Assembly: GCF_001610975.1 (NCBI RefSeq)
Contig: NZ_CP013342.1
Span: forward strand, 2,117,001 to 2,181,000
Origin: Sphingopyxis terrae subsp. terrae NBRC 15098
Lineage (GTDB): Bacteria > Pseudomonadota > Alphaproteobacteria > Sphingomonadales > Sphingomonadaceae
Length of the DNA: 64,000 nt
Reading direction: 5' to 3'
Position numbers and translations under genes: made by a program. Below, one piece after another: positions 1-64,000 of the stretch (the stretch's first letter is position 1; each line of letters opens with the position of its first letter). The notes beneath the pieces were generated by a model. It was given only the letters and a program-made list of their open reading frames with translations, searched no databases and had not been told where the DNA came from.

Positions 1-238
1 GGAGGCGTAATTTAATTACGTACTAGGGTCGTTGATTATTCGAAGTGTGTGAGCGCTCATTTGTGTTGTTGCAAATTCGTCACAATCGCTCGTGAAACCG
101 CGTCCCTCGGGGGGAATTCCCTTTACTCACCATGAATGAGCGATCATCCCGCACGCTATCGGGGTGTCTGTTCGGCGGCTTTGCGCTGCGAAAATAGGGG
201 CCCGGGTATAACCACCACCAGTAGCAAGGGACTGCACT
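1..238 (+). promoter_or_regulatory. Leader region of the TonB-dependent receptor gene
   Basis: No gene is visible here; the region is presumably the receptor's promoter and leader. It is richer in A/T than the rest of the window near its left end. It holds a small perfect dyad TAATTTAATTA (8-18), a perfect palindrome TGAGCGCTCA (50-59) and a one-mismatch copy TGAGCGATCA (137-146). The two copies are 87 bases apart, which would suit a dimeric regulator, but I cannot name one. No convincing -35/-10 pair was identified. Confidence 0.35.
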
Positions 239-3200
239 GTGAAGAAAACCCACTATTCCAAGCTGAAGCTTGGCGCTGCGCCGATCGTTATCGGCGTTGC
301 CCTTGCTTCGGTTCCTGCCTTCGCGCAAGACGCCGAGGAAGGCGCCGCTGCGCCGGGTTCGGAGATCGTCGTTACCGGCACCCTGATCCGCAACCCCAAC
401 CTCGAACAGTCGACGCCCGTCAACGTCACCACTTCGGACGCGATCGAACTGAAGCAGTCGAACGTCGCTGAGGAAGTTCTTCGCGAATTGCCCGGCGTCG
501 TTCCGAATATCGGTTCGGCGGTGAACAACGGCAACGGCGGTGCGTCCTACGTCGATCTTCGCGGTCTCGGCTCGACCCGTAACATCGTCCTGCTCAACGG
601 CAACCGCGTTGCGCCGTCGGACGTGAACGGCCGTGTCGACCTCAACAACATTCCGCTTGCCCTGATCGAACGCGTCGACGCGCTGACCGGTGCGGCGGTG
701 ACCACCTATGGCGCAGATGCCATCACCGGCGTCGTCAACTTCGTCACCAAGCGCGATTTTGCCGGCTTTGAAATGACCGCGTCGGAACAGATCACTGAAA
801 AGGGCGACGGCAACATCTTCCGTGTTGACGCGACGATCGGTGCAAACTTCGACGATGGCCGCGGTAATGCGGTGCTGAGCATCGGCTATCAGCAGGCCGA
901 CCCTGTCTATCAGGGTGCGCGCGGTTTCTCGGACAACACGCTCGACAGCTATTCGGACACGTTCATCGGTTCGGGTACGTCGGTCCCCTCGCGCTTCTCG
1001 GGCACGCGTCCGCTTACCGGCGGCGTACCGAACGTCCTCGCGCAGTATACGCAGACCGGCACCGTGCCGAACCCGAACTTTGACCCGACCCAGCCCGTCA
1101 GCGCAACGAACCCGGCGACGCTGCCGGTTCTCGCTCTGACGCCCGGCGGTGCTGCCAACGGCGGCGTTCGTCAGGTCAATAGTGCTGGCCAGGCGGTCGG
1201 CACGTTCCAAACCTACAACTTCAACCCGTTCAACATCTTCCAGACGCCGTTCGAGCGCTTCAACATCTATGGCCAGGCCAATTATGAAGTGTCCGATGCG
1301 GTGGAAGTGTACACCCGGGGCATGTTCTCGAAGAACACCGTGTCAACGATCATCGCACCGTCGGGTTCGTTCGGTGGCTCGGTTGCGATCAATCTGAACA
1401 ACCCGAATCTGCCTGCGGCGCTGCGTGACCAGTTCTGTGCGTTCAACGTCGCTCCGGTGGTCAATGGCGTCGATGCCAACGGGGATCCGATTTCGGGCCA
1501 GTCTGCTTATACGCCGCGCTTTACGCCGGCTGAGTGCGCAGCGGCAGCTACGGCTACAGGCCGGAGCGATCCCAACTACCGCGAAGTCACCGTCACGCTG
1601 AACCGTCGTACGCCCGAAGTCGGCCCGCGTATCAGCAACTATCAGACGACCTTCTTCGATTATCGCGTCGGTGCGCGCGGCGGCATCACCGATACGCTCG
1701 ATTGGAGCCTCGAGGGCGCCTATGGCGAGTCGGAAAATATCCAGAGCATCAACGGCTACACGCTGCAGTCGCGTTTCCGCGAAGCGTCGCTGTCCAATGA
1801 TGGCGTGACCTGTCAGAGCGGCAATGCTGATTGCGTTCCGGTCAACCTGTTCGGTCCTGAAGGGTCGATCACGCCAGAAGCCGCGCGGTATCTCTCGGAA
1901 AAGAGCACCTCGACCAACCGCACTTCGCTTGCGCAGGTCCGCGGCATCATTTCGGGTGATCTCGGCTTCTCGTCGCCGGGTGCGGTCCAGCCGATCGGCT
2001 TCGCGATCGGTGGCGAATATCGCAAATACACCGCGCAGCAGTCTTCGGATCTCCTCGCCAAGACGCCGGGTGAACTCGGTGGCGCCGGCGGCGCGGCTCC
2101 CGACATCGATGGCGCTTACGATGTCTATGAAGCCTATGCCGAAATCGTGGCCCCGCTGATCGAAGACAAGCCTTTCTTCGAGAGCCTGACCCTCGAAGCG
2201 GGGATCCGTTACTCGGATTACAGCATCCGCGGCGCTGGTGGCTACAATGCCACCACGTGGAAGGCTGGCGGCAGCTGGGAACCGGGTGCGGGTCTGAAAC
2301 TTCGCGGTAATTACAGCCGCGCGGTTCGCGCTCCGAACATCGGCGAACTGTTCACGCCGCAGACGGTTGGTCTGACCAACCTCGGTATCGACCCCTGCGC
2401 CGGTGGCGCTCCGGTGGCCGACGCCAATCTGCGCGCGGTCTGTATCGCGCAGGGTGCTCCTGCCGGTACGATCGGTTCGATCACCAACCCGACGGCGGCG
2501 CAGGCCAACATCACGGTGGGCGGTAACCTGAACCTGAAGCCTGAAAAGGCAGATACCTGGACGCTGGGCCTTGTCTGGCAGCCGGACTTCCTGCCGCGCT
2601 TCAACATGTCGGTCGACTATTACAACATCAAGGTCAACGACGTGCTTGGCACGCCCCTGCCGGGCGATATCATCAACGCTTGCTTCGATGGTTTGTCGGC
2701 TTCGAGCGCAACCGATCCGGCTTGTACCTCGATCCGTCGTAACCCGATCACCGGTGGCCTTGACGGTGACCCGTCGACGACCCCCGGCCTGTTCGGTCTG
2801 ACCAACAACCTCGGCCGTCTGTTCACCGACGGTGTCGACCTGTTGATGAACTACAACACCGATGTCGGCTTCGCGAACCTCAGCTGGTCGTTCGTCGGCA
2901 ACTGGACGCACAGCTCCAAGTATAACGCCAACGTAGCCGATCCGACTTCGCTCAACCGCGAATGCGTCGGTTACTACAGCGTGAACTGCTCGTTCACGGG
3001 TTCGATTCAGCCGGAATTCCAGTTCTCGCAGCGCTTTACGCTGGGCTTCGACAAGGTCGACGTCTCGCTGCTGTGGCGCTGGATGGACTCGGTCGACTTC
3101 GAGCCGGCGCAGCTCGCGGCGGACATCGCTGCAGCGCAGGCGGCTCCGGACGACTGTCCGAACCCGACGACGAGCGACGATGGTGGCTGCGTGGTCGATC

Positions 3201-3427
3201 CGAAGTTCCGTCACATCAAGGCGGCACATTATTTCGATCTCGCCACCCGCTTCAACGTGAGCGACAATCTGGTCATCACCATGACGGTCCAGAATCTGCT
3301 CGACAAGAAGCCGCCGATCGTTGGCAACACCATCGGTTCGACGACCTACAACAGCGGCAACACCTTCCCGTCGACTTACGACGCGCTGGGTCGCCGCTAT
3401 GCGATCTCGGCCAAGCTGAAGTTCTAA
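239..3427 (+). CDS. TonB-dependent outer-membrane receptor
   Basis: A 1062-residue outer-membrane receptor that should import an unidentified ligand using TonB energy. The start is GTG, followed by a basic signal peptide ending near AFAQ (about residue 30). A TonB-box-like stretch EIVVTG follows, then a plug domain with VDLRGLGSTRNIVLLNG, then a long 22-strand-type barrel with many Asn/Gly/Thr-rich loops. The C-terminus contains LVITMTVQNLLDKKPP and ends in a terminal Phe, as BamA substrates do. It is long for the family, which normally means large extracellular loops; paired cysteines occur in several loops. It is followed by a factor-independent terminator, so it forms its own transcript. 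The neighbouring sulfotransferase-like and beta-hydroxylase genes suggest a specialised substrate. The substrate cannot be deduced from sequence. Confidence 0.95.
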   Translation: MKKTHYSKLKLGAAPIVIGVALASVPAFAQDAEEGAAAPGSEIVVTGTLIRNPNLEQSTPVNVTTSDAIELKQSNVAEEVLRELPGVVPNIGSAVNNGNGGASYVDLRGLGSTRNIVLLNGNRVAPSDVNGRVDLNNIPLALIERVDALTGAAVTTYGADAITGVVNFVTKRDFAGFEMTASEQITEKGDGNIFRVDATIGANFDDGRGNAVLSIGYQQADPVYQGARGFSDNTLDSYSDTFIGSGTSVPSRFSGTRPLTGGVPNVLAQYTQTGTVPNPNFDPTQPVSATNPATLPVLALTPGGAANGGVRQVNSAGQAVGTFQTYNFNPFNIFQTPFERFNIYGQANYEVSDAVEVYTRGMFSKNTVSTIIAPSGSFGGSVAINLNNPNLPAALRDQFCAFNVAPVVNGVDANGDPISGQSAYTPRFTPAECAAAATATGRSDPNYREVTVTLNRRTPEVGPRISNYQTTFFDYRVGARGGITDTLDWSLEGAYGESENIQSINGYTLQSRFREASLSNDGVTCQSGNADCVPVNLFGPEGSITPEAARYLSEKSTSTNRTSLAQVRGIISGDLGFSSPGAVQPIGFAIGGEYRKYTAQQSSDLLAKTPGELGGAGGAAPDIDGAYDVYEAYAEIVAPLIEDKPFFESLTLEAGIRYSDYSIRGAGGYNATTWKAGGSWEPGAGLKLRGNYSRAVRAPNIGELFTPQTVGLTNLGIDPCAGGAPVADANLRAVCIAQGAPAGTIGSITNPTAAQANITVGGNLNLKPEKADTWTLGLVWQPDFLPRFNMSVDYYNIKVNDVLGTPLPGDIINACFDGLSASSATDPACTSIRRNPITGGLDGDPSTTPGLFGLTNNLGRLFTDGVDLLMNYNTDVGFANLSWSFVGNWTHSSKYNANVADPTSLNRECVGYYSVNCSFTGSIQPEFQFSQRFTLGFDKVDVSLLWRWMDSVDFEPAQLAADIAAAQAAPDDCPNPTTSDDGGCVVDPKFRHIKAAHYFDLATRFNVSDNLVITMTVQNLLDKKPPIVGNTIGSTTYNSGNTFPSTYDALGRRYAISAKLKF

Positions 3428-3452
3428 AGAACTCTCTGCTTGGAAGGAAATT

Positions 3453-3482
3453 GGGGCGGGCAGCAATGCTCGCCCCTTTTTC
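3453..3482 (+). terminator. Rho-independent terminator after the TonB receptor
   Basis: A ten-base stem (GGGGCGGGCA, 3453-3462, with TGCTCGCCCC, 3467-3476, one G-U pair) with a GCAA loop is followed directly by TTTTTCT. It lies 25 bases after the receptor stop codon. Confidence 0.9.
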
Positions 3483-3639
3483 TTTGGCAGTCAGAACCAT
3501 GAGGAGCGGCAGCTTCCGCCGACCTTGTTTAGGGCGGCCGCCAAGACCGTGCCTCGGGCTTGGCACCCAACCTTCTCCGCAAGCTGTGCCTATGACGGCA
3601 TGGCTAGCCCGACCACTGGTGCCCGATCGCAATAGCGCA

Positions 3640-4656
3640 TCAGGGCATAGGTAGCGCCCCTGGGAGAACTAGCGGGATACCGGCCTGATCGGCGACAGCT
3701 TCTGCCCATCCGAGGACCTGATTGATTTCGTCTCCGTACGCCGCGTCGGCGGCAGCGAGATCACGCTGACGCTCGCCGGCTGCAAACGGCGCCCCCGACT
3801 TGCTATTGCGTGCCAGCGCTGGATGATCGGCCAGAGCCTCTCGGTCGGCGGTAAGGCCATAATGGTCCATTGCCCCTGCAACCGCCCGAACGGGGTCGCG
3901 GGTGAGTGCCTCGCTGTCGAGTGCAGCGATCCGGCCGGGCGCCCAAGCTATGAGGGTCGCGAAAGCACGCTGCTGGGCAAGCCACCCGATGGCGGCGATT
4001 TGCAGGTCGGACTGGCGGAAATAGTCGCGCGCATCGAAACCGAATTGCAGGAAGTCGTCTGCCAGATAGCCTTCAAACAATTCCCTGCACCACAGCCGGC
4101 ACCATAGACCCTTCCGCGCGACCGACAGAAGAAAGGCGCGCAGCGGCGCATATAGCAGAATGGCGTGCGCCCCCGGACGCAGGGTTAGCGCACCGCGCGC
4201 GAGCGGATTGAAAATGTTGGAAGGCTTGATGATTACGGCTTCACCAGCGGTCAAGGGCCGTGCGAGCATCGCGAGCGCATCATCCATAACCCGCGCGTGA
4301 TCGCGCGGCGCCGCGCCGCGCCGCCGCCATCCGACCATGTCATTGAGCAGCACGGGTTCGGACAATCCGGATGCAATGCCCGGCTGATCAATCGCCTGGA
4401 CCAGCATGGTGGAGGCACAATAGGCCGAATGGAATAGGAAATGAACTGGCGCCGGCTCTACGTTCTGACGAGACGCGGTGCGGGACAGGACGAGCGGTGC
4501 TGCTTCCTCGCCCAAATGCATGTCTGTAAGAAAGGGGATCTCCCGGCGGATGTCGCGCGGCACGCGGCGGAAATGAAACGCGTCGTGATTGGAATCGTAC
4601 CGATGCGCGAGCCATTCGGGATCACGTAAGGCGGCGGCAGAAGCGGGATGCAACAT
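3640..4656 (-). CDS. Sulfotransferase-like P-loop protein
   Basis: A 338-residue protein that looks like a member of the sulfotransferase superfamily. The early segment HFLFHSAYCASTMLVQ fits the phosphate-binding (5'-PSB-like) loop, and NSKSG near the C-terminus fits part of the 3'-phosphate site. I chose the ATG at 4656 because AAGG lies 7 bases upstream. An in-frame ATG at 4695 would leave only 5 bases before the divergent hydroxylase gene. The gene is divergent from the TPR/beta-hydroxylase gene and convergent with the receptor. Such enzymes are often found beside TonB receptors in this bacterial group (general knowledge, not checked here). The P-loop is divergent, so kinase-like or non-catalytic alternatives remain. 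No signal peptide is seen, so it is likely cytoplasmic. Confidence 0.6.
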   Translation of the reverse strand: MLHPASAAALRDPEWLAHRYDSNHDAFHFRRVPRDIRREIPFLTDMHLGEEAAPLVLSRTASRQNVEPAPVHFLFHSAYCASTMLVQAIDQPGIASGLSEPVLLNDMVGWRRRGAAPRDHARVMDDALAMLARPLTAGEAVIIKPSNIFNPLARGALTLRPGAHAILLYAPLRAFLLSVARKGLWCRLWCRELFEGYLADDFLQFGFDARDYFRQSDLQIAAIGWLAQQRAFATLIAWAPGRIAALDSEALTRDPVRAVAGAMDHYGLTADREALADHPALARNSKSGAPFAAGERQRDLAAADAAYGDEINQVLGWAEAVADQAGIPLVLPGALPMP

Positions 4657-4700
4657 CGTTCGACCTTGCCGATTGCTGCAGTCGATGGCAAGCATCGGAC

Positions 4701-5885
4701 ATGGCCAGTATACAACCGCCCGCGCCCGCCGTGGAAGCCAATCGTCTTGGTATTGCGGCTTTGCAGGCCAACGATCCGGCGGCGGCGGCGGCGCACTTCG
4801 GCCGGGCGATTGCGTCCGATCCTCGGTCCGGTGCGCTCCAGAGAAATCTCGCGTCGGCATGGCGGGCGCTGGGAGAGGAAGAGCGTGAACTTGACGCACT
4901 TGCAGCGGCTCTAGCGATTGACCGCCGCGATCTGGTCGCCTGGATCCGCAAGGCCGAACGGCATGAATCACGAGCGGAGCGCGGTGCGGCGCTGGAGGCG
5001 TGGAGCGCGGCGCTCGCGCTTGCGGCGCAACTCGATCCTGTGCCCGATCCGCTCGTGCCGCTCCTGGCGCACGGACAAGCCTTCGTCGCGCAGGCGACCG
5101 ATACTATGTTTGCCGCGGCCTCCGGCGCGATCGCTTCAATGGGCGATATACTCGATGAAACCGACACGCGGCGTGGAAAAGCATTCGTCGAAAGCACGCT
5201 TGGCCGGCGCAGGATCTATCGAAATGAATGTGCGGGCATCTATTACCCATTTTTGCCCGCCGACGAATTTTTTGACCGGCGGCATTTCCCTTGGTTCACT
5301 GAAATTGAGGCACATACCGACGCCATTCGGAGCGAACTACTCGCGCTGCTCGACGACCCGGGAGATGCGTTGCGTCCTTACGTGCGAATGGATGCCGGAA
5401 CCCCCGATTCGATCTGGACCCCCCTCGACAATCGACTTGATTGGGGCGCCTGCTTCTTGTGGGAATATGGCGCCGCGAACCAAGTAGTGCTCGACCGCTG
5501 TCCGGCAACCGCTGCCGCGCTAGCAGCCGTTCCCGGCGCTCGTATCCCGGGCCGAGCGCCGAGCGCCTTTTTCTCGATGCTCAAGCCGCGCACGCGCATC
5601 CCGCCCCACACAGGCGTCACCAACACACGTGCAATTGTCCATCTGCCGCTGATCGTGCCGCCCGGATGCGGCTTTCGGGTGGGGGGTGAGACGCGCAGTT
5701 GGGAGGAAGGCCGCGCTTTCGCCTTTGACGACACCATCGAGCACGAGGCCTGGAACGATAGTGACCAACTGCGCGCTGTGCTGATCTTCGACGTATGGAA
5801 CCCGCATCTCAGTCTGGCCGAGCGCGACTTGCTGGTGCGATATTTCGCATCGGCCGATTCGTCAGGCTACGCCGTACCGAGATAA
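4701..5885 (+). CDS. TPR plus aspartyl/asparaginyl beta-hydroxylase protein
   Basis: A 394-residue protein with two parts. Residues about 1-110 are Ala-rich helical repeats of TPR type. Residues about 190-390 are an Fe(II)/2-oxoglutarate-dependent aspartyl/asparaginyl beta-hydroxylase domain. Iron ligands are visible as His303 in PHTGVTNTR and His348 in IEHEAWN. The family's closing motif is present as VLIFDVWNPHLS. Such enzymes hydroxylate Asp or Asn side chains of proteins or peptides, with TPRs often selecting the partner. No signal peptide is seen, so it should act in the cytoplasm. It is divergent from the sulfotransferase-like gene with a 44-base gap, and about 100 bases upstream of three small exported-protein genes. 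The proteins encoded nearby are candidate substrates; this is inference. Confidence 0.88.
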   Translation: MASIQPPAPAVEANRLGIAALQANDPAAAAAHFGRAIASDPRSGALQRNLASAWRALGEEERELDALAAALAIDRRDLVAWIRKAERHESRAERGAALEAWSAALALAAQLDPVPDPLVPLLAHGQAFVAQATDTMFAAASGAIASMGDILDETDTRRGKAFVESTLGRRRIYRNECAGIYYPFLPADEFFDRRHFPWFTEIEAHTDAIRSELLALLDDPGDALRPYVRMDAGTPDSIWTPLDNRLDWGACFLWEYGAANQVVLDRCPATAAALAAVPGARIPGRAPSAFFSMLKPRTRIPPHTGVTNTRAIVHLPLIVPPGCGFRVGGETRSWEEGRAFAFDDTIEHEAWNDSDQLRAVLIFDVWNPHLSLAERDLLVRYFASADSSGYAVPR

Positions 5886-5986
5886 GCTGTAGCGGTGGAG
5901 AAGCATATTTCGCTTGGGAACGAGAGACGTGCATCATATGGTCTGGGGATAAATGCCCAAATTTGAAGGGCTGAGGAGATTTTTGA

Positions 5987-6307
5987 ATGTTTAGGATCAT
6001 GACTTGGGCAGTGGCGGCAAGCCTGCTCGCGGCGCCAGCTGCGGCCGAGGAATTGGCCGACCGGGCGCCGCCCCCGAAGAAGCCGTCGTTGATGACTCCG
6101 ACAGAAATCGAAGCCTATAACAAGGGCTTGGCACAAACCCATCCTTATTACATCAAGTGCCGCAAGACGTTGGAGATCGGCTCGCTGGTCAAGAAGACCC
6201 GCGTTTGCCACACCAATGCCGAATGGAAGGACGTGATTGCGCGCGGCAACCAGGATGCGCGCGATACGGCCGAAGCCATGACGAGCAAGGGGAGCACCTC
6301 CAACTGA
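5987..6307 (+). CDS. Small exported two-cysteine protein, paralogue 1
   Basis: A 106-residue protein of unknown function. It begins with a signal peptide cleaved near AAAEE (about residue 20), then a Pro/Lys-rich linker. The conserved core has MTPTEIEAYNKG, HPYYIKCRK, GSLVKKTRVCHTN and GNQDARDTAEAM. The two cysteines are 17 residues apart and could form a disulfide in the periplasm. GAGGAG lies upstream of the ATG. It is the first of three tandem paralogues with the same core. I have an impression of similar unnamed proteins in sphingomonads but cannot give a family name. Position after the beta-hydroxylase gene suggests co-expression. Confidence 0.8.
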   Translation: MFRIMTWAVAASLLAAPAAAEELADRAPPPKKPSLMTPTEIEAYNKGLAQTHPYYIKCRKTLEIGSLVKKTRVCHTNAEWKDVIARGNQDARDTAEAMTSKGSTSN

Positions 6308-6348
6308 CGCTGGTGCCCATACGAGCCGTTATTGTGGGAGAAATGGCG

Positions 6349-6696
6349 ATGCGAGGATGGATTACTTTGGTTGCCGCATTGAGTGCGGCAAGTGCGGTCA
6401 GCGCCAGCGAACCGACCAATCTAGCGCGAGCGCCTTCCGACATGAGCGGTGCCGAGATTGACGCATATAACGAGGGCCGCTCAGCAAATGATCCGGAGTA
6501 TATCCGATGTAGACGCATCGCTGAACCCGGATCGCTGGTGAAAAAGAGCCGCATCTGCAATACAAATGCGCAGTGGCGGGTGATTACCGATCGGGGCAAT
6601 CAGGATGCACGCGATTCGATGGAAATGCTCGCCCGAGGTTGGAGCAATTCGGTCGAGCCGAAGGATAGCCTGATGACCGAGATCAAGCCAAAATAG
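6349..6696 (+). CDS. Small exported two-cysteine protein, paralogue 2
   Basis: The second and most divergent of three tandem paralogues, 115 residues. It has a signal peptide cleaved near AVSAS, then MSGAEIDAYNEG, YIRCRR, GSLVKKSRICNTN and GNQDARDSMEM. The first-cysteine region reads DPEYIRC instead of HPYYIKC, and the C-terminal tail is longer (to about DSLMTEIKPK). I chose the second ATG (6349) because GGGAG lies 8 bases upstream; an in-frame ATG at 6343 is only 3 bases from it. Function unknown. Confidence 0.75.
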   Translation: MRGWITLVAALSAASAVSASEPTNLARAPSDMSGAEIDAYNEGRSANDPEYIRCRRIAEPGSLVKKSRICNTNAQWRVITDRGNQDARDSMEMLARGWSNSVEPKDSLMTEIKPK

Positions 6697-6724
6697 CGCG
6701 CTGCGCCGGACAGGGGTTGGTACA

Positions 6725-7051
6725 ATGCCGAATTTCACGACCACCGTTGCGATAATCATGGCAGTCGCATCCGCGCCGGCGGCGGCGGATGCGTACACCG
6801 ACCGCAAACCTCCCGATCGCCCGGCTTCGACGATGACCAACTCCGAAATCAAGGCGTTCAACCAGGGTATGGCATCGACCCATCCCTATTACATCAAGTG
6901 CCGCAAGATTGAGGAAATCGGATCTTGGGTGAAAAAGGCGCGGGTTTGCCACACCAATGAGGAATGGAAGCAATTGTGGGCGCAGGGGAATCAGGACGCG
7001 CGCGACACCGCCGAAGCGATGACGCGCGCGCCCGTCAACCACAGCAATTGA
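6725..7051 (+). CDS. Small exported two-cysteine protein, paralogue 3
   Basis: The third tandem paralogue, 108 residues, closer to paralogue 1 than to 2. A signal peptide ends near APAAADA. The core has MTNSEIKAFNQG, HPYYIKCRK, GSWVKKARVCHTN and GNQDARDTAEAM, followed by a short Asn/His tail. It is 28 bases after paralogue 2 on the same strand, with a GGGGTTGG ribosome-binding-like stretch before the ATG. It is convergent with clpB, 30 bases apart. Function unknown. Confidence 0.78.
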   Translation: MPNFTTTVAIIMAVASAPAAADAYTDRKPPDRPASTMTNSEIKAFNQGMASTHPYYIKCRKIEEIGSWVKKARVCHTNEEWKQLWAQGNQDARDTAEAMTRAPVNHSN

Positions 7052-7081
7052 CCGATTGGCAGGTCGCCGGGTCGACCCCAC

Positions 7082-9661
7082 TTATGTCGGCGTCAGGACA
7101 AGGCCGCCGTCGCCTTCGTCCACTTTGACCGTCGATCCGTCCTTGACTTCACCTTTCAGGATCAGGTCGGCGAGCGGGTCTTGCAGATATTTCTGCACCG
7201 CGCGCTTCAGCGGCCGCGCGCCGTAGACGGGATCGTAGCCTACCCGGCCGAGCCACGCGCGCGCGGCGTCGGTGAGGTCGAGCGTCACCTTGCGATCGTC
7301 GAGCAGTTTCTGGACGCGCGCGACCTGAATGTCGACAATGCCGCCCATATGCTGCTGCGCGAGGCGGTGGAACAGCACGATCTCGTCGAGCCGGTTCAGG
7401 AACTCGGGCCGGAAATGCGCGCGCACCACCTCCATCACCGCGGGTTCGGCCTGTTCGACCGGCGCGTCGTCGGGCAGCGACGCGATCGCCTGGCTGCCAA
7501 GGTTCGAGGTCAGGATGATCAGCGTGTTGGTGAAGTCGACCGTACGCCCCTGCCCATCGGTCAGCCGCCCGTCGTCGAGCACCTGCAAGAGGATGTTGAA
7601 CACGTCGCCATGCGCCTTTTCGACCTCGTCGAAGAGGACGACCTGATAGGGACGGCGGCGGACGGCTTCGGTCAGAACCCCGCCTTCCTCATAGCCGACA
7701 TAGCCCGGAGGCGCGCCGATCAGCCGCGACACGGCGTGCTTTTCCATGAATTCGGACATGTCGATGCGGACCATCGCATTGTCGTCGTCGAACAGGAACC
7801 GCGCGAGCGCCTTGGTGAGCTCGGTCTTGCCGACGCCCGTGGGGCCGAGGAAGAGGAACGAGCCCAAGGGCCGGTTCGGATCCTGTAGCCCCGCGCGGGC
7901 ACGGCGGACGGCGGTCGAGACGGCGCGCACGGCTTCGTCCTGACCGATGACGCGCTTGCCGAGCGTCTCCTCCATGCCGAGCAGCTTTTCGCGCTCGCCC
8001 TCCATCATCCGGTCGACCGGGATGCCGGTCCAGCGGCTGACCACTGCGGCGATGTCGTCGGCGGTGACTTCCTCGCGCAGCATCGCATTGCCCGCGGCGG
8101 CCTCTGCCTCCTCGAGCCGCTTTTCGAGCGCGGGGATCGTGCCGTAGCTGAGCTCGCCCGCACGGCCGAGGTCGCCCGCACGCTGCGCCTGTTCGAGCGC
8201 CGAGCGTGCAGCGTCGAGTTCTTCCTTGATCTTCGCCTCGGCGTGGATCTTGTCCTTTTCGGCCTGCCATTTCTGCGTCAGTTCGGCCGACTGCTGTTCA
8301 AGATTGGCAAGCTCGGCCTGCAGCGCGGTGAGCCGGTCTTTCGATGCCGCATCGGTCTCCTTGGTCAGCGCCGCTTCCTCGATCTTCATCTGGATGATGC
8401 GGCGGTCGAGATTTTCGATCTCCTCGGGCTTCGATTCGACCTCCATGCGGATGCGGCTCGCGGCTTCGTCCATCAGGTCGATCGCTTTGTCGGGCAGGAA
8501 GCGGTCAGAGATATAGCGGTTCGACAGCGTCGCCGCAGCGACGATCGCGCCGTCGGTGATGCGCACGCCGTGGTGCAGTTCGTATTTTTCCTTGAGCCCG
8601 CGCAGGATCGAGATCGAATCCTCGACCGTCGGTTCGCCGACGAACACCGGCTGGAAGCGCCGCTGAAGCGCGGGGTCTTTCTCGACATATTTGCGATATT
8701 CGTCGAGCGTCGTCGCGCCGATGCAGTGAAGTTCGCCGCGCGCGAGCGCCGGCTTCAAGAGGTTCGACGCGTCCATCGCGCCGTCGCCCTTGCCCGCGCC
8801 GACGAGCGTGTGCATCTCGTCGATGAACAGGATGATCTCGCCCTCGGCGGACTTCACCTCGTCGAGCACGCCCTTGAGTCGTTCTTCAAACTCGCCGCGA
8901 TATTTGGCGCCCGCGATCAGTGCGCCCATGTCGAGCGCAAGGAGGCGGCGGTCCTTCAGGCTGTCGGGTACGTCGCCATTGGCGATGCGCAGCGCCAACC
9001 CTTCCGCGATGGCGGTCTTGCCGACGCCCGGTTCGCCGATCAGCACGGGGTTGTTTTTGGTGCGGCGCGCGAGGATCTGCACGGTGCGGCGAATTTCCTC
9101 GTCGCGGCCGATCACGGGGTCGAGCTTGCCCGACCGCGCGACTTCGGTGAGGTCGCGCGCATATTTCTTGAGCGCTTCGAAACTGTCTTCGGCGCCCGCG
9201 CTGTCGGCGGTGCGGCCGCGGCGCAGTTCATTGATGACAGTGTTGAGCGCGTCGGCCTTCACGCCCGCGTCGGCGAATGCCTTGCCGACCGGAGTCGAGG
9301 AGGCGAGGACCATCGCGAGCAGCAGCCGTTCGACGGTGACATAGCCGTCGCCCGCCTTGGTCGCGACCTGTTCGGCCTGATCGAGCAGGCGCACCGCGTC
9401 ATTGTCGAGCCCCGGCGTCGCCTGCGCGCCCGATCCCGACACGGCGGGAACCTTGGCGAGCAGCGCGTCGATGCCGGCGACCGCGCGCGGCATGTCGCCG
9501 CCCGCCCGCTGGATCAGGCCCGCGGCCATGCCTTCATTGTCTTCGAGCAGCGCCTTGGCGATATGCTCGGGACTGATCCGCTGATGGTTCATGCGGATCG
9601 CGATCGTCTGCGCCGCCTGCAGAAAGCCCTTGGCGCGATCGGTAAATTTTTCGAGGTTCAT
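7082..9661 (-). CDS. clpB: ATP-dependent disaggregase ClpB
   Basis: An 859-residue Hsp100 chaperone that extracts and refolds aggregated proteins with DnaK. The start ATG at 9661 gives the usual N-terminus [15 protein letters not shown]. Visible parts are the Clp_N double repeat (1-150), the first AAA+ domain with Walker A GEPGVGKT, a long coiled-coil middle domain rich in Glu/Lys/Gln, and the second AAA+ domain with [10 protein letters not shown]-terminal Clp domain (D2-small) follows. Length matches the family (about 860). A heat-shock sigma-like promoter lies just upstream (9689-9716). It is convergent with the small exported-protein genes and divergent from the acylase gene. Confidence 0.98.
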
Positions 9662-9688
9662 GTGGATAAGCCCCTTTCTCGACACCAG

Positions 9689-9716
9689 AGATAGTGTTGC
9701 CCATTTGCAACACAAG
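9689..9716 (-). promoter_or_regulatory. Sigma-32-like promoter of clpB
   Basis: Reading on the minus strand, CTTG (9716-9713) is followed by 17 bases and then ACTATCTCTG (from 9695). This matches the alphaproteobacterial RpoH pattern CTTG-N17-CYTATNTNNG except for one base. The predicted transcript would start about 20 bases before the clpB ATG. Motif match only. Confidence 0.55.
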
Positions 9717-9791
9717 AGCATGGCTATTCGCGCCGCAAATTTTCCGCCATGAGGTCGCCCAGTCGCCATAATATATGGAGCGGGAAAGCCG

Positions 9792-11945
9792 ATGCGTAAA
9801 TTTTTCCTTGGCCTCGTCCTCCTGCTCGTTGCGGTGGCGGTTGGCCTTGCGGCGTGGGATCCCCTGACTGCCGAGGCTTCGCCCGCGCCGGCGTTCCGGC
9901 CAACCAATGTGCAGATCGCACGCGACAGGTTCGGGGTGCCGCATATCTTCGGCAAGACCGATGCCGACGTCGCCTATGGCGTCGCCTACGCCCATTCGGA
10001 GGATGATTTCGCGACGCTGCAAGAGGTGATCGCGATGACGCGCGGGCGCACCGGCGCGCTGCTTGGTGCCGATGGCGCCAAGATCGATTATGTCGCGCAG
10101 CTCCTCGATATCCGCAAGACCGCGGCACGCGACTGGCCGCGCCTGCCCGCCGACGTGCGTGCGCTGTTCACTGCCTATGCCGCAGGTCTCAACCACTATG
10201 CCGACAAGCACCCCGACGAGGTGCGCCTGTCGGGGCTGTTCCCGGTGACCGGCGAGGATGTCGTTGCCGGTTTCGTGCTGCGTTCGCCCTTCTTCTTCGG
10301 GCTCGATTCGGTGCTGGGGCGCCTGACCGAAGGCAAGCCGTTGTTCCGCGAAGGCGGTCCAGCGCTCGATGCCGCCGGCAAGCTGGTCCCGCGCGAGCTG
10401 ACCCCGGTCGGCCGCGACCCCGACCATAATGGCTCGAACGGCATGGCGGTGGCGCCGGGCCGGGCCCCCGATGGCGCGACGCGGCTCGTTTCCAATTCGC
10501 ATCAGCCATGGACCGGCGGGGTCGCCTGGTACGAACTGGTCGTTCATTCGGGCGAAGGGTGGGATTTTGCGGGCGCCAACTTTCCCGGTTCGCCTTACCC
10601 TTTCCTTGGCCACAATAAATATCTGGGTTGGACCAACACGGTGAACCGGCCAGACCTGATCGACGTGTACAAGCTGGTGCTCGACGACAGCGGCGAAAAA
10701 TATCGCTTCGATGGCAAATGGCTGCCGCTGGAAAAGCGGCGCGTGTGGCTGCGCGTCAAATATGGTCCCTTCGTGCTGCCGGTGCCGCAGACCGTGTGGC
10801 GATCGGTCCAGGGCCCGGTGATCAAGAATGCCAAGGGTGCCTTTGCCATTCGCTATGCCGGCATGGACCAGTCGGCGATGGTCACCCAATATTATCGGCT
10901 GAACAAGGCGAAGAATTTCGCCGAATGGCGCGCGGCCATGGCGGGGCAGGGGGTTCCGGCGACCAACTTCATCTATGCCGATGCCAAAGGCAATATCGGC
11001 CTGTTCTACAACGCGATGTTCCCCGACCGCCCGGCGGGTTTCAACTGGCGCGGCGTACTGCCCGGCGACACATCTGCCGACGTCTGGACGAAGTCGCTGC
11101 CGTTCGAGCGGGTGTCGGCGCTGGTCAATCCGCGCTCGGGTTTCGTGATGAACGCCAACAATACGCCGTGGGTCGCGGCGGGGCCGGGCAGCGAACTCGA
11201 TCCGGCGGCCTTTTCGCCGCTGATGGGGATCGAGGACGACATGACCAATCGCGCGGTGCGCCTGATCGACCTGTTCGGGGCGCCAGGACCGATCGATGCC
11301 GCGCGGCTCAAGACGATCAAATATGACACCGCCTATGCGAAGAGCGGCTATGCCAAGGTCTGGATCGACCGGCTGCTCGCGCTCGATGCCAAGGGCGATG
11401 CGCAGATCGCGGCGGCGCAAGATTTGCTGCGCGCGTGGGACTGGAACCTGGACGGCAAAGGGCAGGGCGATGCGCTGGCGCTGCTTGTGCTGCGCCCGGC
11501 GAATGGCAGTCACTATCAGCGCAAGGCCGACCCCGATCCGATGACGGTGCTGCGCGACAGCGCTGCGCATCTTCAGAAATATTTCGGGACGCTCGACCCC
11601 GCGCTGGGGACCGTGCTGCGGCTGCGCCATGGCGAAGGTGCCCACCGGGTCGACCTGCCGCTCGATGGCGGCAACGATACGGTGCGCGCCTCCACTCTGT
11701 GGGACGTTGAACCCGACGGCCGGCTGAAGGTGCGGCACGGCGACAGCTTCATCATGTTCGTGACGTGGGACAAGGCGGAACGCGTCCATTCGGAATCGGT
11801 GCAGCCCTTCGGTGCCGCGACGACGCGACCGGAAAGTCCGCATTACAACGACCAGGCCCCTCTGTTCGTCGCGCATCGGTTGAAGCCGGTGCTTTTCGAT
11901 CCGGCGGCGCTTCGCGCGAGCGGAGCGCGATTCTATCGGCCTTGA
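9792..11945 (+). CDS. Exported penicillin/AHL acylase family Ntn hydrolase
   Basis: A 717-residue periplasmic acylase precursor. An N-terminal membrane/signal segment (about 5-22) is followed by the alpha chain, which includes [21 protein letters not shown] spacer ends at Gly214 and the beta chain starts at the catalytic Ser215 (GSNGMAV). The stretch after the nucleophile ([29 protein letters not shown]) resembles the PvdQ/AHL-acylase branch more than penicillin G acylase. Enzymes of this branch cleave long acyl amides such as N-acyl homoserine lactones or lipopeptides. The substrate here is not known. It is divergent from clpB with a 130-base gap, and an M16 peptidase gene follows 94 bases later. 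Confidence 0.88.
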
Positions 11946-12039
11946 AAGCGCAGCAGAGCTGTCCTAAACCGTTGATACAGTGCCGTCCGGCATGCTCGTC
12001 ACCGGCGCGTTTCGTGCCCCCGGTTTCAAGAGGATATCC

Positions 12040-14925
12040 ATGACCCGCTTCCATCGCTTTGCCGTCGCCCTGGCCGTATCGACGTCGCTCGTCGCGGCCG
12101 GCCCCGCCCTTGCCAAAGCCAAGGAGGCGCAGCCCGCGCCGATTTCCGAACTGGTGAAGGCGGTCGATATTCCGTACCAGAGCTTCACGCTCGACAACGG
12201 ACTGCGCGTGATCGTGCACGAAGATCACAAGGCGCCGGTGGTCGCGGTGTCGGTCTGGTATCGCGTCGGATCGAAGCACGAACCCGCGGGCAAGACGGGT
12301 TTTGCGCATCTGTTCGAACATCTGATGTTCAACGGTTCGGAAAATTCGCCGGGCGACTTCTTTGAACCGCTGCAACAGGTCGGCGCGACCGATTTCAACG
12401 GCACGACCAATACCGACCGCACCAACTATTTCGAAACGGTGCCGACCGGCGCGCTCGACCGCGCGCTGTTTCTCGAAAGCGACCGCATGGGCCATCTGCT
12501 CGGCGCAGTGACGCAGGAAAAGCTCGATAACCAGCGCGGCGTTGTCCAGAACGAAAAACGCCAGGGCGACAATAATCCCTACGGTCTGCTGCGGTACGAA
12601 ATCTTCGAAAATCTGTTCCCCAAGGGGCATCCCTATCATCACAGCACCATCGGTTCCATGACCGACCTCAACACGGCGAGCCTTGCCGATGTGAAGAAGT
12701 GGTTCAGCGACAATTACGGCCCCAACAATGCCGTGCTCGTGCTGGCGGGCGACATCGACCTTGCCACCGCAAAGACCAAGGTCGCCGAATGGTTCGGCGA
12801 CATTCCGCGCGGCCCCGAAGTGAAGGCGCCGCAAACCTCTGTTCCGACGCTTCCCGCACCGCTCGCCAAGGAGGTCAAGGATCTCATTCCGACCACCCGC
12901 ATCTACCGCATGTGGGCGATTCCCGGCCTCAACGATCCCGAATCGGTGCCGCTGCAAATGGCGACTGCGGTGCTTGGCGGCCTGTCGTCGTCGCGGCTCG
13001 ACAATGCGCTCGTCCGCAAGGACCCGGTCGCGGTCAGCGTCGCGGCGTTCGCGCAAACGCTGGAGGATGCAGGCTTTCTGATCGTGCAGGCCGACGTGAA
13101 GCCGGGCGTCGACCCCAAGGTCGTCGGCGAAAAGCTTGACGCGCAGATCGCCGATTTCCTGGCGACCGGCCCGACCGCGGACGAATTGCAGCGTGCCGCG
13201 GCCAGCTATCTCGGCGGTACGATTTCGGGGCTGGAATCGGTCGGCGGCTTTGGCGGCAAGGCGGTGACGCTCGCGGAGGGCGCGCTCTATTCGAACGATC
13301 CCGCCTATTACAAGACCGAGCTCGACCGGCTGGCGAAGGTGACCCCCGAGCAGGCGAAGGCGGTGGCCGACAAATGGATGTCGCGTCCGGCTTTCTCGCT
13401 GACCTACTCGCCCGGCGAGCGTACCGAAGGCGGTGAAAATCGTGGCGGCGCCTTCACCGAAGGCAAGCCGGTGACGGCGGTATCGCCCGACCGTTACTGG
13501 AATGCGGCGCTCGGCGACGTCGGGCCTGACACGGGTGTCGGCACGGCGACCTCGATCGCCGATCGTTCGCAGCTTCCAGCGGTGATGGACCTCAAAGCGC
13601 TCGAATTTCCGGCGATCGAACGCGCCAAGCTGAAGAACGGAATGGAAGTCGTCTTCGCGCGCCGGACCGCGGTACCGACGGTGCAGGTCGCGGTGAGCTT
13701 CGATGCCGGCTATGCTGCCGATCCGCACAATGCGCTCGGCACCCAGTCGTTGATGCTCAGCCTGATGGACGAAGGCACGACGAGCAAGGATTCAATCGCC
13801 TTCGCCGAAGCGAAGGAACGCCTCGGCGCCCAGATCGACGGTTCGGCGAACGCCGACGAAACGGTGTTCAGCCTGTTCGCGCTCAAGCCGAACCTCAGCG
13901 CGTCGCTGGGCCTGCTCGCCGATTATATCCGTAACCCGGCCTTTGACGGCAAGGAAATGGAGCGGGTGCGCGCGCAGCAGCTCAACCGCCTGAACGCTGA
14001 ACTCAACAATCCCAATGCGATCGCCAGCCGCGTGCTGATGCCGGTGCTTTACGGCGCCGATCATCCCTATGGCATCCCGCCGTCGGGCCTCGGCAACGAA
14101 GCGGCGGTCAAAGCCGCGACGCGCGACCAGCTCGCGGCATTCCACCAGACGTGGATTCGCCCCGACAATGCCCGCATCTTCGTCGTCGGCGACACGACAC
14201 TGAAAGACGTCACGAAGCAGCTCGACGCCGCTTTCGGCGACTGGAAGGCGCCGAAGACCGCGAAACCCGAAAAGCATTTCGAGATTGCGATTCCGAAGCC
14301 GCAGCCGCGCATCCTGCTCGTTGATCGGCCCAAGTCGCCGCAGTCGATCATCATCGCGGGCAAGGTGCTCGACGTGAAGGGCGGCGACGATCTGGAAGTA
14401 CTGCGCCAGGCGAACGATATTTTCGGCGGCAGCTTCCTTTCGCGCTTCAACATGAACCTGCGCGAGACCAAGGGCTGGTCCTATGGCGTGCGCTCGCGCG
14501 TTTCGGGCGAAGCCGACCGCGTGACCTGGGTGGCGGTGGCGCCGGTGCAGGCCGACCGCACCGGCGATTCGATCCGCGAATTCCAGAAGGAATTGACCGC
14601 GTTCATCGGCGACAAGGGCGTAAACGCCGAAGAGCTGGAACGCACGACGAACGGCAGCGTACGCGAACTGCCGGGCAGCTTCGAGACATCGGGCGACGTG
14701 CTCGGCGGCTTGCGTGCGATCGTCAAATATCACCGGCCCGACAATTATTATGAAACGCTGCCGGCGAAATATGAGGCGATGACGGCCGAGGAACTCGATG
14801 CTGCGGCGCGCAAGGAGGTGAGTACCGGCGACCTCGTCTATGTCGTCGTCGGGGATGCCGCTGTGGTAAAACCGCAGCTTGACGGATTGGGTCTGCCCGT
14901 GGAAACAGCGAAGCCCGCTAACTAA
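12040..14925 (+). CDS. Exported M16 family zinc peptidase, two tandem domains
   Basis: A 961-residue pitrilysin-type metallopeptidase with a signal peptide ending near ALAKA (residue about 25), so it acts in the periplasm or outside. The first half holds the zinc site HLFEH (residues 90-94) and a downstream Glu172 in QNEKRQG, the usual M16 arrangement. The second half repeats the fold without a zinc motif and contains the conserved region SFLSRFNMNLRETKGWSYG. I chose ATG 12040 because AAGAGGA lies 6-12 bases upstream; an in-frame extension upstream would disrupt the signal peptide. Likely substrates are peptides or degraded proteins. It is probably transcribed with the small gene that follows, since a terminator appears only after that. 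Confidence 0.93.
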   Translation: MTRFHRFAVALAVSTSLVAAGPALAKAKEAQPAPISELVKAVDIPYQSFTLDNGLRVIVHEDHKAPVVAVSVWYRVGSKHEPAGKTGFAHLFEHLMFNGSENSPGDFFEPLQQVGATDFNGTTNTDRTNYFETVPTGALDRALFLESDRMGHLLGAVTQEKLDNQRGVVQNEKRQGDNNPYGLLRYEIFENLFPKGHPYHHSTIGSMTDLNTASLADVKKWFSDNYGPNNAVLVLAGDIDLATAKTKVAEWFGDIPRGPEVKAPQTSVPTLPAPLAKEVKDLIPTTRIYRMWAIPGLNDPESVPLQMATAVLGGLSSSRLDNALVRKDPVAVSVAAFAQTLEDAGFLIVQADVKPGVDPKVVGEKLDAQIADFLATGPTADELQRAAASYLGGTISGLESVGGFGGKAVTLAEGALYSNDPAYYKTELDRLAKVTPEQAKAVADKWMSRPAFSLTYSPGERTEGGENRGGAFTEGKPVTAVSPDRYWNAALGDVGPDTGVGTATSIADRSQLPAVMDLKALEFPAIERAKLKNGMEVVFARRTAVPTVQVAVSFDAGYAADPHNALGTQSLMLSLMDEGTTSKDSIAFAEAKERLGAQIDGSANADETVFSLFALKPNLSASLGLLADYIRNPAFDGKEMERVRAQQLNRLNAELNNPNAIASRVLMPVLYGADHPYGIPPSGLGNEAAVKAATRDQLAAFHQTWIRPDNARIFVVGDTTLKDVTKQLDAAFGDWKAPKTAKPEKHFEIAIPKPQPRILLVDRPKSPQSIIIAGKVLDVKGGDDLEVLRQANDIFGGSFLSRFNMNLRETKGWSYGVRSRVSGEADRVTWVAVAPVQADRTGDSIREFQKELTAFIGDKGVNAEELERTTNGSVRELPGSFETSGDVLGGLRAIVKYHRPDNYYETLPAKYEAMTAEELDAAARKEVSTGDLVYVVVGDAAVVKPQLDGLGLPVETAKPAN

Positions 14926-14950
14926 CATTAGTTTCAGTAGGAGAGTTTCG

Positions 14951-15253
14951 ATGTCTCAGGTCGATGGCAATTATGACTGCGTTACCAAGTCGCCGATGGG
15001 CGACCAGAAGTCGGTTTTCACCGTGAACAGCAACGGCGACAGCTTCACCGGCCAGAATGCCGGCGCGATGGGCTCGCTCGATGTCGAGAATGGCAAGGTC
15101 GACGGCAACAAGCTGACGTGGACGATGAACATGAAGGTGCCGATGCCGATGACGCTCGAATGCGAAGCGACGATCGACGGCGACGCGCTGACCGGCACGA
15201 TCAAGGCCGGCCCGTTCGGTTCGATGGCGATGACGGGCACCCGTCAGGCCTGA
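14951..15253 (+). CDS. Small uncharacterised beta-rich protein
   Basis: A 100-residue protein with no signal peptide and no membrane segment. It has a strand-turn pattern (alternating hydrophobic residues, repeated GD and GN turns). KLTWTMNMKVPMPMTLEC and GDALTGTIKAGPFG are the most distinctive parts. The pattern recalls small lipocalin-like or amidohydrolase C-terminal modules, but I do not recognise a named family. An AGGAGAG ribosome-binding site precedes the ATG, and the M16 gene ends 25 bases upstream. A strong terminator follows. Confidence 0.75.
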   Translation: MSQVDGNYDCVTKSPMGDQKSVFTVNSNGDSFTGQNAGAMGSLDVENGKVDGNKLTWTMNMKVPMPMTLECEATIDGDALTGTIKAGPFGSMAMTGTRQA

Positions 15254-15277
15254 TCGTCCGGATATCGGAAATGAGAG

Positions 15278-15307
15278 GGGTCGCTCCGTTGGAGCGGCCC
15301 TTTTTTT
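15278..15307 (+). terminator. Rho-independent terminator after the M16 operon
   Basis: GGGTCGCTCC (15278-15287) pairs with GGAGCGGCCC (15291-15300), one G-U pair and a three-base loop, followed by seven T residues. Confidence 0.92.
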
Positions 15308-15421
15308 GTGGGCAGATGGGGCGGCATGGACTGCCGACCGCGCCGATGCTGCTGCATTGCATAGCTTTTCGGCGGCGCGGGGCTATCCAAAACCGTGCCG
15401 GAGGCGCATAGGCCCTTCGCA

Positions 15422-16669
15422 ATGCACAAAATGACCGAATCCGCCCAGCGGTCCCGCATGCCCGGCGACCGCGAAATGGTGTTCATGATGGCGATGGTCA
15501 TGGCACTCAATGCGCTCGCCATCGATTCGATGCTCCCCGCGCTCCCCGCGATCGGCGAGGGGCTGGGGGTCGCCGTCGCGAACGACCGGCAATATGTGAT
15601 TTCGACCTATTTGCTCGGCATCGGCATCGGTTCGCTGTTCTACGGGCCGCTGTCCGATCGCTTCGGCCGCAAGGGCGTGCTGGTGCCCGCCCTGTTCGCC
15701 TATGTCGCCTTTTCGATCGGCTGCGGGCTGGCGAACAGTTTCCCGCTGCTGCTCGCGCTGCGCTTCGGGCACGGCATGATCAGTGCAGCGCTCGGCGTGA
15801 TCGTCGTCGCGGTCATTCGCGACCTCTTTTCGGGCGACGCGATGGCGAAGCGGCTGTCGATGATCTTTCTGGTGTTCATGATCGTTCCCGCGATCGCGCC
15901 GACGATGGGCGCGGGGATCACGGCGGTCGCGAACTGGCGCGCTATCTTCATCGTGCTGGCGGTGATGGGCGTCGTGATGCTGCTGTGGCTGCGCCGCCTG
16001 CCCGAAACGCTCGATCCGGCCGACATCCGGCCGCTCAATGCGCGCACGATGATCGCGGGCTGGGCGACGGTGACGCGGCACCGCCGGGCGGCGGGCTATA
16101 TGATCGCGTCCGCGATGATGCAGGGCGCGCTTTATGGCTATCTCAACAGCAGCGAGCAGATCATCGCCGAAGTGTTCGGCGCGCGAAGCTGGTTTCCGCT
16201 CGTCTTTGCCTGTGTTGCCGCGGGTATCGCGATCGCCAATTTCTCGAATGCGGCGATCGTCGAGCGCTTCGGTGCGCGGCGCGTGTCGCAGAGCGCGGTC
16301 TTTGCCTTCATGGCGACCGCAACAGTACAGATCGTCGTCGCGCTGAGCGGCACCGAGACGTTGTGGATGTTCACCGCGCTGATGATGGTCAACGTCGGGC
16401 TGATCGGCTTCATCGGCAGCAATTTCGGGTCGATCGCGATGGAGGATTTCGGCCATATGGCCGGGGTCGCCTCCTCCTATCAGAGCTTCTGCAAGACGCT
16501 GTTGGCCGCGGTGATGGGCGCGCTGATCGGGCAGCTTTACAACGGTACGACGCTGCCGCTTGCCTATGCCTTTCTGGTGTCGGGCATTGCCGGGCTGGCG
16601 CTGGTCTTCTGGGCCGAGCGCGGCAAGCTGTTCACGCGTCCGGGGACCGCGCCGAAAAGTCCCTATTAA
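15422..16669 (+). CDS. MFS drug transporter, Bcr/CflA type
   Basis: A 415-residue, 12-segment inner-membrane proton-driven exporter. Features of the drug:H+ antiporter-1 Bcr/CflA group are the first helix LNALAIDSMLPALPAIG and the loop motif GPLSDRFGRKGVL between helices 2 and 3. The substrate is unknown; multidrug or metabolite export is typical. The start is uncertain. The ATG at 15422 is used, but ATG 15431 and GTG 15395 are also in frame and no well-spaced ribosome-binding site decides it. The gene stands alone between two terminators. Confidence 0.9.
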   Translation: MHKMTESAQRSRMPGDREMVFMMAMVMALNALAIDSMLPALPAIGEGLGVAVANDRQYVISTYLLGIGIGSLFYGPLSDRFGRKGVLVPALFAYVAFSIGCGLANSFPLLLALRFGHGMISAALGVIVVAVIRDLFSGDAMAKRLSMIFLVFMIVPAIAPTMGAGITAVANWRAIFIVLAVMGVVMLLWLRRLPETLDPADIRPLNARTMIAGWATVTRHRRAAGYMIASAMMQGALYGYLNSSEQIIAEVFGARSWFPLVFACVAAGIAIANFSNAAIVERFGARRVSQSAVFAFMATATVQIVVALSGTETLWMFTALMMVNVGLIGFIGSNFGSIAMEDFGHMAGVASSYQSFCKTLLAAVMGALIGQLYNGTTLPLAYAFLVSGIAGLALVFWAERGKLFTRPGTAPKSPY

Positions 16670-16682
16670 GTTGAGCAAAAGA

Positions 16683-16704
16683 GAGGGGGCCGAAGCCCCC
16701 TTTC
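16683..16704 (+). terminator. Rho-independent terminator between convergent genes
   Basis: GGGGGC (16685-16690), loop CGAA, GCCCCC (16695-16700), then TTTCCT. The reverse strand has a weaker T-rich tail, so the hairpin may serve the amino-acid permease gene from the other side too. Confidence 0.75.
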
Positions 16705-16726
16705 CTATTCGCGCGACGATGCCGCA

Positions 16727-18283
16727 TCAGTCGAACGACGGCGCCGGGGGCACCGGCGGCGGCGGCGCATCGGCGTCGTCCTCATGCACCTCGACGATCC
16801 CGCGGCCGACGTGGCTGCGACGATAGCCATAGAGAAAATAGAGTACCAAGCCGACGCCACCCCAGACCGGGAGCACCATTTTCGCGTCGAACGGCAGGTT
16901 CATGTAGAGACCGAGCGTGCCGAAAATGGCGAGCGGCGATACGACCCACACGAGAGGCGTGCGGAACGGCCGATGCCGGTTGGGTTCCTTTATGCGCAGA
17001 ATCAGGACCGCGATGGCGACCATGAAAAAGGCGAACAACGTGCCGGAGTTCGAAATATCGGCGAGCTTGCCGACGGGCAGGAAGGCGGCGAAGAAGGCGA
17101 CCGCGACCCCCGTGATCATCGTGACGACGTGCGGGGTTTTCCACTTGGGGTGAATAGTGGCGAGCTTTTCAGGCAGAAGGCCGTCGCGTGCCATCACGAA
17201 GAAGATCCGCGTCTGCCCGAACAGCATGATCAGAATGACCGATGGCAGCGCAAGGAAAGCGGCAAGACCGATGGCATTGCCCAGCGCCGGGTGGCCGATC
17301 TCACGCAGAACATGAGCCAGAGCTTCGCGCGAGCAGACAAGCGGTTCGGAGCCGGCAGCGGCGAGCGATGCGCAGCGCGCGGCAAGTTCGCTCGACCCAG
17401 GAGCGAGAATTTCGCCTCCGAGGCCTGAAACCGGCTGAGCGCCGACGGTGCCGATCGCGCCCGCTGCCACCGCGAGATAGAACACCGTACAGATAGCAAG
17501 CGAAGCGATCAGGCCGATCGGTACATTGCGCTGCGGGTTCTTTGTTTCTTCGGCTGCGGTCGAAACGGCGTCGAAGCCCACATAGGCAAAGAAGATCGAA
17601 GCGGCTGCGCCGACGGCGCCAAGCCCGGAAGCCTGACCGAACCAGCCATTGGGCAGGAAGGGTTCGAAGTTCTTCCCCTGCATCATCGGCAGAGTGAGAA
17701 TGATGAACATCGTGAGGGCCGTTACCTTGATGATGACAAGGACGGCGTTAACGCGCGCGCTTTCGGTCGTGCCGATCATCAGCAGCCAAGTCACGAGCAG
17801 TGCGATAACCAGCGCCGGGAGGTTGACGATCCCGCCGGCATAGGGGCCGACGGTCAGCGACATGGGCAATTCTATGCCGGCATTGGATAAGAGCCCCACG
17901 AAATAGCCCGACCAACCGACCGACACGGCTGATGCGGCTACCGCATATTCGAGGATCAGCGCCCAGCCGACAGTCCAGGCAAGCAATTCGCCCATGACAG
18001 CATAAGTGTAGGTGTAGGCACTACCCGAAACCGGCACCATTGATGCGAGTTCGGAATAGCAGAGCGCCGCCACAACGCAGACCAGCCCCGCGATCACGAA
18101 GCTCCACATCATGCCGGGGCCGGCCTTCTGCGCCGCCTCTGCGGTCAAGACGAATATCCCCGTCCCGATGATGGCGCCGATGCCGAGCATCGTGAGCTGA
18201 AAGGCACCGAGCGTTCGGTGCAGCGACTTTTTCTCGGCCGTGGCCAAGATGGCGTCGAGCGGTTTGACGCGACCAAATATCAT
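16727..18283 (-). CDS. APC superfamily amino-acid permease
   Basis: A 518-residue inner-membrane permease with about 12-14 hydrophobic segments. The N-terminal region KKSLHRTLGAFQLTMLGIGA followed by IIGTGIFVLTA is the consensus first helix of the cationic amino acid transporter/YfnA branch. A Pro-rich, acidic cytoplasmic tail ends the protein. A periplasmic loop at about residues 285-325 carries two cysteines. It probably imports a neutral or basic amino acid, which cannot be named from sequence. It is transcribed in the same direction as pbpC, which ends 104 bases upstream of it, but probably from its own promoter. Confidence 0.93.
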   Translation of the reverse strand: MIFGRVKPLDAILATAEKKSLHRTLGAFQLTMLGIGAIIGTGIFVLTAEAAQKAGPGMMWSFVIAGLVCVVAALCYSELASMVPVSGSAYTYTYAVMGELLAWTVGWALILEYAVAASAVSVGWSGYFVGLLSNAGIELPMSLTVGPYAGGIVNLPALVIALLVTWLLMIGTTESARVNAVLVIIKVTALTMFIILTLPMMQGKNFEPFLPNGWFGQASGLGAVGAAASIFFAYVGFDAVSTAAEETKNPQRNVPIGLIASLAICTVFYLAVAAGAIGTVGAQPVSGLGGEILAPGSSELAARCASLAAAGSEPLVCSREALAHVLREIGHPALGNAIGLAAFLALPSVILIMLFGQTRIFFVMARDGLLPEKLATIHPKWKTPHVVTMITGVAVAFFAAFLPVGKLADISNSGTLFAFFMVAIAVLILRIKEPNRHRPFRTPLVWVVSPLAIFGTLGLYMNLPFDAKMVLPVWGGVGLVLYFLYGYRRSHVGRGIVEVHEDDADAPPPPVPPAPSFD

Positions 18284-18387
18284 GCAAATATCCCCTTTGA
18301 GGCCCCGAACGGGCCCGTCTCCTGGCGGGGCAGACTAACCGCTCCTCGCGGCAGCGCAACTTAATTTCAGAGGTGTGACAGTCCGCT

Positions 18388-20517
18388 TTACCGCACCGTG
18401 AATCGGACGCGGTCGATCATCCGTCCACCGGGGTCGACGAGGGTCAGGATATGGCTTCCGGGGCGCGGCAAAAGCTGTTGGCCCGCGTCGGCGTCGCCGA
18501 GCACCGCCTTGTCGAGCAGCAGGCGGTAACCGGCGACGTCGCCGCTGACGATCACCGCCAAGCGCTGCCGGTCGATCGGAATATCGGGATCGAGCGCATA
18601 GACGCTGCCGCTGACCGGGCTGGTGATGCGCGGGCGGCGCGCGGCGGCCGGGGCGGCCGCCATTTCGCTTTGCGCGGTGCCGCGCAGGAAATATTCGCGT
18701 CGCGGCGGTTCGCGCGTGCCGGGAAGGCTGATCCGCCGCGTTTCGACATTGTCCGGCATCGCCGGCGGTTTGCCTGGCCGGCCCGCGTGGAGCGCGAGCA
18801 TCACGTCGCGCCAGACCGGCGCCGCGCCCGATGTGCCCGACACTGCGCGCATCGAATCGCCCTCGAGATTGCCGACCCAGACGGCCACTGTGTAGCGATC
18901 CGAAAAACCGATACACCAATTGTCGCGCATCCCCTTCGACGTGCCGGTCTTCGCCGCGGCCCAGAAGGGAAGGCGCAGCGCGCTGTCGGCGCCGAAGGCA
19001 TCGGTGCGCGCCGACGCGTCCGCCAATATGTCGCCGACGATGAAGGCGGCCCCCGGATTGACGATCTGGCGTTCCTCGCCGCGCGGTTCTCCCATGATGA
19101 AGTGGACGGGCGACCAGCGGCCGAGATTGGCAAGGGTGCGAAAGGCGTTCGCCTGTTCGACAAGGCTGACTTCTGCCGAGCCGAGGGCAAGGCTGAAGCC
19201 ATAATATTCGCCGTCCTCGACCAGCCCGTGATAGCCGAGCGCCCAGAGCCGGTCGCGAAATTCCTGCACATCGTCGATGACGAGCGTGCGCACGGCCGGA
19301 ACGTTGAGCGACGAAGCGAGCGCGCTGCGCACGCTGACCGGCCCCTTGAAGCTGTGATCGTAATTTTTGGGAACATAGAGGCCCGAGGCGGTGTCGAGCT
19401 GAACCGGGCTGTCGTCGAGGATCGAGGCGGCGGTCAGCCAGCCATGCTCGATCACCTGCGCGTAAAGATGCGGCTTCAGGGTCGAGCCCGCCTGCCGCCG
19501 CGCATTGGCGCCGTCGACCTGCGCCGCGGTCGATTTGAGGCCCACACCGCCGACATAGGCGAGCACCTCGCCGGTCGCATTGTCGAGGACGACGACCGCG
19601 CCGTCGCGGACGCGATCGGGGCCGAGCCCGGCGAGTTGGCGCCGCATCGCGACGATCGCGGCGGCTTGAACGTCGCGGTCGATGGTCGAGGTGACGCGCT
19701 TGCCCGGTTTGTCGAGCAGGCGCACCGCGAGGTGCGGCGCGAGCGCCGGGTCGTAGCGCGCGGCGCGCTCGCCCGAGGTCAGCACGCCTGCCGCGGCGCG
19801 GATCGCGCCGCAATCGGCGGCATGCGCGATGCGGCAGGCGCGTGCACCGAGCGCGTCGGGGCTTGCCGCCGGATTGGGCAGCAGACCCGCGAGCAACGCG
19901 GCGTCGGTGCCGCTCATGTCGGCCGGACGCTTGCCGAACAGATTTTCGGCGCCCGCGCCGATTCCCTGAATTTCGCCGCGCAGCGGGACGAGGTTCAGAT
20001 AAGCTTCGAGCATCTGGTCGTGCGTCCAATGCGCCGCGAGTTCCTGTCCCGCGCGCATCTGGCGCAGCTTGGCGAGCCAGCCGCGCTGGCCGGGCTGTGC
20101 GAGTTCGGGCGCCAGAAAGGCGGCAAGCTGCATCGGCAACGTCGAGGCCCCACGCGAGCGTCCGCCGGTCCAGCGGGCGCGTACGGCACTCGCTATCGCC
20201 AGCCAGTCGACCCCGCCATGCGACCAGAAGCGCTTGTCCTCCGCCGCGACCACCGTGTCGCGCACCGCCGGGTTGATGTCGTTCAGCGGCACCCAGGCAA
20301 GGCGGCGGCGCTCGAAATTGACGCGTTCGCTGTCGAGCAATCGCCCCTCGCGGTCGTAAAGCCATGCTTCGCTCGGCTTCCATGCAGCGCGCACCGCATC
20401 ATAGTCGGGCATCGCCGGCGGGCGCGTAACCAGGTGCGCGGCGGTGGCGAGGACCAGCGCGGCGAGCGCCACCCACGCCAGCATATCGAACCAGCGGCGG
20501 CTCGGGGTTGTCGTCAT
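18388..20517 (-). CDS. pbpC: Penicillin-binding protein 1C
   Basis: A 709-residue bifunctional peptidoglycan synthase anchored by one N-terminal helix (about 11-30). The glycosyltransferase domain has EDKRFWSHGGVDW and GASTLPMQLA. The transpeptidase domain has the active-site SxxK at Ser345 (GSTLKPH), an SSLN motif and KTGTSKG. A C-terminal BiPBP_C-type domain follows. The start at ATG 20517 fits the family; the upstream in-frame extension is not membrane-like. It lies 171 bases downstream of the alpha-2-macroglobulin gene, a pairing well known in bacteria. In that pairing the macroglobulin is thought to trap proteases that breach the outer membrane while PBP1C repairs the wall. Confidence 0.96.
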   Translation of the reverse strand: MTTTPSRRWFDMLAWVALAALVLATAAHLVTRPPAMPDYDAVRAAWKPSEAWLYDREGRLLDSERVNFERRRLAWVPLNDINPAVRDTVVAAEDKRFWSHGGVDWLAIASAVRARWTGGRSRGASTLPMQLAAFLAPELAQPGQRGWLAKLRQMRAGQELAAHWTHDQMLEAYLNLVPLRGEIQGIGAGAENLFGKRPADMSGTDAALLAGLLPNPAASPDALGARACRIAHAADCGAIRAAAGVLTSGERAARYDPALAPHLAVRLLDKPGKRVTSTIDRDVQAAAIVAMRRQLAGLGPDRVRDGAVVVLDNATGEVLAYVGGVGLKSTAAQVDGANARRQAGSTLKPHLYAQVIEHGWLTAASILDDSPVQLDTASGLYVPKNYDHSFKGPVSVRSALASSLNVPAVRTLVIDDVQEFRDRLWALGYHGLVEDGEYYGFSLALGSAEVSLVEQANAFRTLANLGRWSPVHFIMGEPRGEERQIVNPGAAFIVGDILADASARTDAFGADSALRLPFWAAAKTGTSKGMRDNWCIGFSDRYTVAVWVGNLEGDSMRAVSGTSGAAPVWRDVMLALHAGRPGKPPAMPDNVETRRISLPGTREPPRREYFLRGTAQSEMAAAPAAARRPRITSPVSGSVYALDPDIPIDRQRLAVIVSGDVAGYRLLLDKAVLGDADAGQQLLPRPGSHILTLVDPGGRMIDRVRFTVR

Positions 20518-20535
20518 CGATCGAAACGCCTGACA

Positions 20536-20668
20536 AATCCTCCCCGTGCCAAGGGCATGGGAAGGGGGACCATCCGAAGGATGGTGGAGGGGCCGCAAGG
20601 GTGCGTCAAAAGCCCCTCCGTCAGCGCTGCGCGCTGCCACCGCCCCATCGCTGCGCGACAGGGAGGAA
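20536..20668. repeat. REP-like intergenic palindromic repeat
   Basis: A roughly 133-base imperfect palindrome lies between the macroglobulin and pbpC genes. Outer arms are TCCTCCC (near 20537) and GGGAGGA (near 20661). Inner arms are GGAGGGGC (20586-20593) and GCCCCTCC (20612-20619), with further pairing around GCGCTGCGCGC. This layout is typical of repeats scattered between genes in sphingomonad genomes (recalled, not searched). It would form a strong stem in the pbpC leader transcript. Confidence 0.7.
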
Positions 20669-20688
20669 CATGTTGGGCCGCAGATCCA

Positions 20689-23600
20689 TCACTGCGCCGC
20701 GGCCGCGACCGTCATCGCACCGTTCGGCCACTGGCCGCGGATTGCGGGCGAATACATCGCCTCGACCCGCGTAGGGGGCAGGGTGAAGCGGCCCGAGCCG
20801 TTGAGGCGCAGGACATATTCCACCGCATGGGTGCCGGCGGGCATCCAGCCATAATAGCCGCGCCAGCTGTCGCGGCCCCGCTCGACATAGCTCGGCTGCC
20901 AGTTCGATACGGTCGCCTGGGCACCGAGCATCTCGGACTGTCCGCCCAGATTGCCGACGATCGTCGCGCCGGGCGGGACAGGATCGTTGACGACGACCCA
21001 GGTGCGGCCCGCACTTGCGACGATTTCGATCCGTACCTTGATCACGTCGCCGCGGGTCAGCCGGTCCTTGTTCGCCGCCTTAACGATGCTGACCGACCGC
21101 TTGATCCGGTAGCCGGCGTCGAGCGGTTCCTTGAGCGGGACGGCCGCGCGTACGCTGACCGTCGCCCACGGATTGCCGGTGCCTTCCTGCTTCAGGCTCA
21201 TCGTCCCGCTGACCAGCGGCAAGCTGAGCGGCGCGGCGTCGGCGGGAAGCGACCAGGTCTGCGCCGCACTGCCGCCGCCGAGCGCGATACGGGTCACGCC
21301 GGTGATCGCGCTTGCCGGATTGAGCTCGGCGAAGCGGCGGACCGCAATGGCGCCCCAGGCATTAGCAGGCGTCGTATCCCAATGGCCGCGACGCTGGCGC
21401 TGCGCGACGCCGACCATCATCTTGCCGGTGTCCTCTTCCCAGCCCTTGCGGCCGAGCACGGCTTCGAGCGCCTTGATCGCCATTTCGTCGCCGCTGGTCA
21501 TCATCCACCAGGGCGCCTTCGCGTCGTCGACGAGGTCGAGCCGCGTGCCTTCATAGACAAGCCGCTTGCGCAGTTCGGCTTCGGCCGCGGTGCGCAGCGC
21601 TGCGGCGCCGCGGACCCCCGGCGTCCGTTCGATCGCGACGAGCCAGTCGGCAAGCGTGCCGGTCGCCATATCGACGGGCTTGACGTCGATCGCGGCGACG
21701 AGCTGTGCGCTCGAGGCATTGTTGCGGGCCAGCGCGGCGAGCGCGGCGATGCGGACCGGGCGCAGATCATAGGGGCCGTAGCCGCGGCGCGTCAGCCGTC
21801 CTTCGACGACCGCCTGCAGCGCCTTGATCATCCGTGCCTTGGGCTCTTCGGGGATCGCAAAGCCATTCGCTGCGGTCACCGCCATGACATAGGCGGTAAG
21901 CTCGGCCGAACCGTCGAGCCGGTCGTTCGGCCAATAGCGCAGCAGCCCATCCTTATCGAGATAGGTGGGCAGGGCGCCTGCCTGCGCCTGCCAGCGACCG
22001 AGGTCGCCGAGCGCGATCGCACGCGAGGTCGATTGTTCGAAGCAATTATAGGGATAGATCGCCATATAATCGCGCACTCCGGCGAGCGGCGGTGCGAGCG
22101 TTCCCGCGAGGGTGACATCGACATAGCCGCCGGGCAAGGCGCCCGCGGGCACGCCGATCGGCAGGCTGCTGGTCGAGCCGACGCGAACAAGGCTGGCGGC
22201 CCAGGTTTCGATCGGCACCGCCGGTTCGACCTGCTGGTCGAAGACGAGCCGGTCGCGCTGCTTGCCATTTTTCGACACCGCTTCGACCGTCCATTGCAGC
22301 GGGCCGGGCTGGGCGGGCGCGGTCATCGACCAGCTGATTGGCACCGCACCGCCCGCCGGGATCGTGACGGTGAGCGGCGGCGCGGTCGCAATTGCGGGCG
22401 ACAGCGTGGCGTTGGCGACCACCTCCATCGGTTGATCGGTGCCGTTGCGCAGCGTGAACCGCGCATCATAGGTGTCGCCGGTGCGGACAAGGTCGGGCAG
22501 GCCGGCAAAGACGCCCAGATCCTGAACGGTGCGGACGCTCGTTTCGCCAGTGCCGAAATATTGGGCGCCGTCGGTCGCGATCGCGACGAGGCGGAAGGCT
22601 GAAAGATTGTCGGAAAGCGGCACGTCGACGACGGCGCGGCCTTTGCTGTCGAGCGCGACATGGCCCTTCCACAGCAGCACGGGACGAAAATCCTCGCGCG
22701 TCAGGCCGCTGAGGTCGCCGCCCCCGCCGCCGCCGGGCGCCAGCGCCTTGCGGCCATAGTGACGCTTGCCGACGACCTGCATCTGCGCGGTCGAGGTGAG
22801 CACGTCGAGCGGGCGTTCGCCCATCATCGCATCGAGGAGTTCCCAGCTCTTGTTCGGCGAAAGCTGGAGCAGCGCTTCATCGACCGCCGCAAAGGCGACG
22901 TCGGCGCCCGCCGCGGGTTTGCCGTTCGGGGTGCGCACCTCGATCGCGACCTTGGCATTGTCGCGGATCGCATATTTCGCCTTGTCCGCCTTGACCTTGA
23001 CGTCGAGCTGATGCCCTTCCCAACCCACCTTGATGCGCGCGATGCCGAGGCGATAGCTCGGCTTGGCAAGATCGACGAGCGCGGTCGGCGGCGCGCCTTC
23101 GCTATTCTCGATCTTGAAGCCGACGGCGCGCTTCATCTTGCGAAACCAGCTCTCGCCGCCGGTTACGCGGCCGCGCACCGCCATCACCGAAACATAGACG
23201 TCGGGTGCATAGGTCGCTGGTAGCTTGACCTTCACAATCGGGTCGGTGCCCTTCAGCGGGACGACGAAGCTCGACAGCACGCCTTCGCGTTCGACGGTGA
23301 CGAGGCCGGTGGCCTCGCGGAAGGGCATGCGGACCTGGAAGACCGCCGTGTCGCCGGCGGCATAGCGCGGCTTTTCGGCGATCACGTCCATGCGGTCGCC
23401 ATTGTCACCGCCGAACCACCAATCGTCATCGCCCGCAAGCCAGACCGAACGGACCGCGCGCGCTTCGTTGCCATCGGCATCGACCGTGGTTGCGACCACC
23501 GTCACCTCGCCCGACACGCCGGGCGCCATCGCGCAGCTCGCCCGGCCGAGCTTGTCGGTCGTTGCGGTGCAACTGGTGCCGAGCCGGGTCGTGCGCATCT

Positions 23601-26526
23601 GGTTGTCATAGGCATAGAAGCCGCCGATCAGGCGCCGCCGCGCGGTCAGTATCTCGCGATTGTAGAGCGCAACCTGGATGCGCTGCCCCGCGATCGGCTT
23701 GCCGTCGAGATCGAGCGCAATGAATTTGAGCCGCAGGTCGTTGTCGCGCATCAGCCATCCGTCGGTCTTGAGCCCGAGGCGCACCGCCGAGGGGTAGAGC
23801 ATGATGCCGCGGCGGCTGGTCAGCGTTTCGCCATTGGCATCCTCATAGTCCATCTCGACCGCCATCTGCGTCGGTTCGACGATCGGCTGATCGACGGTGA
23901 TGCTCGTCTGCGCGCTGCCGTTGGCGTCAAGGACGAGCGGCGTCGAGCGCGCGAGTGGCATGTCGGGTTCGGGCTCGTCGCCGCTGTCGTCGAGCTGGAC
24001 GATGCCCTCCTTCACCGGCTTGCCGTCGAAATCCCAGTCGCGATAGTCTTCGGGCGGTGACCAGCGCGGGGTGAAATCGGTGCGGATCTCGATCGGCAGA
24101 TTGGCCGCCGGGCCGCCCGACAAATAGCCGACGAACAGCGACAACGGCACCTGCGTCGGCCGCACTGACGCCGTCTTGGGGCCGGTGATCGCTGCCTTCA
24201 TCGTCGGCAGGCGATATTCGTCGACGCGGATCGATTCGGACGACCAGATCGTCTTTTCCTCGCCCTTCTTGTCCTTGGTGACGAAGACAAGGTCGTAATC
24301 GCCCATCGGCGCCGATGCAGGCACATTCCAGACATTTTCGCCGCTGCCGTTGGCGTCGATCGCGAAGGGCATGTCGAATTCGGTGTCCGAACCGCGATGG
24401 ACGAGGCGCAGCTTGCCCGTCATCGCCTCGGGTATCGCAAATCCTTGGCCGACCTGTCGGCGCAGAACATGCTTCATGTTGACCGTTTCGCCGGCCTTGA
24501 CCAGCGAGCGGTCGAACAGGGTGTGCAACAGATCGTCGCGTTCGGACCAGCCATAGGGCAGGTCGAAATCATAGGGACGGATGCCGTCACCCCAATCGGT
24601 CAGCGTGAAGCTGTAATCGTCACCCGATCTCGCCGACACCATCAGCGCATGGCCTTCGCTGTTCGCGGGGTCGGCATCCTCTTCGCAGCTCGAATAGGTT
24701 TCGGGCTCGGGGAGGCCGGTTGGGAAGGCGAGCCGGCCGGCCTTGTCGGCGGTACCGCGCGCGAGCAGGCGCCCGGTGCAACTGTCGGTGATCCGGACAT
24801 CGGCGCCGCCCACGGGCAAGCCGGTGTCGAGCGCGGTCACCCAGGCGAGCGAGGATTCGCGGCCCCATTTGAAATGCACCGCCATGTTGGTGACGAGCGC
24901 AGCGGTTGCGACATAGCGGGTCGCCTTGCGCCCCAGCAGTGCGGCGCCGAGTTCGGGGCTGGCGATTTCGACGACGTGAAAGCCCTTTTCGGCGAGCGGG
25001 ATGCCGACGACCTCGAACTCCTTGCCGCCACCCGGCGGGGTCAGTTGCAGGTCGCGCCGCTCGCCGCCTGCGGGGGCGCCATCGAATACCGACGTCGTGC
25101 CGGTGTAATTGACGCTGATATCCTCGCCCTTCGCGTTCTTCTCATCGCGAAAGTCGGTCTTGCCGGCATCCTCGACGCGCTTCAGCCAGCGCGCGACCGC
25201 GGCATCGTCATCGCCGACGCGCAGGGTCGCGGCGGGCATCTTGAGCCCGCGCTGGACCAGCGAGGCTTCCACGCCGCGCACGGTAACCGGCAGGACGCCG
25301 CCCTCGCTTGCCTCCAATATGCCGAAGTCGGCCGCGAACTTGACCAGCGGCGGGGCGCGGTCGATGTGGAATTTCAGCGGAAAGTTCGACTGATTCTGCA
25401 GCGCACGGCCGCTCTGATCGCGAATGTCGGCGGGCAGCACGATCGTCGCGTCGACATTCTGCGGCAGCGGCCCCGCAAAGCGCACCTGCGTCAGCCAGGC
25501 ATCGTTCTTGTCGTCGTCGCTCGCTTTGGGCGTCAGCTGTTTGCCGTCAGAGGTCTTCAGCGTCGCGGCGAGCGCGGCCGCGCGCGCGACCGGAGCAGCG
25601 AAGCTCAGCACGACATCCTTGATCGGGTTGCAGCCCGCCTGCGGATTGACGCGGCTGCACGCCATCTTGGCGGTGAAAACGGGGCGCACATCATAGTCGA
25701 AGCGCTGATCGCGGCCGGCGGTACGGCTCGGCGCACCAAGCTGGGCGATGCGGGCATCCCAGACGAGCGCCATTTCGCGGCCGGGGGGCAGCGGACGGCG
25801 GCATTTGACCGGGACGATCCGGTCGAGCATCGCTTCGCGATCGGCGCCTGCTGCGGGCAGCCGCAGCGGCAGGCCGGCATCGTAGCTGAACTGCTGTCGC
25901 CGCCAGTCGCCGTCGCCGACGCCGGTCAGGATTTCGGTGGTCGTTTCGCGCGGCAGCACGTCGAGCGGAATCTTCTCTCCGATGCCATCGACGGCGCAAT
26001 AGCCATAGCGGCCCACCGAGGCGCGATCGGCCGCGACGTTGGTGGCGACGAGGAATATCTGGTCTTCCTCGATCCCGTCATAGCGGTCGCCCGACAGGAC
26101 GGCGCGCGCCGACGGACCGCCGGTGTCGATCTCGAACCGGTCGTTGCCGACGACGCTGACGCCGCGCGCCGTGCGCAGGTCGGCGCGCAGTTCGACATGG
26201 CAGCTGACACCGCCGGGGAGCGATTTGGCAAATTCCAGAACCCATGTGCGCGTATCGACCCAGCGTCCGGTCGACGGCACTTTGCAGTCGTTCGTCGCGG
26301 GTGCCTTGGCGCGCGGATCGCCGAGCGGCACCATGTCTTCGGAAAAGCGCAGGGTGAAACGGCTGATCGTGCCGTCGCCGTTTCCGGCGCTGCTCGGCGT
26401 GGCGAGCGTGACCTGCGGGACGGTGTCGCCGCCAGCGGCCGCAAGCGCAACCGCGACGGGCACGATGAGCGCGAATCGCATCTTGCCGGCCAGCCGGTTC
26501 GCCAGCCCACGCCATCCCGTCATCAT
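20689..26526 (-). CDS. Bacterial alpha-2-macroglobulin family protein
   Basis: A 1945-residue exported protease-trap protein of the YfhM type. An N-terminal signal/anchor (about 15-30) is followed by strings of MG-type beta domains. The thioester motif is Cys1495-Phe-Glu1497-Gln1498 within YPYNCFEQSTSRA. After it come the helical TED domain and a final beta domain. The first residue of the thioester variable position is Phe instead of the commoner Leu. I chose ATG 26526 because GGGGAG lies about 8 bases upstream. The mature N-terminus has no obvious lipobox Cys, unlike E. coli YfhM, so it may be anchored by the helix or be soluble. It is paired with pbpC downstream. Confidence 0.96.
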   Translation of the reverse strand: MMTGWRGLANRLAGKMRFALIVPVAVALAAAGGDTVPQVTLATPSSAGNGDGTISRFTLRFSEDMVPLGDPRAKAPATNDCKVPSTGRWVDTRTWVLEFAKSLPGGVSCHVELRADLRTARGVSVVGNDRFEIDTGGPSARAVLSGDRYDGIEEDQIFLVATNVAADRASVGRYGYCAVDGIGEKIPLDVLPRETTTEILTGVGDGDWRRQQFSYDAGLPLRLPAAGADREAMLDRIVPVKCRRPLPPGREMALVWDARIAQLGAPSRTAGRDQRFDYDVRPVFTAKMACSRVNPQAGCNPIKDVVLSFAAPVARAAALAATLKTSDGKQLTPKASDDDKNDAWLTQVRFAGPLPQNVDATIVLPADIRDQSGRALQNQSNFPLKFHIDRAPPLVKFAADFGILEASEGGVLPVTVRGVEASLVQRGLKMPAATLRVGDDDAAVARWLKRVEDAGKTDFRDEKNAKGEDISVNYTGTTSVFDGAPAGGERRDLQLTPPGGGKEFEVVGIPLAEKGFHVVEIASPELGAALLGRKATRYVATAALVTNMAVHFKWGRESSLAWVTALDTGLPVGGADVRITDSCTGRLLARGTADKAGRLAFPTGLPEPETYSSCEEDADPANSEGHALMVSARSGDDYSFTLTDWGDGIRPYDFDLPYGWSERDDLLHTLFDRSLVKAGETVNMKHVLRRQVGQGFAIPEAMTGKLRLVHRGSDTEFDMPFAIDANGSGENVWNVPASAPMGDYDLVFVTKDKKGEEKTIWSSESIRVDEYRLPTMKAAITGPKTASVRPTQVPLSLFVGYLSGGPAANLPIEIRTDFTPRWSPPEDYRDWDFDGKPVKEGIVQLDDSGDEPEPDMPLARSTPLVLDANGSAQTSITVDQPIVEPTQMAVEMDYEDANGETLTSRRGIMLYPSAVRLGLKTDGWLMRDNDLRLKFIALDLDGKPIAGQRIQVALYNREILTARRRLIGGFYAYDNQMRTTRLGTSCTATTDKLGRASCAMAPGVSGEVTVVATTVDADGNEARAVRSVWLAGDDDWWFGGDNGDRMDVIAEKPRYAAGDTAVFQVRMPFREATGLVTVEREGVLSSFVVPLKGTDPIVKVKLPATYAPDVYVSVMAVRGRVTGGESWFRKMKRAVGFKIENSEGAPPTALVDLAKPSYRLGIARIKVGWEGHQLDVKVKADKAKYAIRDNAKVAIEVRTPNGKPAAGADVAFAAVDEALLQLSPNKSWELLDAMMGERPLDVLTSTAQMQVVGKRHYGRKALAPGGGGGGDLSGLTREDFRPVLLWKGHVALDSKGRAVVDVPLSDNLSAFRLVAIATDGAQYFGTGETSVRTVQDLGVFAGLPDLVRTGDTYDARFTLRNGTDQPMEVVANATLSPAIATAPPLTVTIPAGGAVPISWSMTAPAQPGPLQWTVEAVSKNGKQRDRLVFDQQVEPAVPIETWAASLVRVGSTSSLPIGVPAGALPGGYVDVTLAGTLAPPLAGVRDYMAIYPYNCFEQSTSRAIALGDLGRWQAQAGALPTYLDKDGLLRYWPNDRLDGSAELTAYVMAVTAANGFAIPEEPKARMIKALQAVVEGRLTRRGYGPYDLRPVRIAALAALARNNASSAQLVAAIDVKPVDMATGTLADWLVAIERTPGVRGAAALRTAAEAELRKRLVYEGTRLDLVDDAKAPWWMMTSGDEMAIKALEAVLGRKGWEEDTGKMMVGVAQRQRRGHWDTTPANAWGAIAVRRFAELNPASAITGVTRIALGGGSAAQTWSLPADAAPLSLPLVSGTMSLKQEGTGNPWATVSVRAAVPLKEPLDAGYRIKRSVSIVKAANKDRLTRGDVIKVRIEIVASAGRTWVVVNDPVPPGATIVGNLGGQSEMLGAQATVSNWQPSYVERGRDSWRGYYGWMPAGTHAVEYVLRLNGSGRFTLPPTRVEAMYSPAIRGQWPNGAMTVAAAAQ

Positions 26527-26663
26527 CGAGTCGTCTCCCCGTCTGGACCCGTCATTATCCTGCTGGAAACAGGTGCAACTGTCCAGCATGCCCCGCGTAC
26601 CGGTCCCGCCTAGCCGGAGGGCGGGGCGCCGCTGTGACACGGGTCACAGCAGCATGGGAAAGC

Positions 26664-27041
26664 TCAGCGCGCGAGCATCGGTCCGAGCCACTGGCCGCCG
26701 AAAATATGGACGTGGAGATGCGGCACTTCCTGCCCGCCATGGCCGCCGATGTTGGCGAGCAGGCGGTAGCCGGGTTCGACGAGCTGCTGGTCGCGGGCCA
26801 CCTTGCCGACGGCGCGGATGAAACCCGCGATTTCGGCATCGCTGGCGCGTGCCGAAAAATCGTCCCAGCTGACATAGGCGCCCTTGGGAATCACGAGGAT
26901 GTGGAGCGGCGCCTGCGGATTGATGTCGTGAAAGGCGAAAGCGAATTCGTCTTCATAGACGGGTTTCGACGGCAGATCGCCACGCAGGATGCGCGCGAAG
27001 ATATTATTCTCGTCATAGGGCAGGGTGGCGTCGATGGGCAT
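26664..27041 (-). CDS. HIT family (histidine triad) nucleotide hydrolase
   Basis: A 125-residue HINT-type protein. The histidine triad is His108, His110 and His112 in HLHVHIF; the last is the nucleotidyl-attacking residue in the family. The segment [20 protein letters not shown] is the usual N-terminus of bacterial HINT proteins, which hydrolyse purine nucleoside phosphoramidates. It is cytoplasmic. It lies 36 bases after hisE, same strand, so they are likely one transcript. Confidence 0.93.
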
Positions 27042-27077
27042 GGGGACTCCTGGGTTCGTGCCGGTTGTGGCTCACAG

Positions 27078-27422
27078 CTATGGCGCGCGCGCGGCCTTTT
27101 CGGCGTGGCCCGAAATGCCGTGGCGGCGGGCGAGTTCGGCGGCGACGGCATCCCAGCCGATGCCGCGTTCGGCCAGCAGGACGGTCAGGTGAAAGACGAG
27201 GTCGGCGGCCTCGCCGGTCAGCGCCGCATCGTCCTCGGTCAGCGCTGCGATCACCGTTTCGGTCGCTTCTTCGCCCAGTTTTTGCGCGATCTTTCCGCGC
27301 CCCTTGGCGGCGAGGCTGGCGACGTAGGAGGCGCCGGCGTCGCCCGCGGCGAGGCGCGCGCGCACCACGGCCTCAAGCAGCGTCAAGGCATCGCCGATCG
27401 CGCCATCCCGTTCCTGCGTCAT
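27078..27422 (-). CDS. hisE: Phosphoribosyl-ATP pyrophosphatase
   Basis: A 114-residue enzyme that converts phosphoribosyl-ATP to phosphoribosyl-AMP in histidine synthesis. The MazG-like helical fold is shown by [18 protein letters not shown] and [17 protein letters not shown], the acidic metal-binding stretches of HisE. Length fits the stand-alone form. ATG 27422 gives a normal N-terminus; an upstream extension has no family resemblance. No other his genes are in the window. It is divergent from ung. Confidence 0.95.
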
Positions 27423-27514
27423 TCGCCCACTCCTCCGGTGCCATGGCCGTTGCAGACCGCCTAGCGAGGGAATGGACGCTGGACAAGGCGGCGCGGCTCT
27501 GGTCAAGCGCCGGC

Positions 27515-28228
27515 ATGGCCGATGTCAAATTGCATCCCGACTGGCTCGCGCGCATCGGCGGCGAGTTCGACCAGCCCTATATGGCGCAGCTCAGGGCCTT
27601 TCTGGGCGAACAGCGGGCGAAGGGGAAGACAATCTTTCCCCGCCCCCGCGACTGGTTCGCCGCGCTTGATGCGACGCCGCCGCAGGACGTCCGCGTCGTC
27701 ATCCTGGGACAGGATCCCTATCATGGGCTCGGACAGGCGCACGGGCTGTGCTTTTCGGTCCAGCCGGGCGTGCGCACGCCGCCCAGCCTCGTCAACATCT
27801 ACAAGGAAATGGCGAGCGACCTCGGCATCCCGCCCGCGCGGCACGGATATCTGAAGCATTGGGCCGAACAAGGCGTGTTGCTGCTCAACAATGTGCTGAC
27901 GGTCGAAAGCGGGCAGGCGGCGTCGCATCAGGGCAAGGGGTGGGAGAAGTTCACCGACGCTGCGGTCGCAGCGGTCGCTGCCGACCCCGCGCCCAAGGTC
28001 TTCATCCTGTGGGGCAGCCATGCGCAGCGCAAGGCGGCGAACGTGCCGGGACTGGGCGCCGACGGCCCGCACCTGATCCTGCGCGCACCGCATCCGTCGC
28101 CCTTGTCGGCGCATAACGGCTTTTTCGGGTCGCGGCCGTTCAGCCAAGCGAATGCCTTTCTGGAGGCGCACGGCCGGGGCGCGATCGACTGGCGGCTGCC
28201 CGACGCGGTCGACCCGCCGGTCGTATGA
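27515..28228 (+). CDS. ung: Uracil-DNA glycosylase
   Basis: A 237-residue family 1 enzyme that removes uracil from DNA. The catalytic loop is GQDPYHG with Asp67, and the DNA-intercalating loop is [14 protein letters not shown] prefer ATG 27515 ([10 protein letters not shown]) because it gives the usual family length. An in-frame ATG at 27443 would add 24 residues with no family resemblance, and neither start has a strong ribosome-binding site. Its stop overlaps the start of the TauE-like gene (ATGA), so the two are translationally coupled. Confidence 0.96.
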
Positions 28229-28983
28229 GCATCCTTGCCGATCCGCTGACGCTCGCGGTGCTGATCGTCGCGGTCATCCTGCTCGGCATGGCGAAGGGCG
28301 GGCTGGCCGGGGTCGGCGCGCTCGCAACGCCGCTGGCGGCGCTGGTGCTGCCGCCGGCCACCGCGGCGGCTTTGTTGCTGCCGATCCTGATCGTGCAGGA
28401 CGTCATCAGCGTGTGGTCGTTTCGCAAGACGTGGGACGGCTGGGTCATCGGCTGGATGCTCCCCGGCGCGGCGGTGGGCGTTGCGGCGGGATATTATTAT
28501 GCCGACCGCGTCGATGAGGCGCAGTTGATGGCGGCGCTCGGTGCGATCACGCTCGCCTTCGGCCTCTATCGCCTGTGGGTCGAACGCGGCGGACGCATCG
28601 TCGCGGCGTCGCGCTCGCCGGGCTGGGTGGGGACGCTGTTCGGCGGGCTGATGGGGTTCACGAGCCAGATCGCGCATGCCGGCGGCCCGCCGTTCCAGAT
28701 GTGGGTGACGCCGCGAAAGCTGCCGCACCTCAGCTTTATCGGGACCAGCGCCATCCTTTTCGCGATCGTCAACTGGATGAAGGTTCCCGCCTATCTGGCG
28801 CTCGGCGCTTTCCCGCACGAGGTGATCGTCGCGGCCCTGCTCCTGATGCCGCTGGCGATCGTCGCGACGCTGCTGACGGTGCGCTGGCTGAAGCGGATCG
28901 ACGGCGCGCGCTTCTATGTGATCGTCTACGGCCTGATGGTCCTGCTGGGTGCGAAGCTGTTATGGGACGGGATCGCCGGATGA
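28225..28983 (+). CDS. TauE/SafE family membrane transporter
   Basis: A 252-residue membrane protein with about seven or eight hydrophobic helices, of the TauE/SafE (DUF81) family that moves sulfite, sulfonates or related organic anions. The first helix [20 protein letters not shown] and the second-half motif [11 protein letters not shown] are the repeat signatures of the family. It overlaps ung upstream and the yaiI-like gene downstream by ATGA junctions. Substrate unknown. Confidence 0.92.
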
Positions 28984-29444
28984 GTGGGGCGCCGACGATC
29001 CTGGTCGACGCCGACGCCTGCCCGGTGAAGGACGAAATCTACCGCGTCGCCTGGCGCCACGAAGTCCCGGTGAAGGTCGTCAGCAACAGCCGTCTGCGCG
29101 TCCCCGACCACCCGCTGATCGAGCGGATAACCGTGTCCGGCGGTTTCGATGCTGCCGACGACTGGATCGCGGCGGAGGCCGATGCGCTCAGCATCGTCGT
29201 CACGGCCGATATCCTGCTCGCCGACCGCGCGCTCAAGGCGGGGGCGGCCGTGTTGGCGCCGAATGGCAAGCCGTTCACTACAGCCTCGATCGGACCGGCC
29301 ATCGCGACGCGCGCGATCATGGCCGATCTGCGTGCCGGCATGGGAGCCGGGATCGGCGGGCCGCCACCCTTTTCAAAGGCCGACCGGTCGCAATTCCTGC
29401 AAGCGCTCGACGCTGCACTCGTCCGGTTGAGCCGCGCGGGGTAG
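28980..29444 (+). CDS. YaiI/YqxD family protein (DUF188)
   Basis: A 154-residue cytoplasmic protein of the DUF188 family. Signatures are ILVDADACPVKDEIYR at the N-terminus, VVTADILLADRALKAGA in the middle and GGPPPFSKADRSQF near the end. The fold is PIN-like, so a nuclease role has been suggested for the family, but function is not established. Start ATG overlaps the TauE-like stop by four bases; same operon as ung. Confidence 0.93.
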   Translation: MSGAPTILVDADACPVKDEIYRVAWRHEVPVKVVSNSRLRVPDHPLIERITVSGGFDAADDWIAAEADALSIVVTADILLADRALKAGAAVLAPNGKPFTTASIGPAIATRAIMADLRAGMGAGIGGPPPFSKADRSQFLQALDAALVRLSRAG

Positions 29445-29492
29445 TGCGTTGCCGGGCTTGACCCGCACCGCGACCCTGCGCATCTTGCCGTC

Positions 29493-29825
29493 ATGGCACG
29501 CACTTACAGCAGTTTTGCCGAATTCTGGCCCTTCTACCTGCGCGAGCATAGCAAGCCGCGCACGCGGGCGCTGCACTATGTGGGGACATCGCTCGTCGTG
29601 CTGCTGGCGGTAGCCGCGCTTGCGACCGGGCGCTGGTGGTTGTTCGCTGCGCTTCCTGTCGCGGGCTATGCCTTTGCCTGGGCGGCGCATTTCGGGGTCG
29701 AGAAGAATCGCCCGGCGACCTTTACCTATCCCTTGTGGAGCCTCGCCGCCGATTTTCGCATGTGGGCGCTGTGGCTGACCGGCCGGTTGGGCCGCGAGCT
29801 CGACGAGGCCGGTGTTGCGCGCTGA
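29493..29825 (+). CDS. DUF962 / Mpo1-like membrane protein
   Basis: A 110-residue protein with two or three hydrophobic helices. The motifs [15 protein letters not shown] and [20 protein letters not shown] are those of DUF962. The family includes yeast Mpo1, an Fe(II)-dependent dioxygenase that shortens 2-hydroxy fatty acids released from phytosphingosine. The conserved histidines are visible here. Since sphingomonads make glycosphingolipids with 2-hydroxymyristate, a related lipid role is plausible, but this is inference. It follows the yaiI-like gene by 48 bases on the same strand. Confidence 0.85.
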
Positions 29826-29888
29826 TCCGGAACCATCGCAGCGCTGCGGGCTTCCTGCAAAGAGAAAGCCATCAGAAGGAGTAAAGCG

Positions 29889-30317
29889 ATGACGGTCAAC
29901 AGCGGTTCGGCGCGGTACGAAGGGTTCGGCAAGGACGGCAAGGGGCATATCTGGACGGCGCGCGGCGCGCTCGATGCGCAGCCCTATGGCTTTGCTTCGC
30001 GCTTCGAGGACGGGCCCGGCACCAATCCCGAAGAGCTGATCGCGGCGGCGCATGCGTCCTGCTTCACGATGGCGCTGTCCTTCGCACTGGCACGGGCAGG
30101 GTTCAGCGACGGGCAGATCGATACCAAGGCCGATGTGACGCTCGACAAGGATGGCGACGGCTTTGCAGTGACCAAATCGGCACTCACGCTGACGGCGCGG
30201 GTGCCGGGGATCGAGGCGGACCGTTTTGCGGCCATCGCTGCCGATGCGAAGGCCAATTGCCCCATCTCGAAGCTTTTGAACTGCGAAATCACGCTTGAAC
30301 ACACGCTCGAGAATTGA
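29889..30317 (+). CDS. OsmC family peroxiredoxin-like protein
   Basis: A 142-residue cytoplasmic protein of the OsmC subfamily, which reduces organic hydroperoxides with two cysteines. They are Cys58 in HASCFTMAL and Cys124 in ANCPISKLL. The N-terminal GKGHIWTARGALD and FASRFEDGPGTNPEELIAAA match OsmC itself more than Ohr. AGAAGGAG precedes the ATG. It has its own leader and ends at a GC-rich hairpin. Confidence 0.95.
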   Translation: MTVNSGSARYEGFGKDGKGHIWTARGALDAQPYGFASRFEDGPGTNPEELIAAAHASCFTMALSFALARAGFSDGQIDTKADVTLDKDGDGFAVTKSALTLTARVPGIEADRFAAIAADAKANCPISKLLNCEITLEHTLEN

Positions 30318-30323
30318 GGCGGT

Positions 30324-30353
30324 GCGCCGGGCCGGCACAGGCCGGCCCGGCGG
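30324..30353. terminator. GC-rich hairpin between convergent genes
   Basis: A very stable stem formed by CGCCGGGCCGG and GGCCGGCCCGGCG, with a short loop, sits between the stop codons of osmC and the convergent lipoprotein gene. There is no T tract on either side, so termination is inferred from position and stability. Confidence 0.5.
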
Positions 30354-30359
30354 AGACGC

Positions 30360-30818
30360 TTAGCGACAGCGCACGTCGTCCTTCTTGCTGCCGCGGTCGA
30401 TCGCATTGCCAGCGACCGCCCCGCCGATGGCGCCAATCACCGTGCCCAGCGTCTTCGAATCGCCCGGCGCGATGACGTTGCCGAGGACGCCGCCCGCGAT
30501 GCCGCCGACGATCAGCCCGGTGGTGCCGTCGGAGCGACGGCAATAATATTTGCCGTCGCGGCCGCGATAGATGCGGTCGCCATCAGACATCCGGCGTTCG
30601 CGGTAGCGCCGGTCGTTCCGGTAATAATTGTCGGCATAATAGCCGCCGTAGCGCGGATCGGGATTGTTCCAGTCGTAGCGGCCGTAGCGGTCGTGATAGC
30701 TGTTGTCGTAATAGCCATAGCCGCCATCGTCATAGCCATAGCTGCCGGTCGAGGCGCAGCCCGCCAGCGCGGTCGCCGCGGCGAGGGGGGCGAGGGTGAG
30801 CATCGTTGCTTTTTTCAT
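30360..30818 (-). CDS. Glycine-zipper lipoprotein
   Basis: A 152-residue envelope lipoprotein. The signal peptide ends in the lipobox LAGC (Cys about 21). The next 70 residues are extremely rich in Tyr, Asp, Gly, Asn and Arg. The C-terminal third is a glycine-zipper 2TM domain (GLIVGGIAGGVLGNVIAPG and GTVIGAIGGAVAGNAID). Such proteins are often stress-induced outer-membrane lipoproteins, but the molecular function is unknown. AGGAGAG precedes the ATG. It is divergent from the TauD-like gene. Confidence 0.88.
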   Translation of the reverse strand: MKKATMLTLAPLAAATALAGCASTGSYGYDDGGYGYYDNSYHDRYGRYDWNNPDPRYGGYYADNYYRNDRRYRERRMSDGDRIYRGRDGKYYCRRSDGTTGLIVGGIAGGVLGNVIAPGDSKTLGTVIGAIGGAVAGNAIDRGSKKDDVRCR

Positions 30819-31003
30819 ATCGTCTCTCCTGACCTGTCGGGGGGAAGGCCGGGGGACGGCCGGGTGGAGCGCAGGTCTTCCGTCATAGAAGACCCGCGAA
30901 TGCCTCCCGTGGTTCCGTCGCGGGCCGGAGCGGCCGCCTTGACTCGGCGGCGGCGAGGGCGCCTATTCGCTGCTGAAAACAGGAACGGTTGGAGAGAGAT
31001 GCC

Positions 31004-31870
31004 ATGAACGTCGCCGCGTCGCCGCGCAGTTTTGCCCGCCTGAAAGTCACGCCGATGACCCCGTCGATTGGCGCCGAGATCGATGGAATCGACCTGTCGG
31101 CCGAGCAGGATGACGAGACGATCGCCGAAATCCGCGCCGCGCTGCTGGCACATAAGGTGATCTTCTTTCGCAACCAGTTCATCACCGCGCGGCAGCATAT
31201 CGCCTTTGCCCGCCGCTTCGGGACGTTGGAGATTCACCCCGCGACGCCCAAGGACCAGCCCGATCCCGAAGTGCTGCACATCGCCTATGGCCCCGATTCG
31301 AAGGGGCAGGAGAATGCGTGGCATTCGGACGTCACCTGGCGCGCCGAACCGTCGCTGGGGTCGATCCTGCGCGCGGTCGAGGTACCGCCCGTCGGCGGCG
31401 ACACGCTGTTCGCCGACATGGGCGCCGCCTTTCGCGGCCTGTCGCCGGCGATGCAGGACTGGTGCCGCGGCCTGACCGCCGTTCACGACATCGCCCGCGT
31501 CTTTGCCCGCCGGCTGGGCAAGCGGCCCGAGGAACTGCACGACCAATATCCGCCGCAGCGCCACCCGGTGGTACGCACCCACCCCGAAACCGGCGAGCAG
31601 GCGCTATACGTCAACACCGCCTTTACCAGCCATATCGAGGGGCTGAGCGAGAAGGAGAGCGATTGGCTGCTGACGCATCTCTACGCGCAGGCGGCCATAC
31701 CCGAATATCAGTGCCGCTTTCGCTGGGAGGCGGGGTCGGTCGCCTTTTGGGACAATCGCGCCGGCCAGCATTATGCGGCATCCGACTATTTCCCCGCGGT
31801 GCGCCGGATGGAGCGGGTGACGATCGCCGGCGACCGGCCCTTCTACAAGGACGAGCGCCCGAGCAGCTGA
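31004..31870 (+). CDS. TauD/TfdA family 2-oxoglutarate dioxygenase
   Basis: A 288-residue Fe(II)/2-oxoglutarate dioxygenase. The iron triad is His107-x-Asp109 (WHSDVTW) and His256 (NRAGQHYAASDY); Arg271 is the likely 2-oxoglutarate-binding residue. N-terminal IGAEIDGIDLS is also typical. Family members release sulfite from taurine or cleave aryloxy-acids, alkyl sulfates and similar compounds. No sulfonate transporter or ssu/tau genes are nearby, so the substrate is open. GGAGAGAG upstream supports ATG 31004; an earlier in-frame ATG at 30989 lacks one. Confidence 0.93.
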   Translation: MNVAASPRSFARLKVTPMTPSIGAEIDGIDLSAEQDDETIAEIRAALLAHKVIFFRNQFITARQHIAFARRFGTLEIHPATPKDQPDPEVLHIAYGPDSKGQENAWHSDVTWRAEPSLGSILRAVEVPPVGGDTLFADMGAAFRGLSPAMQDWCRGLTAVHDIARVFARRLGKRPEELHDQYPPQRHPVVRTHPETGEQALYVNTAFTSHIEGLSEKESDWLLTHLYAQAAIPEYQCRFRWEAGSVAFWDNRAGQHYAASDYFPAVRRMERVTIAGDRPFYKDERPSS

Positions 31871-31901
31871 TCCCGGCGGCGCCGCGGCCCCGCCCGCCCG
31901 G

Positions 31902-32342
31902 TCAGTCGATGATCACATCCTTCCCCTCGGCCTTCAGCTGGGCGAGGCCGTCCTTCATCGCGGCGAGAACGTCGGGCGGGTGCGGGGTCCAGCTTTCGAC
32001 TTCGCCGACGATGCGCAGCGGTGCGCGGCTGCGATAGCTGCGCGTCGGGTTGCCGGGAAATTTCTTGTCGGTGAGATTGGGATCGTCGAACCAGTCGCCG
32101 GTCGGTGCGACGATGTAGATGCGCTCGCGGCCGTCACCCGCGGCGAGTTCGCAGCCCCAGATCGCGGATTCCAGCGCGGCGGAGAAATAGATCCACGATA
32201 GCGGCTTTTCCGTGCCGTAATTGCTGGTCCAACCCGCGGCGAGCAGGTCGCCGACGGCCAGATCGGCGCGGGTGCCGTGATAGAAGGTTGCGCCCTTTTC
32301 GGGGCCGCCGGGTTCGGGGACGGTGGGAGCGGTGTCATTCAT
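31902..32342 (-). CDS. arr: Rifamycin ADP-ribosyltransferase (Arr-like)
   Basis: A 146-residue cytoplasmic enzyme that closely follows the Arr family, which inactivates rifampicin by NAD-dependent ADP-ribosylation. Visible signatures are FYHGT with His22, GWTSNYG, IYFSAALESAIWGCELAAG, DDPNLTDKKFPGNPTRSYRS and LRIVGEVESWTPHPP. All line up with the mycobacterial enzyme as I recall it. Length is typical (about 140). There is no integron, transposase or other resistance gene nearby, so it looks like a resident chromosomal gene. Activity on rifampicin is predicted, not shown. Confidence 0.93.
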   Translation of the reverse strand: MNDTAPTVPEPGGPEKGATFYHGTRADLAVGDLLAAGWTSNYGTEKPLSWIYFSAALESAIWGCELAAGDGRERIYIVAPTGDWFDDPNLTDKKFPGNPTRSYRSRAPLRIVGEVESWTPHPPDVLAAMKDGLAQLKAEGKDVIID

Positions 32343-32395
32343 TCGGGCCCGCTTTGCCTTAACTTGTCAAACTTGTCACCTCCGGGCCTTTGAAA

Positions 32396-32920
32396 TCAGT
32401 CACTTGGTTCCGCGCCATCGCGGTCGTCGGCGGCCGGGCCGGGCAGGCGCATCGGGTCGGCGGGCGGCGGGTCGGCGGGCACGCCGATCCGCGCGAGCGC
32501 CTCGGCCAGCCGGGCTTCGGCAGGGTCACCATCGGCAATCGCGGCGCCGCGGCCTGCGTCGCCTGACCCTGCGGCGCCAAAGCGATGGGGGCGCGCGTGC
32601 GCATCAGGAACATCGCGACCCGTTCGAGATATTCGCGCCGCGCGCCCACCTGTTCGCCCTTGTAAAATATGCGAACGGGCACGCTGTGGACCGCGCGAGC
32701 TAGCGCGGCGTCGACCAGCCGCCGCATCCCGCAATCGGTCGCGGCATCCCACGCATGGCGGAACGCATGGGCATCGGGGCGGCGGCGGAGGTTATAGGCC
32801 GACGTCGCCGACAGCCCGACGCTACATCGGTCACGCAGGCCGTTGCGGCGAGCGGCTCGATAAACTTGCGCTGGCGGTCGGGGTGCAGGCGTTGATGCGC
32901 CGGCGCTGAAGCTGCGGGGT
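32396..32920 (-). pseudogene. Decayed helix-turn-helix protein gene with three frameshifts
   Basis: Reading the minus strand, pieces of one small DNA-binding-type protein lie in order in different frames. RRRINACTP (about 32907-32880) is followed in another frame by DRQRKFIEPLAATACVTDVA. SVGLSATSAYNLRRR with the segment through PVRIFYKGEQVGARREY is in a third position. The tail HRFGAAGSGDAG to EPSD follows. The breaks are near 32880, 32820 and 32588, the first and last in short C runs. I recall intact proteins of this pattern in sphingomonads. No start codon is left. A 228-residue open frame across the area is only partly this protein and is not an intact gene. Three shifts argue for decay rather than read errors. 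Confidence 0.75.
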
Positions 32921-33036
32921 AAAGGCAGACAGCGCGGCGATCCGACTTTGCGGCTCCGGGCCTTGCAAGGCCGGGCCATGCGGCAGCGCGGCATTTTGCT
33001 TAAGATGTTTTTGCCGTGCGCCGTTACAACCGGGCC

Positions 33037-33758
33037 ATGCCGCATCGTACTGCCTGCCGTTTCAACCCCGCCCTGCGCCTGATCCTAGGCGGGGTGTTGG
33101 TCGTTGGCTTTTCGGTCACGGCGTCGATGCTGTTCACCCACCTAAGTTATACGCAGTTCGGCGATCTGAACTATGCCGATGCGATGTGGGCATCGGCGAT
33201 CGTGCCGTTGCTGGTCGCGCCCCCCGCCTATGGCTGGATCGCGTGGCTGAGCTGGCGATTGCACCGGGCGAATGCGGCGCTGGATAAGCTGGCGCGCTGC
33301 GATGCGATGACCGGGCTGGCGAACCGCCGCGCCTTTGTCGAGGCAGCGCGCGAGCGGCTGGCGGCGGGGGAGCCGATGCAGTTGATTGTTGCCGATATCG
33401 ACCATTTCAAGCGGATCAACGACAGCATGGGCCATGCCGCAGGCGACCTGGCCCTGACCCACGCCGCCGCCGTTCTGGCGCGCGCCGCGCCCGAGGCCGG
33501 GCTAGTGGCGCGGATCGGCGGCGAAGAATTCGCGCTGCTGGTTCCCGCGGAAACCGACGCGGCGGCGCTGGTCGCGCGCATCGCCGACGATCTGGCGCAC
33601 ATGCCCGTCCCCGCCGCGGCCGAGCTGCAACGCATGACGTGCAGCTTCGGCGTCGCGGTGGCGCAGGCGGGCGAAGGGCTCGACGGCCTGCTCTCGCGCG
33701 CCGACGCCGCGCTCTATGCGGCGAAGGACGGCGGCCGCAACCGGATGGCATTGGCCAG

Positions 33759-33762
<4 letters not shown>
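33037..33762 (+). CDS. GGDEF-domain diguanylate cyclase, membrane-anchored
   Basis: A 241-residue protein with two N-terminal membrane helices (about 10-30 and 50-72) and a C-terminal GGDEF domain. The active-site loop is intact (RIGGEEFALL), with DHFKRINDSMGH and LSRADAALYAAK. It should make cyclic di-GMP at the membrane. No RxxD inhibitory site lies five residues before the loop. ATG 33037 is used; an in-frame GTG at 33016 is possible. It is divergent from the decayed gene and overlaps the next, convergent gene by four bases at the stops. Confidence 0.9.
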
Positions 33763-36115
<2,353 letters not shown>

Positions 36116-36553
36116 TCAGACAAGACGGAAGAGGCCCGCGGCGGTGAAGCCGAGGCCGAGAAGGAGCGCGAGGACGGCGAGCGGGCGCGTCCGCGTCCCC
36201 AGCTTGCGCATCCAGAAACGGACGTAGAGATCGGCAAAGGCGGTGACCGCCAGCGCCTCGATCACCGCGAGGCCGCCGAGGATGGTGAGGACAAGCGCGA
36301 GCGGATCGCCCGCGGGCCAGCCTTCGGGGCCGCGATTGGCGAGATAGAGCAGGGTGCCGAAGATGATCTCGAACAGCCCGGTGAGCATCTGGAGCGCGGG
36401 CGAGCCTTCGATCTCCTCGATCATCCGGTGCCACTGGCCGGGACGGCGCAGCTCGTCGATCGCGGCCGCGAGCAGGAACAGGCCGAGGATCAGCGCCGAC
36501 CAGGCGGGCGCCTGCGCGGCATAAGGAACGGCGGGGATGGCAGCATCGGGCAT
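36116..36553 (-). CDS. Uncharacterised membrane protein under the TPP riboswitch
   Basis: A 145-residue protein with four predicted membrane helices (about 18-34, 55-72, 82-108, 123-143) and a short charged loop DELRRPGQWHRMIEEIEGSP between the first two. I do not recognise a family. AAGGAGAG precedes the ATG. It is the first gene after the riboswitch and ends 27 bases before thiC, so it is almost certainly in the thiamine regulon. A transport or accessory role for thiamine or a precursor is possible, but the sequence has no transporter signature. Confidence 0.82.
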   Translation of the reverse strand: MPDAAIPAVPYAAQAPAWSALILGLFLLAAAIDELRRPGQWHRMIEEIEGSPALQMLTGLFEIIFGTLLYLANRGPEGWPAGDPLALVLTILGGLAVIEALAVTAFADLYVRFWMRKLGTRTRPLAVLALLLGLGFTAAGLFRLV

Positions 36554-36621
36554 GGCACGCTCTCCTTCCTTCCTGACGGACGGGAAGGGGGTGCAAGCGG
36601 TCCGGTGACGATCCAGCGCGC

Positions 36622-36717
36622 GCCCTCCCTCCGCCCGTATTACCGGGATCAGGTTCGACGGGTCGCGGTCTATTCCGCTCTCAACCTGCGATTGCGCGGC
36701 AGGCTCCCCGGGGACGT
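36622..36717 (-). ncRNA. TPP riboswitch (thi box)
   Basis: On the minus strand the pieces of the thiamine pyrophosphate aptamer appear in order. They are CCCCGGGGAGCC (from 36714), the T-loop motif TTGAGA (usual CTGAGA, one base changed), GAACCTGATC, then CGGTAATACGGGCGGAGGGA. The first and last parts can form stem P1. The downstream genes are the unknown membrane protein and thiC, which fits. Between the aptamer and the first ATG only about 70 bases remain, enough for a ribosome-binding-site or short terminator switch. Confidence 0.92.
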
Positions 36718-36859
36718 GATGCTTCTAGGCCTGTCGCGGTGGCGTGTCCAGCGGTGCGGTGCGGGCGCCGGATTGCGCCTTTGTAATGTTGCGGACGCAG
36801 GGGCGCCATGATGGGCGTGTCATCTTCGCCTTCCCATCGGGATGAAAGGAAGGCCTGTC

Positions 36860-37141
36860 ATGTTGAGGATCAAACTTGCCACGCTTGGCGCCGCCGCGTT
36901 GCTGGCGCTGTCGGGAACGGCGGCAGTCGCGCAGGACGCGACCCCCTATTGCTCGAAGACGGTGACCGACAATTGCATGCAGCGCGAAGGCCATGCAGTC
37001 GCGGCCAGGCATCACGCGGCGCGCAAGCATCAGGCAGCGCGCAAGCACGCCGCCGCCCGGCGCCACGCTGCGGCGCATCGCAAGGCGGCGCATCGCAGGA
37101 TGGCCGCGAAGACTGTACCGGCACCCGCGCCCAAGAAGTGA
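36860..37141 (+). CDS. Small exported His/Lys/Ala-rich protein
   Basis: A 93-residue protein with a signal peptide ending near AVAQD (about residue 25). The next part has a Cys pair (YCSKTVTDNCMQ). The C-terminal half is built almost only of His, Ala, Arg and Lys (units such as HHAARKHQAARKHAAARRH). It should be strongly basic and may bind metal or nucleic acid or peptidoglycan in the periplasm. AAAGGAAGG lies 7 bases before ATG 36860; an earlier in-frame start at 36842 overlaps that site. I know no family name. Low complexity means a coding assignment rests mainly on the signal peptide and ribosome-binding site. Confidence 0.7.
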   Translation: MLRIKLATLGAAALLALSGTAAVAQDATPYCSKTVTDNCMQREGHAVAARHHAARKHQAARKHAAARRHAAAHRKAAHRRMAAKTVPAPAPKK

Positions 37142-37263
37142 AGCCGCGCCGTGCGTCGCCGCGGGCCGCGCGGCGCACGGCCATTTACCCCGCACGTCGC
37201 GGCTTGCGGCGCGGCGTGGCCCCGCTACACTCGCCGTCGAAGCGACGATGGCGGGAGAGCGAT

Positions 37264-38496
37264 ATGGCGTCGGTGATGGACGAAGCGCGGGCGGTCACGC
37301 CGGTCGATGTCAGCGACATCGCGCTCTATGTCGAGGATCGGTGGCGCGAGCCTTTCGCGCGGCTGCGCGCCGAGATGCCGGTGAGCTGGTGTCCCGAAAG
37401 CCCCTATGGCGGCTATTGGTCGGTCGCGACGCATGCGCTGGTTCAGGCAGTCGAGCTTGATCCGGCGACATTTTCCTCATCGTGGAAAAATGGCAATATC
37501 GTCATCGCCGATCCGCCCCCCGAATCGAACCTGCCCAATTTCATCGCCGCCGATCCGCCGGTCCACACCGCGCAGCGCAAGGTGATCGCCCCCGCCTTCA
37601 ATCCGAGCCAGATGGCGGAGCGCGAAAAGACGGTGAAGCGGCGGACGCGCGAGCTGTTCGACGCGCTGCCGGTCGGCGAGACGTTCGACTGGGTCGAAAA
37701 CGTGTCGGTGCCGCTGACAATCGGGATGCTGTGCATCCTGTTCGATTTTCCGTGGGAAGAACGCCACGACCTCAAACGCTGGTCCGACTATGGCGGCAAT
37801 GTTTCACCCGAGACGGCAAGCGAGGAATATCGCGCGCAATGGATGGCCGAAATGGGCGCGATGCTGGCGCGCTTCGACCGCGAGCTCGAAGCGCGCAAGG
37901 CGCTGCCGCCGAGCGACGACTTGTTGTCGCGCATGGTCCACAGCGAGGCGATGGGCAGCCTCAACCCGATGGAGCGGCTCGCCAACATCGCGCTACTGAT
38001 CGTCGGGGGCAATGACACGACGCGCAATTCGATGAGCGGGCTGGTCGAGGCGCTGCACCGTTTTCCCGGCGAGCTCGATCGGCTGCGCGCCGACCCCGCG
38101 CTGATCCCCAATGCGGCGCAGGAGATCATCCGCTGGCAATCGCCGGTCACGCACATGCGGCGGACCTGCATGGCCGACACCGAACTGGGCGGACAGACGA
38201 TCCGCCGGGGTGAAAAGGTGATCCTCTGGTATATTTCGGCGAACCGCGACGAGAGTGTGTTTCCGCGAGCCGACCTTTTCGACGTGGGCCGCGACAATGC
38301 GCGGCGCCATGTCGCCTTCGGTCACGGCATCCACCGCTGCGTCGGGGCGCGGCTGGCCGAAATCCAGCTTTGTACGCTGATCGAGGAAATCGTGGCGCGC
38401 GGCATCCGGATCGAACCGCAAGGCGCGCCCGAGCGGCTGGCGAGCCCCTTCCTCCACGGGTTCGTCCATATGCCGGTGCGGATCGTCGCCGACTGA
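37264..38496 (+). CDS. Cytochrome P450 (bacterial soluble type)
   Basis: A 410-residue haem monooxygenase. The I-helix reads GGNDTTRNSMSG, the ExxR motif EIIRW, and the haem loop FGHGIHRCVGARLAE with Cys359 as iron ligand. No membrane anchor, so soluble, as for bacterial class I P450s that use ferredoxin. The pattern HVAFGHGIHRCVGARLAE and the I-helix asparagine recall CYP153-like or CYP107-like groups, but I cannot assign one. No ferredoxin or ferredoxin reductase lies alongside. The upstream region GGGAGAGCGAT gives the ribosome-binding site. A substrate cannot be named. Confidence 0.94.
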   Translation: MASVMDEARAVTPVDVSDIALYVEDRWREPFARLRAEMPVSWCPESPYGGYWSVATHALVQAVELDPATFSSSWKNGNIVIADPPPESNLPNFIAADPPVHTAQRKVIAPAFNPSQMAEREKTVKRRTRELFDALPVGETFDWVENVSVPLTIGMLCILFDFPWEERHDLKRWSDYGGNVSPETASEEYRAQWMAEMGAMLARFDRELEARKALPPSDDLLSRMVHSEAMGSLNPMERLANIALLIVGGNDTTRNSMSGLVEALHRFPGELDRLRADPALIPNAAQEIIRWQSPVTHMRRTCMADTELGGQTIRRGEKVILWYISANRDESVFPRADLFDVGRDNARRHVAFGHGIHRCVGARLAEIQLCTLIEEIVARGIRIEPQGAPERLASPFLHGFVHMPVRIVAD

Positions 38497-38497
38497 C

Positions 38498-38564
38498 TTT
38501 CCAGACTGGAAAATTGTCACTTGCCGAATCGGAAAGTCGGACGTATTGCTTTCCGAAATGGAAA
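38498..38564. promoter_or_regulatory. Operator array of TTTCC-N5-GGAAA dyads
   Basis: Between the P450 gene and the membrane-protein gene are two perfect dyads, TTTCC-N5-GGAAA at 38498-38512 and 38550-38564. A third with one mismatch (TTGCC-N5-GGAAA) is at 38521-38535. The outer centres are 52 bases apart, close to five helical turns. The most likely binder is the small winged-helix protein encoded two genes downstream (39069-39368); this is inference from position. Confidence 0.65.
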
Positions 38565-38615
38565 GTGATGCGGGGGCACCCTTCGTTTCCGCATCAGACC
38601 CGAGGAGCAAGAGAC

Positions 38616-39065
38616 ATGAACCCGATCGAAGCCCGCGCCGCGCTCGACAGCATCGACGACGTCCAGCGCGACCTGGCACTGAAGGCGACCTATTGCCCGC
38701 CGTGGCGCCACGCGGCGTTCGGCGCGGTCATGGCGCTGCTAGTGCTGGGACAGGGTTTCGGCATCGCGATCATGGCGCCGCTGTTCGCGGTCGCGATGCT
38801 GGCGGTGGTGCTGCTCGTCGCCGACGACCGGAGGCGTTATGGCCTGTTTGTCAACGGTTATCGCAGGGGCCGGACCCTGCCGGTTACGCTGGCGCTGCTC
38901 GGCGCGATGCTGGCGGCGATGTTCGGCGAAATCCACGCCCGCGAAGCCGGACTGACGCTGGGCACGAAGATAGGCATCGCCGCCATCGCCTTTGGCGTCG
39001 CCGTCGCCGCGAGCGTCGCCTGGAGCCGCATCTATCGCCGTGAGCTGCTGAAGGGCACCGCCTGA
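38616..39065 (+). CDS. Uncharacterised membrane protein paired with a regulator
   Basis: A 149-residue protein with about four hydrophobic helices, grouped as two pairs (about 35-72 and 90-135), after a short soluble N-terminus DSIDDVQRDLALKATYCPPW. No family recognised. GAGGAG lies 9 bases before the ATG. The start follows an operator array, and three bases after its stop the winged-helix regulator begins, so the two form an operon. The pairing suggests the membrane protein and regulator sense or respond to the same signal, but nothing in the sequence says which. Confidence 0.82.
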   Translation: MNPIEARAALDSIDDVQRDLALKATYCPPWRHAAFGAVMALLVLGQGFGIAIMAPLFAVAMLAVVLLVADDRRRYGLFVNGYRRGRTLPVTLALLGAMLAAMFGEIHAREAGLTLGTKIGIAAIAFGVAVAASVAWSRIYRRELLKGTA

Positions 39066-39068
39066 GCC

Positions 39069-39368
39069 ATGGACGGGATCGACATGGTGCTGCATGCGCC
39101 GGCGCGGCTGCAGATCGCCGCGCTACTCGCCAAGGTCAGCGAGATGGAGTTCGCCAAGCTGCGCGAGCTGGTTCAGGTCAGCGATTCGGTGCTGTCCAAG
39201 CATCTCGCCGCGCTGGTCGACGAAGGCTATGTCGATTTGCGCAAGGCGCCGCTCGGGGGACGCCAGCGGACATGGGCTTCGCTGACCCGCGCCGGGCACC
39301 GCGCGCTCGAGGCGCATGTCGCCGCGCTGCGCGCCATCGTCGCCCATCTTCCCGTCGCGGCCGAATAA
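39069..39368 (+). CDS. Small winged-helix transcriptional regulator
   Basis: A 99-residue winged-helix protein of the HTH_27/MarR-like small type. It contains LQIAALLAKVSEMEFAKLRE, then the recognition helix region VSDSVLSKHLAALVDEGYV, then the wing LRKAPLGGRQRTWASLT and a C-terminal helix. It probably dimerises and binds the TTTCC-N5-GGAAA dyads upstream of its own operon. Such regulators are usually autorepressors; the ligand is unknown. Confidence 0.9.
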   Translation: MDGIDMVLHAPARLQIAALLAKVSEMEFAKLRELVQVSDSVLSKHLAALVDEGYVDLRKAPLGGRQRTWASLTRAGHRALEAHVAALRAIVAHLPVAAE

Positions 39369-39443
39369 GGCTAGGGGCGTCGCGGCTTTCCGGTCGGGGT
39401 GCGGGGGCCGGCTTTGCCCATTGCCTCGCCGGATGATCTGAGC

Positions 39444-40913
39444 ATGAAAGCAGATATGGTGCCCGATAGCGGCATCGCCGCGGGGACGGTGTCGCGGCGT
39501 GACTGGACGGCGTTGCTGGCGCTGGCGCTCGTGTTGCGGCTGGTCGCGGCGTGGCAGGAAAGCGTGCTGCACCCAGACGAGGTCTTCCAATATCTCGAAG
39601 GCGCGTTCCGCCTGCTCCACGGCTATTCGGTCGTGACCTGGGAGTATCGCGACGGGATGCGCGGCGATCTTTATCCCGCCTTGCTCGCGCTGCCGATGCG
39701 GCTCGGCGAATGGATCGCGCCCGACGGCAGCCTGACCATCTGGTTGCCGCGAATGATGATGGCGATATTGTCGCTGTCGATCGTCGCCGCAGCCGGGGCG
39801 ATCGGGGCGCGGGTGTCGCGGCTGCATTTCTGGACCGCGGGACTGATCGCCGCATGCTGGCCTGACCTTGTTGCCTTTGCGCCGCATCCGCTGACCGAGC
39901 AGATGGCGGCCCTGCTCGCGGCACCAGCGATCGCGCTGCTTTGGCTACCAGGGCGCAGCGCACGACAGCTGATGATCATCGGCGCTGCCGTGGGCCTGGC
40001 GGTCGTGTTTCGGCCGCATGTCGCGCCCGCGCTGGCGCTGGGGCTGCTCGTGCACGTCTGGCGGGCCGGGCCGCGCAGTCTCTGGCCGCTTGTCGCCGGG
40101 GGTTTGGTCGGGCTGGCGATCGGCGCGGTCAGCGATGTTGCGGGGGGGCATTGGCCGTTCGAATGGTTGGTGCACAATGTCGATCGCAACATCGTCGATA
40201 ATGTGTCGGCGCGTTACGGCGTGTCGGGACCATTCCAATATGCGGTCGATCTTCTGGCGCTGTGGGGCCTGTGGACCGCTCCAATCCTCGTGCTGGCGGC
40301 GCTCGGTGCGCGGCGCTATCCGCTGCTCGCGGTGGTTGCGATCGCCAATATCCTGGTCCACTCGGCGATCGGCCACAAGGAATATCGGTTTATCATCCTG
40401 TCGGTGACGGCGATCATATTGCTCGCGGGCGTCGGTACCGGCGATGCGATCGCTGCACTGCGCGCGCAGCGGGGGCGACAGGGGTGGCGGGTGGCGCTGG
40501 TGCTGGGCGCGGGCTGGATTGCCGCCGCGGCCCATGTTGCGCCCGCGCTGCATAAATGGGGCGCGCGGGTCGTAACGCCCTTCAGCGCCGCGGCCTCCGA
40601 CGGGCTGCGCGCAGATCCGGGACTGTGCGGCATGGCGGTGGTCGGCAATCGCTTTTTCCGCGTCTATGGCTACGCGCGGCTGCAGCGGCGGGTGCCGATC
40701 TTCGTTCAGGCGCCGGGCGATCCGCACGTCGACCCCGCCCAGTTCAACGCCGCGCTGGTCTGGAAAGGACATGCGGACGCCCTGACCCCCGATTTTCGCG
40801 CGACGATCTGTTCTGCCGACGGCAGTCAATGCCTGTACGAGCGGAAGGGCGGTTGCAGCGCCGCGACCTCACGGGCAGAAATAAATCGCTATCTTGCCGA
40901 TCGCGGGATGTAG
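39444..40913 (+). CDS. GT22-type lipid-linked mannosyltransferase homologue
   Basis: A 489-residue inner-membrane protein with about ten helices. The first loop carries HPDEVFQYLE (His43-Pro-Asp45-Glu46), the catalytic signature of the PIG-B/ALG9/ALG12 family (GT22), and a late loop has HKEYRF (His311-Lys-Glu313), the second family signature. In eukaryotes these enzymes add mannose from dolichol-phosphate-mannose to GPI or N-glycan precursors. Bacterial members exist but are little studied, and the donor here is unknown, probably an undecaprenyl-linked sugar. ATG 39444 is used. A small membrane-protein gene follows at once. Confidence 0.85.
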   Translation: MKADMVPDSGIAAGTVSRRDWTALLALALVLRLVAAWQESVLHPDEVFQYLEGAFRLLHGYSVVTWEYRDGMRGDLYPALLALPMRLGEWIAPDGSLTIWLPRMMMAILSLSIVAAAGAIGARVSRLHFWTAGLIAACWPDLVAFAPHPLTEQMAALLAAPAIALLWLPGRSARQLMIIGAAVGLAVVFRPHVAPALALGLLVHVWRAGPRSLWPLVAGGLVGLAIGAVSDVAGGHWPFEWLVHNVDRNIVDNVSARYGVSGPFQYAVDLLALWGLWTAPILVLAALGARRYPLLAVVAIANILVHSAIGHKEYRFIILSVTAIILLAGVGTGDAIAALRAQRGRQGWRVALVLGAGWIAAAAHVAPALHKWGARVVTPFSAAASDGLRADPGLCGMAVVGNRFFRVYGYARLQRRVPIFVQAPGDPHVDPAQFNAALVWKGHADALTPDFRATICSADGSQCLYERKGGCSAATSRAEINRYLADRGM

Positions 40914-40923
40914 GAGGATGCCG

Positions 40924-41190
40924 ATGCGACCCGATCTGGACGATCCCGAGGCGCGCGCCGCCTATCGCCGTGAACTGCTCGGCGTCGGGCGCGGGATGCG
41001 GCGCGTCGGCTTTGCCGCAAGCCTGCTCGCGCTCGCGCTGCTGATGGGGCCGCGGATGGGCGGTCCGTGGATGCTCGGCCCGCTGCCGACGCAATATTGG
41101 GGCTGGGCGGCGCTGCTGCTCAGCTGGACGCTGTTCGTCGTCGTGATCGTGCGGCGCACCCGCCACCACAAGCGGCGGATGGCTGAATAG
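40924..41190 (+). CDS. Small two-helix membrane protein
   Basis: An 88-residue protein with a charged N-terminus and two membrane helices (about 29-41 and 58-76) separated by a Gly/Pro-rich turn, ending in a basic tail HHKRRMAE. TAGGAGG lies 7 bases before ATG 40924, overlapping the stop codon of the glycosyltransferase gene, so translation is likely coupled. An ATG at 40918 is too close to that site. Function unknown; perhaps an accessory subunit of the glycosyltransferase. Confidence 0.72.
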   Translation: MRPDLDDPEARAAYRRELLGVGRGMRRVGFAASLLALALLMGPRMGGPWMLGPLPTQYWGWAALLLSWTLFVVVIVRRTRHHKRRMAE

Positions 41191-41200
41191 CCATCCGCCG
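41173..41200. terminator. Perfect 12-bp hairpin between convergent genes
   Basis: CGGCGGATGGCT (41173-41184), loop GAAT, AGCCATCCGCCG (41189-41200): every base pairs. It overlaps the stop codon of the small membrane-protein gene and lies 9 bases from the stop of the convergent monooxygenase gene. It lacks a T tract, so a bidirectional terminator or RNA-end stabiliser is inferred. Confidence 0.6.
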
Positions 41201-41208
41201 GATCGCGA

Positions 41209-42726
41209 TCAGGCGTAGCGGAATTCGTCGCTGCGCAGGTCGATGAGCGGGAACGCATCCTTTTCGGCCCAGTAATCCTGATTGTGCCGCCATTCGGGCT
41301 TGTCGCCGCGCCGCGGCATCGCATCGAGCCCGCGCATCAGATAGCCGGGATTGAAATTGTCCGCCTCGATCCACGGCATGATCGCCATCCCCTCGTCCTG
41401 CGGGCGCAGCACGACCTCGACCTTCTTTGCGCCGATATCGTCCATGTGGTTGAGCAGATTGCAGACGAAATCGCCCATCATGTCGACGCGCAGCGTCCAG
41501 CTCGCGCGGAAATAGCCCATCACCCACGCCATGTTGGGAACGCCGGTCATCATCATGCCGCGGTAGGTGACGGTGTCGGCCCAATCGACGGGCTTGCCGT
41601 CGACCTCGAACGGGATACCGCCCATGACCGAGAGGTTGAAGCCCGTTGCGGCGACGATGATATCGGCCTCGATCTCGGTTCCGTCCGCGGTGCGGACGCC
41701 CGTTTCGGTGAAGCTGTCGATCGTGTCGGTGACGACGGTCAGCTTGCCCGCCGTCGCGGCACGGAAGATGTCGCCTTCGGGGCAGAAGGCGAGCCGCTGC
41801 TGCCAGGGGCGGTATTTCGGGGTGAAATGCGGTTCGAACGAAAAATCCGGATCGCCCGAAAAGGCGCGGATCAGCTCTTTAAGCTCTTCGAACACCTGAT
41901 CGGGTTCGGTCTGGCAGCGGCGCGTCATCAGATCCTGATCGTGCATGATCTGCGCGCGCACGACGCGGTGGACCGTAGGTTCGTCGATCCCGACCTCGCG
42001 CAGCCGGTCGGCAAGTTCGTTCTTGTTTTCGGAGCAGAAAAAATAGGTCGGCGAGCGCTGGAGCATCGTTACATGCGCCGCCTTCTCGGCAAAGGCGGGG
42101 ACGATCGTCGCGGCGGTCGCGCCCGATCCGATGACGAGGATGCGCTTGCCCGCATAGTCGGTCGCGGGATCCCAGAGCTGGGCGTGGACGAACTGGCCCT
42201 TATAGTCCGAAAGGCCCGGCCAGTCGGGGATGTAGGGCTTCTCATGGTCGTAATAGCCCTGGCACATCCACAGGAAATTGGCGGTGAAGACGACGGCGGC
42301 GCCATCGGCCTTGCGCACCGCCTCGACCGTCCAGCAGTTCTGCTCGCTCGACCAGCGGCAGGCGGTGATGCGGTGGCCGTAATGAATATGGTCGCCGATG
42401 CCGTTTTCGTCGATCACCTCGCCCATATATTTCAGGATTTCATCGGCGCTGGCGATCGGCGCGCCGACCCAGGGCTTGAAGCGATAGCCGAAGGTGTAGA
42501 GATCCGAATCGGAGCGGACGCCGGGATATTTGTGCGTTTCCCAAGTGCCGCCGAACGTGTCCTTCATCTCGAGGATCGCATAGCTTTTGCCGGGGCACTG
42601 ATGCTGGAGATGATAGGCCGAACCGATGCCCGAAATCCCCGCGCCGACGATCAGCACGTCGACATGATTGGCATCCTTGGCAGTGGTGGCTTCGCGCGCC
42701 GCGGCGCGCGCCGTCGTGGTCGTCAT
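41209..42726 (-). CDS. Flavin monooxygenase, EthA-like Baeyer-Villiger type
   Basis: A 505-residue FAD/NADPH monooxygenase. The FAD-binding loop is VGAGISGIGS near residue 27, and the NADPH-binding loop is VIGSGATAATI near 200. The Baeyer-Villiger signature appears as YKGQFVHAQLWD. The segments KSYAILEMKDTFGGTWE, RSDSDLYTFGYRFKPW and GIPNMAWVMGYFRASW follow mycobacterial EthA closely as I recall it. EthA oxidises ketones and activates thioamide drugs. No TetR regulator is adjacent. Likely role: oxidation of ketones or sulfur compounds of unknown origin. Confidence 0.9.
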   Translation of the reverse strand: MTTTTARAAAREATTAKDANHVDVLIVGAGISGIGSAYHLQHQCPGKSYAILEMKDTFGGTWETHKYPGVRSDSDLYTFGYRFKPWVGAPIASADEILKYMGEVIDENGIGDHIHYGHRITACRWSSEQNCWTVEAVRKADGAAVVFTANFLWMCQGYYDHEKPYIPDWPGLSDYKGQFVHAQLWDPATDYAGKRILVIGSGATAATIVPAFAEKAAHVTMLQRSPTYFFCSENKNELADRLREVGIDEPTVHRVVRAQIMHDQDLMTRRCQTEPDQVFEELKELIRAFSGDPDFSFEPHFTPKYRPWQQRLAFCPEGDIFRAATAGKLTVVTDTIDSFTETGVRTADGTEIEADIIVAATGFNLSVMGGIPFEVDGKPVDWADTVTYRGMMMTGVPNMAWVMGYFRASWTLRVDMMGDFVCNLLNHMDDIGAKKVEVVLRPQDEGMAIMPWIEADNFNPGYLMRGLDAMPRRGDKPEWRHNQDYWAEKDAFPLIDLRSDEFRYA

Positions 42727-42836
42727 GGCTTGTCCGCTCCCATTTTCTCTAGTTAGGGTGATTACCCTATACTATCGAGCATGAGTCGCGCCAGTCCGCT
42801 TTGATGTGGATCAAAAGCGCCCGTGCCGACGCGCGG

Positions 42837-43292
42837 TCAGCCGGTGCGGCGTGCCAGCCAGACCCCTGCGACCATCAGCGCAATTCCGGCGAGCCGCGCG
42901 GTGTCGACCGGAAAGCGCTGGGCGCCGAACAGGCCGAAATGATCGATGATCGCGGCGCTCGTCAGCTGTCCCACCAGCACGAAGAAGATCGCATTGCCGA
43001 CCCCGAAGCGCGGCGCGATGAAAGTCACGGAGATCACGTAGAAAGCAACGAACAGCCCGCCGAAATAGAAATGAAAGGGAATGTCGGCGGAAAAGCGGAT
43101 GTCGCCGAGCGCGCCGGTCGCGACAGCCCCGGTAAGCGCAACGAGCAGTGCAAGCCCGAAGAGGATGACCGATGCCGCCATCGGGCTGCCAAGCCGTCCG
43201 CCGAGCCCGCCGTTGAGCGCGGCGAGGATCGGGATGCCGACCCCGGTGAGGAACATGATCGAGGCAAAGGTTGGGGCGGGGTTTGCGCTCAT
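42837..43292 (-). CDS. YdcZ-type (DUF606) DMT family membrane protein
   Basis: A 151-residue protein with five hydrophobic helices, matching the short single-repeat drug/metabolite transporters of the YdcZ family, which normally work as dimers or pairs. Features are PILAALNGGLGGRLGSPMAA early, FYFGGLFVAFYVISVTFIAP, and FFVLVGQLTSAAIIDHFGLF. Only one half is present here, as is usual. It is the last gene of the LysR-linked operon, 31 bases after the NTF2-like gene. Substrate unknown. Confidence 0.86.
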   Translation of the reverse strand: MSANPAPTFASIMFLTGVGIPILAALNGGLGGRLGSPMAASVILFGLALLVALTGAVATGALGDIRFSADIPFHFYFGGLFVAFYVISVTFIAPRFGVGNAIFFVLVGQLTSAAIIDHFGLFGAQRFPVDTARLAGIALMVAGVWLARRTG

Positions 43293-43323
43293 GCGGTCTG
43301 TCCTTGATTGCGGGGGGCGGAGG

Positions 43324-43803
43324 CTAGAGCCCCAGTTCGTCGAGGCCGGGGTGATTGTCAGGGCGGCGGCCCGTGTCGCCGCGATCCCAATGGAGCAAGC
43401 GCGCCGACTCGGCAATGGCGAGGTCGTTGATGCTCGCGATGCGCCGCGCCATCTGGCCGTCCACTGCAAATTCCCAATTTTCATTGCCGTAGGACCGCCA
43501 CCATTGGCCGTCATGGTCGTGCCATTCATAGGCGAAGCGCACCGCGATCCGGTTGTCGGTGAAGGCCCACAGCGTCTTGATCAGGCGGTAATCCTGCTCG
43601 CGCTGCCATTTGGCGGAGAGGAAGTCGATGATGGCGTCGCGCCCGGCAAGAAAGATGTCGCGGTTCCGCCAGACGCTGTCCGGCGTATAGGCGAGCGCGA
43701 CGCGCGCGGGGTCGCGGCTGTTCCATCCATCCTCGGCCAGCCGGACCTTGTGCGCTGCGCTTGCAGCGTCGAATGGCGGCAGCGGCGCGCGGGTGCCGGT
43801 CAT
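43324..43803 (-). CDS. NTF2-like protein (DUF1348)
   Basis: A 159-residue cytoplasmic protein of the NTF2/SnoaL superfamily, DUF1348 branch. Signatures are [47 protein letters not shown] and [16 protein letters not shown]. Family members are small alpha-beta barrels; this branch has no assigned activity. Its ATG overlaps the GST stop by four bases, so the genes are coupled. Confidence 0.92.
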
Positions 43804-44432
43804 TGTGCTGCCTCCCGCACCCATTCGTTCGTGGCGGGCCATCCGGGCATGGCGGGAAAGCCCGGTAGCGCAGCGATGCGGCGCGTCCAGTCGCGGATAT
43901 GGGGCCAGTCGTCGAGGTCGATGCCGCCGTCGGGCGCGAGCGCCAGATAGGGGCTTGCGGCGATGTCGGCGATCGTCAGCCGGTCGCCGACAAGCCAGGT
44001 GCGCGCGGCCAGATGCGCATCGACGACCGGGAGGATACGCATCGCCACGGCGCGCGCGCGCGACCGGTCGATCGTCCAGCCGAACAGCTTTTCGGCGCGC
44101 AGCAGCGCGGGGCCGTTGAAGATTTCATTGGCGGCGTGCGACAGCCAGACGGCAATCGCGCCGCGCTCTTCCGCCGTGTGGCCGTCCCAGTCCCCGGGCC
44201 GGTGGCGGGCGGCGAGATAGGCAAGGATCGCCTGGCTGTCGCGCAGGACGAAATCGCCTTCGGCATAGACGGGTATCTGCGCCATCGGATTGAGCGCGCG
44301 AAAGGCATCGCCCTGCCGCCGCTCGGCGTCGACCGTCTCTTCTTCATAGGCGAGTCCGAGGAAGGCGAGCGCCATGCGCACCTTGTGTGCATTGCCCGAC
44401 AGAGGCGAACCATAGAGGCAGATCATTGTCAT
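43800..44432 (-). CDS. Glutathione S-transferase
   Basis: A 210-residue GST. The thioredoxin-like domain begins [20 protein letters not shown] with the likely active Ser in GSPLSGN, and contains [19 protein letters not shown] with the cis-Pro and glutathione-binding DS. The helical C-terminal domain has [20 protein letters not shown] with the N-capping box. It resembles beta/theta classes. Start ATG 44432 (or 44426) overlaps the stop of the upstream PPOX gene. It is cytoplasmic. It may remove electrophiles or peroxides linked to the operon. Confidence 0.93.
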
Positions 44433-45052
44433 TCTCCCTTCTGGGCCGCGCGCAATGCGTCGACCTGCGCGCGCAGCTGGTTGAGCTCGGCAGCCATCGG
44501 ACGGACGGCGGCGGAGATTTCGGCTTCGGTGAAGCGCGGCGTTATGTGCTGGGGGCAGTTCCAGTCGAAACCCGCGACGTCGATCACGAAGCCGCGCTCG
44601 GGGGTTGCGCGGTAGCCTTCGGGCATCAGCGAGGTCACGAGCGCGGGATCTTCGGCGATCTCGACGATCCGCCCCTCGCCGATCAGTTTGAGCCGCCGGC
44701 GGTTGGGATAGTCCATCAGGAACAGCGAGACGCGCGGATTTTCAGCGAGATTGGCGGTGCTGATAAATTGGCGGTTGCCCGTAAAGTCGGCGAAGCCGAG
44801 GCGGTTGCCGCCGAGCGGGCGCAGGAAGCCGGGCGGGCCACCGCGGTGCTGGATATAGGGCCAGCCGTCGGCGGTTATGCTGCCCAGATAGAAGCTGTCG
44901 CGGGCGGCAATGAAGTCGAGTTCGCGGGCGGTCAGCGTGTCGCTGCCGTCGCTGTCGGCCTCCATCCGTGCGTAGCTGGCGCGCGATCCGTGCCGCGCCT
45001 GCAGGCGCCGCGCCGCGTCGGTGAACAAAGTGCGGAGATAATGTTGCGCCAT
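44429..45052 (-). CDS. Pyridoxamine 5'-phosphate oxidase-fold flavoprotein
   Basis: A 207-residue protein of the split-barrel FMN-binding (PPOX) superfamily. Typical parts are FYLGSITADGWPYIQHRGGP, LGFADFTGNRQFISTANLAE and NPRVSLFLMDYPNRRRLKLI. It is the FMN-binding domain of the type near HugZ/PPOX class. The C-terminal region has a proline/aspartate stretch ending in a coiled coil (LNQLRAQVDALRAAQ). It is the first gene of the operon and divergent from the LysR gene. The substrate is not known; it need not be pyridoxamine phosphate. Confidence 0.9.
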   Translation of the reverse strand: MAQHYLRTLFTDAARRLQARHGSRASYARMEADSDGSDTLTARELDFIAARDSFYLGSITADGWPYIQHRGGPPGFLRPLGGNRLGFADFTGNRQFISTANLAENPRVSLFLMDYPNRRRLKLIGEGRIVEIAEDPALVTSLMPEGYRATPERGFVIDVAGFDWNCPQHITPRFTEAEISAAVRPMAAELNQLRAQVDALRAAQKGE

Positions 45053-45133
45053 GCGGGGGGCCTTCCGACAAGAGGGCGCGAGCGGGGCGCCGCGATCGGG
45101 GGTTGGGGGCCTCCCTCGCTCGCAAACCCTATC

Positions 45134-45198
45134 TATCGTGTTGCTGTATGCGCGATAATCAGCGATTGATGGATATCTCTATTTCAATATGCGGAATA
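45134..45198. promoter_or_regulatory. Candidate LysR-type operators between divergent genes
   Basis: The 150-base gap between the PPOX operon and the lysR gene is A/T-rich at its right end. It holds a dyad TATCG-N14-CGATA (45134-45157) and, nearer the lysR start, TATTTC-N7-GGAATA (45180-45198). LysR proteins usually bind T-N11-A dyads in this kind of gap. Suggestive only. Confidence 0.35.
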
Positions 45199-45202
45199 AT
45201 CG

Positions 45203-46093
45203 ATGGACCGGCTGCTGACTCTTGAGATGTTCGTGGCGGTGGCGGGCGAAGGCGGATTCGCTGCCGCCGCGCGCAAGATCGGCAGTTCGCCGCCCGCGGT
45301 GACGCGGGGCATTGCTGCGCTCGAGGAGCGGCTCGGCACGAGCCTTTTCCACCGCTCGACCCGCGCGGTCGCGCTGACCGACGAGGGCGCGGTCTTTCTG
45401 GGGCAGGCGCGGCGTATCCTGGCCGATCTTGCGGGGGCCGAGCGGGCGCTGCGCGGTGGCGAGGCCGAACCGCGCGGCCAACTCTACCTGACCGCGCCGG
45501 TGATGTTCGGGCGGCTGCATGTCCTGCCCGTGGTCGGCGACCTGCTCGCCCGGCATGATGCGCTGGCGGTGCGGATGATGCTGATCGACCGCAATGTCCG
45601 CATTGTCGAGGAGGGCATCGACATCGCGCTGCGTATCGGACCGCTTGCCGATTCGAGCCTGAAGGCGGTCCGCATCGGCGCGGTGCGGCAGATGTTGGTC
45701 GCGAGCCCCGGCTATCTGGCGCGGCGGGGCGCCCCCGCGACGATCGACGCGCTCGCCGACCATGATCTGATCATCTCGACCGGGCCGCGCGCGGCGGGCG
45801 AATGGAGTTTTGCCGAGCGTCGCTGGCGGGTCGAGCCGCGCCCGCGGCTGGTGGTGAACACCGTCGATGCGGCGATGGCGGCGGCCGAAGCGGGGATCGG
45901 AATCGCCAATCTGCTGAGTTATCAGGTGATGGACGGCGTCGATGGCGGGCGCCTGATCGCGCTGCTCAACGCCAAGCAGCCGCCGCCCTTGCCTGTCCAT
46001 CTGGTCTTCGAACAGTCGCGCGCCGGCCTGCCCGCGGTCCGCCTTTTGATCGAGGCGATGCGGCGCCGGATGCGATCGGCGGGGCTGGGGTGA
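45203..46093 (+). CDS. LysR family transcriptional regulator
   Basis: A 296-residue LysR regulator. The N-terminal helix-turn-helix is LLTLEMFVAVAGEGGFAAAA then RKIGSSPPAVTRGIAALEER and LGTSLFHRSTRAVALTDEG. The C-terminal periplasmic-binding-like effector domain follows. It is closest in style to the CrgA/AaeR-like subgroup. It is divergent from the PPOX-GST-NTF2-YdcZ operon, which it most likely controls. The effector is unknown. Confidence 0.95.
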   Translation: MDRLLTLEMFVAVAGEGGFAAAARKIGSSPPAVTRGIAALEERLGTSLFHRSTRAVALTDEGAVFLGQARRILADLAGAERALRGGEAEPRGQLYLTAPVMFGRLHVLPVVGDLLARHDALAVRMMLIDRNVRIVEEGIDIALRIGPLADSSLKAVRIGAVRQMLVASPGYLARRGAPATIDALADHDLIISTGPRAAGEWSFAERRWRVEPRPRLVVNTVDAAMAAAEAGIGIANLLSYQVMDGVDGGRLIALLNAKQPPPLPVHLVFEQSRAGLPAVRLLIEAMRRRMRSAGLG

Positions 46094-46156
46094 CGCGGGC
46101 ACCGCGCTCCGCTACGGCATGGTGATGACCGATCGTCTCTTTCCGACCGCGCGCCG

Positions 46157-46384
46157 ATGAGCCGCGCTCCGCGCCTTGCCGGCTATGCGCTGATGGCGGC
46201 GGCGGTGCTGCTGGCGCTTGCGATGCGGCGCGGGCTGATCGAGAGCCTGGGGCCGTTTCCGGTCGCGGCGGTGGCACTGCTGATCGGGATGATTGGCGTG
46301 ATGCTGGTGTTCACCGACCTGATGGTGCGCGGGCTTTATGCACAGATCGGTGCGGCCAAGCGAGCCGAGGACGAGGGCGAGTAG
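46157..46384 (+). CDS. Small two-helix membrane protein
   Basis: A 75-residue protein with two membrane helices (about 7-24 and 33-56) and an acidic tail [10 protein letters not shown] see no named family. It lies 46 bases before dxs on the same strand, so it may share its transcript. The call rests on its hydrophobic pattern and on the lack of any competing gene. Confidence 0.6.
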
Positions 46385-46430
46385 CGCCTTTTCGTTCGAC
46401 ACTATCGGCGCTTATCATTATGACGGGCCG

Positions 46431-48359
46431 ATGACCGACCGTCCGCATACGCCGCTGCTCGACACGGTGGATGTCCCCGCCGACCTCCGCAAGCTCAAGC
46501 CCGAACAGCTTCGCCAGTTCGCCGACGAACTGCGCGCTGAAACCATTTCCGCCGTGGGAACCACGGGCGGCCATCTGGGGTCGGGGCTGGGCGTCGTCGA
46601 ACTTACCACCGCGCTGCATTATGTCTTCGACACGCCCCGCGACAAGATTGTGTGGGACGTCGGCCACCAATGCTATCCGCACAAGATCATCACCGGCCGC
46701 CGCGACCGGATCCGCACGCTGCGCCAGGGCGGCGGGCTGTCGGGCTTCACCAAGCGCAGCGAGAGCGAATATGACCCGTTCGGCGCCGCCCATTCGTCGA
46801 CCTCGATCAGCGCCGCGCTGGGCTTTGCGGTCGCGAACAAGCTGAAGAACGAACCCGGCCGCGCGATCGCGGTGATCGGCGACGGGTCGATGTCGGCGGG
46901 CATGGCCTATGAGGCGATGAACAATGCCAAGCAGGCGGGCAATCGCCTGATCGTCATCCTGAACGACAATGACATGTCGATTGCGCCGCCGGTCGGGGGC
47001 CTGTCGGCCTATCTGGCGCGGCTGGTGTCGTCGCGGCCCTTCGTCGAGCTGCGCGAAATCGCGCGGCGCTTCGCCCGCAAGCTGCCGCAGCCGCTGCACA
47101 AGGCGGCGAGGAAGACCGACGAGTTTGCGCGCGGCATGGCGATGGGCGGAACGCTGTTCGAGGAACTGGGCTTTTATTATGTCGGCCCGATCGACGGCCA
47201 TAATCTCGACCATCTGATCCCGGTGCTCGAGAATGTCCGCGACAGCGACCATGGCCCGGTGCTGATCCATGCGGTGACGATGAAGGGCAAGGGCTATGCC
47301 CCCGCCGAGGCCGCCGCCGACAAATATCATGGCGTCCAGAAATTCGATGTCATCACCGGCGAGCAGGCGAAGGCGCCGCCGGGGCCGCCCGCGTATCAGA
47401 ATGTGTTCGGCGAAACGCTGGCCAAGCTCGCCGACAGCGACCCGCGCATCGTCGCGATCACCGCCGCGATGCCATCGGGCACCGGGGTCGACAAATTTGC
47501 GAAGGCGCATCCCGACCGGAGCTTCGACGTCGGCATCGCCGAACAGCATGCGGTGACGTTCGCGGCGGGGCTCGCGGCGCAGGGGATGCGGCCGTTCGCG
47601 GCGATCTATTCGACCTTCCTCCAGCGCGCCTATGACCAGGTCGTGCATGATGTTGCGATCCAGAATCTGCCGGTGCGTTTTGCGATCGACCGCGCCGGGC
47701 TGGTCGGTGCCGACGGATCGACCCATGCGGGATCGTTCGACGTCACCTATCTCGCAACGCTGCCCAATATGGTGGTGATGGCGGCTGCCGACGAGGCCGA
47801 GCTGGTCCACATGACCTATACCGCGGCCGAATATGACGACGGCCCGATCGCCTTTCGCTATCCGCGCGGCAATGGCACCGGCGTACCGCTGCCCGACACG
47901 CCCGAGAAGCTGGAGATCGGCAAAGGCCGCGTCGTGCGTGCCGGCAAAACGGTCGCGATCTTCTCGCTCGGCACCCGGCTTGCCGAGGCGCTGAAGGCCG
48001 CCGACACATTGGAAGCGCGCGGTCTGTCGACGAGCGTGATCGACCTGCGCTTCGCCAAGCCGCTCGACGAGGAGCTGATCCGCAAGACGCTGGCGAGCCA
48101 CGAGGTGTGCGTGACGATCGAGGAGGGCGCGATCGGCGGGCTGGGCGCGCATGTGCTGACGCTGGCGAGCGACGCGGGGCTGATCGACGCAGGGCTGAAG
48201 CTGCGCACGATGCGGCTGCCCGACATGTTCCAGGACCAGGATTCGCCGCAGGCGCAATATGACGCCGCGGGGCTGAATGCGCCGCAGATCGTCGACACGG
48301 TGCTGAAAGCGCTGCGTCACAATAGCGCGGGGGTCGAGGAAGCGGGCGCACGGGCTTGA
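46431..48359 (+). CDS. dxs: 1-deoxy-D-xylulose-5-phosphate synthase
   Basis: A 642-residue thiamine-diphosphate enzyme that condenses pyruvate and glyceraldehyde-3-phosphate, the first step of the MEP isoprenoid pathway. The TPP-binding motif is [17 protein letters not shown] followed by NDNDMSI. The N-terminus has [18 protein letters not shown] and [12 protein letters not shown], the middle [11 protein letters not shown] and the Transketolase C domain [13 protein letters not shown]. Length is typical. It ends in a four-base TTGA overlap with the next gene. Confidence 0.98.
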
Positions 48360-48916
48360 GCGGCGCGGCGGCCTCTGGCGAGGTCTTCGAAGCATATTAT
48401 TCGATTCCGCGGCTGCTGCTGGCGCTGGCCGGCGCTTTGGCCTTTGTTGCGGCGGCGCTGTTGATGGCAAACACCGGGTTCGTGTCGGGTTCATGGCTGG
48501 TCGCGGGGGCGGCGATCGCCGGCATCGCTTTTTTCGGCTTTGTCGCCGCGATTATCGTCCGCCGCCTGTTCGACCGGCGCGTCCAGCTTCGCATCGATGC
48601 CAAGGGAATCATGGTGCGCGAATGGTCGGATCAGGTGATCGCGCATCGTTCGATCCGGCGCGCGAGCGACATGGGACAGTTCGTGGGGCTCTTCCTGCAC
48701 AAGCCCGAAAAATATCCGACGACCAATCCGATGCGGCGCTTTCTGCTGCGCGTCGGGGGCGAATTGCAACGATCGGCGGGCGATATCTATATCGTGAAAT
48801 ATCAGTATGACCGCCGCGCGGAGGCGATTTTTGACGCGCTCGACCGGATGCGGCCACGCACGGCATTCGAAGAAGAGGTTGAGCGTCGGGTGGCTAAAGC
48901 GCGCGCGTCGAGCTGA
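48356..48916 (+). CDS. STM3941-like membrane protein
   Basis: A 186-residue protein with two membrane helices (about 19-40 and 47-69) and a C-terminal soluble domain with beta strands ([30 protein letters not shown]). The layout, two helices then a PH-like module, resembles the STM3941 family, but I am not certain of the match. Translation probably starts at TTG 48356, coupled to dxs (TTGA). The next in-frame ATG is too far in. Function unknown; perhaps envelope-related. Confidence 0.72.
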
Positions 48917-48937
48917 TCCGCAGGAAAGGGAGCGTCG

Positions 48938-49612
48938 ATGGATTTTCTGAAACTGATCCAGTCGCTCGACGAACTGCTCTACGAGGTCATGTCGTGGCTG
49001 ATCTTCTATCCGGTCACGCTGTGGCGGGCGCTCGCACAGCCGCTCAAGATGATGGATTATTCGGAGGCCGAACTGGGCGATCCGGCCGAGCGGCAATATA
49101 CCGACACGCTGTCGCCGCCGCTGTTCCTGCTGCTGACGCTGGTAATCTGCCACGCGATCGAACTGTCTATCGTGGGGCAGAATGCGGTGATCTTGCGCCG
49201 GACCGGACTGGGCGGACTGGTCAATGACGATTCGACCTACATCCTGCTGCGGGTCGCCTTTTTCAGCCTCTTTCCGTTGATCATGGCGGCGCGGCTGGTA
49301 CGCGCGCGCAACGTCAAGCTCGACCGGGTGCCGCTCAAGGCGCCCTTCTACAGCCAATGCTATGTGACCGCGCCCTTTGCGCTGATGGTGTCGACGAGCG
49401 GAATTCTGATGCAGCTCAAGCCTGGTGACAGTCCCCTCTGGGGCTTGGCGCTGCTCATCGCCGCGCTGCTATGGTTCGGCAGTTTGCAGATATTATGGTT
49501 CGCACAGCATCTGCGGATCGGCCGGCTGCGGGCCGCGCTCCATGCCTCGCGCGCAATGGTCGAGGCGCTGATCGCTTTCGTCGCGATTTCGCTGATTTTC
49601 GTGGGGATATGA
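48938..49612 (+). CDS. Uncharacterised multi-helix membrane protein
   Basis: A 224-residue protein with five or six hydrophobic segments and an N-terminal amphipathic stretch. The loop ERQYTDTLSPPLFLLLTLVI and YSQCYVTAPFALMVSTSGIL resemble Yip1/DUF1282-type or permease-like proteins, but no signature decides. AAAGGGAG precedes the ATG. It follows the STM3941-like gene by 21 bases and ends the dxs operon at a terminator. Function unknown. Confidence 0.78.
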   Translation: MDFLKLIQSLDELLYEVMSWLIFYPVTLWRALAQPLKMMDYSEAELGDPAERQYTDTLSPPLFLLLTLVICHAIELSIVGQNAVILRRTGLGGLVNDDSTYILLRVAFFSLFPLIMAARLVRARNVKLDRVPLKAPFYSQCYVTAPFALMVSTSGILMQLKPGDSPLWGLALLIAALLWFGSLQILWFAQHLRIGRLRAALHASRAMVEALIAFVAISLIFVGI

Positions 49613-49641
49613 AAACGGCCCGGGGGTGCCGGGCCGTTTCG
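49612..49641. terminator. Bidirectional terminator after the dxs operon
   Basis: AAAACGGCCCGG pairs with CCGGGCCGTTT around a short GGTG loop. A-rich on one side and T-rich on the other, it suits both the dxs operon and the convergent DUF3035 lipoprotein gene. Confidence 0.85.
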
Positions 49642-49662
49642 ATCAATTGCCTGCGCGCAGAA

Positions 49663-50082
49663 TCAGGCGCCGGGGATCGACGCGCTGGCTTCGCGGCCGT
49701 CGCCCTGCGGCGCGGCGATGATGTCGCGGGTGACGAGGCCCTTGTCGACGACCTGCGTGTCGGGGCTGCCGACCTGGCTGCGGATGCCGGGGTCGGCGCG
49801 CGCGCCGTCGGCGCTGCCGATGATCGCGTCTTCGGCCGGGCTGCGCGGCGATTCGCCGCCGAAGAGCGCGCGCAGCGTCTGTTCGGCGGTGGTTTCGTTG
49901 CCGGGCCGCGCCGCGCCGGGGGCGGGCGGGGTCAGCGAGAAATCGGGCGGAACGACGAGCGGCGCCTGCCGCGACACCGCCATTTCGTCGGGGCGCTGGC
50001 GGCTGAACAGGCTGTTCGATCCGCAGGCCGACAGCGTCATCGCGACGATCGAGGCGGCAAGGATGGCTTTGGTCCGGTTCAC
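49663..50082 (-). CDS. DUF3035 lipoprotein
   Basis: A 139-residue lipoprotein with lipobox LSAC (Cys about 20). It has a Pro-rich linker (APLVVPPDFSLTPPAPG), then EQTLRALFGGES, the DUF3035 signature region. The rest is low-complexity. DUF3035 proteins are common in alphaproteobacteria beside lspA, as here; their role is not known, though an outer-membrane or beta-barrel link has been guessed. It lies 27 bases after lspA. Confidence 0.85.
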   Translation of the reverse strand: MNRTKAILAASIVAMTLSACGSNSLFSRQRPDEMAVSRQAPLVVPPDFSLTPPAPGAARPGNETTAEQTLRALFGGESPRSPAEDAIIGSADGARADPGIRSQVGSPDTQVVDKGLVTRDIIAAPQGDGREASASIPGA

Positions 50083-50109
50083 TTCAAATAGACTCCCTAT
50101 GCGCCCCGT

Positions 50110-50634
50110 TTACTCTTTCGCCGCCTGGTCGGCGGCCGTGGGGGTCTTTTCGCCGAAGAGCAGCGCGCGCGCAACCAGCAAAAGCACGCCGAGCGTGATG
50201 CAGGCGTCGGCGACGTTGAAGATCATGAAGGGGCGGAAGGCCCCGAAATGCAGATCGGCGAAATCGACGACATAGCCGAAACGCACGCGATCGATGATAT
50301 TGCCGAGCGCGCCGCCGAGGATCATCGCGAGCGCGATGACGTCGCCGCGCGCCTTTTCGCGCGTCATCCACAGCGCGACCGCCGCCGCGACGATGGCGGT
50401 CACCGCGACGAGCGTCCAGCGCGTCGTATCGTTGCACTTGGCGAACATTGACAGCGAAATGCCGCAATTTTCTGCCCAGGTCAGGTTGAAGACCGGTAGC
50501 AGCTCGATCTGCCCATAGGGCTGGGTTTCGAGCGACAGCGGCACGACCACCACCCATTTGACGAGCTGATCGAGGCAAAAGGCGACCGCGGCGACGATCA
50601 GGCCGAAGCGCAGGTGGGGAGAACGCGTGCTCAT
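50110..50634 (-). CDS. lspA: Lipoprotein signal peptidase (signal peptidase II)
   Basis: A 174-residue inner-membrane aspartic protease that cleaves prolipoprotein signal peptides. It has four membrane helices. The conserved LDQLVKWVVV, the GGALGNIIDRVRFGYVVDF motif with the first catalytic Asp, and FNVADACI with the second are all present. The usual AAFSxL motif reads NCGISLSMF. Its start overlaps the ileS stop by four bases, the classic ileS-lspA operon. Confidence 0.97.
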   Translation of the reverse strand: MSTRSPHLRFGLIVAAVAFCLDQLVKWVVVVPLSLETQPYGQIELLPVFNLTWAENCGISLSMFAKCNDTTRWTLVAVTAIVAAAVALWMTREKARGDVIALAMILGGALGNIIDRVRFGYVVDFADLHFGAFRPFMIFNVADACITLGVLLLVARALLFGEKTPTAADQAAKE

Positions 50635-53600
50635 TGCGCGTCCAATACCGTCTCGCAGCGATTGCACAAGGCGCCGTCGGCGGTCACTTCGGGCAGATGG
50701 CGCCAGCAGCGGCCGCATTTGTGGTTTTCGGTGCGCTTCACGTCCCAGTCGCCTTGATGGACGGTCGAGGTGATGAAGATTTCCTCATAATCGACGTCGC
50801 CGGCTTCGCTCGGGAGCCATACTTCGGCTTCGAGGCTGGAGCGGATGGTCTTTTCGCGGCGCAGCGGCTCGATGCGTTCGGTGACGAGAGCGCGGGTGCC
50901 GCGGATTTGCGCCCACTTCTCAATCAACTCGTCATTCCCGCGAAGGCGGGAATCCAGCTTTTCACCGTCGTTGGAAGCTGGACCCCCGCCTTCGCAGGGG
51001 TGACGGAGGAGGGCGGCGAAATCCGGCCACTCCAGCAGGTGGACGCTGCCCGCGTCGGGATAGCGCGTGCCCCATACTTCTTCGCTGGTGAACACGAGCA
51101 CCGGCGCGGCGTAGCGGACGAGGGCGTGGAACAGCACGTCGAGCACGCTGCGATAGGCGCGGCGGGTGTCGGTGCCGAGCGGCGCGGCGGGGCCGAGGTC
51201 GCAGTAGAGGACGTCCTTGCGGATATCGAAATAAAAGGCCGACAGATCCTCGTTGCAGAAATCGGCGAGGAGGCGCGTGTAGGCGTTATAGTCGAAATCA
51301 TCGACCGCTTGGCGCAGCTTCGCGTCGAGATCGGCGAGCAGCGAGAGCATATAGCGTTCGAGTTCGGGCATCGCCGCGACGTCGGTGATGCGTTCTTCCT
51401 CCGTAAACCCGTCGAGCGCGCCGAGCAGGTAGCGGAAGGTATTGCGCAGTTTGCGATACTGGTCGGCGACCCCGGCGAGGATTTCCTTGCCGATGCGGTG
51501 ATCCTCGGTGAAATCGACGCTGAGCGCCCACAGGCGCAGGATGTCGGCGCCATAGTCGCGCATCAGGTCGATCGGGCTGATCGTGTTGCCCAGCGACTTC
51601 GACATTTTGAAGCCCTTGGCGTCCATCGTGAAGCCGTGGGTGAGGACGGCCTTGTACGGCGCCTGCCCGCGCGTGCCGCAGCTTTCGAGCAGCGACGACT
51701 GGAACCAGCCGCGATGCTGGTCGCTGCCTTCGAGATAGAGGTCGGCGCTGTGGGTGCCGCCGTCGTGGCGGATGAGCGCGGGCCAGCGACCGCTTTCGAG
51801 GACGAAGGCGTGGGTGCAGCCCGAATCGAACCAGACGTCGAGAATGTCGGTGATGCGCTCGTAATCGGCGGCATTGTAGCTATCGCCGAGATATTCCTGC
51901 GCGCGCGCGTCGCTCCACGCATCGACGCCGGCTTCCTTCACCGCCGCGACGATGCGGTCGTTGACAAGCGGGTCGTTGAGATATTGCCCGGTCTTGCGGT
52001 CGACGAACAGCGTGATCGGCACGCCCCATGCGCGCTGGCGGCTGAGCACCCAGTCGGGGCGTCCTTCGACCATCGACCCGATGCGGTTGCGGCCCTTGGC
52101 GGGGACGAAGCGCGTGTCGTCGATCGCCTGCATCGCCGCCTGCCGCAAGGTCGGGGCGTCGCACAGGCCCTCTTCGGCGGGGTTGATCGCGCCGCCTTCG
52201 CCTTCCCAGCGCCGTTCGCTGCGCGTCTTGGGCTCGATATGCGTCATCACCTTGTCCATCGGCACGAACCATTGCGGGGTGCAGCGGAAGATGATCTTGG
52301 CCTTCGAGCGCCAACTGTGCGGATAGCTGTGCTTATAGTCGGCGCTGGCGGCCAGTAGCGCACCGGCTTCGCGAAGGTCTGAGCAGATCGGGCCGTCGGG
52401 GGCGTTGAACTTGGGGTTGATCACCGATCCCTGACCGCCGAGCCAGCCCCAGTCCTCGCGATATTTGCCGTCGCCCTCGACCGCGAAGACGGGGTCGAGC
52501 CCATTCGCCTTGCAGAGGTCGAAGTCGTCTTCGCCGTGATCGGGCGACATATGGACGAGGCCCGTGCCGCTGTCGGTGGTGACGAAATCGCCCGCGAGGA
52601 AGGGGCGCGGACGCGCAAAGAAGCCGCCGAGTGCGTGCATCGGGTGGCGGGCGATGGTGCCGGCGAGGTCGCTGCCTTTGATCGTTTTTACGACGGTGCC
52701 CGGTGCGAACCCGTGCACTGAATGTTTGATGCGCTTGTGGAACTCGTCCAGCAACGGTGCAGCGACTAGATATTTGAGATCTTCAACTAAGGGCATTGGA
52801 TCGCCGGGGTTGAGCATTTTGGCTTGGCCACGCGCGGTAGCTACCAGCACATATTCAACCTCCGGCCCATAGGCCAAAGCCTGGTTCACCGGGATCGTCC
52901 AAGGCGTCGTTGTCCAGATCACCGCATGCGCGCCGACCAGCTCCGCGATCGGGCTTTCAACGATCTCGAACGCCACGTCGATCTGGGTCGAGACGATATC
53001 CTCATATTCGACTTCGGCCTCGGCGAGCGCGGTCTTTTCGACCGGCGACCACATCACCGGCTTGGCGCCGCGATAGAGCATGTCATTGGCGGCGAATTTT
53101 AAGAGTTCGCGCACGATGGTCGCCTCGGCCTCATAATCCATCGTCAGATACGGATGGTCCCAGTCGCCGCCGATGCCGAGACGCTTGAGCTGCTCGCGCT
53201 GGGTGTCGACCCAATGCTGCGCATAGGCGCGACACTCGGCGCGGAACTCCTCGACCGGAACCTCGTCCTTGTTGAGCTTTTTCTTGCGATATTGTTCCTC
53301 GACCTTCCACTCGATCGGCAGGCCGTGGCAATCCCAGCCTGGAACATAGGGCGCGTCTTTGCCCTTCAGCGTCTGGGTGCGGACAACCATGTCCTTCAGG
53401 ATATGGTTGAGCGCATGGCCGATGTGCATGTCGCCATTGGCGTAGGGCGGGCCGTCGTGGAGGATGAACTGGTCGCGGCCGCGGCGCGCTTCGCGAATCT
53501 GCGCCTCCAGATTGCTCTCGAGCCATTTCGCCAGAATCAGCGGCTCCTTCTGCGGCAGGCCGGCCTTCATCGGAAAGTCGGTCTTGGGCAGGAAGACGGT

Positions 53601-53645
53601 GTCGCGGTAATCGCGCTGATCGGGGGCGGAGGTGCTGTCGGTCAT
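50631..53645 (-). CDS. ileS: Isoleucyl-tRNA synthetase with a repeat-derived insert
   Basis: A 1004-residue class I synthetase. Visible parts are the HIGH motif in GDMHIGHALNHILKD, the editing (CP1) domain, the KMSKS motif in FKMSKSLGNTIS, the anticodon-binding domain and the C-terminal zinc module CGRCWRHLPEV with CNRC. It is longer than the usual alphaproteobacterial enzyme, which I recall as about 940-970. Around residues 881-905 the reading frame runs through a 74-base palindromic repeat, giving HPCEGGGPAS and LDSRLRGND. That segment lies between the anticodon domain and the zinc module. It is essential and should still work, so the insert is probably tolerated in a surface loop. The neighbours are lspA (ATGA overlap) and the GDPD gene. 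Confidence 0.97.
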   Translation of the reverse strand: MTDSTSAPDQRDYRDTVFLPKTDFPMKAGLPQKEPLILAKWLESNLEAQIREARRGRDQFILHDGPPYANGDMHIGHALNHILKDMVVRTQTLKGKDAPYVPGWDCHGLPIEWKVEEQYRKKKLNKDEVPVEEFRAECRAYAQHWVDTQREQLKRLGIGGDWDHPYLTMDYEAEATIVRELLKFAANDMLYRGAKPVMWSPVEKTALAEAEVEYEDIVSTQIDVAFEIVESPIAELVGAHAVIWTTTPWTIPVNQALAYGPEVEYVLVATARGQAKMLNPGDPMPLVEDLKYLVAAPLLDEFHKRIKHSVHGFAPGTVVKTIKGSDLAGTIARHPMHALGGFFARPRPFLAGDFVTTDSGTGLVHMSPDHGEDDFDLCKANGLDPVFAVEGDGKYREDWGWLGGQGSVINPKFNAPDGPICSDLREAGALLAASADYKHSYPHSWRSKAKIIFRCTPQWFVPMDKVMTHIEPKTRSERRWEGEGGAINPAEEGLCDAPTLRQAAMQAIDDTRFVPAKGRNRIGSMVEGRPDWVLSRQRAWGVPITLFVDRKTGQYLNDPLVNDRIVAAVKEAGVDAWSDARAQEYLGDSYNAADYERITDILDVWFDSGCTHAFVLESGRWPALIRHDGGTHSADLYLEGSDQHRGWFQSSLLESCGTRGQAPYKAVLTHGFTMDAKGFKMSKSLGNTISPIDLMRDYGADILRLWALSVDFTEDHRIGKEILAGVADQYRKLRNTFRYLLGALDGFTEEERITDVAAMPELERYMLSLLADLDAKLRQAVDDFDYNAYTRLLADFCNEDLSAFYFDIRKDVLYCDLGPAAPLGTDTRRAYRSVLDVLFHALVRYAAPVLVFTSEEVWGTRYPDAGSVHLLEWPDFAALLRHPCEGGGPASNDGEKLDSRLRGNDELIEKWAQIRGTRALVTERIEPLRREKTIRSSLEAEVWLPSEAGDVDYEEIFITSTVHQGDWDVKRTENHKCGRCWRHLPEVTADGALCNRCETVLDAQ
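50931..51004. repeat. Palindromic repeat inserted in ileS
   Basis: A 30-base arm at 50931-50960 pairs with one at 50975-51004 with 25 of 30 identical positions; the changes are T/C or A/G, which keep G-U pairing. The loop is 14 bases. The sequence begins GTCATTCCCGCG, the form of a short dispersed repeat common between genes in many proteobacteria (recalled). Here it sits inside a coding region and stays open on the coding strand. Confidence 0.85.
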
Positions 53646-53770
53646 GGTCGCGGCGCTTAGCGCAAGTGAGGCGCGCTAGTCACGTTTAAGTTGATCGCGC
53701 CGTGTCCGGGGCGATTCGAAGGGCGTCTGGGGCCCGGCTTGCGCCGGGGTTCACTAGGCCCGAAACGGAG

Positions 53771-54811
53771 CTATTTCTGGCGCGGGCGGAGCGCCGGGCC
53801 GAGATTGTAGATGTCGTCGATCCACACATAGCCGGTAAAGCTGGCCGGGATGCGCGTAAGCTGGTCGACGCGCCACAGGCCCATGCCGCCCTGTTTGTCG
53901 CCGCGGGCGCCGGTCATCAGGACGCGGGTGCCGTGCGCCGCCGCGCGCGCCTGCAGGCGGTCGGGCCAGCCCCAATAGGCCCATTGATAGTCGAGCGGCA
54001 CCATAATTGTGCCGCCGACGCAGCTCGGCGGATACCAGCCCGACCAGCCGAACTTGATGTAATCGCCGGTGCAGCGCTTGGCACCTTCGGGGTCGAGCGT
54101 CCAGGCGCGCGGCGCGCGGGCGCGGATCGGCTGGAGCACGCGCGCATTGCCGAAAAAGCCGAATCGCGGCTGGTTCGGATCGATCCCCGCGCGGGCAAAG
54201 GCGGCGAGCGCCAGCGCGCCTTCGCGCGGGTCGCGCGACTTGAAGTTGACGATCAGCGACGCATGGCCGAGGTCGCGCAGCACATCGTCGAGGCTGGGCA
54301 TCAATCCCACCCCCTTGCCGCGCAGGGGGAAGGTTTTTCCGCCGTCGGCGGTATAGCCGTAGCCGATGTCGAGCCGTTTGAGTTCGGCCATCGTGCGGTC
54401 GCGAATATTGCCCTTGCCCTCGGTGCGGCAGTCGAGCGTCCAGTCGTGGAACACCGCAAGCCGGCCGTCCTTCGTCGCCGCGACGTCGAACTTCACCGCC
54501 CCGGCATCGCGGCCGATCGCGACCTTCATCGAAGGCAGGCTGTTTTCGATATAGGCATGTTCGGGCGGATGGATGCGCGTCGCGGTGCAACTGTCGTCGG
54601 TGACGCCGCGATGGTCGAAAAGCTGCGAAACGCCGCGGTGCGCGATCAGGACGCGCTTGCCGACGGGATCGGGCGCGAGCCAGGTCGCGTTCGACAGGGT
54701 GAGCCAGGCGACGAGCGCGGCGAAGAGCCAGAGGAAGATTTTGGTGCCGCGCTTCATCGGCTTTTTGGGCGGGCCGGAGAGGCCGGCGGCCCAGTCGTCG
54801 CTGTCGGTCAT
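53771..54811 (-). CDS. Membrane-anchored glycerophosphodiester phosphodiesterase-like protein
   Basis: A 346-residue protein with one N-terminal membrane helix (about 25-42) and a GDPD TIM-barrel domain outside the membrane. The catalytic HR pair is visible in IAHRGV, the second part in HAYIENSLPSMK, and the third in TKDGRLAVFHDW. In place of the usual Glu-x-Asp metal-binding pair it reads VKFDV, so the Glu is Lys. Two cysteine pairs occur. This suggests altered metal use or reduced activity, or a related periplasmic role. It lies 125 bases downstream of ileS's start on the opposite-facing side (same strand, upstream neighbour of ileS). Confidence 0.85.
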   Translation of the reverse strand: MTDSDDWAAGLSGPPKKPMKRGTKIFLWLFAALVAWLTLSNATWLAPDPVGKRVLIAHRGVSQLFDHRGVTDDSCTATRIHPPEHAYIENSLPSMKVAIGRDAGAVKFDVAATKDGRLAVFHDWTLDCRTEGKGNIRDRTMAELKRLDIGYGYTADGGKTFPLRGKGVGLMPSLDDVLRDLGHASLIVNFKSRDPREGALALAAFARAGIDPNQPRFGFFGNARVLQPIRARAPRAWTLDPEGAKRCTGDYIKFGWSGWYPPSCVGGTIMVPLDYQWAYWGWPDRLQARAAAHGTRVLMTGARGDKQGGMGLWRVDQLTRIPASFTGYVWIDDIYNLGPALRPRQK

Positions 54812-54861
54812 CTTTCCCCCGTCGTCAAGTTGGACCCGGGCCCCGGTTCATGGCGGGCATG

Positions 54862-55803
54862 TCAGACGTCGGCGAGCAGCCGCTTCGCCTCGTCACAATC
54901 CGCCGCAATCTGCGCCATCAGCGCGTCCATCCCCTCATATTTCGCCTCGGGCCGGATGAAGGCGCGGAATTCGACGTCGATTTCCTGACCGTAGAGATCG
55001 CCGTCGAAATCGAAGAAATGCGGTTCGAGCAATTCCTTGGGCGGATCGAAGCTCGGCCGGATGCCGAGGTTCGCGGCGCCTTTCAGGATGCGGCCCCCCG
55101 GCCCCTCGCTTAGCAGGCGGCCGGTGACGGCGTAGATCCCGTAGCGCGGGCGCAAATAGGTGCCCATGTCGATGTTCGCGGTCGGAAAGCCGAGCAGGCG
55201 GCCGTTCTTGTCGCCATGCTGGACGGTTCCGCGCACCGTGAAGGGGCGGGTGAGCAGGCGCGCCGCGGTCGCGCAGTCGCCCGCGCGCAGCGCGTCGCGG
55301 ATGCGGCTCGACGAGATCACCTCGGTGCTGTCGTCGACCGGCGCGACCATCTCGGTAAAGAAGCCGAGGCGGCGGGCATGATCGGCGAGGGTCACGACAT
55401 CGCCGCCCCGGCCCTTGCCGAAGACGAAATCGGCACCGGTGACGACCCCCGCCGCGCCATAGCGTTCGAGCAGCAATTCGGTGATGAAATCCTCCGCCGT
55501 CGTCGCGGCGAGCGCGGCGTCGAAGGGCAGGACGAGCATCGCGTCGGCGCCCGCCGCGCAGAACAATTGCTGCCGCTGGTCGAGCGTGGTCAGGCGGAAG
55601 GGCGGCGCGTCGGGTTTGAAGACGCGCACCGGATGCGGATCGAAGGTCGCGACGATCGCGGGGCGCCCGTCGTCCTTGGCATGATGCACCGCGCGGCCGA
55701 CCACCGCCTGGTGTCCGGCGTGAAAGCCGTCGAAATTTCCAAGCGCGATGACGCCGCCACGCAGCGCACCCTCGATACGTTCGTGGCCGTCGAGGCGGAT
55801 CAT
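54862..55803 (-). CDS. ribF: Bifunctional riboflavin kinase / FAD synthetase
   Basis: A 313-residue enzyme that makes FMN and FAD. The FAD-synthetase half starts with IALGNFDGFHAGHQAVVG and includes TFDPHPVRVF and SSSRIRDALRAG. The kinase half has GRLLGFPTANIDM and GAANLGIRPSF. ATG 55803 fits; a GTG three codons earlier is also in frame. It is followed by the GDPD gene on the same strand and preceded by a REP-like repeat. Confidence 0.98.
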   Translation of the reverse strand: MIRLDGHERIEGALRGGVIALGNFDGFHAGHQAVVGRAVHHAKDDGRPAIVATFDPHPVRVFKPDAPPFRLTTLDQRQQLFCAAGADAMLVLPFDAALAATTAEDFITELLLERYGAAGVVTGADFVFGKGRGGDVVTLADHARRLGFFTEMVAPVDDSTEVISSSRIRDALRAGDCATAARLLTRPFTVRGTVQHGDKNGRLLGFPTANIDMGTYLRPRYGIYAVTGRLLSEGPGGRILKGAANLGIRPSFDPPKELLEPHFFDFDGDLYGQEIDVEFRAFIRPEAKYEGMDALMAQIAADCDEAKRLLADV

Positions 55804-55817
55804 GGCCACCCTGTCTT

Positions 55818-55906
55818 CCGTTCGTGCTGAGCTTGTCGAAGCACTGTTCTTTCTTTCAACCTCGCCAGAAGGAAGGGCGGCCCTTCGACACGCTCAGGGC
55901 CGACGG
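55818..55906. repeat. REP-like palindromic repeat between ribF and the dipeptidase gene
   Basis: Two related arms, CCGTTCGTGCTGAGCTTGTC and onward (55818-55844) and its imperfect reverse complement CCCTTCGACACGCTCAGGGC and onward (55881-55906), flank about 36 bases. The TGAGC-TTGTCGAAGC core is a very common dispersed repeat in many proteobacteria (recalled). It is a different family from the repeats at 20536 and 50931. Confidence 0.75.
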
Positions 55907-55920
55907 ATTTGGAAATCGAG

Positions 55921-57105
55921 TCATCGGGCCGGCGGCGTCAGCGGCACGATCCCCGCGCGGATGACGCGGAGCGCGTTGCCGCCCATCGCGGCGCGGATTT
56001 CATCGTCGCTGAAGCCCGCGTCGAGCAGCGCCTGCGTCACCTGAACCAGCTTCGACGTGTCGAAGCGGACCGTGGTCGCGCCGTCATAATCGCTGCCGAG
56101 CGCGACATATTGGATGCCGACGAGGTCGCGGACATGCTTCATCGCCCTGGCGACGCTGGCGGGCGAGGTGTCGCACACCGCCGCGTCCCAATAGCCGATG
56201 CCGATGACGCCGCCGGTCGCGGCCAGCCCACGGATTTCGTCGTCGGTGAGGTTGCGGTTGACCTTGCACGTCGCCTGCACCCCGCCGTGGCTGGAGACGA
56301 CGGGACGGCGCGCCATCTTGAGGATGTCGACGACGCAGGCGTGGCTGCAATGCGCGATGTCGACGATCATGCCCTTCGCTTCCATCCGGCCGATCAGGTC
56401 GCGGCCGAGCGGGGTGAGGCCGCCCTTTTTCAGCCCGTGCATCGATCCGGCGAAGATATTGTCGAAGAAGTGGGTGATCCCCGCCATGCGGACGCCGGCG
56501 CCGTAGAGCTTGTCCAGATTGTCGATATTGCCGTCGAGATCGTGGAGCCCCTCGACACTGAGCATCGCGCCGACGGGCGGTGGGGTTTTAGTGCGCCGCG
56601 CGGCGAGCAGCGTGTCGAGTTCGGCGGGGCTCGCGACCGCCATCAGCTTGCCGTCCGACGCCGCGGCGGCGCGGTGCAGCTTCGTCGCGTGCCAGAGCGA
56701 GCGTTCGAGCAGCGAGTTCCACGTCCGCACTGGCTGCAGCTGCGCGATCACCAGCGGGGTGATATTGTCGCTGTCGTCGCCATTGGCGTCGTAATTCTGG
56801 CCCTTTGGCGATTTGGTGGTGCTGGAGAGGATCTGGAGCGCGACATTGCCCTCTTCGAGCCGCGGCAGGTCCATATGGCCGCGGGTCGCGCGGTTCAGGA
56901 AATTGCGCCCCCACAGCAGGCTGTCGCTGTGCAGATCGACGATCGTCAGCGTCTTGTGCAGCGCGGCGGCGCGCGCGCTGACCGTTGGCAGCGGCTTGCC
57001 GTCGACCTTGTTGAGCCCGCGCTCGATCATGCCGGGGGCGAGGAGGAAGAAGGCGGCCGCCCCTACGACGAGCAGTGCTAAGATGCCGATCAGCCAGCGG
57101 CGCAT
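55921..57105 (-). CDS. Membrane dipeptidase (M19 family)
   Basis: A 394-residue zinc dipeptidase with an N-terminal helix (about 5-23) that anchors it to the membrane or serves as signal. The zinc residues of renal-dipeptidase-type enzymes are all present: His-x-Asp in DLHSDSLLW, Glu in SVEGLHDLDG, His in DIAHCSH and His in SSHGGVQATC. Substrates are usually L,L- or L,D-dipeptides. ATG 57105 is used; an upstream in-frame extension is not signal-like. It lies 37 bases after folA. Confidence 0.93.
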   Translation of the reverse strand: MRRWLIGILALLVVGAAAFFLLAPGMIERGLNKVDGKPLPTVSARAAALHKTLTIVDLHSDSLLWGRNFLNRATRGHMDLPRLEEGNVALQILSSTTKSPKGQNYDANGDDSDNITPLVIAQLQPVRTWNSLLERSLWHATKLHRAAAASDGKLMAVASPAELDTLLAARRTKTPPPVGAMLSVEGLHDLDGNIDNLDKLYGAGVRMAGITHFFDNIFAGSMHGLKKGGLTPLGRDLIGRMEAKGMIVDIAHCSHACVVDILKMARRPVVSSHGGVQATCKVNRNLTDDEIRGLAATGGVIGIGYWDAAVCDTSPASVARAMKHVRDLVGIQYVALGSDYDGATTVRFDTSKLVQVTQALLDAGFSDDEIRAAMGGNALRVIRAGIVPLTPPAR

Positions 57106-57142
57106 GTCAATTCTCCCCCATTGTCCCGCTTTGCGCGTGCCA

Positions 57143-57640
57143 TCATCCCGCTTTGCGCGTGAAGGTGACGAAGCTGTAGGCCGGGCGCCCCGCGTCGTCG
57201 GCCGGATGATCCTCGCGCGCCACGACCTGCCAGTCGGCGGAATCGGGATAGGCGATGGTCGCATCTCCCGCGGGTTCGATCGCAACCTCGGTCAATTCGA
57301 TCCGCGTCGCGAGCGGCAGGAACAGATCGTAGATTTCGGCGCCGCCGATCACCATCGCCTGCGGCGCATTGGCGAGGCGCAGCGCTTCCTCGACGCTGGC
57401 GACGGGCTCGGCGCCTTCGTCCTGCCAGCCCGCGTCGCGGGTGAGGACAATGTGGCGCCGCCCCTCCAGCACCGTGGGCAGGCTGTCGAAGGTCTTGCGC
57501 CCCATGATCATCGGGCGGCCCATGGTGAGCTGTTTGAAGCGGCGCAGGTCGGCGGGCAGGTGCCAGGGAATCTTGCCCCCCGCACCGATCACGCCATTGG
57601 CGGCGCGTGCAAGGACCAGCGTGATATCCGGGCGGTTCAT
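57143..57640 (-). CDS. folA: Dihydrofolate reductase
   Basis: A 165-residue enzyme that reduces dihydrofolate with NADPH. Conserved parts are GVIGAGGKIPWHLPADLRRF, TMGRPMIMGRKTFDSLP, HIVLTRD and AMVIGGAEIYDLFLP. The active-site acid in the PWHLPADL segment is Asp. The Met at 57640 is the start that fits the family. It overlaps purK by ATGA. No thyA is nearby, which is unusual only mildly. Confidence 0.97.
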   Translation of the reverse strand: MNRPDITLVLARAANGVIGAGGKIPWHLPADLRRFKQLTMGRPMIMGRKTFDSLPTVLEGRRHIVLTRDAGWQDEGAEPVASVEEALRLANAPQAMVIGGAEIYDLFLPLATRIELTEVAIEPAGDATIAYPDSADWQVVAREDHPADDAGRPAYSFVTFTRKAG

Positions 57641-58710
57641 CGGGGAGAGGCTCCAACCCAAGTGACGTGGCCGAGCTTGCGCCCGTCGCGCACCTCGGTC
57701 TTACCGTAGTGATGCACGTGCGCGGCGCCGTCGGCAAGCAGCGCCGGAATCTTTTCGATCTGCGCGCCGATCAGATTGTGCATCGTCACCGGCAGTAGCG
57801 GCACCGCCGTATCGCCGAGCGGCAGGCCCGCGACGGCGCGGATATGGTTTTCGAACTGGCTCGTCACCGCGCCCTCGATCGTCCAGTGGCCGCTGTTGTG
57901 GACGCGCGGCGCCATCTCGTTGAACACCGGCCCCGCGTCGGTGGCGAAAAATTCGCCGGTGAGCACGCCGACATAGTCGAGCCCATCGCCGATCGCCGCC
58001 ATCATCGCGCGCGCCGCGGGTTGCTGGTCGAGGACGATGGACGGCGGCGGCAGGCTGGAGACGGCGAGAATGCCGCCTTCGTGGACATTCGCCGAACTGT
58101 CCCAAAAGCGCGTTTCGCCGTCGATGCCGCGCACCATGATAACCGAAAATTCATGGTCGAAGGCGACGAAGCCTTCGAGGATCGCGGGCTGCCCGCCGAT
58201 CGCCTCCCACGCCGCATCGGCATCGGCGGGCGCGGCGATTCGCGCTTGTCCCTTGCCGTCATAGCCCATGCGCACGGTCTTGAGGATCGCGGGGGTGCCG
58301 ATGGCGGTGAGCGCGCTATCGAGTGCCGCGCGCGTCGGCACCGCGGCAAAAGGCGCGGTGCGGCCGCCGAGATCGGCGACGAAGGATTTTTCGGTGAGCC
58401 GGTCCTGCGCGATTTCGAGCGGCTTGCCGCCCGGATGGACCGCGACATGGCCCGACAGGAAACGCACCGTGTCGACCGGGACATTTTCGAATTCGAAGGT
58501 CACGATGTCGCACGCGGCCGCGAAGCCCGCGAGGCGCGGTTCATCGTCCCACGCCGCCTGCGTGTGGTGGGCGGTGACTTCGGCCGCGACGCTTTCGGCG
58601 TCGGGGGCATAGACATGAACTTTGTAGCCGAGCTGTGCGGCGGCGACCGCGAGCATCCGGCCAAGCTGGCCGCCGCCCAGGATGCCGATCGTCGATCCGG
58701 GGGAAAGCAA
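57637..58710 (-). CDS. purK: N5-carboxyaminoimidazole ribonucleotide synthase
   Basis: A 357-residue ATP-grasp enzyme of purine synthesis that carboxylates AIR to N5-CAIR. It opens with IGILGGGQLGRMLAVAAAQL, and has FEFENVPVDTV, EIAQDRLTEKSFV, and the ATP-grasp metal-binding part FNEMAPRVHNSGHW. Translation probably starts at TTG 58710, since no ATG or GTG fits and the family begins at this point. It overlaps folA by four bases and follows purE by 6. Confidence 0.97.
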   Translation of the reverse strand: MLSPGSTIGILGGGQLGRMLAVAAAQLGYKVHVYAPDAESVAAEVTAHHTQAAWDDEPRLAGFAAACDIVTFEFENVPVDTVRFLSGHVAVHPGGKPLEIAQDRLTEKSFVADLGGRTAPFAAVPTRAALDSALTAIGTPAILKTVRMGYDGKGQARIAAPADADAAWEAIGGQPAILEGFVAFDHEFSVIMVRGIDGETRFWDSSANVHEGGILAVSSLPPPSIVLDQQPAARAMMAAIGDGLDYVGVLTGEFFATDAGPVFNEMAPRVHNSGHWTIEGAVTSQFENHIRAVAGLPLGDTAVPLLPVTMHNLIGAQIEKIPALLADGAAHVHHYGKTEVRDGRKLGHVTWVGASPR

Positions 58711-58716
58711 AGCGGG

Positions 58717-59226
58717 TCAGCCTTCGCGCACGGGCGTCGGCGCGACGCTGTCGGTCTGTTTCGCGCGCCACGCGTCGAGCCGCGCGGCGAGGTCCGCATC
58801 GGTGTTGGCGAGCAACGCGGCGGCGAACAGCCCCGCGTTGGTCGCGCCCGCCTTGCCGATCGCAAAGGTCGCGACGGGGACGCCGCCGGGCATCTGGACG
58901 ATCGAATAGAGGCTGTCGACGCCGCTGAGCGCCGCCGACTGGACCGGCACGCCGAGCACGGGAACGCGCGTCATCGCCGCGACCATGCCGGGCAGATGCG
59001 CGGCGCCGCCGGCGCCCGCGATGATCGCCTGGAGCCCGCGGTCGGCGGCGCCCTTGGCATAGGCGACGAGCCGGTCGGGGGTGCGGTGCGCGGAGACGAT
59101 ATGCACCTCGTGCGCGATGCCGAATTCTTCGAGGATCTGGACCGCATGCGCCATCGTCGGCCAGTCCGACTGGCTGCCCATGATTACGCCGATGCTGGCT
59201 TTCGCGCTGGCTGCGCCGTCGCCCAT
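58717..59226 (-). CDS. purE: N5-carboxyaminoimidazole ribonucleotide mutase
   Basis: A 169-residue class I PurE that converts N5-CAIR to CAIR. Motifs are [44 protein letters not shown] and [21 protein letters not shown] short Ala-rich N-terminal extension and tail are normal. It is the first gene of purE-purK-folA and divergent from the GGDEF gene with a 186-base gap in which no clear operator was seen. Confidence 0.98.
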
Positions 59227-59412
59227 TCCGTCCCTCCTGCCCGGGCGATGAATCGCCGCTGCCTCCCCCTAGCGACTCGACCGCGCGCGGGCAATGTCAC
59301 CAAAATGGCACCGCGTTTACGTCTTGGTATCAAGTCGTGGCTAACCTGCCTGCCATGCCCATCCTGCCGGCGTCCTGCCGGCGACCCACCGGATGCGCAT
59401 CGGGGATAGGGA

Positions 59413-60054
59413 ATGGATAGCGTAGGGGGGGCGCGGATCGCGGTCGAAAGGGCCGGTTTCGTATCCGTCGACTCCATCGAGGACCAGTTGCGCGAAATGC
59501 GCCGCGAACGCGATGCGTTGCGCCGTGAGAACCGCATCCTGAAGATCGCGGTCGCGGAGCTCGAACGCGTGTCCGAACGCGATACGCTGACCCCGCTGTT
59601 CAATCGCCGCTACTTCCTGACCGCGATTCACCAGCGCCTCGCGCGCTTCGAACGCCATGCCGAAAGCGCGGCGGTCGTGTTCATCGACGTCAATCAGCTC
59701 AAGCAGATCAACGACACGCTGGGGCATGCCGCCGGCGACTTCGCGCTCATGCAGATTGCGGGCCGCCTGTCGGCCTCGATCCGGTCGACCGATGTCGCAG
59801 CGCGGATCGGCGGTGACGAATTCGGGCTGATCCTCGATCAGTCGAGCGAAAAGGGCGCCCGCGCGCAGATCGAACGGCTGGCCGAGGTGCTGAGCGCCGA
59901 GCCCGCCAACTATGACGGGCAGGAGGTTCGCCTGTCGGCCTGCTTCGGCGTCGCGATGCTGCAGACCGGGATGAGCGAATCGGACGTGCTCGCCGCCGCC
60001 GACCGCGACATGTATCGCTGCAAACAGCGCGAAGTCGCCCGCACCCACCGCTAA
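59413..60054 (+). CDS. GGDEF-domain diguanylate cyclase with coiled-coil N-terminus
   Basis: A 213-residue soluble protein. Residues 20-55 form a coiled coil (EDQLREMRRERDALRRENRI). The GGDEF domain has the intact active loop RIGGDEFGLI, DVNQLKQINDTLGH and AADRDMYRCK. An RxxD inhibitory site (RSTD) sits five residues before the active loop, so cyclic di-GMP should feed back on it. The coiled coil should mediate dimerisation, needed for catalysis. GGGGATAGGG precedes the ATG. Confidence 0.94.
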   Translation: MDSVGGARIAVERAGFVSVDSIEDQLREMRRERDALRRENRILKIAVAELERVSERDTLTPLFNRRYFLTAIHQRLARFERHAESAAVVFIDVNQLKQINDTLGHAAGDFALMQIAGRLSASIRSTDVAARIGGDEFGLILDQSSEKGARAQIERLAEVLSAEPANYDGQEVRLSACFGVAMLQTGMSESDVLAAADRDMYRCKQREVARTHR

Positions 60055-60106
60055 CCCGGCGTTAACCAAAGGCGCGCATCCTCCCTTTATGGACAGGGGG
60101 TGGATG

Positions 60107-60436
60107 ATGCGTACCCAGGCCGATTTTTTCACCGATATCGAAAACCAGATTTCCGGGCAGATTGGCGCGCTTGCCGAAGCGCTCCCGCATTGTGCGTTGA
60201 CCCAGATCGTGCAGGGGGTCGACGACATTCGTTGCCTTGCGCGCGATCATGGCTTCGCGATCGTCGAAACGCTGGCGAGCCAGCTCGAATCGGCGGTGGC
60301 CGGGGGCGGCTATCGCGCCGCCGTCCTGACCTATCTCGACGCGATGAACGATGCGGTGCGCGCACCGCGCGGCCCGATGCCCGCGGCCGCGCAGGAAGCC
60401 TGGCTCGCGTCGGTCGCGATGCGCCTCGGCCATTAA
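60107..60436 (+). CDS. Uncharacterised small helical protein
   Basis: A 109-residue, mainly helical, soluble protein with one Cys in the PHCALTQIVQG region and another in RCLARDHG. It resembles four-helix-type small proteins such as Hpt, but no conserved His-Gly phosphotransfer motif is seen. The AGGGGGTGG stretch 6 bases upstream supports ATG 60107 over 60089 or 60104. It is 52 bases after the GGDEF gene on the same strand, so it may be co-transcribed with it. Function unknown. Confidence 0.75.
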   Translation: MRTQADFFTDIENQISGQIGALAEALPHCALTQIVQGVDDIRCLARDHGFAIVETLASQLESAVAGGGYRAAVLTYLDAMNDAVRAPRGPMPAAAQEAWLASVAMRLGH

Positions 60437-60467
60437 ACCCGGCTATTCGCACACCGCGAGCTAGCGC

Positions 60468-60779
60468 TTAATCCTCCACGCTCAATAATTCGACCCATAG
60501 GCCGCCTGGCTGCGCTTCGACCGCGACATCGGCGACGATGTGGCCGGCCAGCCGCCAGTCGAAGGCGGCGAGCCGCGCCGAAAGATCAGTGAGGGCGGTT
60601 CCGGCGGGCAGCGTCAGCGCAAACCGGTGGCGCGCTCCGATGAAATTGGCGCTGGCCCAAGGTCGCATCGTCGATGCGCCGAGCTGCGATCCCGGCGGCA
60701 GCAAGCGCGTCAGCAGGCGCGCGATGCGGCGGTGCGGGCAGGTGGGCCGCATGGGGGCGGTGTGCGACCAGCGGATCAT
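60468..60779 (-). CDS. Uncharacterised protein, second gene of the switch operon
   Basis: A 103-residue protein that I do not recognise. It contains a basic N-terminal half with CPHRRIARLLTRLLPPGSQ and a C-terminal beta-strand-like half ALTDLSARLAAFDWRLAGHI. It overlaps the 87-residue gene upstream by ATGA, so the two are translated together. It has no membrane segment. The operon is divergent from an S24 repressor, which probably controls it. A DNA- or RNA-binding role is possible from charge only. Confidence 0.65.
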   Translation of the reverse strand: MIRWSHTAPMRPTCPHRRIARLLTRLLPPGSQLGASTMRPWASANFIGARHRFALTLPAGTALTDLSARLAAFDWRLAGHIVADVAVEAQPGGLWVELLSVED

Positions 60780-61039
60780 GCGCGGCGGCTCTTGTTGGCG
60801 CGGCTGCCGACGCGGCGGTCGCCGATCGGCGTCACGCGGCCGGCCCGGAAGTCGGCACGCCATTTGTTCATGAAATGTTCCGCACGGCAGATCACCGCGC
60901 GGCCACAGATCCGCCCGCCGCGAAGGTCGCTCACCAGCCGCGGGTCGTGGACGGCGGCGCGGCCGAACACGCTCGGCGGCATATCGGCCTCTTTCAGAAA
61001 GGCCTCGATCCGTTCCAGCAAAATGCCCTGCATCGTCAT
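60776..61039 (-). CDS. Small HTH-like protein divergent from the S24 repressor
   Basis: An 87-residue basic protein. ILLERIEAFLKEADMPPSVF and GRAAVHDPRLVSDLRGGRIC fit the helix pattern of a small DNA-binding domain with a scaffold of the sphingomonad type FGRxAVxDPRxVxDLR, which I recall as a small conserved family. The tail is rich in Arg and Lys (RRVGSRANKSRRA). It could be the Cro-like partner of the repressor. ATG 61039 is used; an in-frame ATG at 61033 is possible. It overlaps the next gene by four bases. Confidence 0.75.
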   Translation of the reverse strand: MTMQGILLERIEAFLKEADMPPSVFGRAAVHDPRLVSDLRGGRICGRAVICRAEHFMNKWRADFRAGRVTPIGDRRVGSRANKSRRA

Positions 61040-61060
61040 CTCCCTGCCCGCGATTCGATC

Positions 61061-61135
61061 AATAGGATAATTCCTATTTGATTGGCATTTTCCTACTTGT
61101 CTAGGAAAAATCCTATTGCTAGAGATGAAATAGGA
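61061..61135. promoter_or_regulatory. Operator array with six TAGGA half-sites
   Basis: The gap between the divergent small operon and the repressor gene holds three dyads of one half-site. They are AATAGGATAATTCCTATT (61061-61078), TTTTCCTA-N6-TAGGAAAA (61088-61109) and TCCTATT-N11-AATAGGA (61111-61135). Both genes' promoters must lie here. The layout resembles the three-operator switch of lambda-like phages. The S24 repressor is the natural binder. Confidence 0.8.
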
Positions 61136-61146
61136 AGGACCAGTCC

Positions 61147-61818
61147 TTGACCGATATCGACGACGACCCGCGCCGGATGCTCGACCGGCTGCTGACCGAA
61201 AAGGGGGTGGATTATGCCCAGCTTTCGGCGCGCATCGGGCGCAACCCCGCCTATATCCAGCAATATATCAAGCGCGGATCGCCGCGGCGGTTGGGTGAAC
61301 AGGACCGGGCGCGCATCGCCGCCTATCTGGGCGTGTCGGAGGCGCTGCTGGGCGGCCCGGCGCTACGCGTCGCCGCGCCTACGCCGCGCGCGCGCGGCCG
61401 CGACCTCGTGCTGGTGCCAAAGCTGGCGATCGGCGCTTCCGCGGGGCCGGGCGCGAGCGTCGATGGCGAAGCTGTGGAAAGTGAGGTCGCCTTCGATCCG
61501 CGCTGGCTGCGCGATCTGGGCGCCGACCCGCGCGCGCTGAGCATCATTCGCGTCGAAGGCGATTCGATGGCGCCGACGCTGGGCGATGGCGACGATATAT
61601 TGGTCGATGGCGGCGACGCGGCCGCCCGGCTGCGCGACGGCATCTATGTGCTGCGGATGGACGATGTGCTGATGGTCAAACGCATCGCGCGCGCGCCGGG
61701 GCCGGGGCGCGTGTCGGTCATCAGCGACAATCCGCACTATCGTAGCTGGGACGATCTGCCGCTGTCGGCGATCCGGCTCGTCGGCCGGGTCATCTGGACG
61801 GGGCGCAGGGTGCGCTAG
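61147..61818 (+). CDS. HTH/S24 phage-type repressor
   Basis: A 223-residue protein of CI/LexA-like design. An N-terminal helix-turn-helix (RLLTEKGVDYAQLSARIGRN and YIQQYIKRGSPRRLGEQ) is followed by a linker with the likely autocleavage site in IGASAGPGASV, then a S24 peptidase domain. The Ser nucleophile is in VEGDSMAPTLGDGD and the Lys in VLMVKRI. The start is TTG 61147; AGGAAGGA lies 8-15 bases upstream. It should bind the operators at 61061-61135 and may self-cleave on RecA activation. Confidence 0.9.
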   Translation: MTDIDDDPRRMLDRLLTEKGVDYAQLSARIGRNPAYIQQYIKRGSPRRLGEQDRARIAAYLGVSEALLGGPALRVAAPTPRARGRDLVLVPKLAIGASAGPGASVDGEAVESEVAFDPRWLRDLGADPRALSIIRVEGDSMAPTLGDGDDILVDGGDAAARLRDGIYVLRMDDVLMVKRIARAPGPGRVSVISDNPHYRSWDDLPLSAIRLVGRVIWTGRRVR

Positions 61819-61865
61819 GACCGCTCGCTATCTTCTGATTGGTGATCGGCCCAGGGTCGAACCGG

Positions 61866-62420
61866 CTAGAGATAATTGACCGTCAGCGTGAAGGTGCCGC
61901 TGTAATCGCCCTCGGGCTGGTTCGCCGGGACGCTGAGCGTGCCGCCGACATAATAGGTTTGCACCCCGCTGGGCAGCAGCGTCGCGCTCGACCCGAGCAG
62001 GATAATGCCGCCGCCGCTTGTCGTCATCGCGCGGGTCAGCGTGGCGGTCATTGCGGGCGCGCCGCCGCCTGCGCGGGTCAGTGTCGCCGAATTGCTGCCG
62101 CTGACAGTGATCAGCAGCAGGCCGCCGGTACCCTGGAATACCCCGCGCTGCGCGCCGCTGCCGGCGAGCGTGACGCCGCCCGCCGAGCCGCGCGCATTGG
62201 TCGCCGGATTGACCGTCACCGTGCCCCCGGTCGCGCCGCTGACGATCGTGCCGAAATCGAGGTCGTCGGTCTTGATGAGCGTGTTCGGCCGCACCACCGC
62301 GGCATTCGCGGTGCCGGTCGTCTCGGCCGCCGATGCGGACGGCCCCATCAGCGCCGCTGCCGTGGCAGCGGCGGCGAGGCATAAGGCCATCGGTCGGAAG
62401 TTGGTCCCTTGAATCCCCAC
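61866..62420 (-). CDS. DUF4402 exported protein
   Basis: A 184-residue exported protein with a signal peptide ending near SASAAE (about residue 33). The mature part has DDLDFGTIVSG, and repeated Thr/Gly/Ala-rich strands ending QPEGDYSGTFTLTVNYL, the DUF4402 signature, related to spore-coat-U/fimbrial domain proteins. It may be secreted or surface-exposed. GTG 62420 is the preferred start because AGGAG lies 7-12 bases upstream, and it gives a full signal peptide. Function unknown. Its paralogue is at 62808-63383. Confidence 0.85.
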   Translation of the reverse strand: MGIQGTNFRPMALCLAAAATAAALMGPSASAAETTGTANAAVVRPNTLIKTDDLDFGTIVSGATGGTVTVNPATNARGSAGGVTLAGSGAQRGVFQGTGGLLLITVSGSNSATLTRAGGGAPAMTATLTRAMTTSGGGIILLGSSATLLPSGVQTYYVGGTLSVPANQPEGDYSGTFTLTVNYL

Positions 62421-62532
62421 GATTCTGCTCCTGTCCGGCACACTATGCCAGCAGGGCATGAAGGGAGGATGCGCAGGCATGGTAAAGCGGGTCTTTACCT
62501 TTGCGCGGAGGCGGTGCGTCAGGCCCCCGACT

Positions 62533-62736
62533 CTATGCCTTGTCAGCGACCCCGCCGATCAGCACGAAACGCCGATCGCAATAGCCGCAATCGACGTACC
62601 CATCGTCGGGATCGATCTCCAGCCAGACGCGCGGGTGGCCGAGCGCGGCGTTGGCGAGCCCGTCGCCCGTGCCGTCGCATGCGATGCGGGTCTTGGACGT
62701 GCGGATCGTTTCGGGAGCGGGTGCAGGCTGGGTCAT
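62533..62736 (-). CDS. Small CHCC zinc-finger domain protein
   Basis: A 67-residue protein of the zf-CHCC type, the bacterial counterpart of complex I subunit NDUFS6. The four zinc residues read as Cys in IACDGTGDG, His in GHPRVWLEI, and the pair CGYC. Family members are linked to respiratory complex I or Fe-S protein in mitochondria. In bacteria the role is unclear. It is convergent/co-oriented between two DUF4402 genes. ATG 62736 is used. Confidence 0.85.
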   Translation of the reverse strand: MTQPAPAPETIRTSKTRIACDGTGDGLANAALGHPRVWLEIDPDDGYVDCGYCDRRFVLIGGVADKA

Positions 62737-62807
62737 CGACGCGCCTTTAGCAAGCAGGTGCGGGCGGGGCAATCGGTCTCGATCGCTCCGCCCGCAACGG
62801 GCGACGC

Positions 62808-63383
62808 TTACAGATAGTTCAGCGTGATCGTGAAGGTGCCGCTGTAGTCGCCGGGCGCCTGATTGGCATTGACCTCCAGCGTCGCGCCGACTGGAAAATT
62901 ATAATTGCCCAGCGCCGAGGTGATGCGGAAGCGCGTCGGCGAGGTCGAGAGGATCGCGGTCGGGGTGCTGCCGATCTCGAAATCGCGCACGCGCATCCGC
63001 TGGCCGGGGCCGGTGATCCAGATGCTGTTCGAACCGAGCGAGATATTGACCTGGCGATTGTAGCTGCCGAGCCCGGCGAAGCGCGCCGGTTCGCCCGAAC
63101 TGCCCGCGAGCGTCGCGCCGCCGGTGCGGCTGCGCGTGCCGTCGGGGGCAAGCCGCACGGTGCCGGCGCTGCCCGAGGCGATGATGTCGCCGAAATCGAG
63201 GTCGTTGACCTTGAAGAAGGACAGCGGCCGCAGCACGATCGCTTCGGCCTGTGCCTGCGTCGTCGATTGCGGCGATGTGGTCTGGGCATGCGCCGCCGGT
63301 CCGATCGCCGGAGCCGTCAGCAGAGCGCACGCTGCGAAGCCGCGCAGTATGGCGCGCGGGTCGATGATGTGTCTGGTCCTCAC
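62808..63383 (-). CDS. DUF4402 exported protein, second copy
   Basis: A 191-residue exported protein like the one at 61866. A signal peptide ends near AAHAQ (about residue 33). The mature part has VNDLDFGDIIASG, and ends QAPGDYSGTFTITLNYL, close to the end of the first copy. GTG 63383 is used with GGGGGG upstream. The two copies differ widely in the middle (residue identity looks low apart from the ends), so the duplication is old. Function unknown. Confidence 0.85.
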   Translation of the reverse strand: MRTRHIIDPRAILRGFAACALLTAPAIGPAAHAQTTSPQSTTQAQAEAIVLRPLSFFKVNDLDFGDIIASGSAGTVRLAPDGTRSRTGGATLAGSSGEPARFAGLGSYNRQVNISLGSNSIWITGPGQRMRVRDFEIGSTPTAILSTSPTRFRITSALGNYNFPVGATLEVNANQAPGDYSGTFTITLNYL

Positions 63384-63493
63384 GCATCCCCCCTTAGCGG
63401 TGAGGTCGCAAAATATGCTTACAGCTTATGGTAAAGAAAAGCTTGCCGCCGAGGCCCTTTCGCACCCGCACCGGCGCGGCTATGGAAGGCGCC

Positions 63494-64000
63494 ATGAGTG
63501 AAGCCGCCATCCGCATCGACGCCGTTTCCAAAATCTATGCCGGGGGCAAGCAAGCGCTCGACAATGTCAGTTTCGATGTGCCGCGAGGTCAGATATTCGG
63601 ACTGCTCGGCCCGAACGGCGCGGGCAAGTCGACGCTGATCAACATCCTCGCGGGGCTGGTCAACAAGACCAGCGGCCATGCGAGCATCTGGGGCTTCGAC
63701 ATCGACGCCGACCCGCGCAACGCCAAATATTCGATCGGTATCGTGCCGCAGGAAATCGTCTTCGATCCATTTTTCACGCCGTTCGAGACGCTGGAGAACC
63801 AGGCGGGCCTGTATGCCGTGCCGAAGGGCAAGCGCATTTCGGACGAATTGCTGGCGGCGGTGCACCTTAGCGACAAGCGCGATGCCTATGCGCGCACGCT
63901 GTCAGGCGGCATGAAGCGCCGCCTGCTCGTCGCCAAGGCGATGGTCCATTCGCCGCCGATCATCGTGCTCGACGAACCCACCGCGGGGGTCGATATCGAA
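63494..64000 (+). CDS. ABC transporter ATP-binding protein (cut by window end)
   Basis: The first 169 residues of an ATPase subunit. Walker A is GPNGAGKST, the signature is LSGGM and Walker B runs into VLDEPTAGVD at the end. The segment GHASIWGFDIDADPRNAKYS and IGIVPQEIVFDPFFTPFETL fits the ABC-2-type exporter branch (YadG-like). The stop and any permease gene are past the window. ATG 63494 follows GGAAGGCGCC. Likely role: export of lipid or small molecule; not assigned. Confidence 0.95.
   Translation, partial: MSEAAIRIDAVSKIYAGGKQALDNVSFDVPRGQIFGLLGPNGAGKSTLINILAGLVNKTSGHASIWGFDIDADPRNAKYSIGIVPQEIVFDPFFTPFETLENQAGLYAVPKGKRISDELLAAVHLSDKRDAYARTLSGGMKRRLLVAKAMVHSPPIIVLDEPTAGVDIE

Follow-up and report, generated by a model that had tools for sequence, protein, structure and literature searches.

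We found that the 64,000-nucleotide stretch of the Sphingopyxis terrae chromosome analysed here (hereafter the window) probably contains a DNA-damage-coupled two-state switch of the CI/Cro type, which is owned by the host and forms a standing chromosomal module of the Sphingomonadaceae; this reading is drawn from sequence comparison and structure prediction. The CI/Cro logic is familiar, unlike the standing chromosomal role, the box embedded in a coding sequence, the unnamed putative effector and the hot zone for phage insertion. The module consists of rep and a divergent two-gene operon, h87-u103, whose genes overlap by 4 bp (ATGA). This arrangement had been recognised in an earlier sequence-only reading, which described an HTH/S24 repressor facing genes for 87 and 103 residues, and it was borne out at the coordinates listed in Table 1. 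The module is flanked by host genes, both in the window and in relatives. In its neighbourhood, a 115-aa ORF without a family match lies upstream of the module (60089-60436), beside a GGDEF protein (59413-60054), and two secreted-looking DUF4402-type proteins are encoded in tandem downstream of the repressor gene (61866-62480 and 62808-63383). The first of these, the sole member of the pair that was scanned, showed a DUF4402-type match with an E-value of 2.1e-21.

Table 1. Features of the rep-h87-u103 module, in positions of the window.
Feature	Position	Strand	Description
rep	61147-61818	+	Rep, S24/CI-like repressor, 223 aa, TTG start, N-terminal HTH
Cleavage-type site	61441-61446	+	Ala99-Gly100 of Rep
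Catalytic serine	61564-61566	+	Ser140 of Rep
Catalytic lysine	61678-61680	+	Lys178 of Rep
h87	60776-61039	-	87-aa predicted Cro/CI-type HTH protein; divergent partner of rep, first gene of operon
u103	60468-60779	-	103-aa conserved protein, ATG start; second gene of operon
Candidate operator dyad 1	61063-61076		TAGGATAATTCCTA; TAGGAN4TCCTA; conserved in genus
Inverted half-site pair	61091-61106		TCCTACTTGTCTAGGA; TCCTAN6TAGGA; best-conserved intergenic part, near-invariant in 30-species alignment
Candidate operator dyad 2	61102-61115		TAGGAAAAATCCTA; TAGGAN4TCCTA; second half-site lost in about half of species
Lone half-site	61131-61135	+	TAGGA just upstream of rep; conserved in GAAATAGGAAGGACC
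SOS/LexA-type box	60866-60880		GTTCATGAAATGTTC; inside h87 (codons for EHFMN), about 87 bp upstream of u103 start
Equivalent of Mu-like cluster I	61004-61015		Early h87 codons (about 6-9 in relatives); empty in window; junctions of G002, 3300038555, 3300037834, G313
Equivalent of Mu-like cluster II	60797-60831		3' end of h87, 35-69 bp beyond box; empty in window; junctions of G442, 3300024044, 3300035002, 3300045412

Rep matched the Pfam family Peptidase_S24 (PF00717, E 4.7e-16) and a PHROG for a phage transcriptional repressor (E 2.3e-40). Its N-terminus was matched weakly by HTH_31/HTH_3-type models and was not matched by LexA_DNA_bind (PF01726). The closest named phage repressors were the D3112/DMS3-type c repressors of Mu-like phages, with an identity of about 33%, and a search of the accessible literature found nothing on an S24 repressor in Sphingopyxis. 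The likely autocleavage site proposed earlier held up as a sequence feature. In particular, the Ala-Gly pair and the two catalytic residues are all in place; the Ser, the Lys and the Ala of the cleavage pair were invariant in 112 of 112 distinct Rep homologs, and the Gly was retained in 111. Because these cleavage and catalytic residues are kept in the homologs, self-cleavage of Rep is plausible.

The gap between rep and h87 contains six TAGGA half-sites, three on the forward strand (61063, 61102 and 61131) and three on the reverse strand (61072, 61091 and 61111). As TAGGA occurs only 19 times in the full window, where 26 copies would be expected, the presence of six copies within 73 bp of this gap is far beyond chance. 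The sequence-only reading had grouped them into three dyads, which is only approximate: two true TAGGAN4TCCTA dyads are present, the half-sites at 61091 and 61102 form a reversed pair, and the one at 61131 is unpaired. The spacing of five of the six half-sites was kept in nearly all of 30 Sphingopyxis loci, and the remaining one, at 61111, is lost in about half of them. Additionally, at least two TAGGA half-sites were found upstream of rep homologs in 44 of 51 regions from other genera. A search of the whole 3.98-Mb genome for exact TAGGAN4TCCTA dyads, beyond which looser sites could exist elsewhere, returned two copies, both in the module gap. Since the exact dyads are confined to the module, the circuit looks dedicated.

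GTTCN7GTTC is the LexA box of alphaproteobacteria, and in the S. terrae genome it stands upstream of uvrA and of an imuB-like gene. The copy inside h87 was perfect in 65 of 68 distinct h87 genes, and its codon choice was frozen: CAT was used in 68/68 genes (background 53%) and GAA in 65/68 (background 52%), while the neighbouring codons varied. The box was intragenic in 50 of 55 Sphingopyxis loci, and no GTTCN7GTTC was found between rep and h87 in the loci of this genus. Among 39 loci from other genera, it was intergenic in 8 and intragenic on the same strand in 8, and 20-23 had no perfect box in the stretch searched; none of the listed loci carried both forms. A perfect intergenic box was present in 17 of 51 non-Sphingopyxis intergenic regions, a set that includes paralogs and phage-bearing loci, compared with 0.7% in base shuffles and 0.028 per 240 bp over all loci. 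As the sequences are related, these counts are not independent, and the motif can also arise by chance: the genome holds 51+41 sites, against 34+31 for a reversed control. An SOS-type box lies in the control region of the operon, within h87 in the window and between the genes in other genera, and we infer that LexA binds it.

H87 and U103 showed no meaningful match in Pfam, NCBIfam or PHROGs, and a sequence search of solved structures returned no match for either protein. The AlphaFold2 model of H87 (pLDDT 83) predicted a Cro/CI/POU-type HTH fold and matched HTH folds, and the earlier description of this protein as HTH-like stands as a prediction. U103 was predicted to adopt an alpha-beta-beta-alpha-beta-beta fold (AlphaFold2, pLDDT 87). 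Its best VIA match was a monocin cap, with a Z-score of 8.6 and an rmsd of 2.6 over 93 residues, and other structure matches included a GTA virion protein (Z-score of 8.2) and many phage neck and tail-terminator proteins. Tail terminators were the largest coherent group in the structure search, yet AlaX-M and FtsK tied with them in Z-score. The Pfam model Tail_completion_gp17 touched just 2 of 35 U103 members, and weakly (E 0.034); a BFVD structure search returned nothing at E<0.001. The resemblance of the U103 model to phage tail terminators is a lead and not a membership, and U103 is called a putative effector by default.

Presence in relatives, which had been put forward as a check together with the sequence-only reading, was extensive. 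Rep was found at E<1e-100 in 73 of 80 Sphingopyxis genomes, h87 was present in 34 of 35 same-genus genomes, and a u103 homolog occurred in 241 of 299 family genomes and in 84 of 96 genera; these counts were taken over related species without correction for relatedness and are not independent. The MuA of Mu-like phages was found in just 2 of the 80 Sphingopyxis genomes, both times at the module. The module is mostly single-copy. With minor exceptions, 30 Sphingopyxis loci had the same layout of the three genes, the same ATGA overlap and at least four or five of the half-sites in place, and the identity to the proteins of the window was 78-86% for Rep, 64-79% for H87 and 49-59% for U103. About 35 Sphingopyxis share one locus for the module, with galU/lipoprotein genes on one side and surface-polysaccharide genes on the other; in S. 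terrae, including the window, it is located at a different position. Because nearly every genome of the genus and many across the family carry the module, with conserved synteny and operators, on this comparative evidence it is a standing chromosomal host module of the Sphingomonadaceae and not a prophage remnant.

Further S24 homologs were observed in these genomes. In S. terrae, a second rep-h87-type pair (G000:C1:3955000-3974000, L164; rep2 at 8601-9242 and h87' at 8279-8515) adjoins genes for BrxC (E 0), BrxF, a WYL regulator and a relaxase/helicase-like protein; this is a BREX-type island, which may be part of a conjugative element. The paralog of the relative G002 (L166) adjoins DrmD and a WYL gene, and an SOS-type box was present in the gap of both paralog pairs. 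A third, shorter S24 homolog (G000:C1:3828888-3829424, L165) lies about 11 kb from a GafZ-type DUF6456 gene; within the genus, it was seen only in the S. terrae genome and in G035.

From these features, we propose the following mechanism. In growing cells, Rep would occupy five or six TAGGA half-sites, repress h87-u103 and limit its own synthesis, as the layout suggests. DNA damage would act through two inputs. Activated RecA would trigger self-cleavage of Rep at its Ala-Gly site, to which the intact conserved residues point, and LexA would leave the GTTCN7GTTC box, which many genera carry between the two genes and Sphingopyxis carries within h87. H87, which is Cro-like in its predicted HTH fold, would feed back on the same region, and U103 would act as a putative effector. 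The sequence-only reading had offered a domesticated stress switch as one of its two options; this option is supported by the conservation of the module, by cleavage residues that are all intact and by an SOS-type box whose DNA sequence itself is conserved, and in it binding and induction are the conjectural steps.

We compared the module with known systems. Like lambda CI/Cro and the c repressors of the Mu-like phages D3112/DMS3, it contains a repressor that combines an HTH with an S24 domain (PF00717) and the Ser, Lys and Ala-Gly residues of self-cleavage, a divergent small Cro/Ner-like gene, HTH by prediction, and several intergenic half-sites. The likeness to lambda drawn earlier is therefore sound for logic and layout, but it does not extend to phage membership: the module is not part of a phage or prophage genome, as host genes flank it and it is near-universal in the genus, where it occupies a conserved host locus. 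In addition, its dyads are 14 bp long whereas lambda operators are 17 bp, its operon carries an SOS-type box, and u103 has no counterpart. The perfect GTTCN7GTTC box in the operon is shared with the LexA/SOS regulon of alphaproteobacteria. In contrast to LexA, Rep lacks the LexA DNA-binding match and has its own operator motif, and the module would be a second layer of control.

Mu-like prophages were found within the operon in several relatives. The h87 gene of G002 is interrupted by a Mu-like prophage (rve, Mu-transpos_C, Portal_Mu and Phage_Mu_F), which is bordered by a 5-bp duplication, ATCGA; further clean 5-bp target duplications at the module were CAGCG, AACGG, TCGAG and CCGGA. The prophages occur in both orientations. 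All 14 junctions that were read fall within one zone of ~300 bp, which runs from the h87 start to roughly codon 15 of the following gene, and Rep and the operators are intact beside the insertions. No MuA match was found in the S. terrae genome. Among 299 family genomes, MuA was found in five, at the module in G002, G313 and G085 and off the module in G332 and G158, the junctions of the last not being found. In the viral contigs that include the module, it is located at the contig ends. Viral contigs were also scanned independently for MuA, which gave eight records with at least 66% identity; seven were the same module-bearing contigs and the eighth was a fragment. More distant phages showed no insertion at the module, and no known phages were close to L155. 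Prophage genes beside the module in relatives, which the sequence-only reading had named as evidence against itself, do occur, but as later insertions into an existing module, because 5-bp target duplications flank the inserted phages.

The G002 prophage (L161-L163) has a layout unusual for a Mu-like phage: the capsid, tail and lysis genes run leftward and the transposase, terminase and portal genes run rightward, diverging from the middle. Its Mu-type portal is fused to an anti-CBASS Acb1 domain (L162:15627-17666; Portal_Mu E 4.2e-96, Acb1 E 1.7e-35). Exact TAGGAN4TCCTA dyads were absent from this phage itself. A Mu-like phage that lacks its own repressor and borrows Rep was ruled out, as a central S24 homolog was present in every record except G471, a fragment with a host-type S24 copy alone.

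Mu itself integrates nearly at random. At the module, ten junctions have a box on their Rep side, at a distance of 35-69 bp, and three junctions lie 66-75 bp beyond the Rep dyad. The distance to the box may be incidental because the box and the insertion zone share a small region. It is conceivable, if doubtful, that some sphingomonad Mu-like phages pick their lysogenic site through a regulatory complex bound at the switch, at 35-69 bp beyond the box or 66-84 bp beyond the dyad; the operator would then be an attachment landmark, and lysogeny would disable the output. Insertion guided by the SOS box was not supported as a general rule: no box lay within 95 bp of the junction in G332 (target duplication CTGAA) or in the flanks of the distant phages G465, G469 and G470. 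The hot spots of the Pseudomonas phage Ab30 lie 55-61 bp from a repeat motif (PMC5977238). A study of the Citromicrobium phage phiA, a sphingomonad Mu-like phage that also has a 5-bp target duplication and a tight hot zone, reports that in each of the 24 strains examined it had integrated within a single 40-bp zone of a hypothetical gene, as it did even in new laboratory lysogens (PMC12486242). The phiA target is described there as a hypothetical gene, and it is not equated here with an h87 homolog.

Alternatively, the module could be an anti-phage or abortive system, in which damage or infection would release Rep and LexA, u103 (with h87) would harm the cell or the phage, and Mu-like prophages would persist because their insertion silences the module. 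Since all 14 junctions fall in the zone given above, the operon is cut each time and Rep survives, which this alternative would explain, and the paralogous rep2-h87' pair, which adjoins BREX genes in S. terrae and DrmD in G002, is in keeping with it. However, none of the 14 junctions lies in the body of u103, although silencing alone would allow insertions there. The junctions are grouped in a few narrow spots, a pattern suggestive of targeting, and the reported preference of phiA for one host-gene zone even in new lysogens (PMC12486242) argues in the same direction. We consider an anti-phage role unlikely.

It is very unlikely that the module is a GTA regulator, the sphingomonad counterpart of Caulobacter RogA-gafYZ, in which Rep would keep a pair of small activators of the GTA genes repressed. 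RogA, a repressor of the S24 type, controls a two-gene activator operon (PMC9632790), so that both systems place a two-gene operon under a chromosomal S24-type repressor conserved in alphaproteobacteria, and a GTA virion protein is among the structure matches of U103. In contrast, RogA lacks the catalytic residues (PMC9632790) that are invariant in 112 Rep homologs. GafZ is a DUF6456 protein; no DUF6456 match was found in h87 or u103, and a GafZ-type DUF6456 is encoded elsewhere in the genome (C1:3817137-3817522). The retained Ser and Lys of Rep and the separate location of DUF6456 rule out membership in the RogA-gafYZ system.

A prophage remnant, the other option of the sequence-only reading, would be the immunity region of a decayed phage persisting by chance in the strain, and it is highly improbable: a CI-like repressor with a Cro-like partner, the Mu-like affinity of Rep and the Mu-like genes that adjoin the module in relatives would suit it, but the module is mostly single-copy, it occurs in almost every Sphingopyxis and in the greater part of the family, its operator is conserved and most Sphingopyxis have it at the same syntenic locus; the phages within it are bordered by 5-bp target duplications and encode a central S24 repressor of their own. 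A recent remnant is ruled out by the conservation, the synteny and the target duplications, and the module may have an ancient phage origin that predates the family.

For the host-owned switch, a sharp prediction follows from the box within the coding sequence of h87, and one synonymous mutant would suffice to address it. The repeated Mu-like insertions provide a concrete host gene in which to approach the single-spot integration of some transposable phages. A switch that is kept across most of a large family and has an unnamed effector would add an unrecognised branch to the sphingomonad SOS response.
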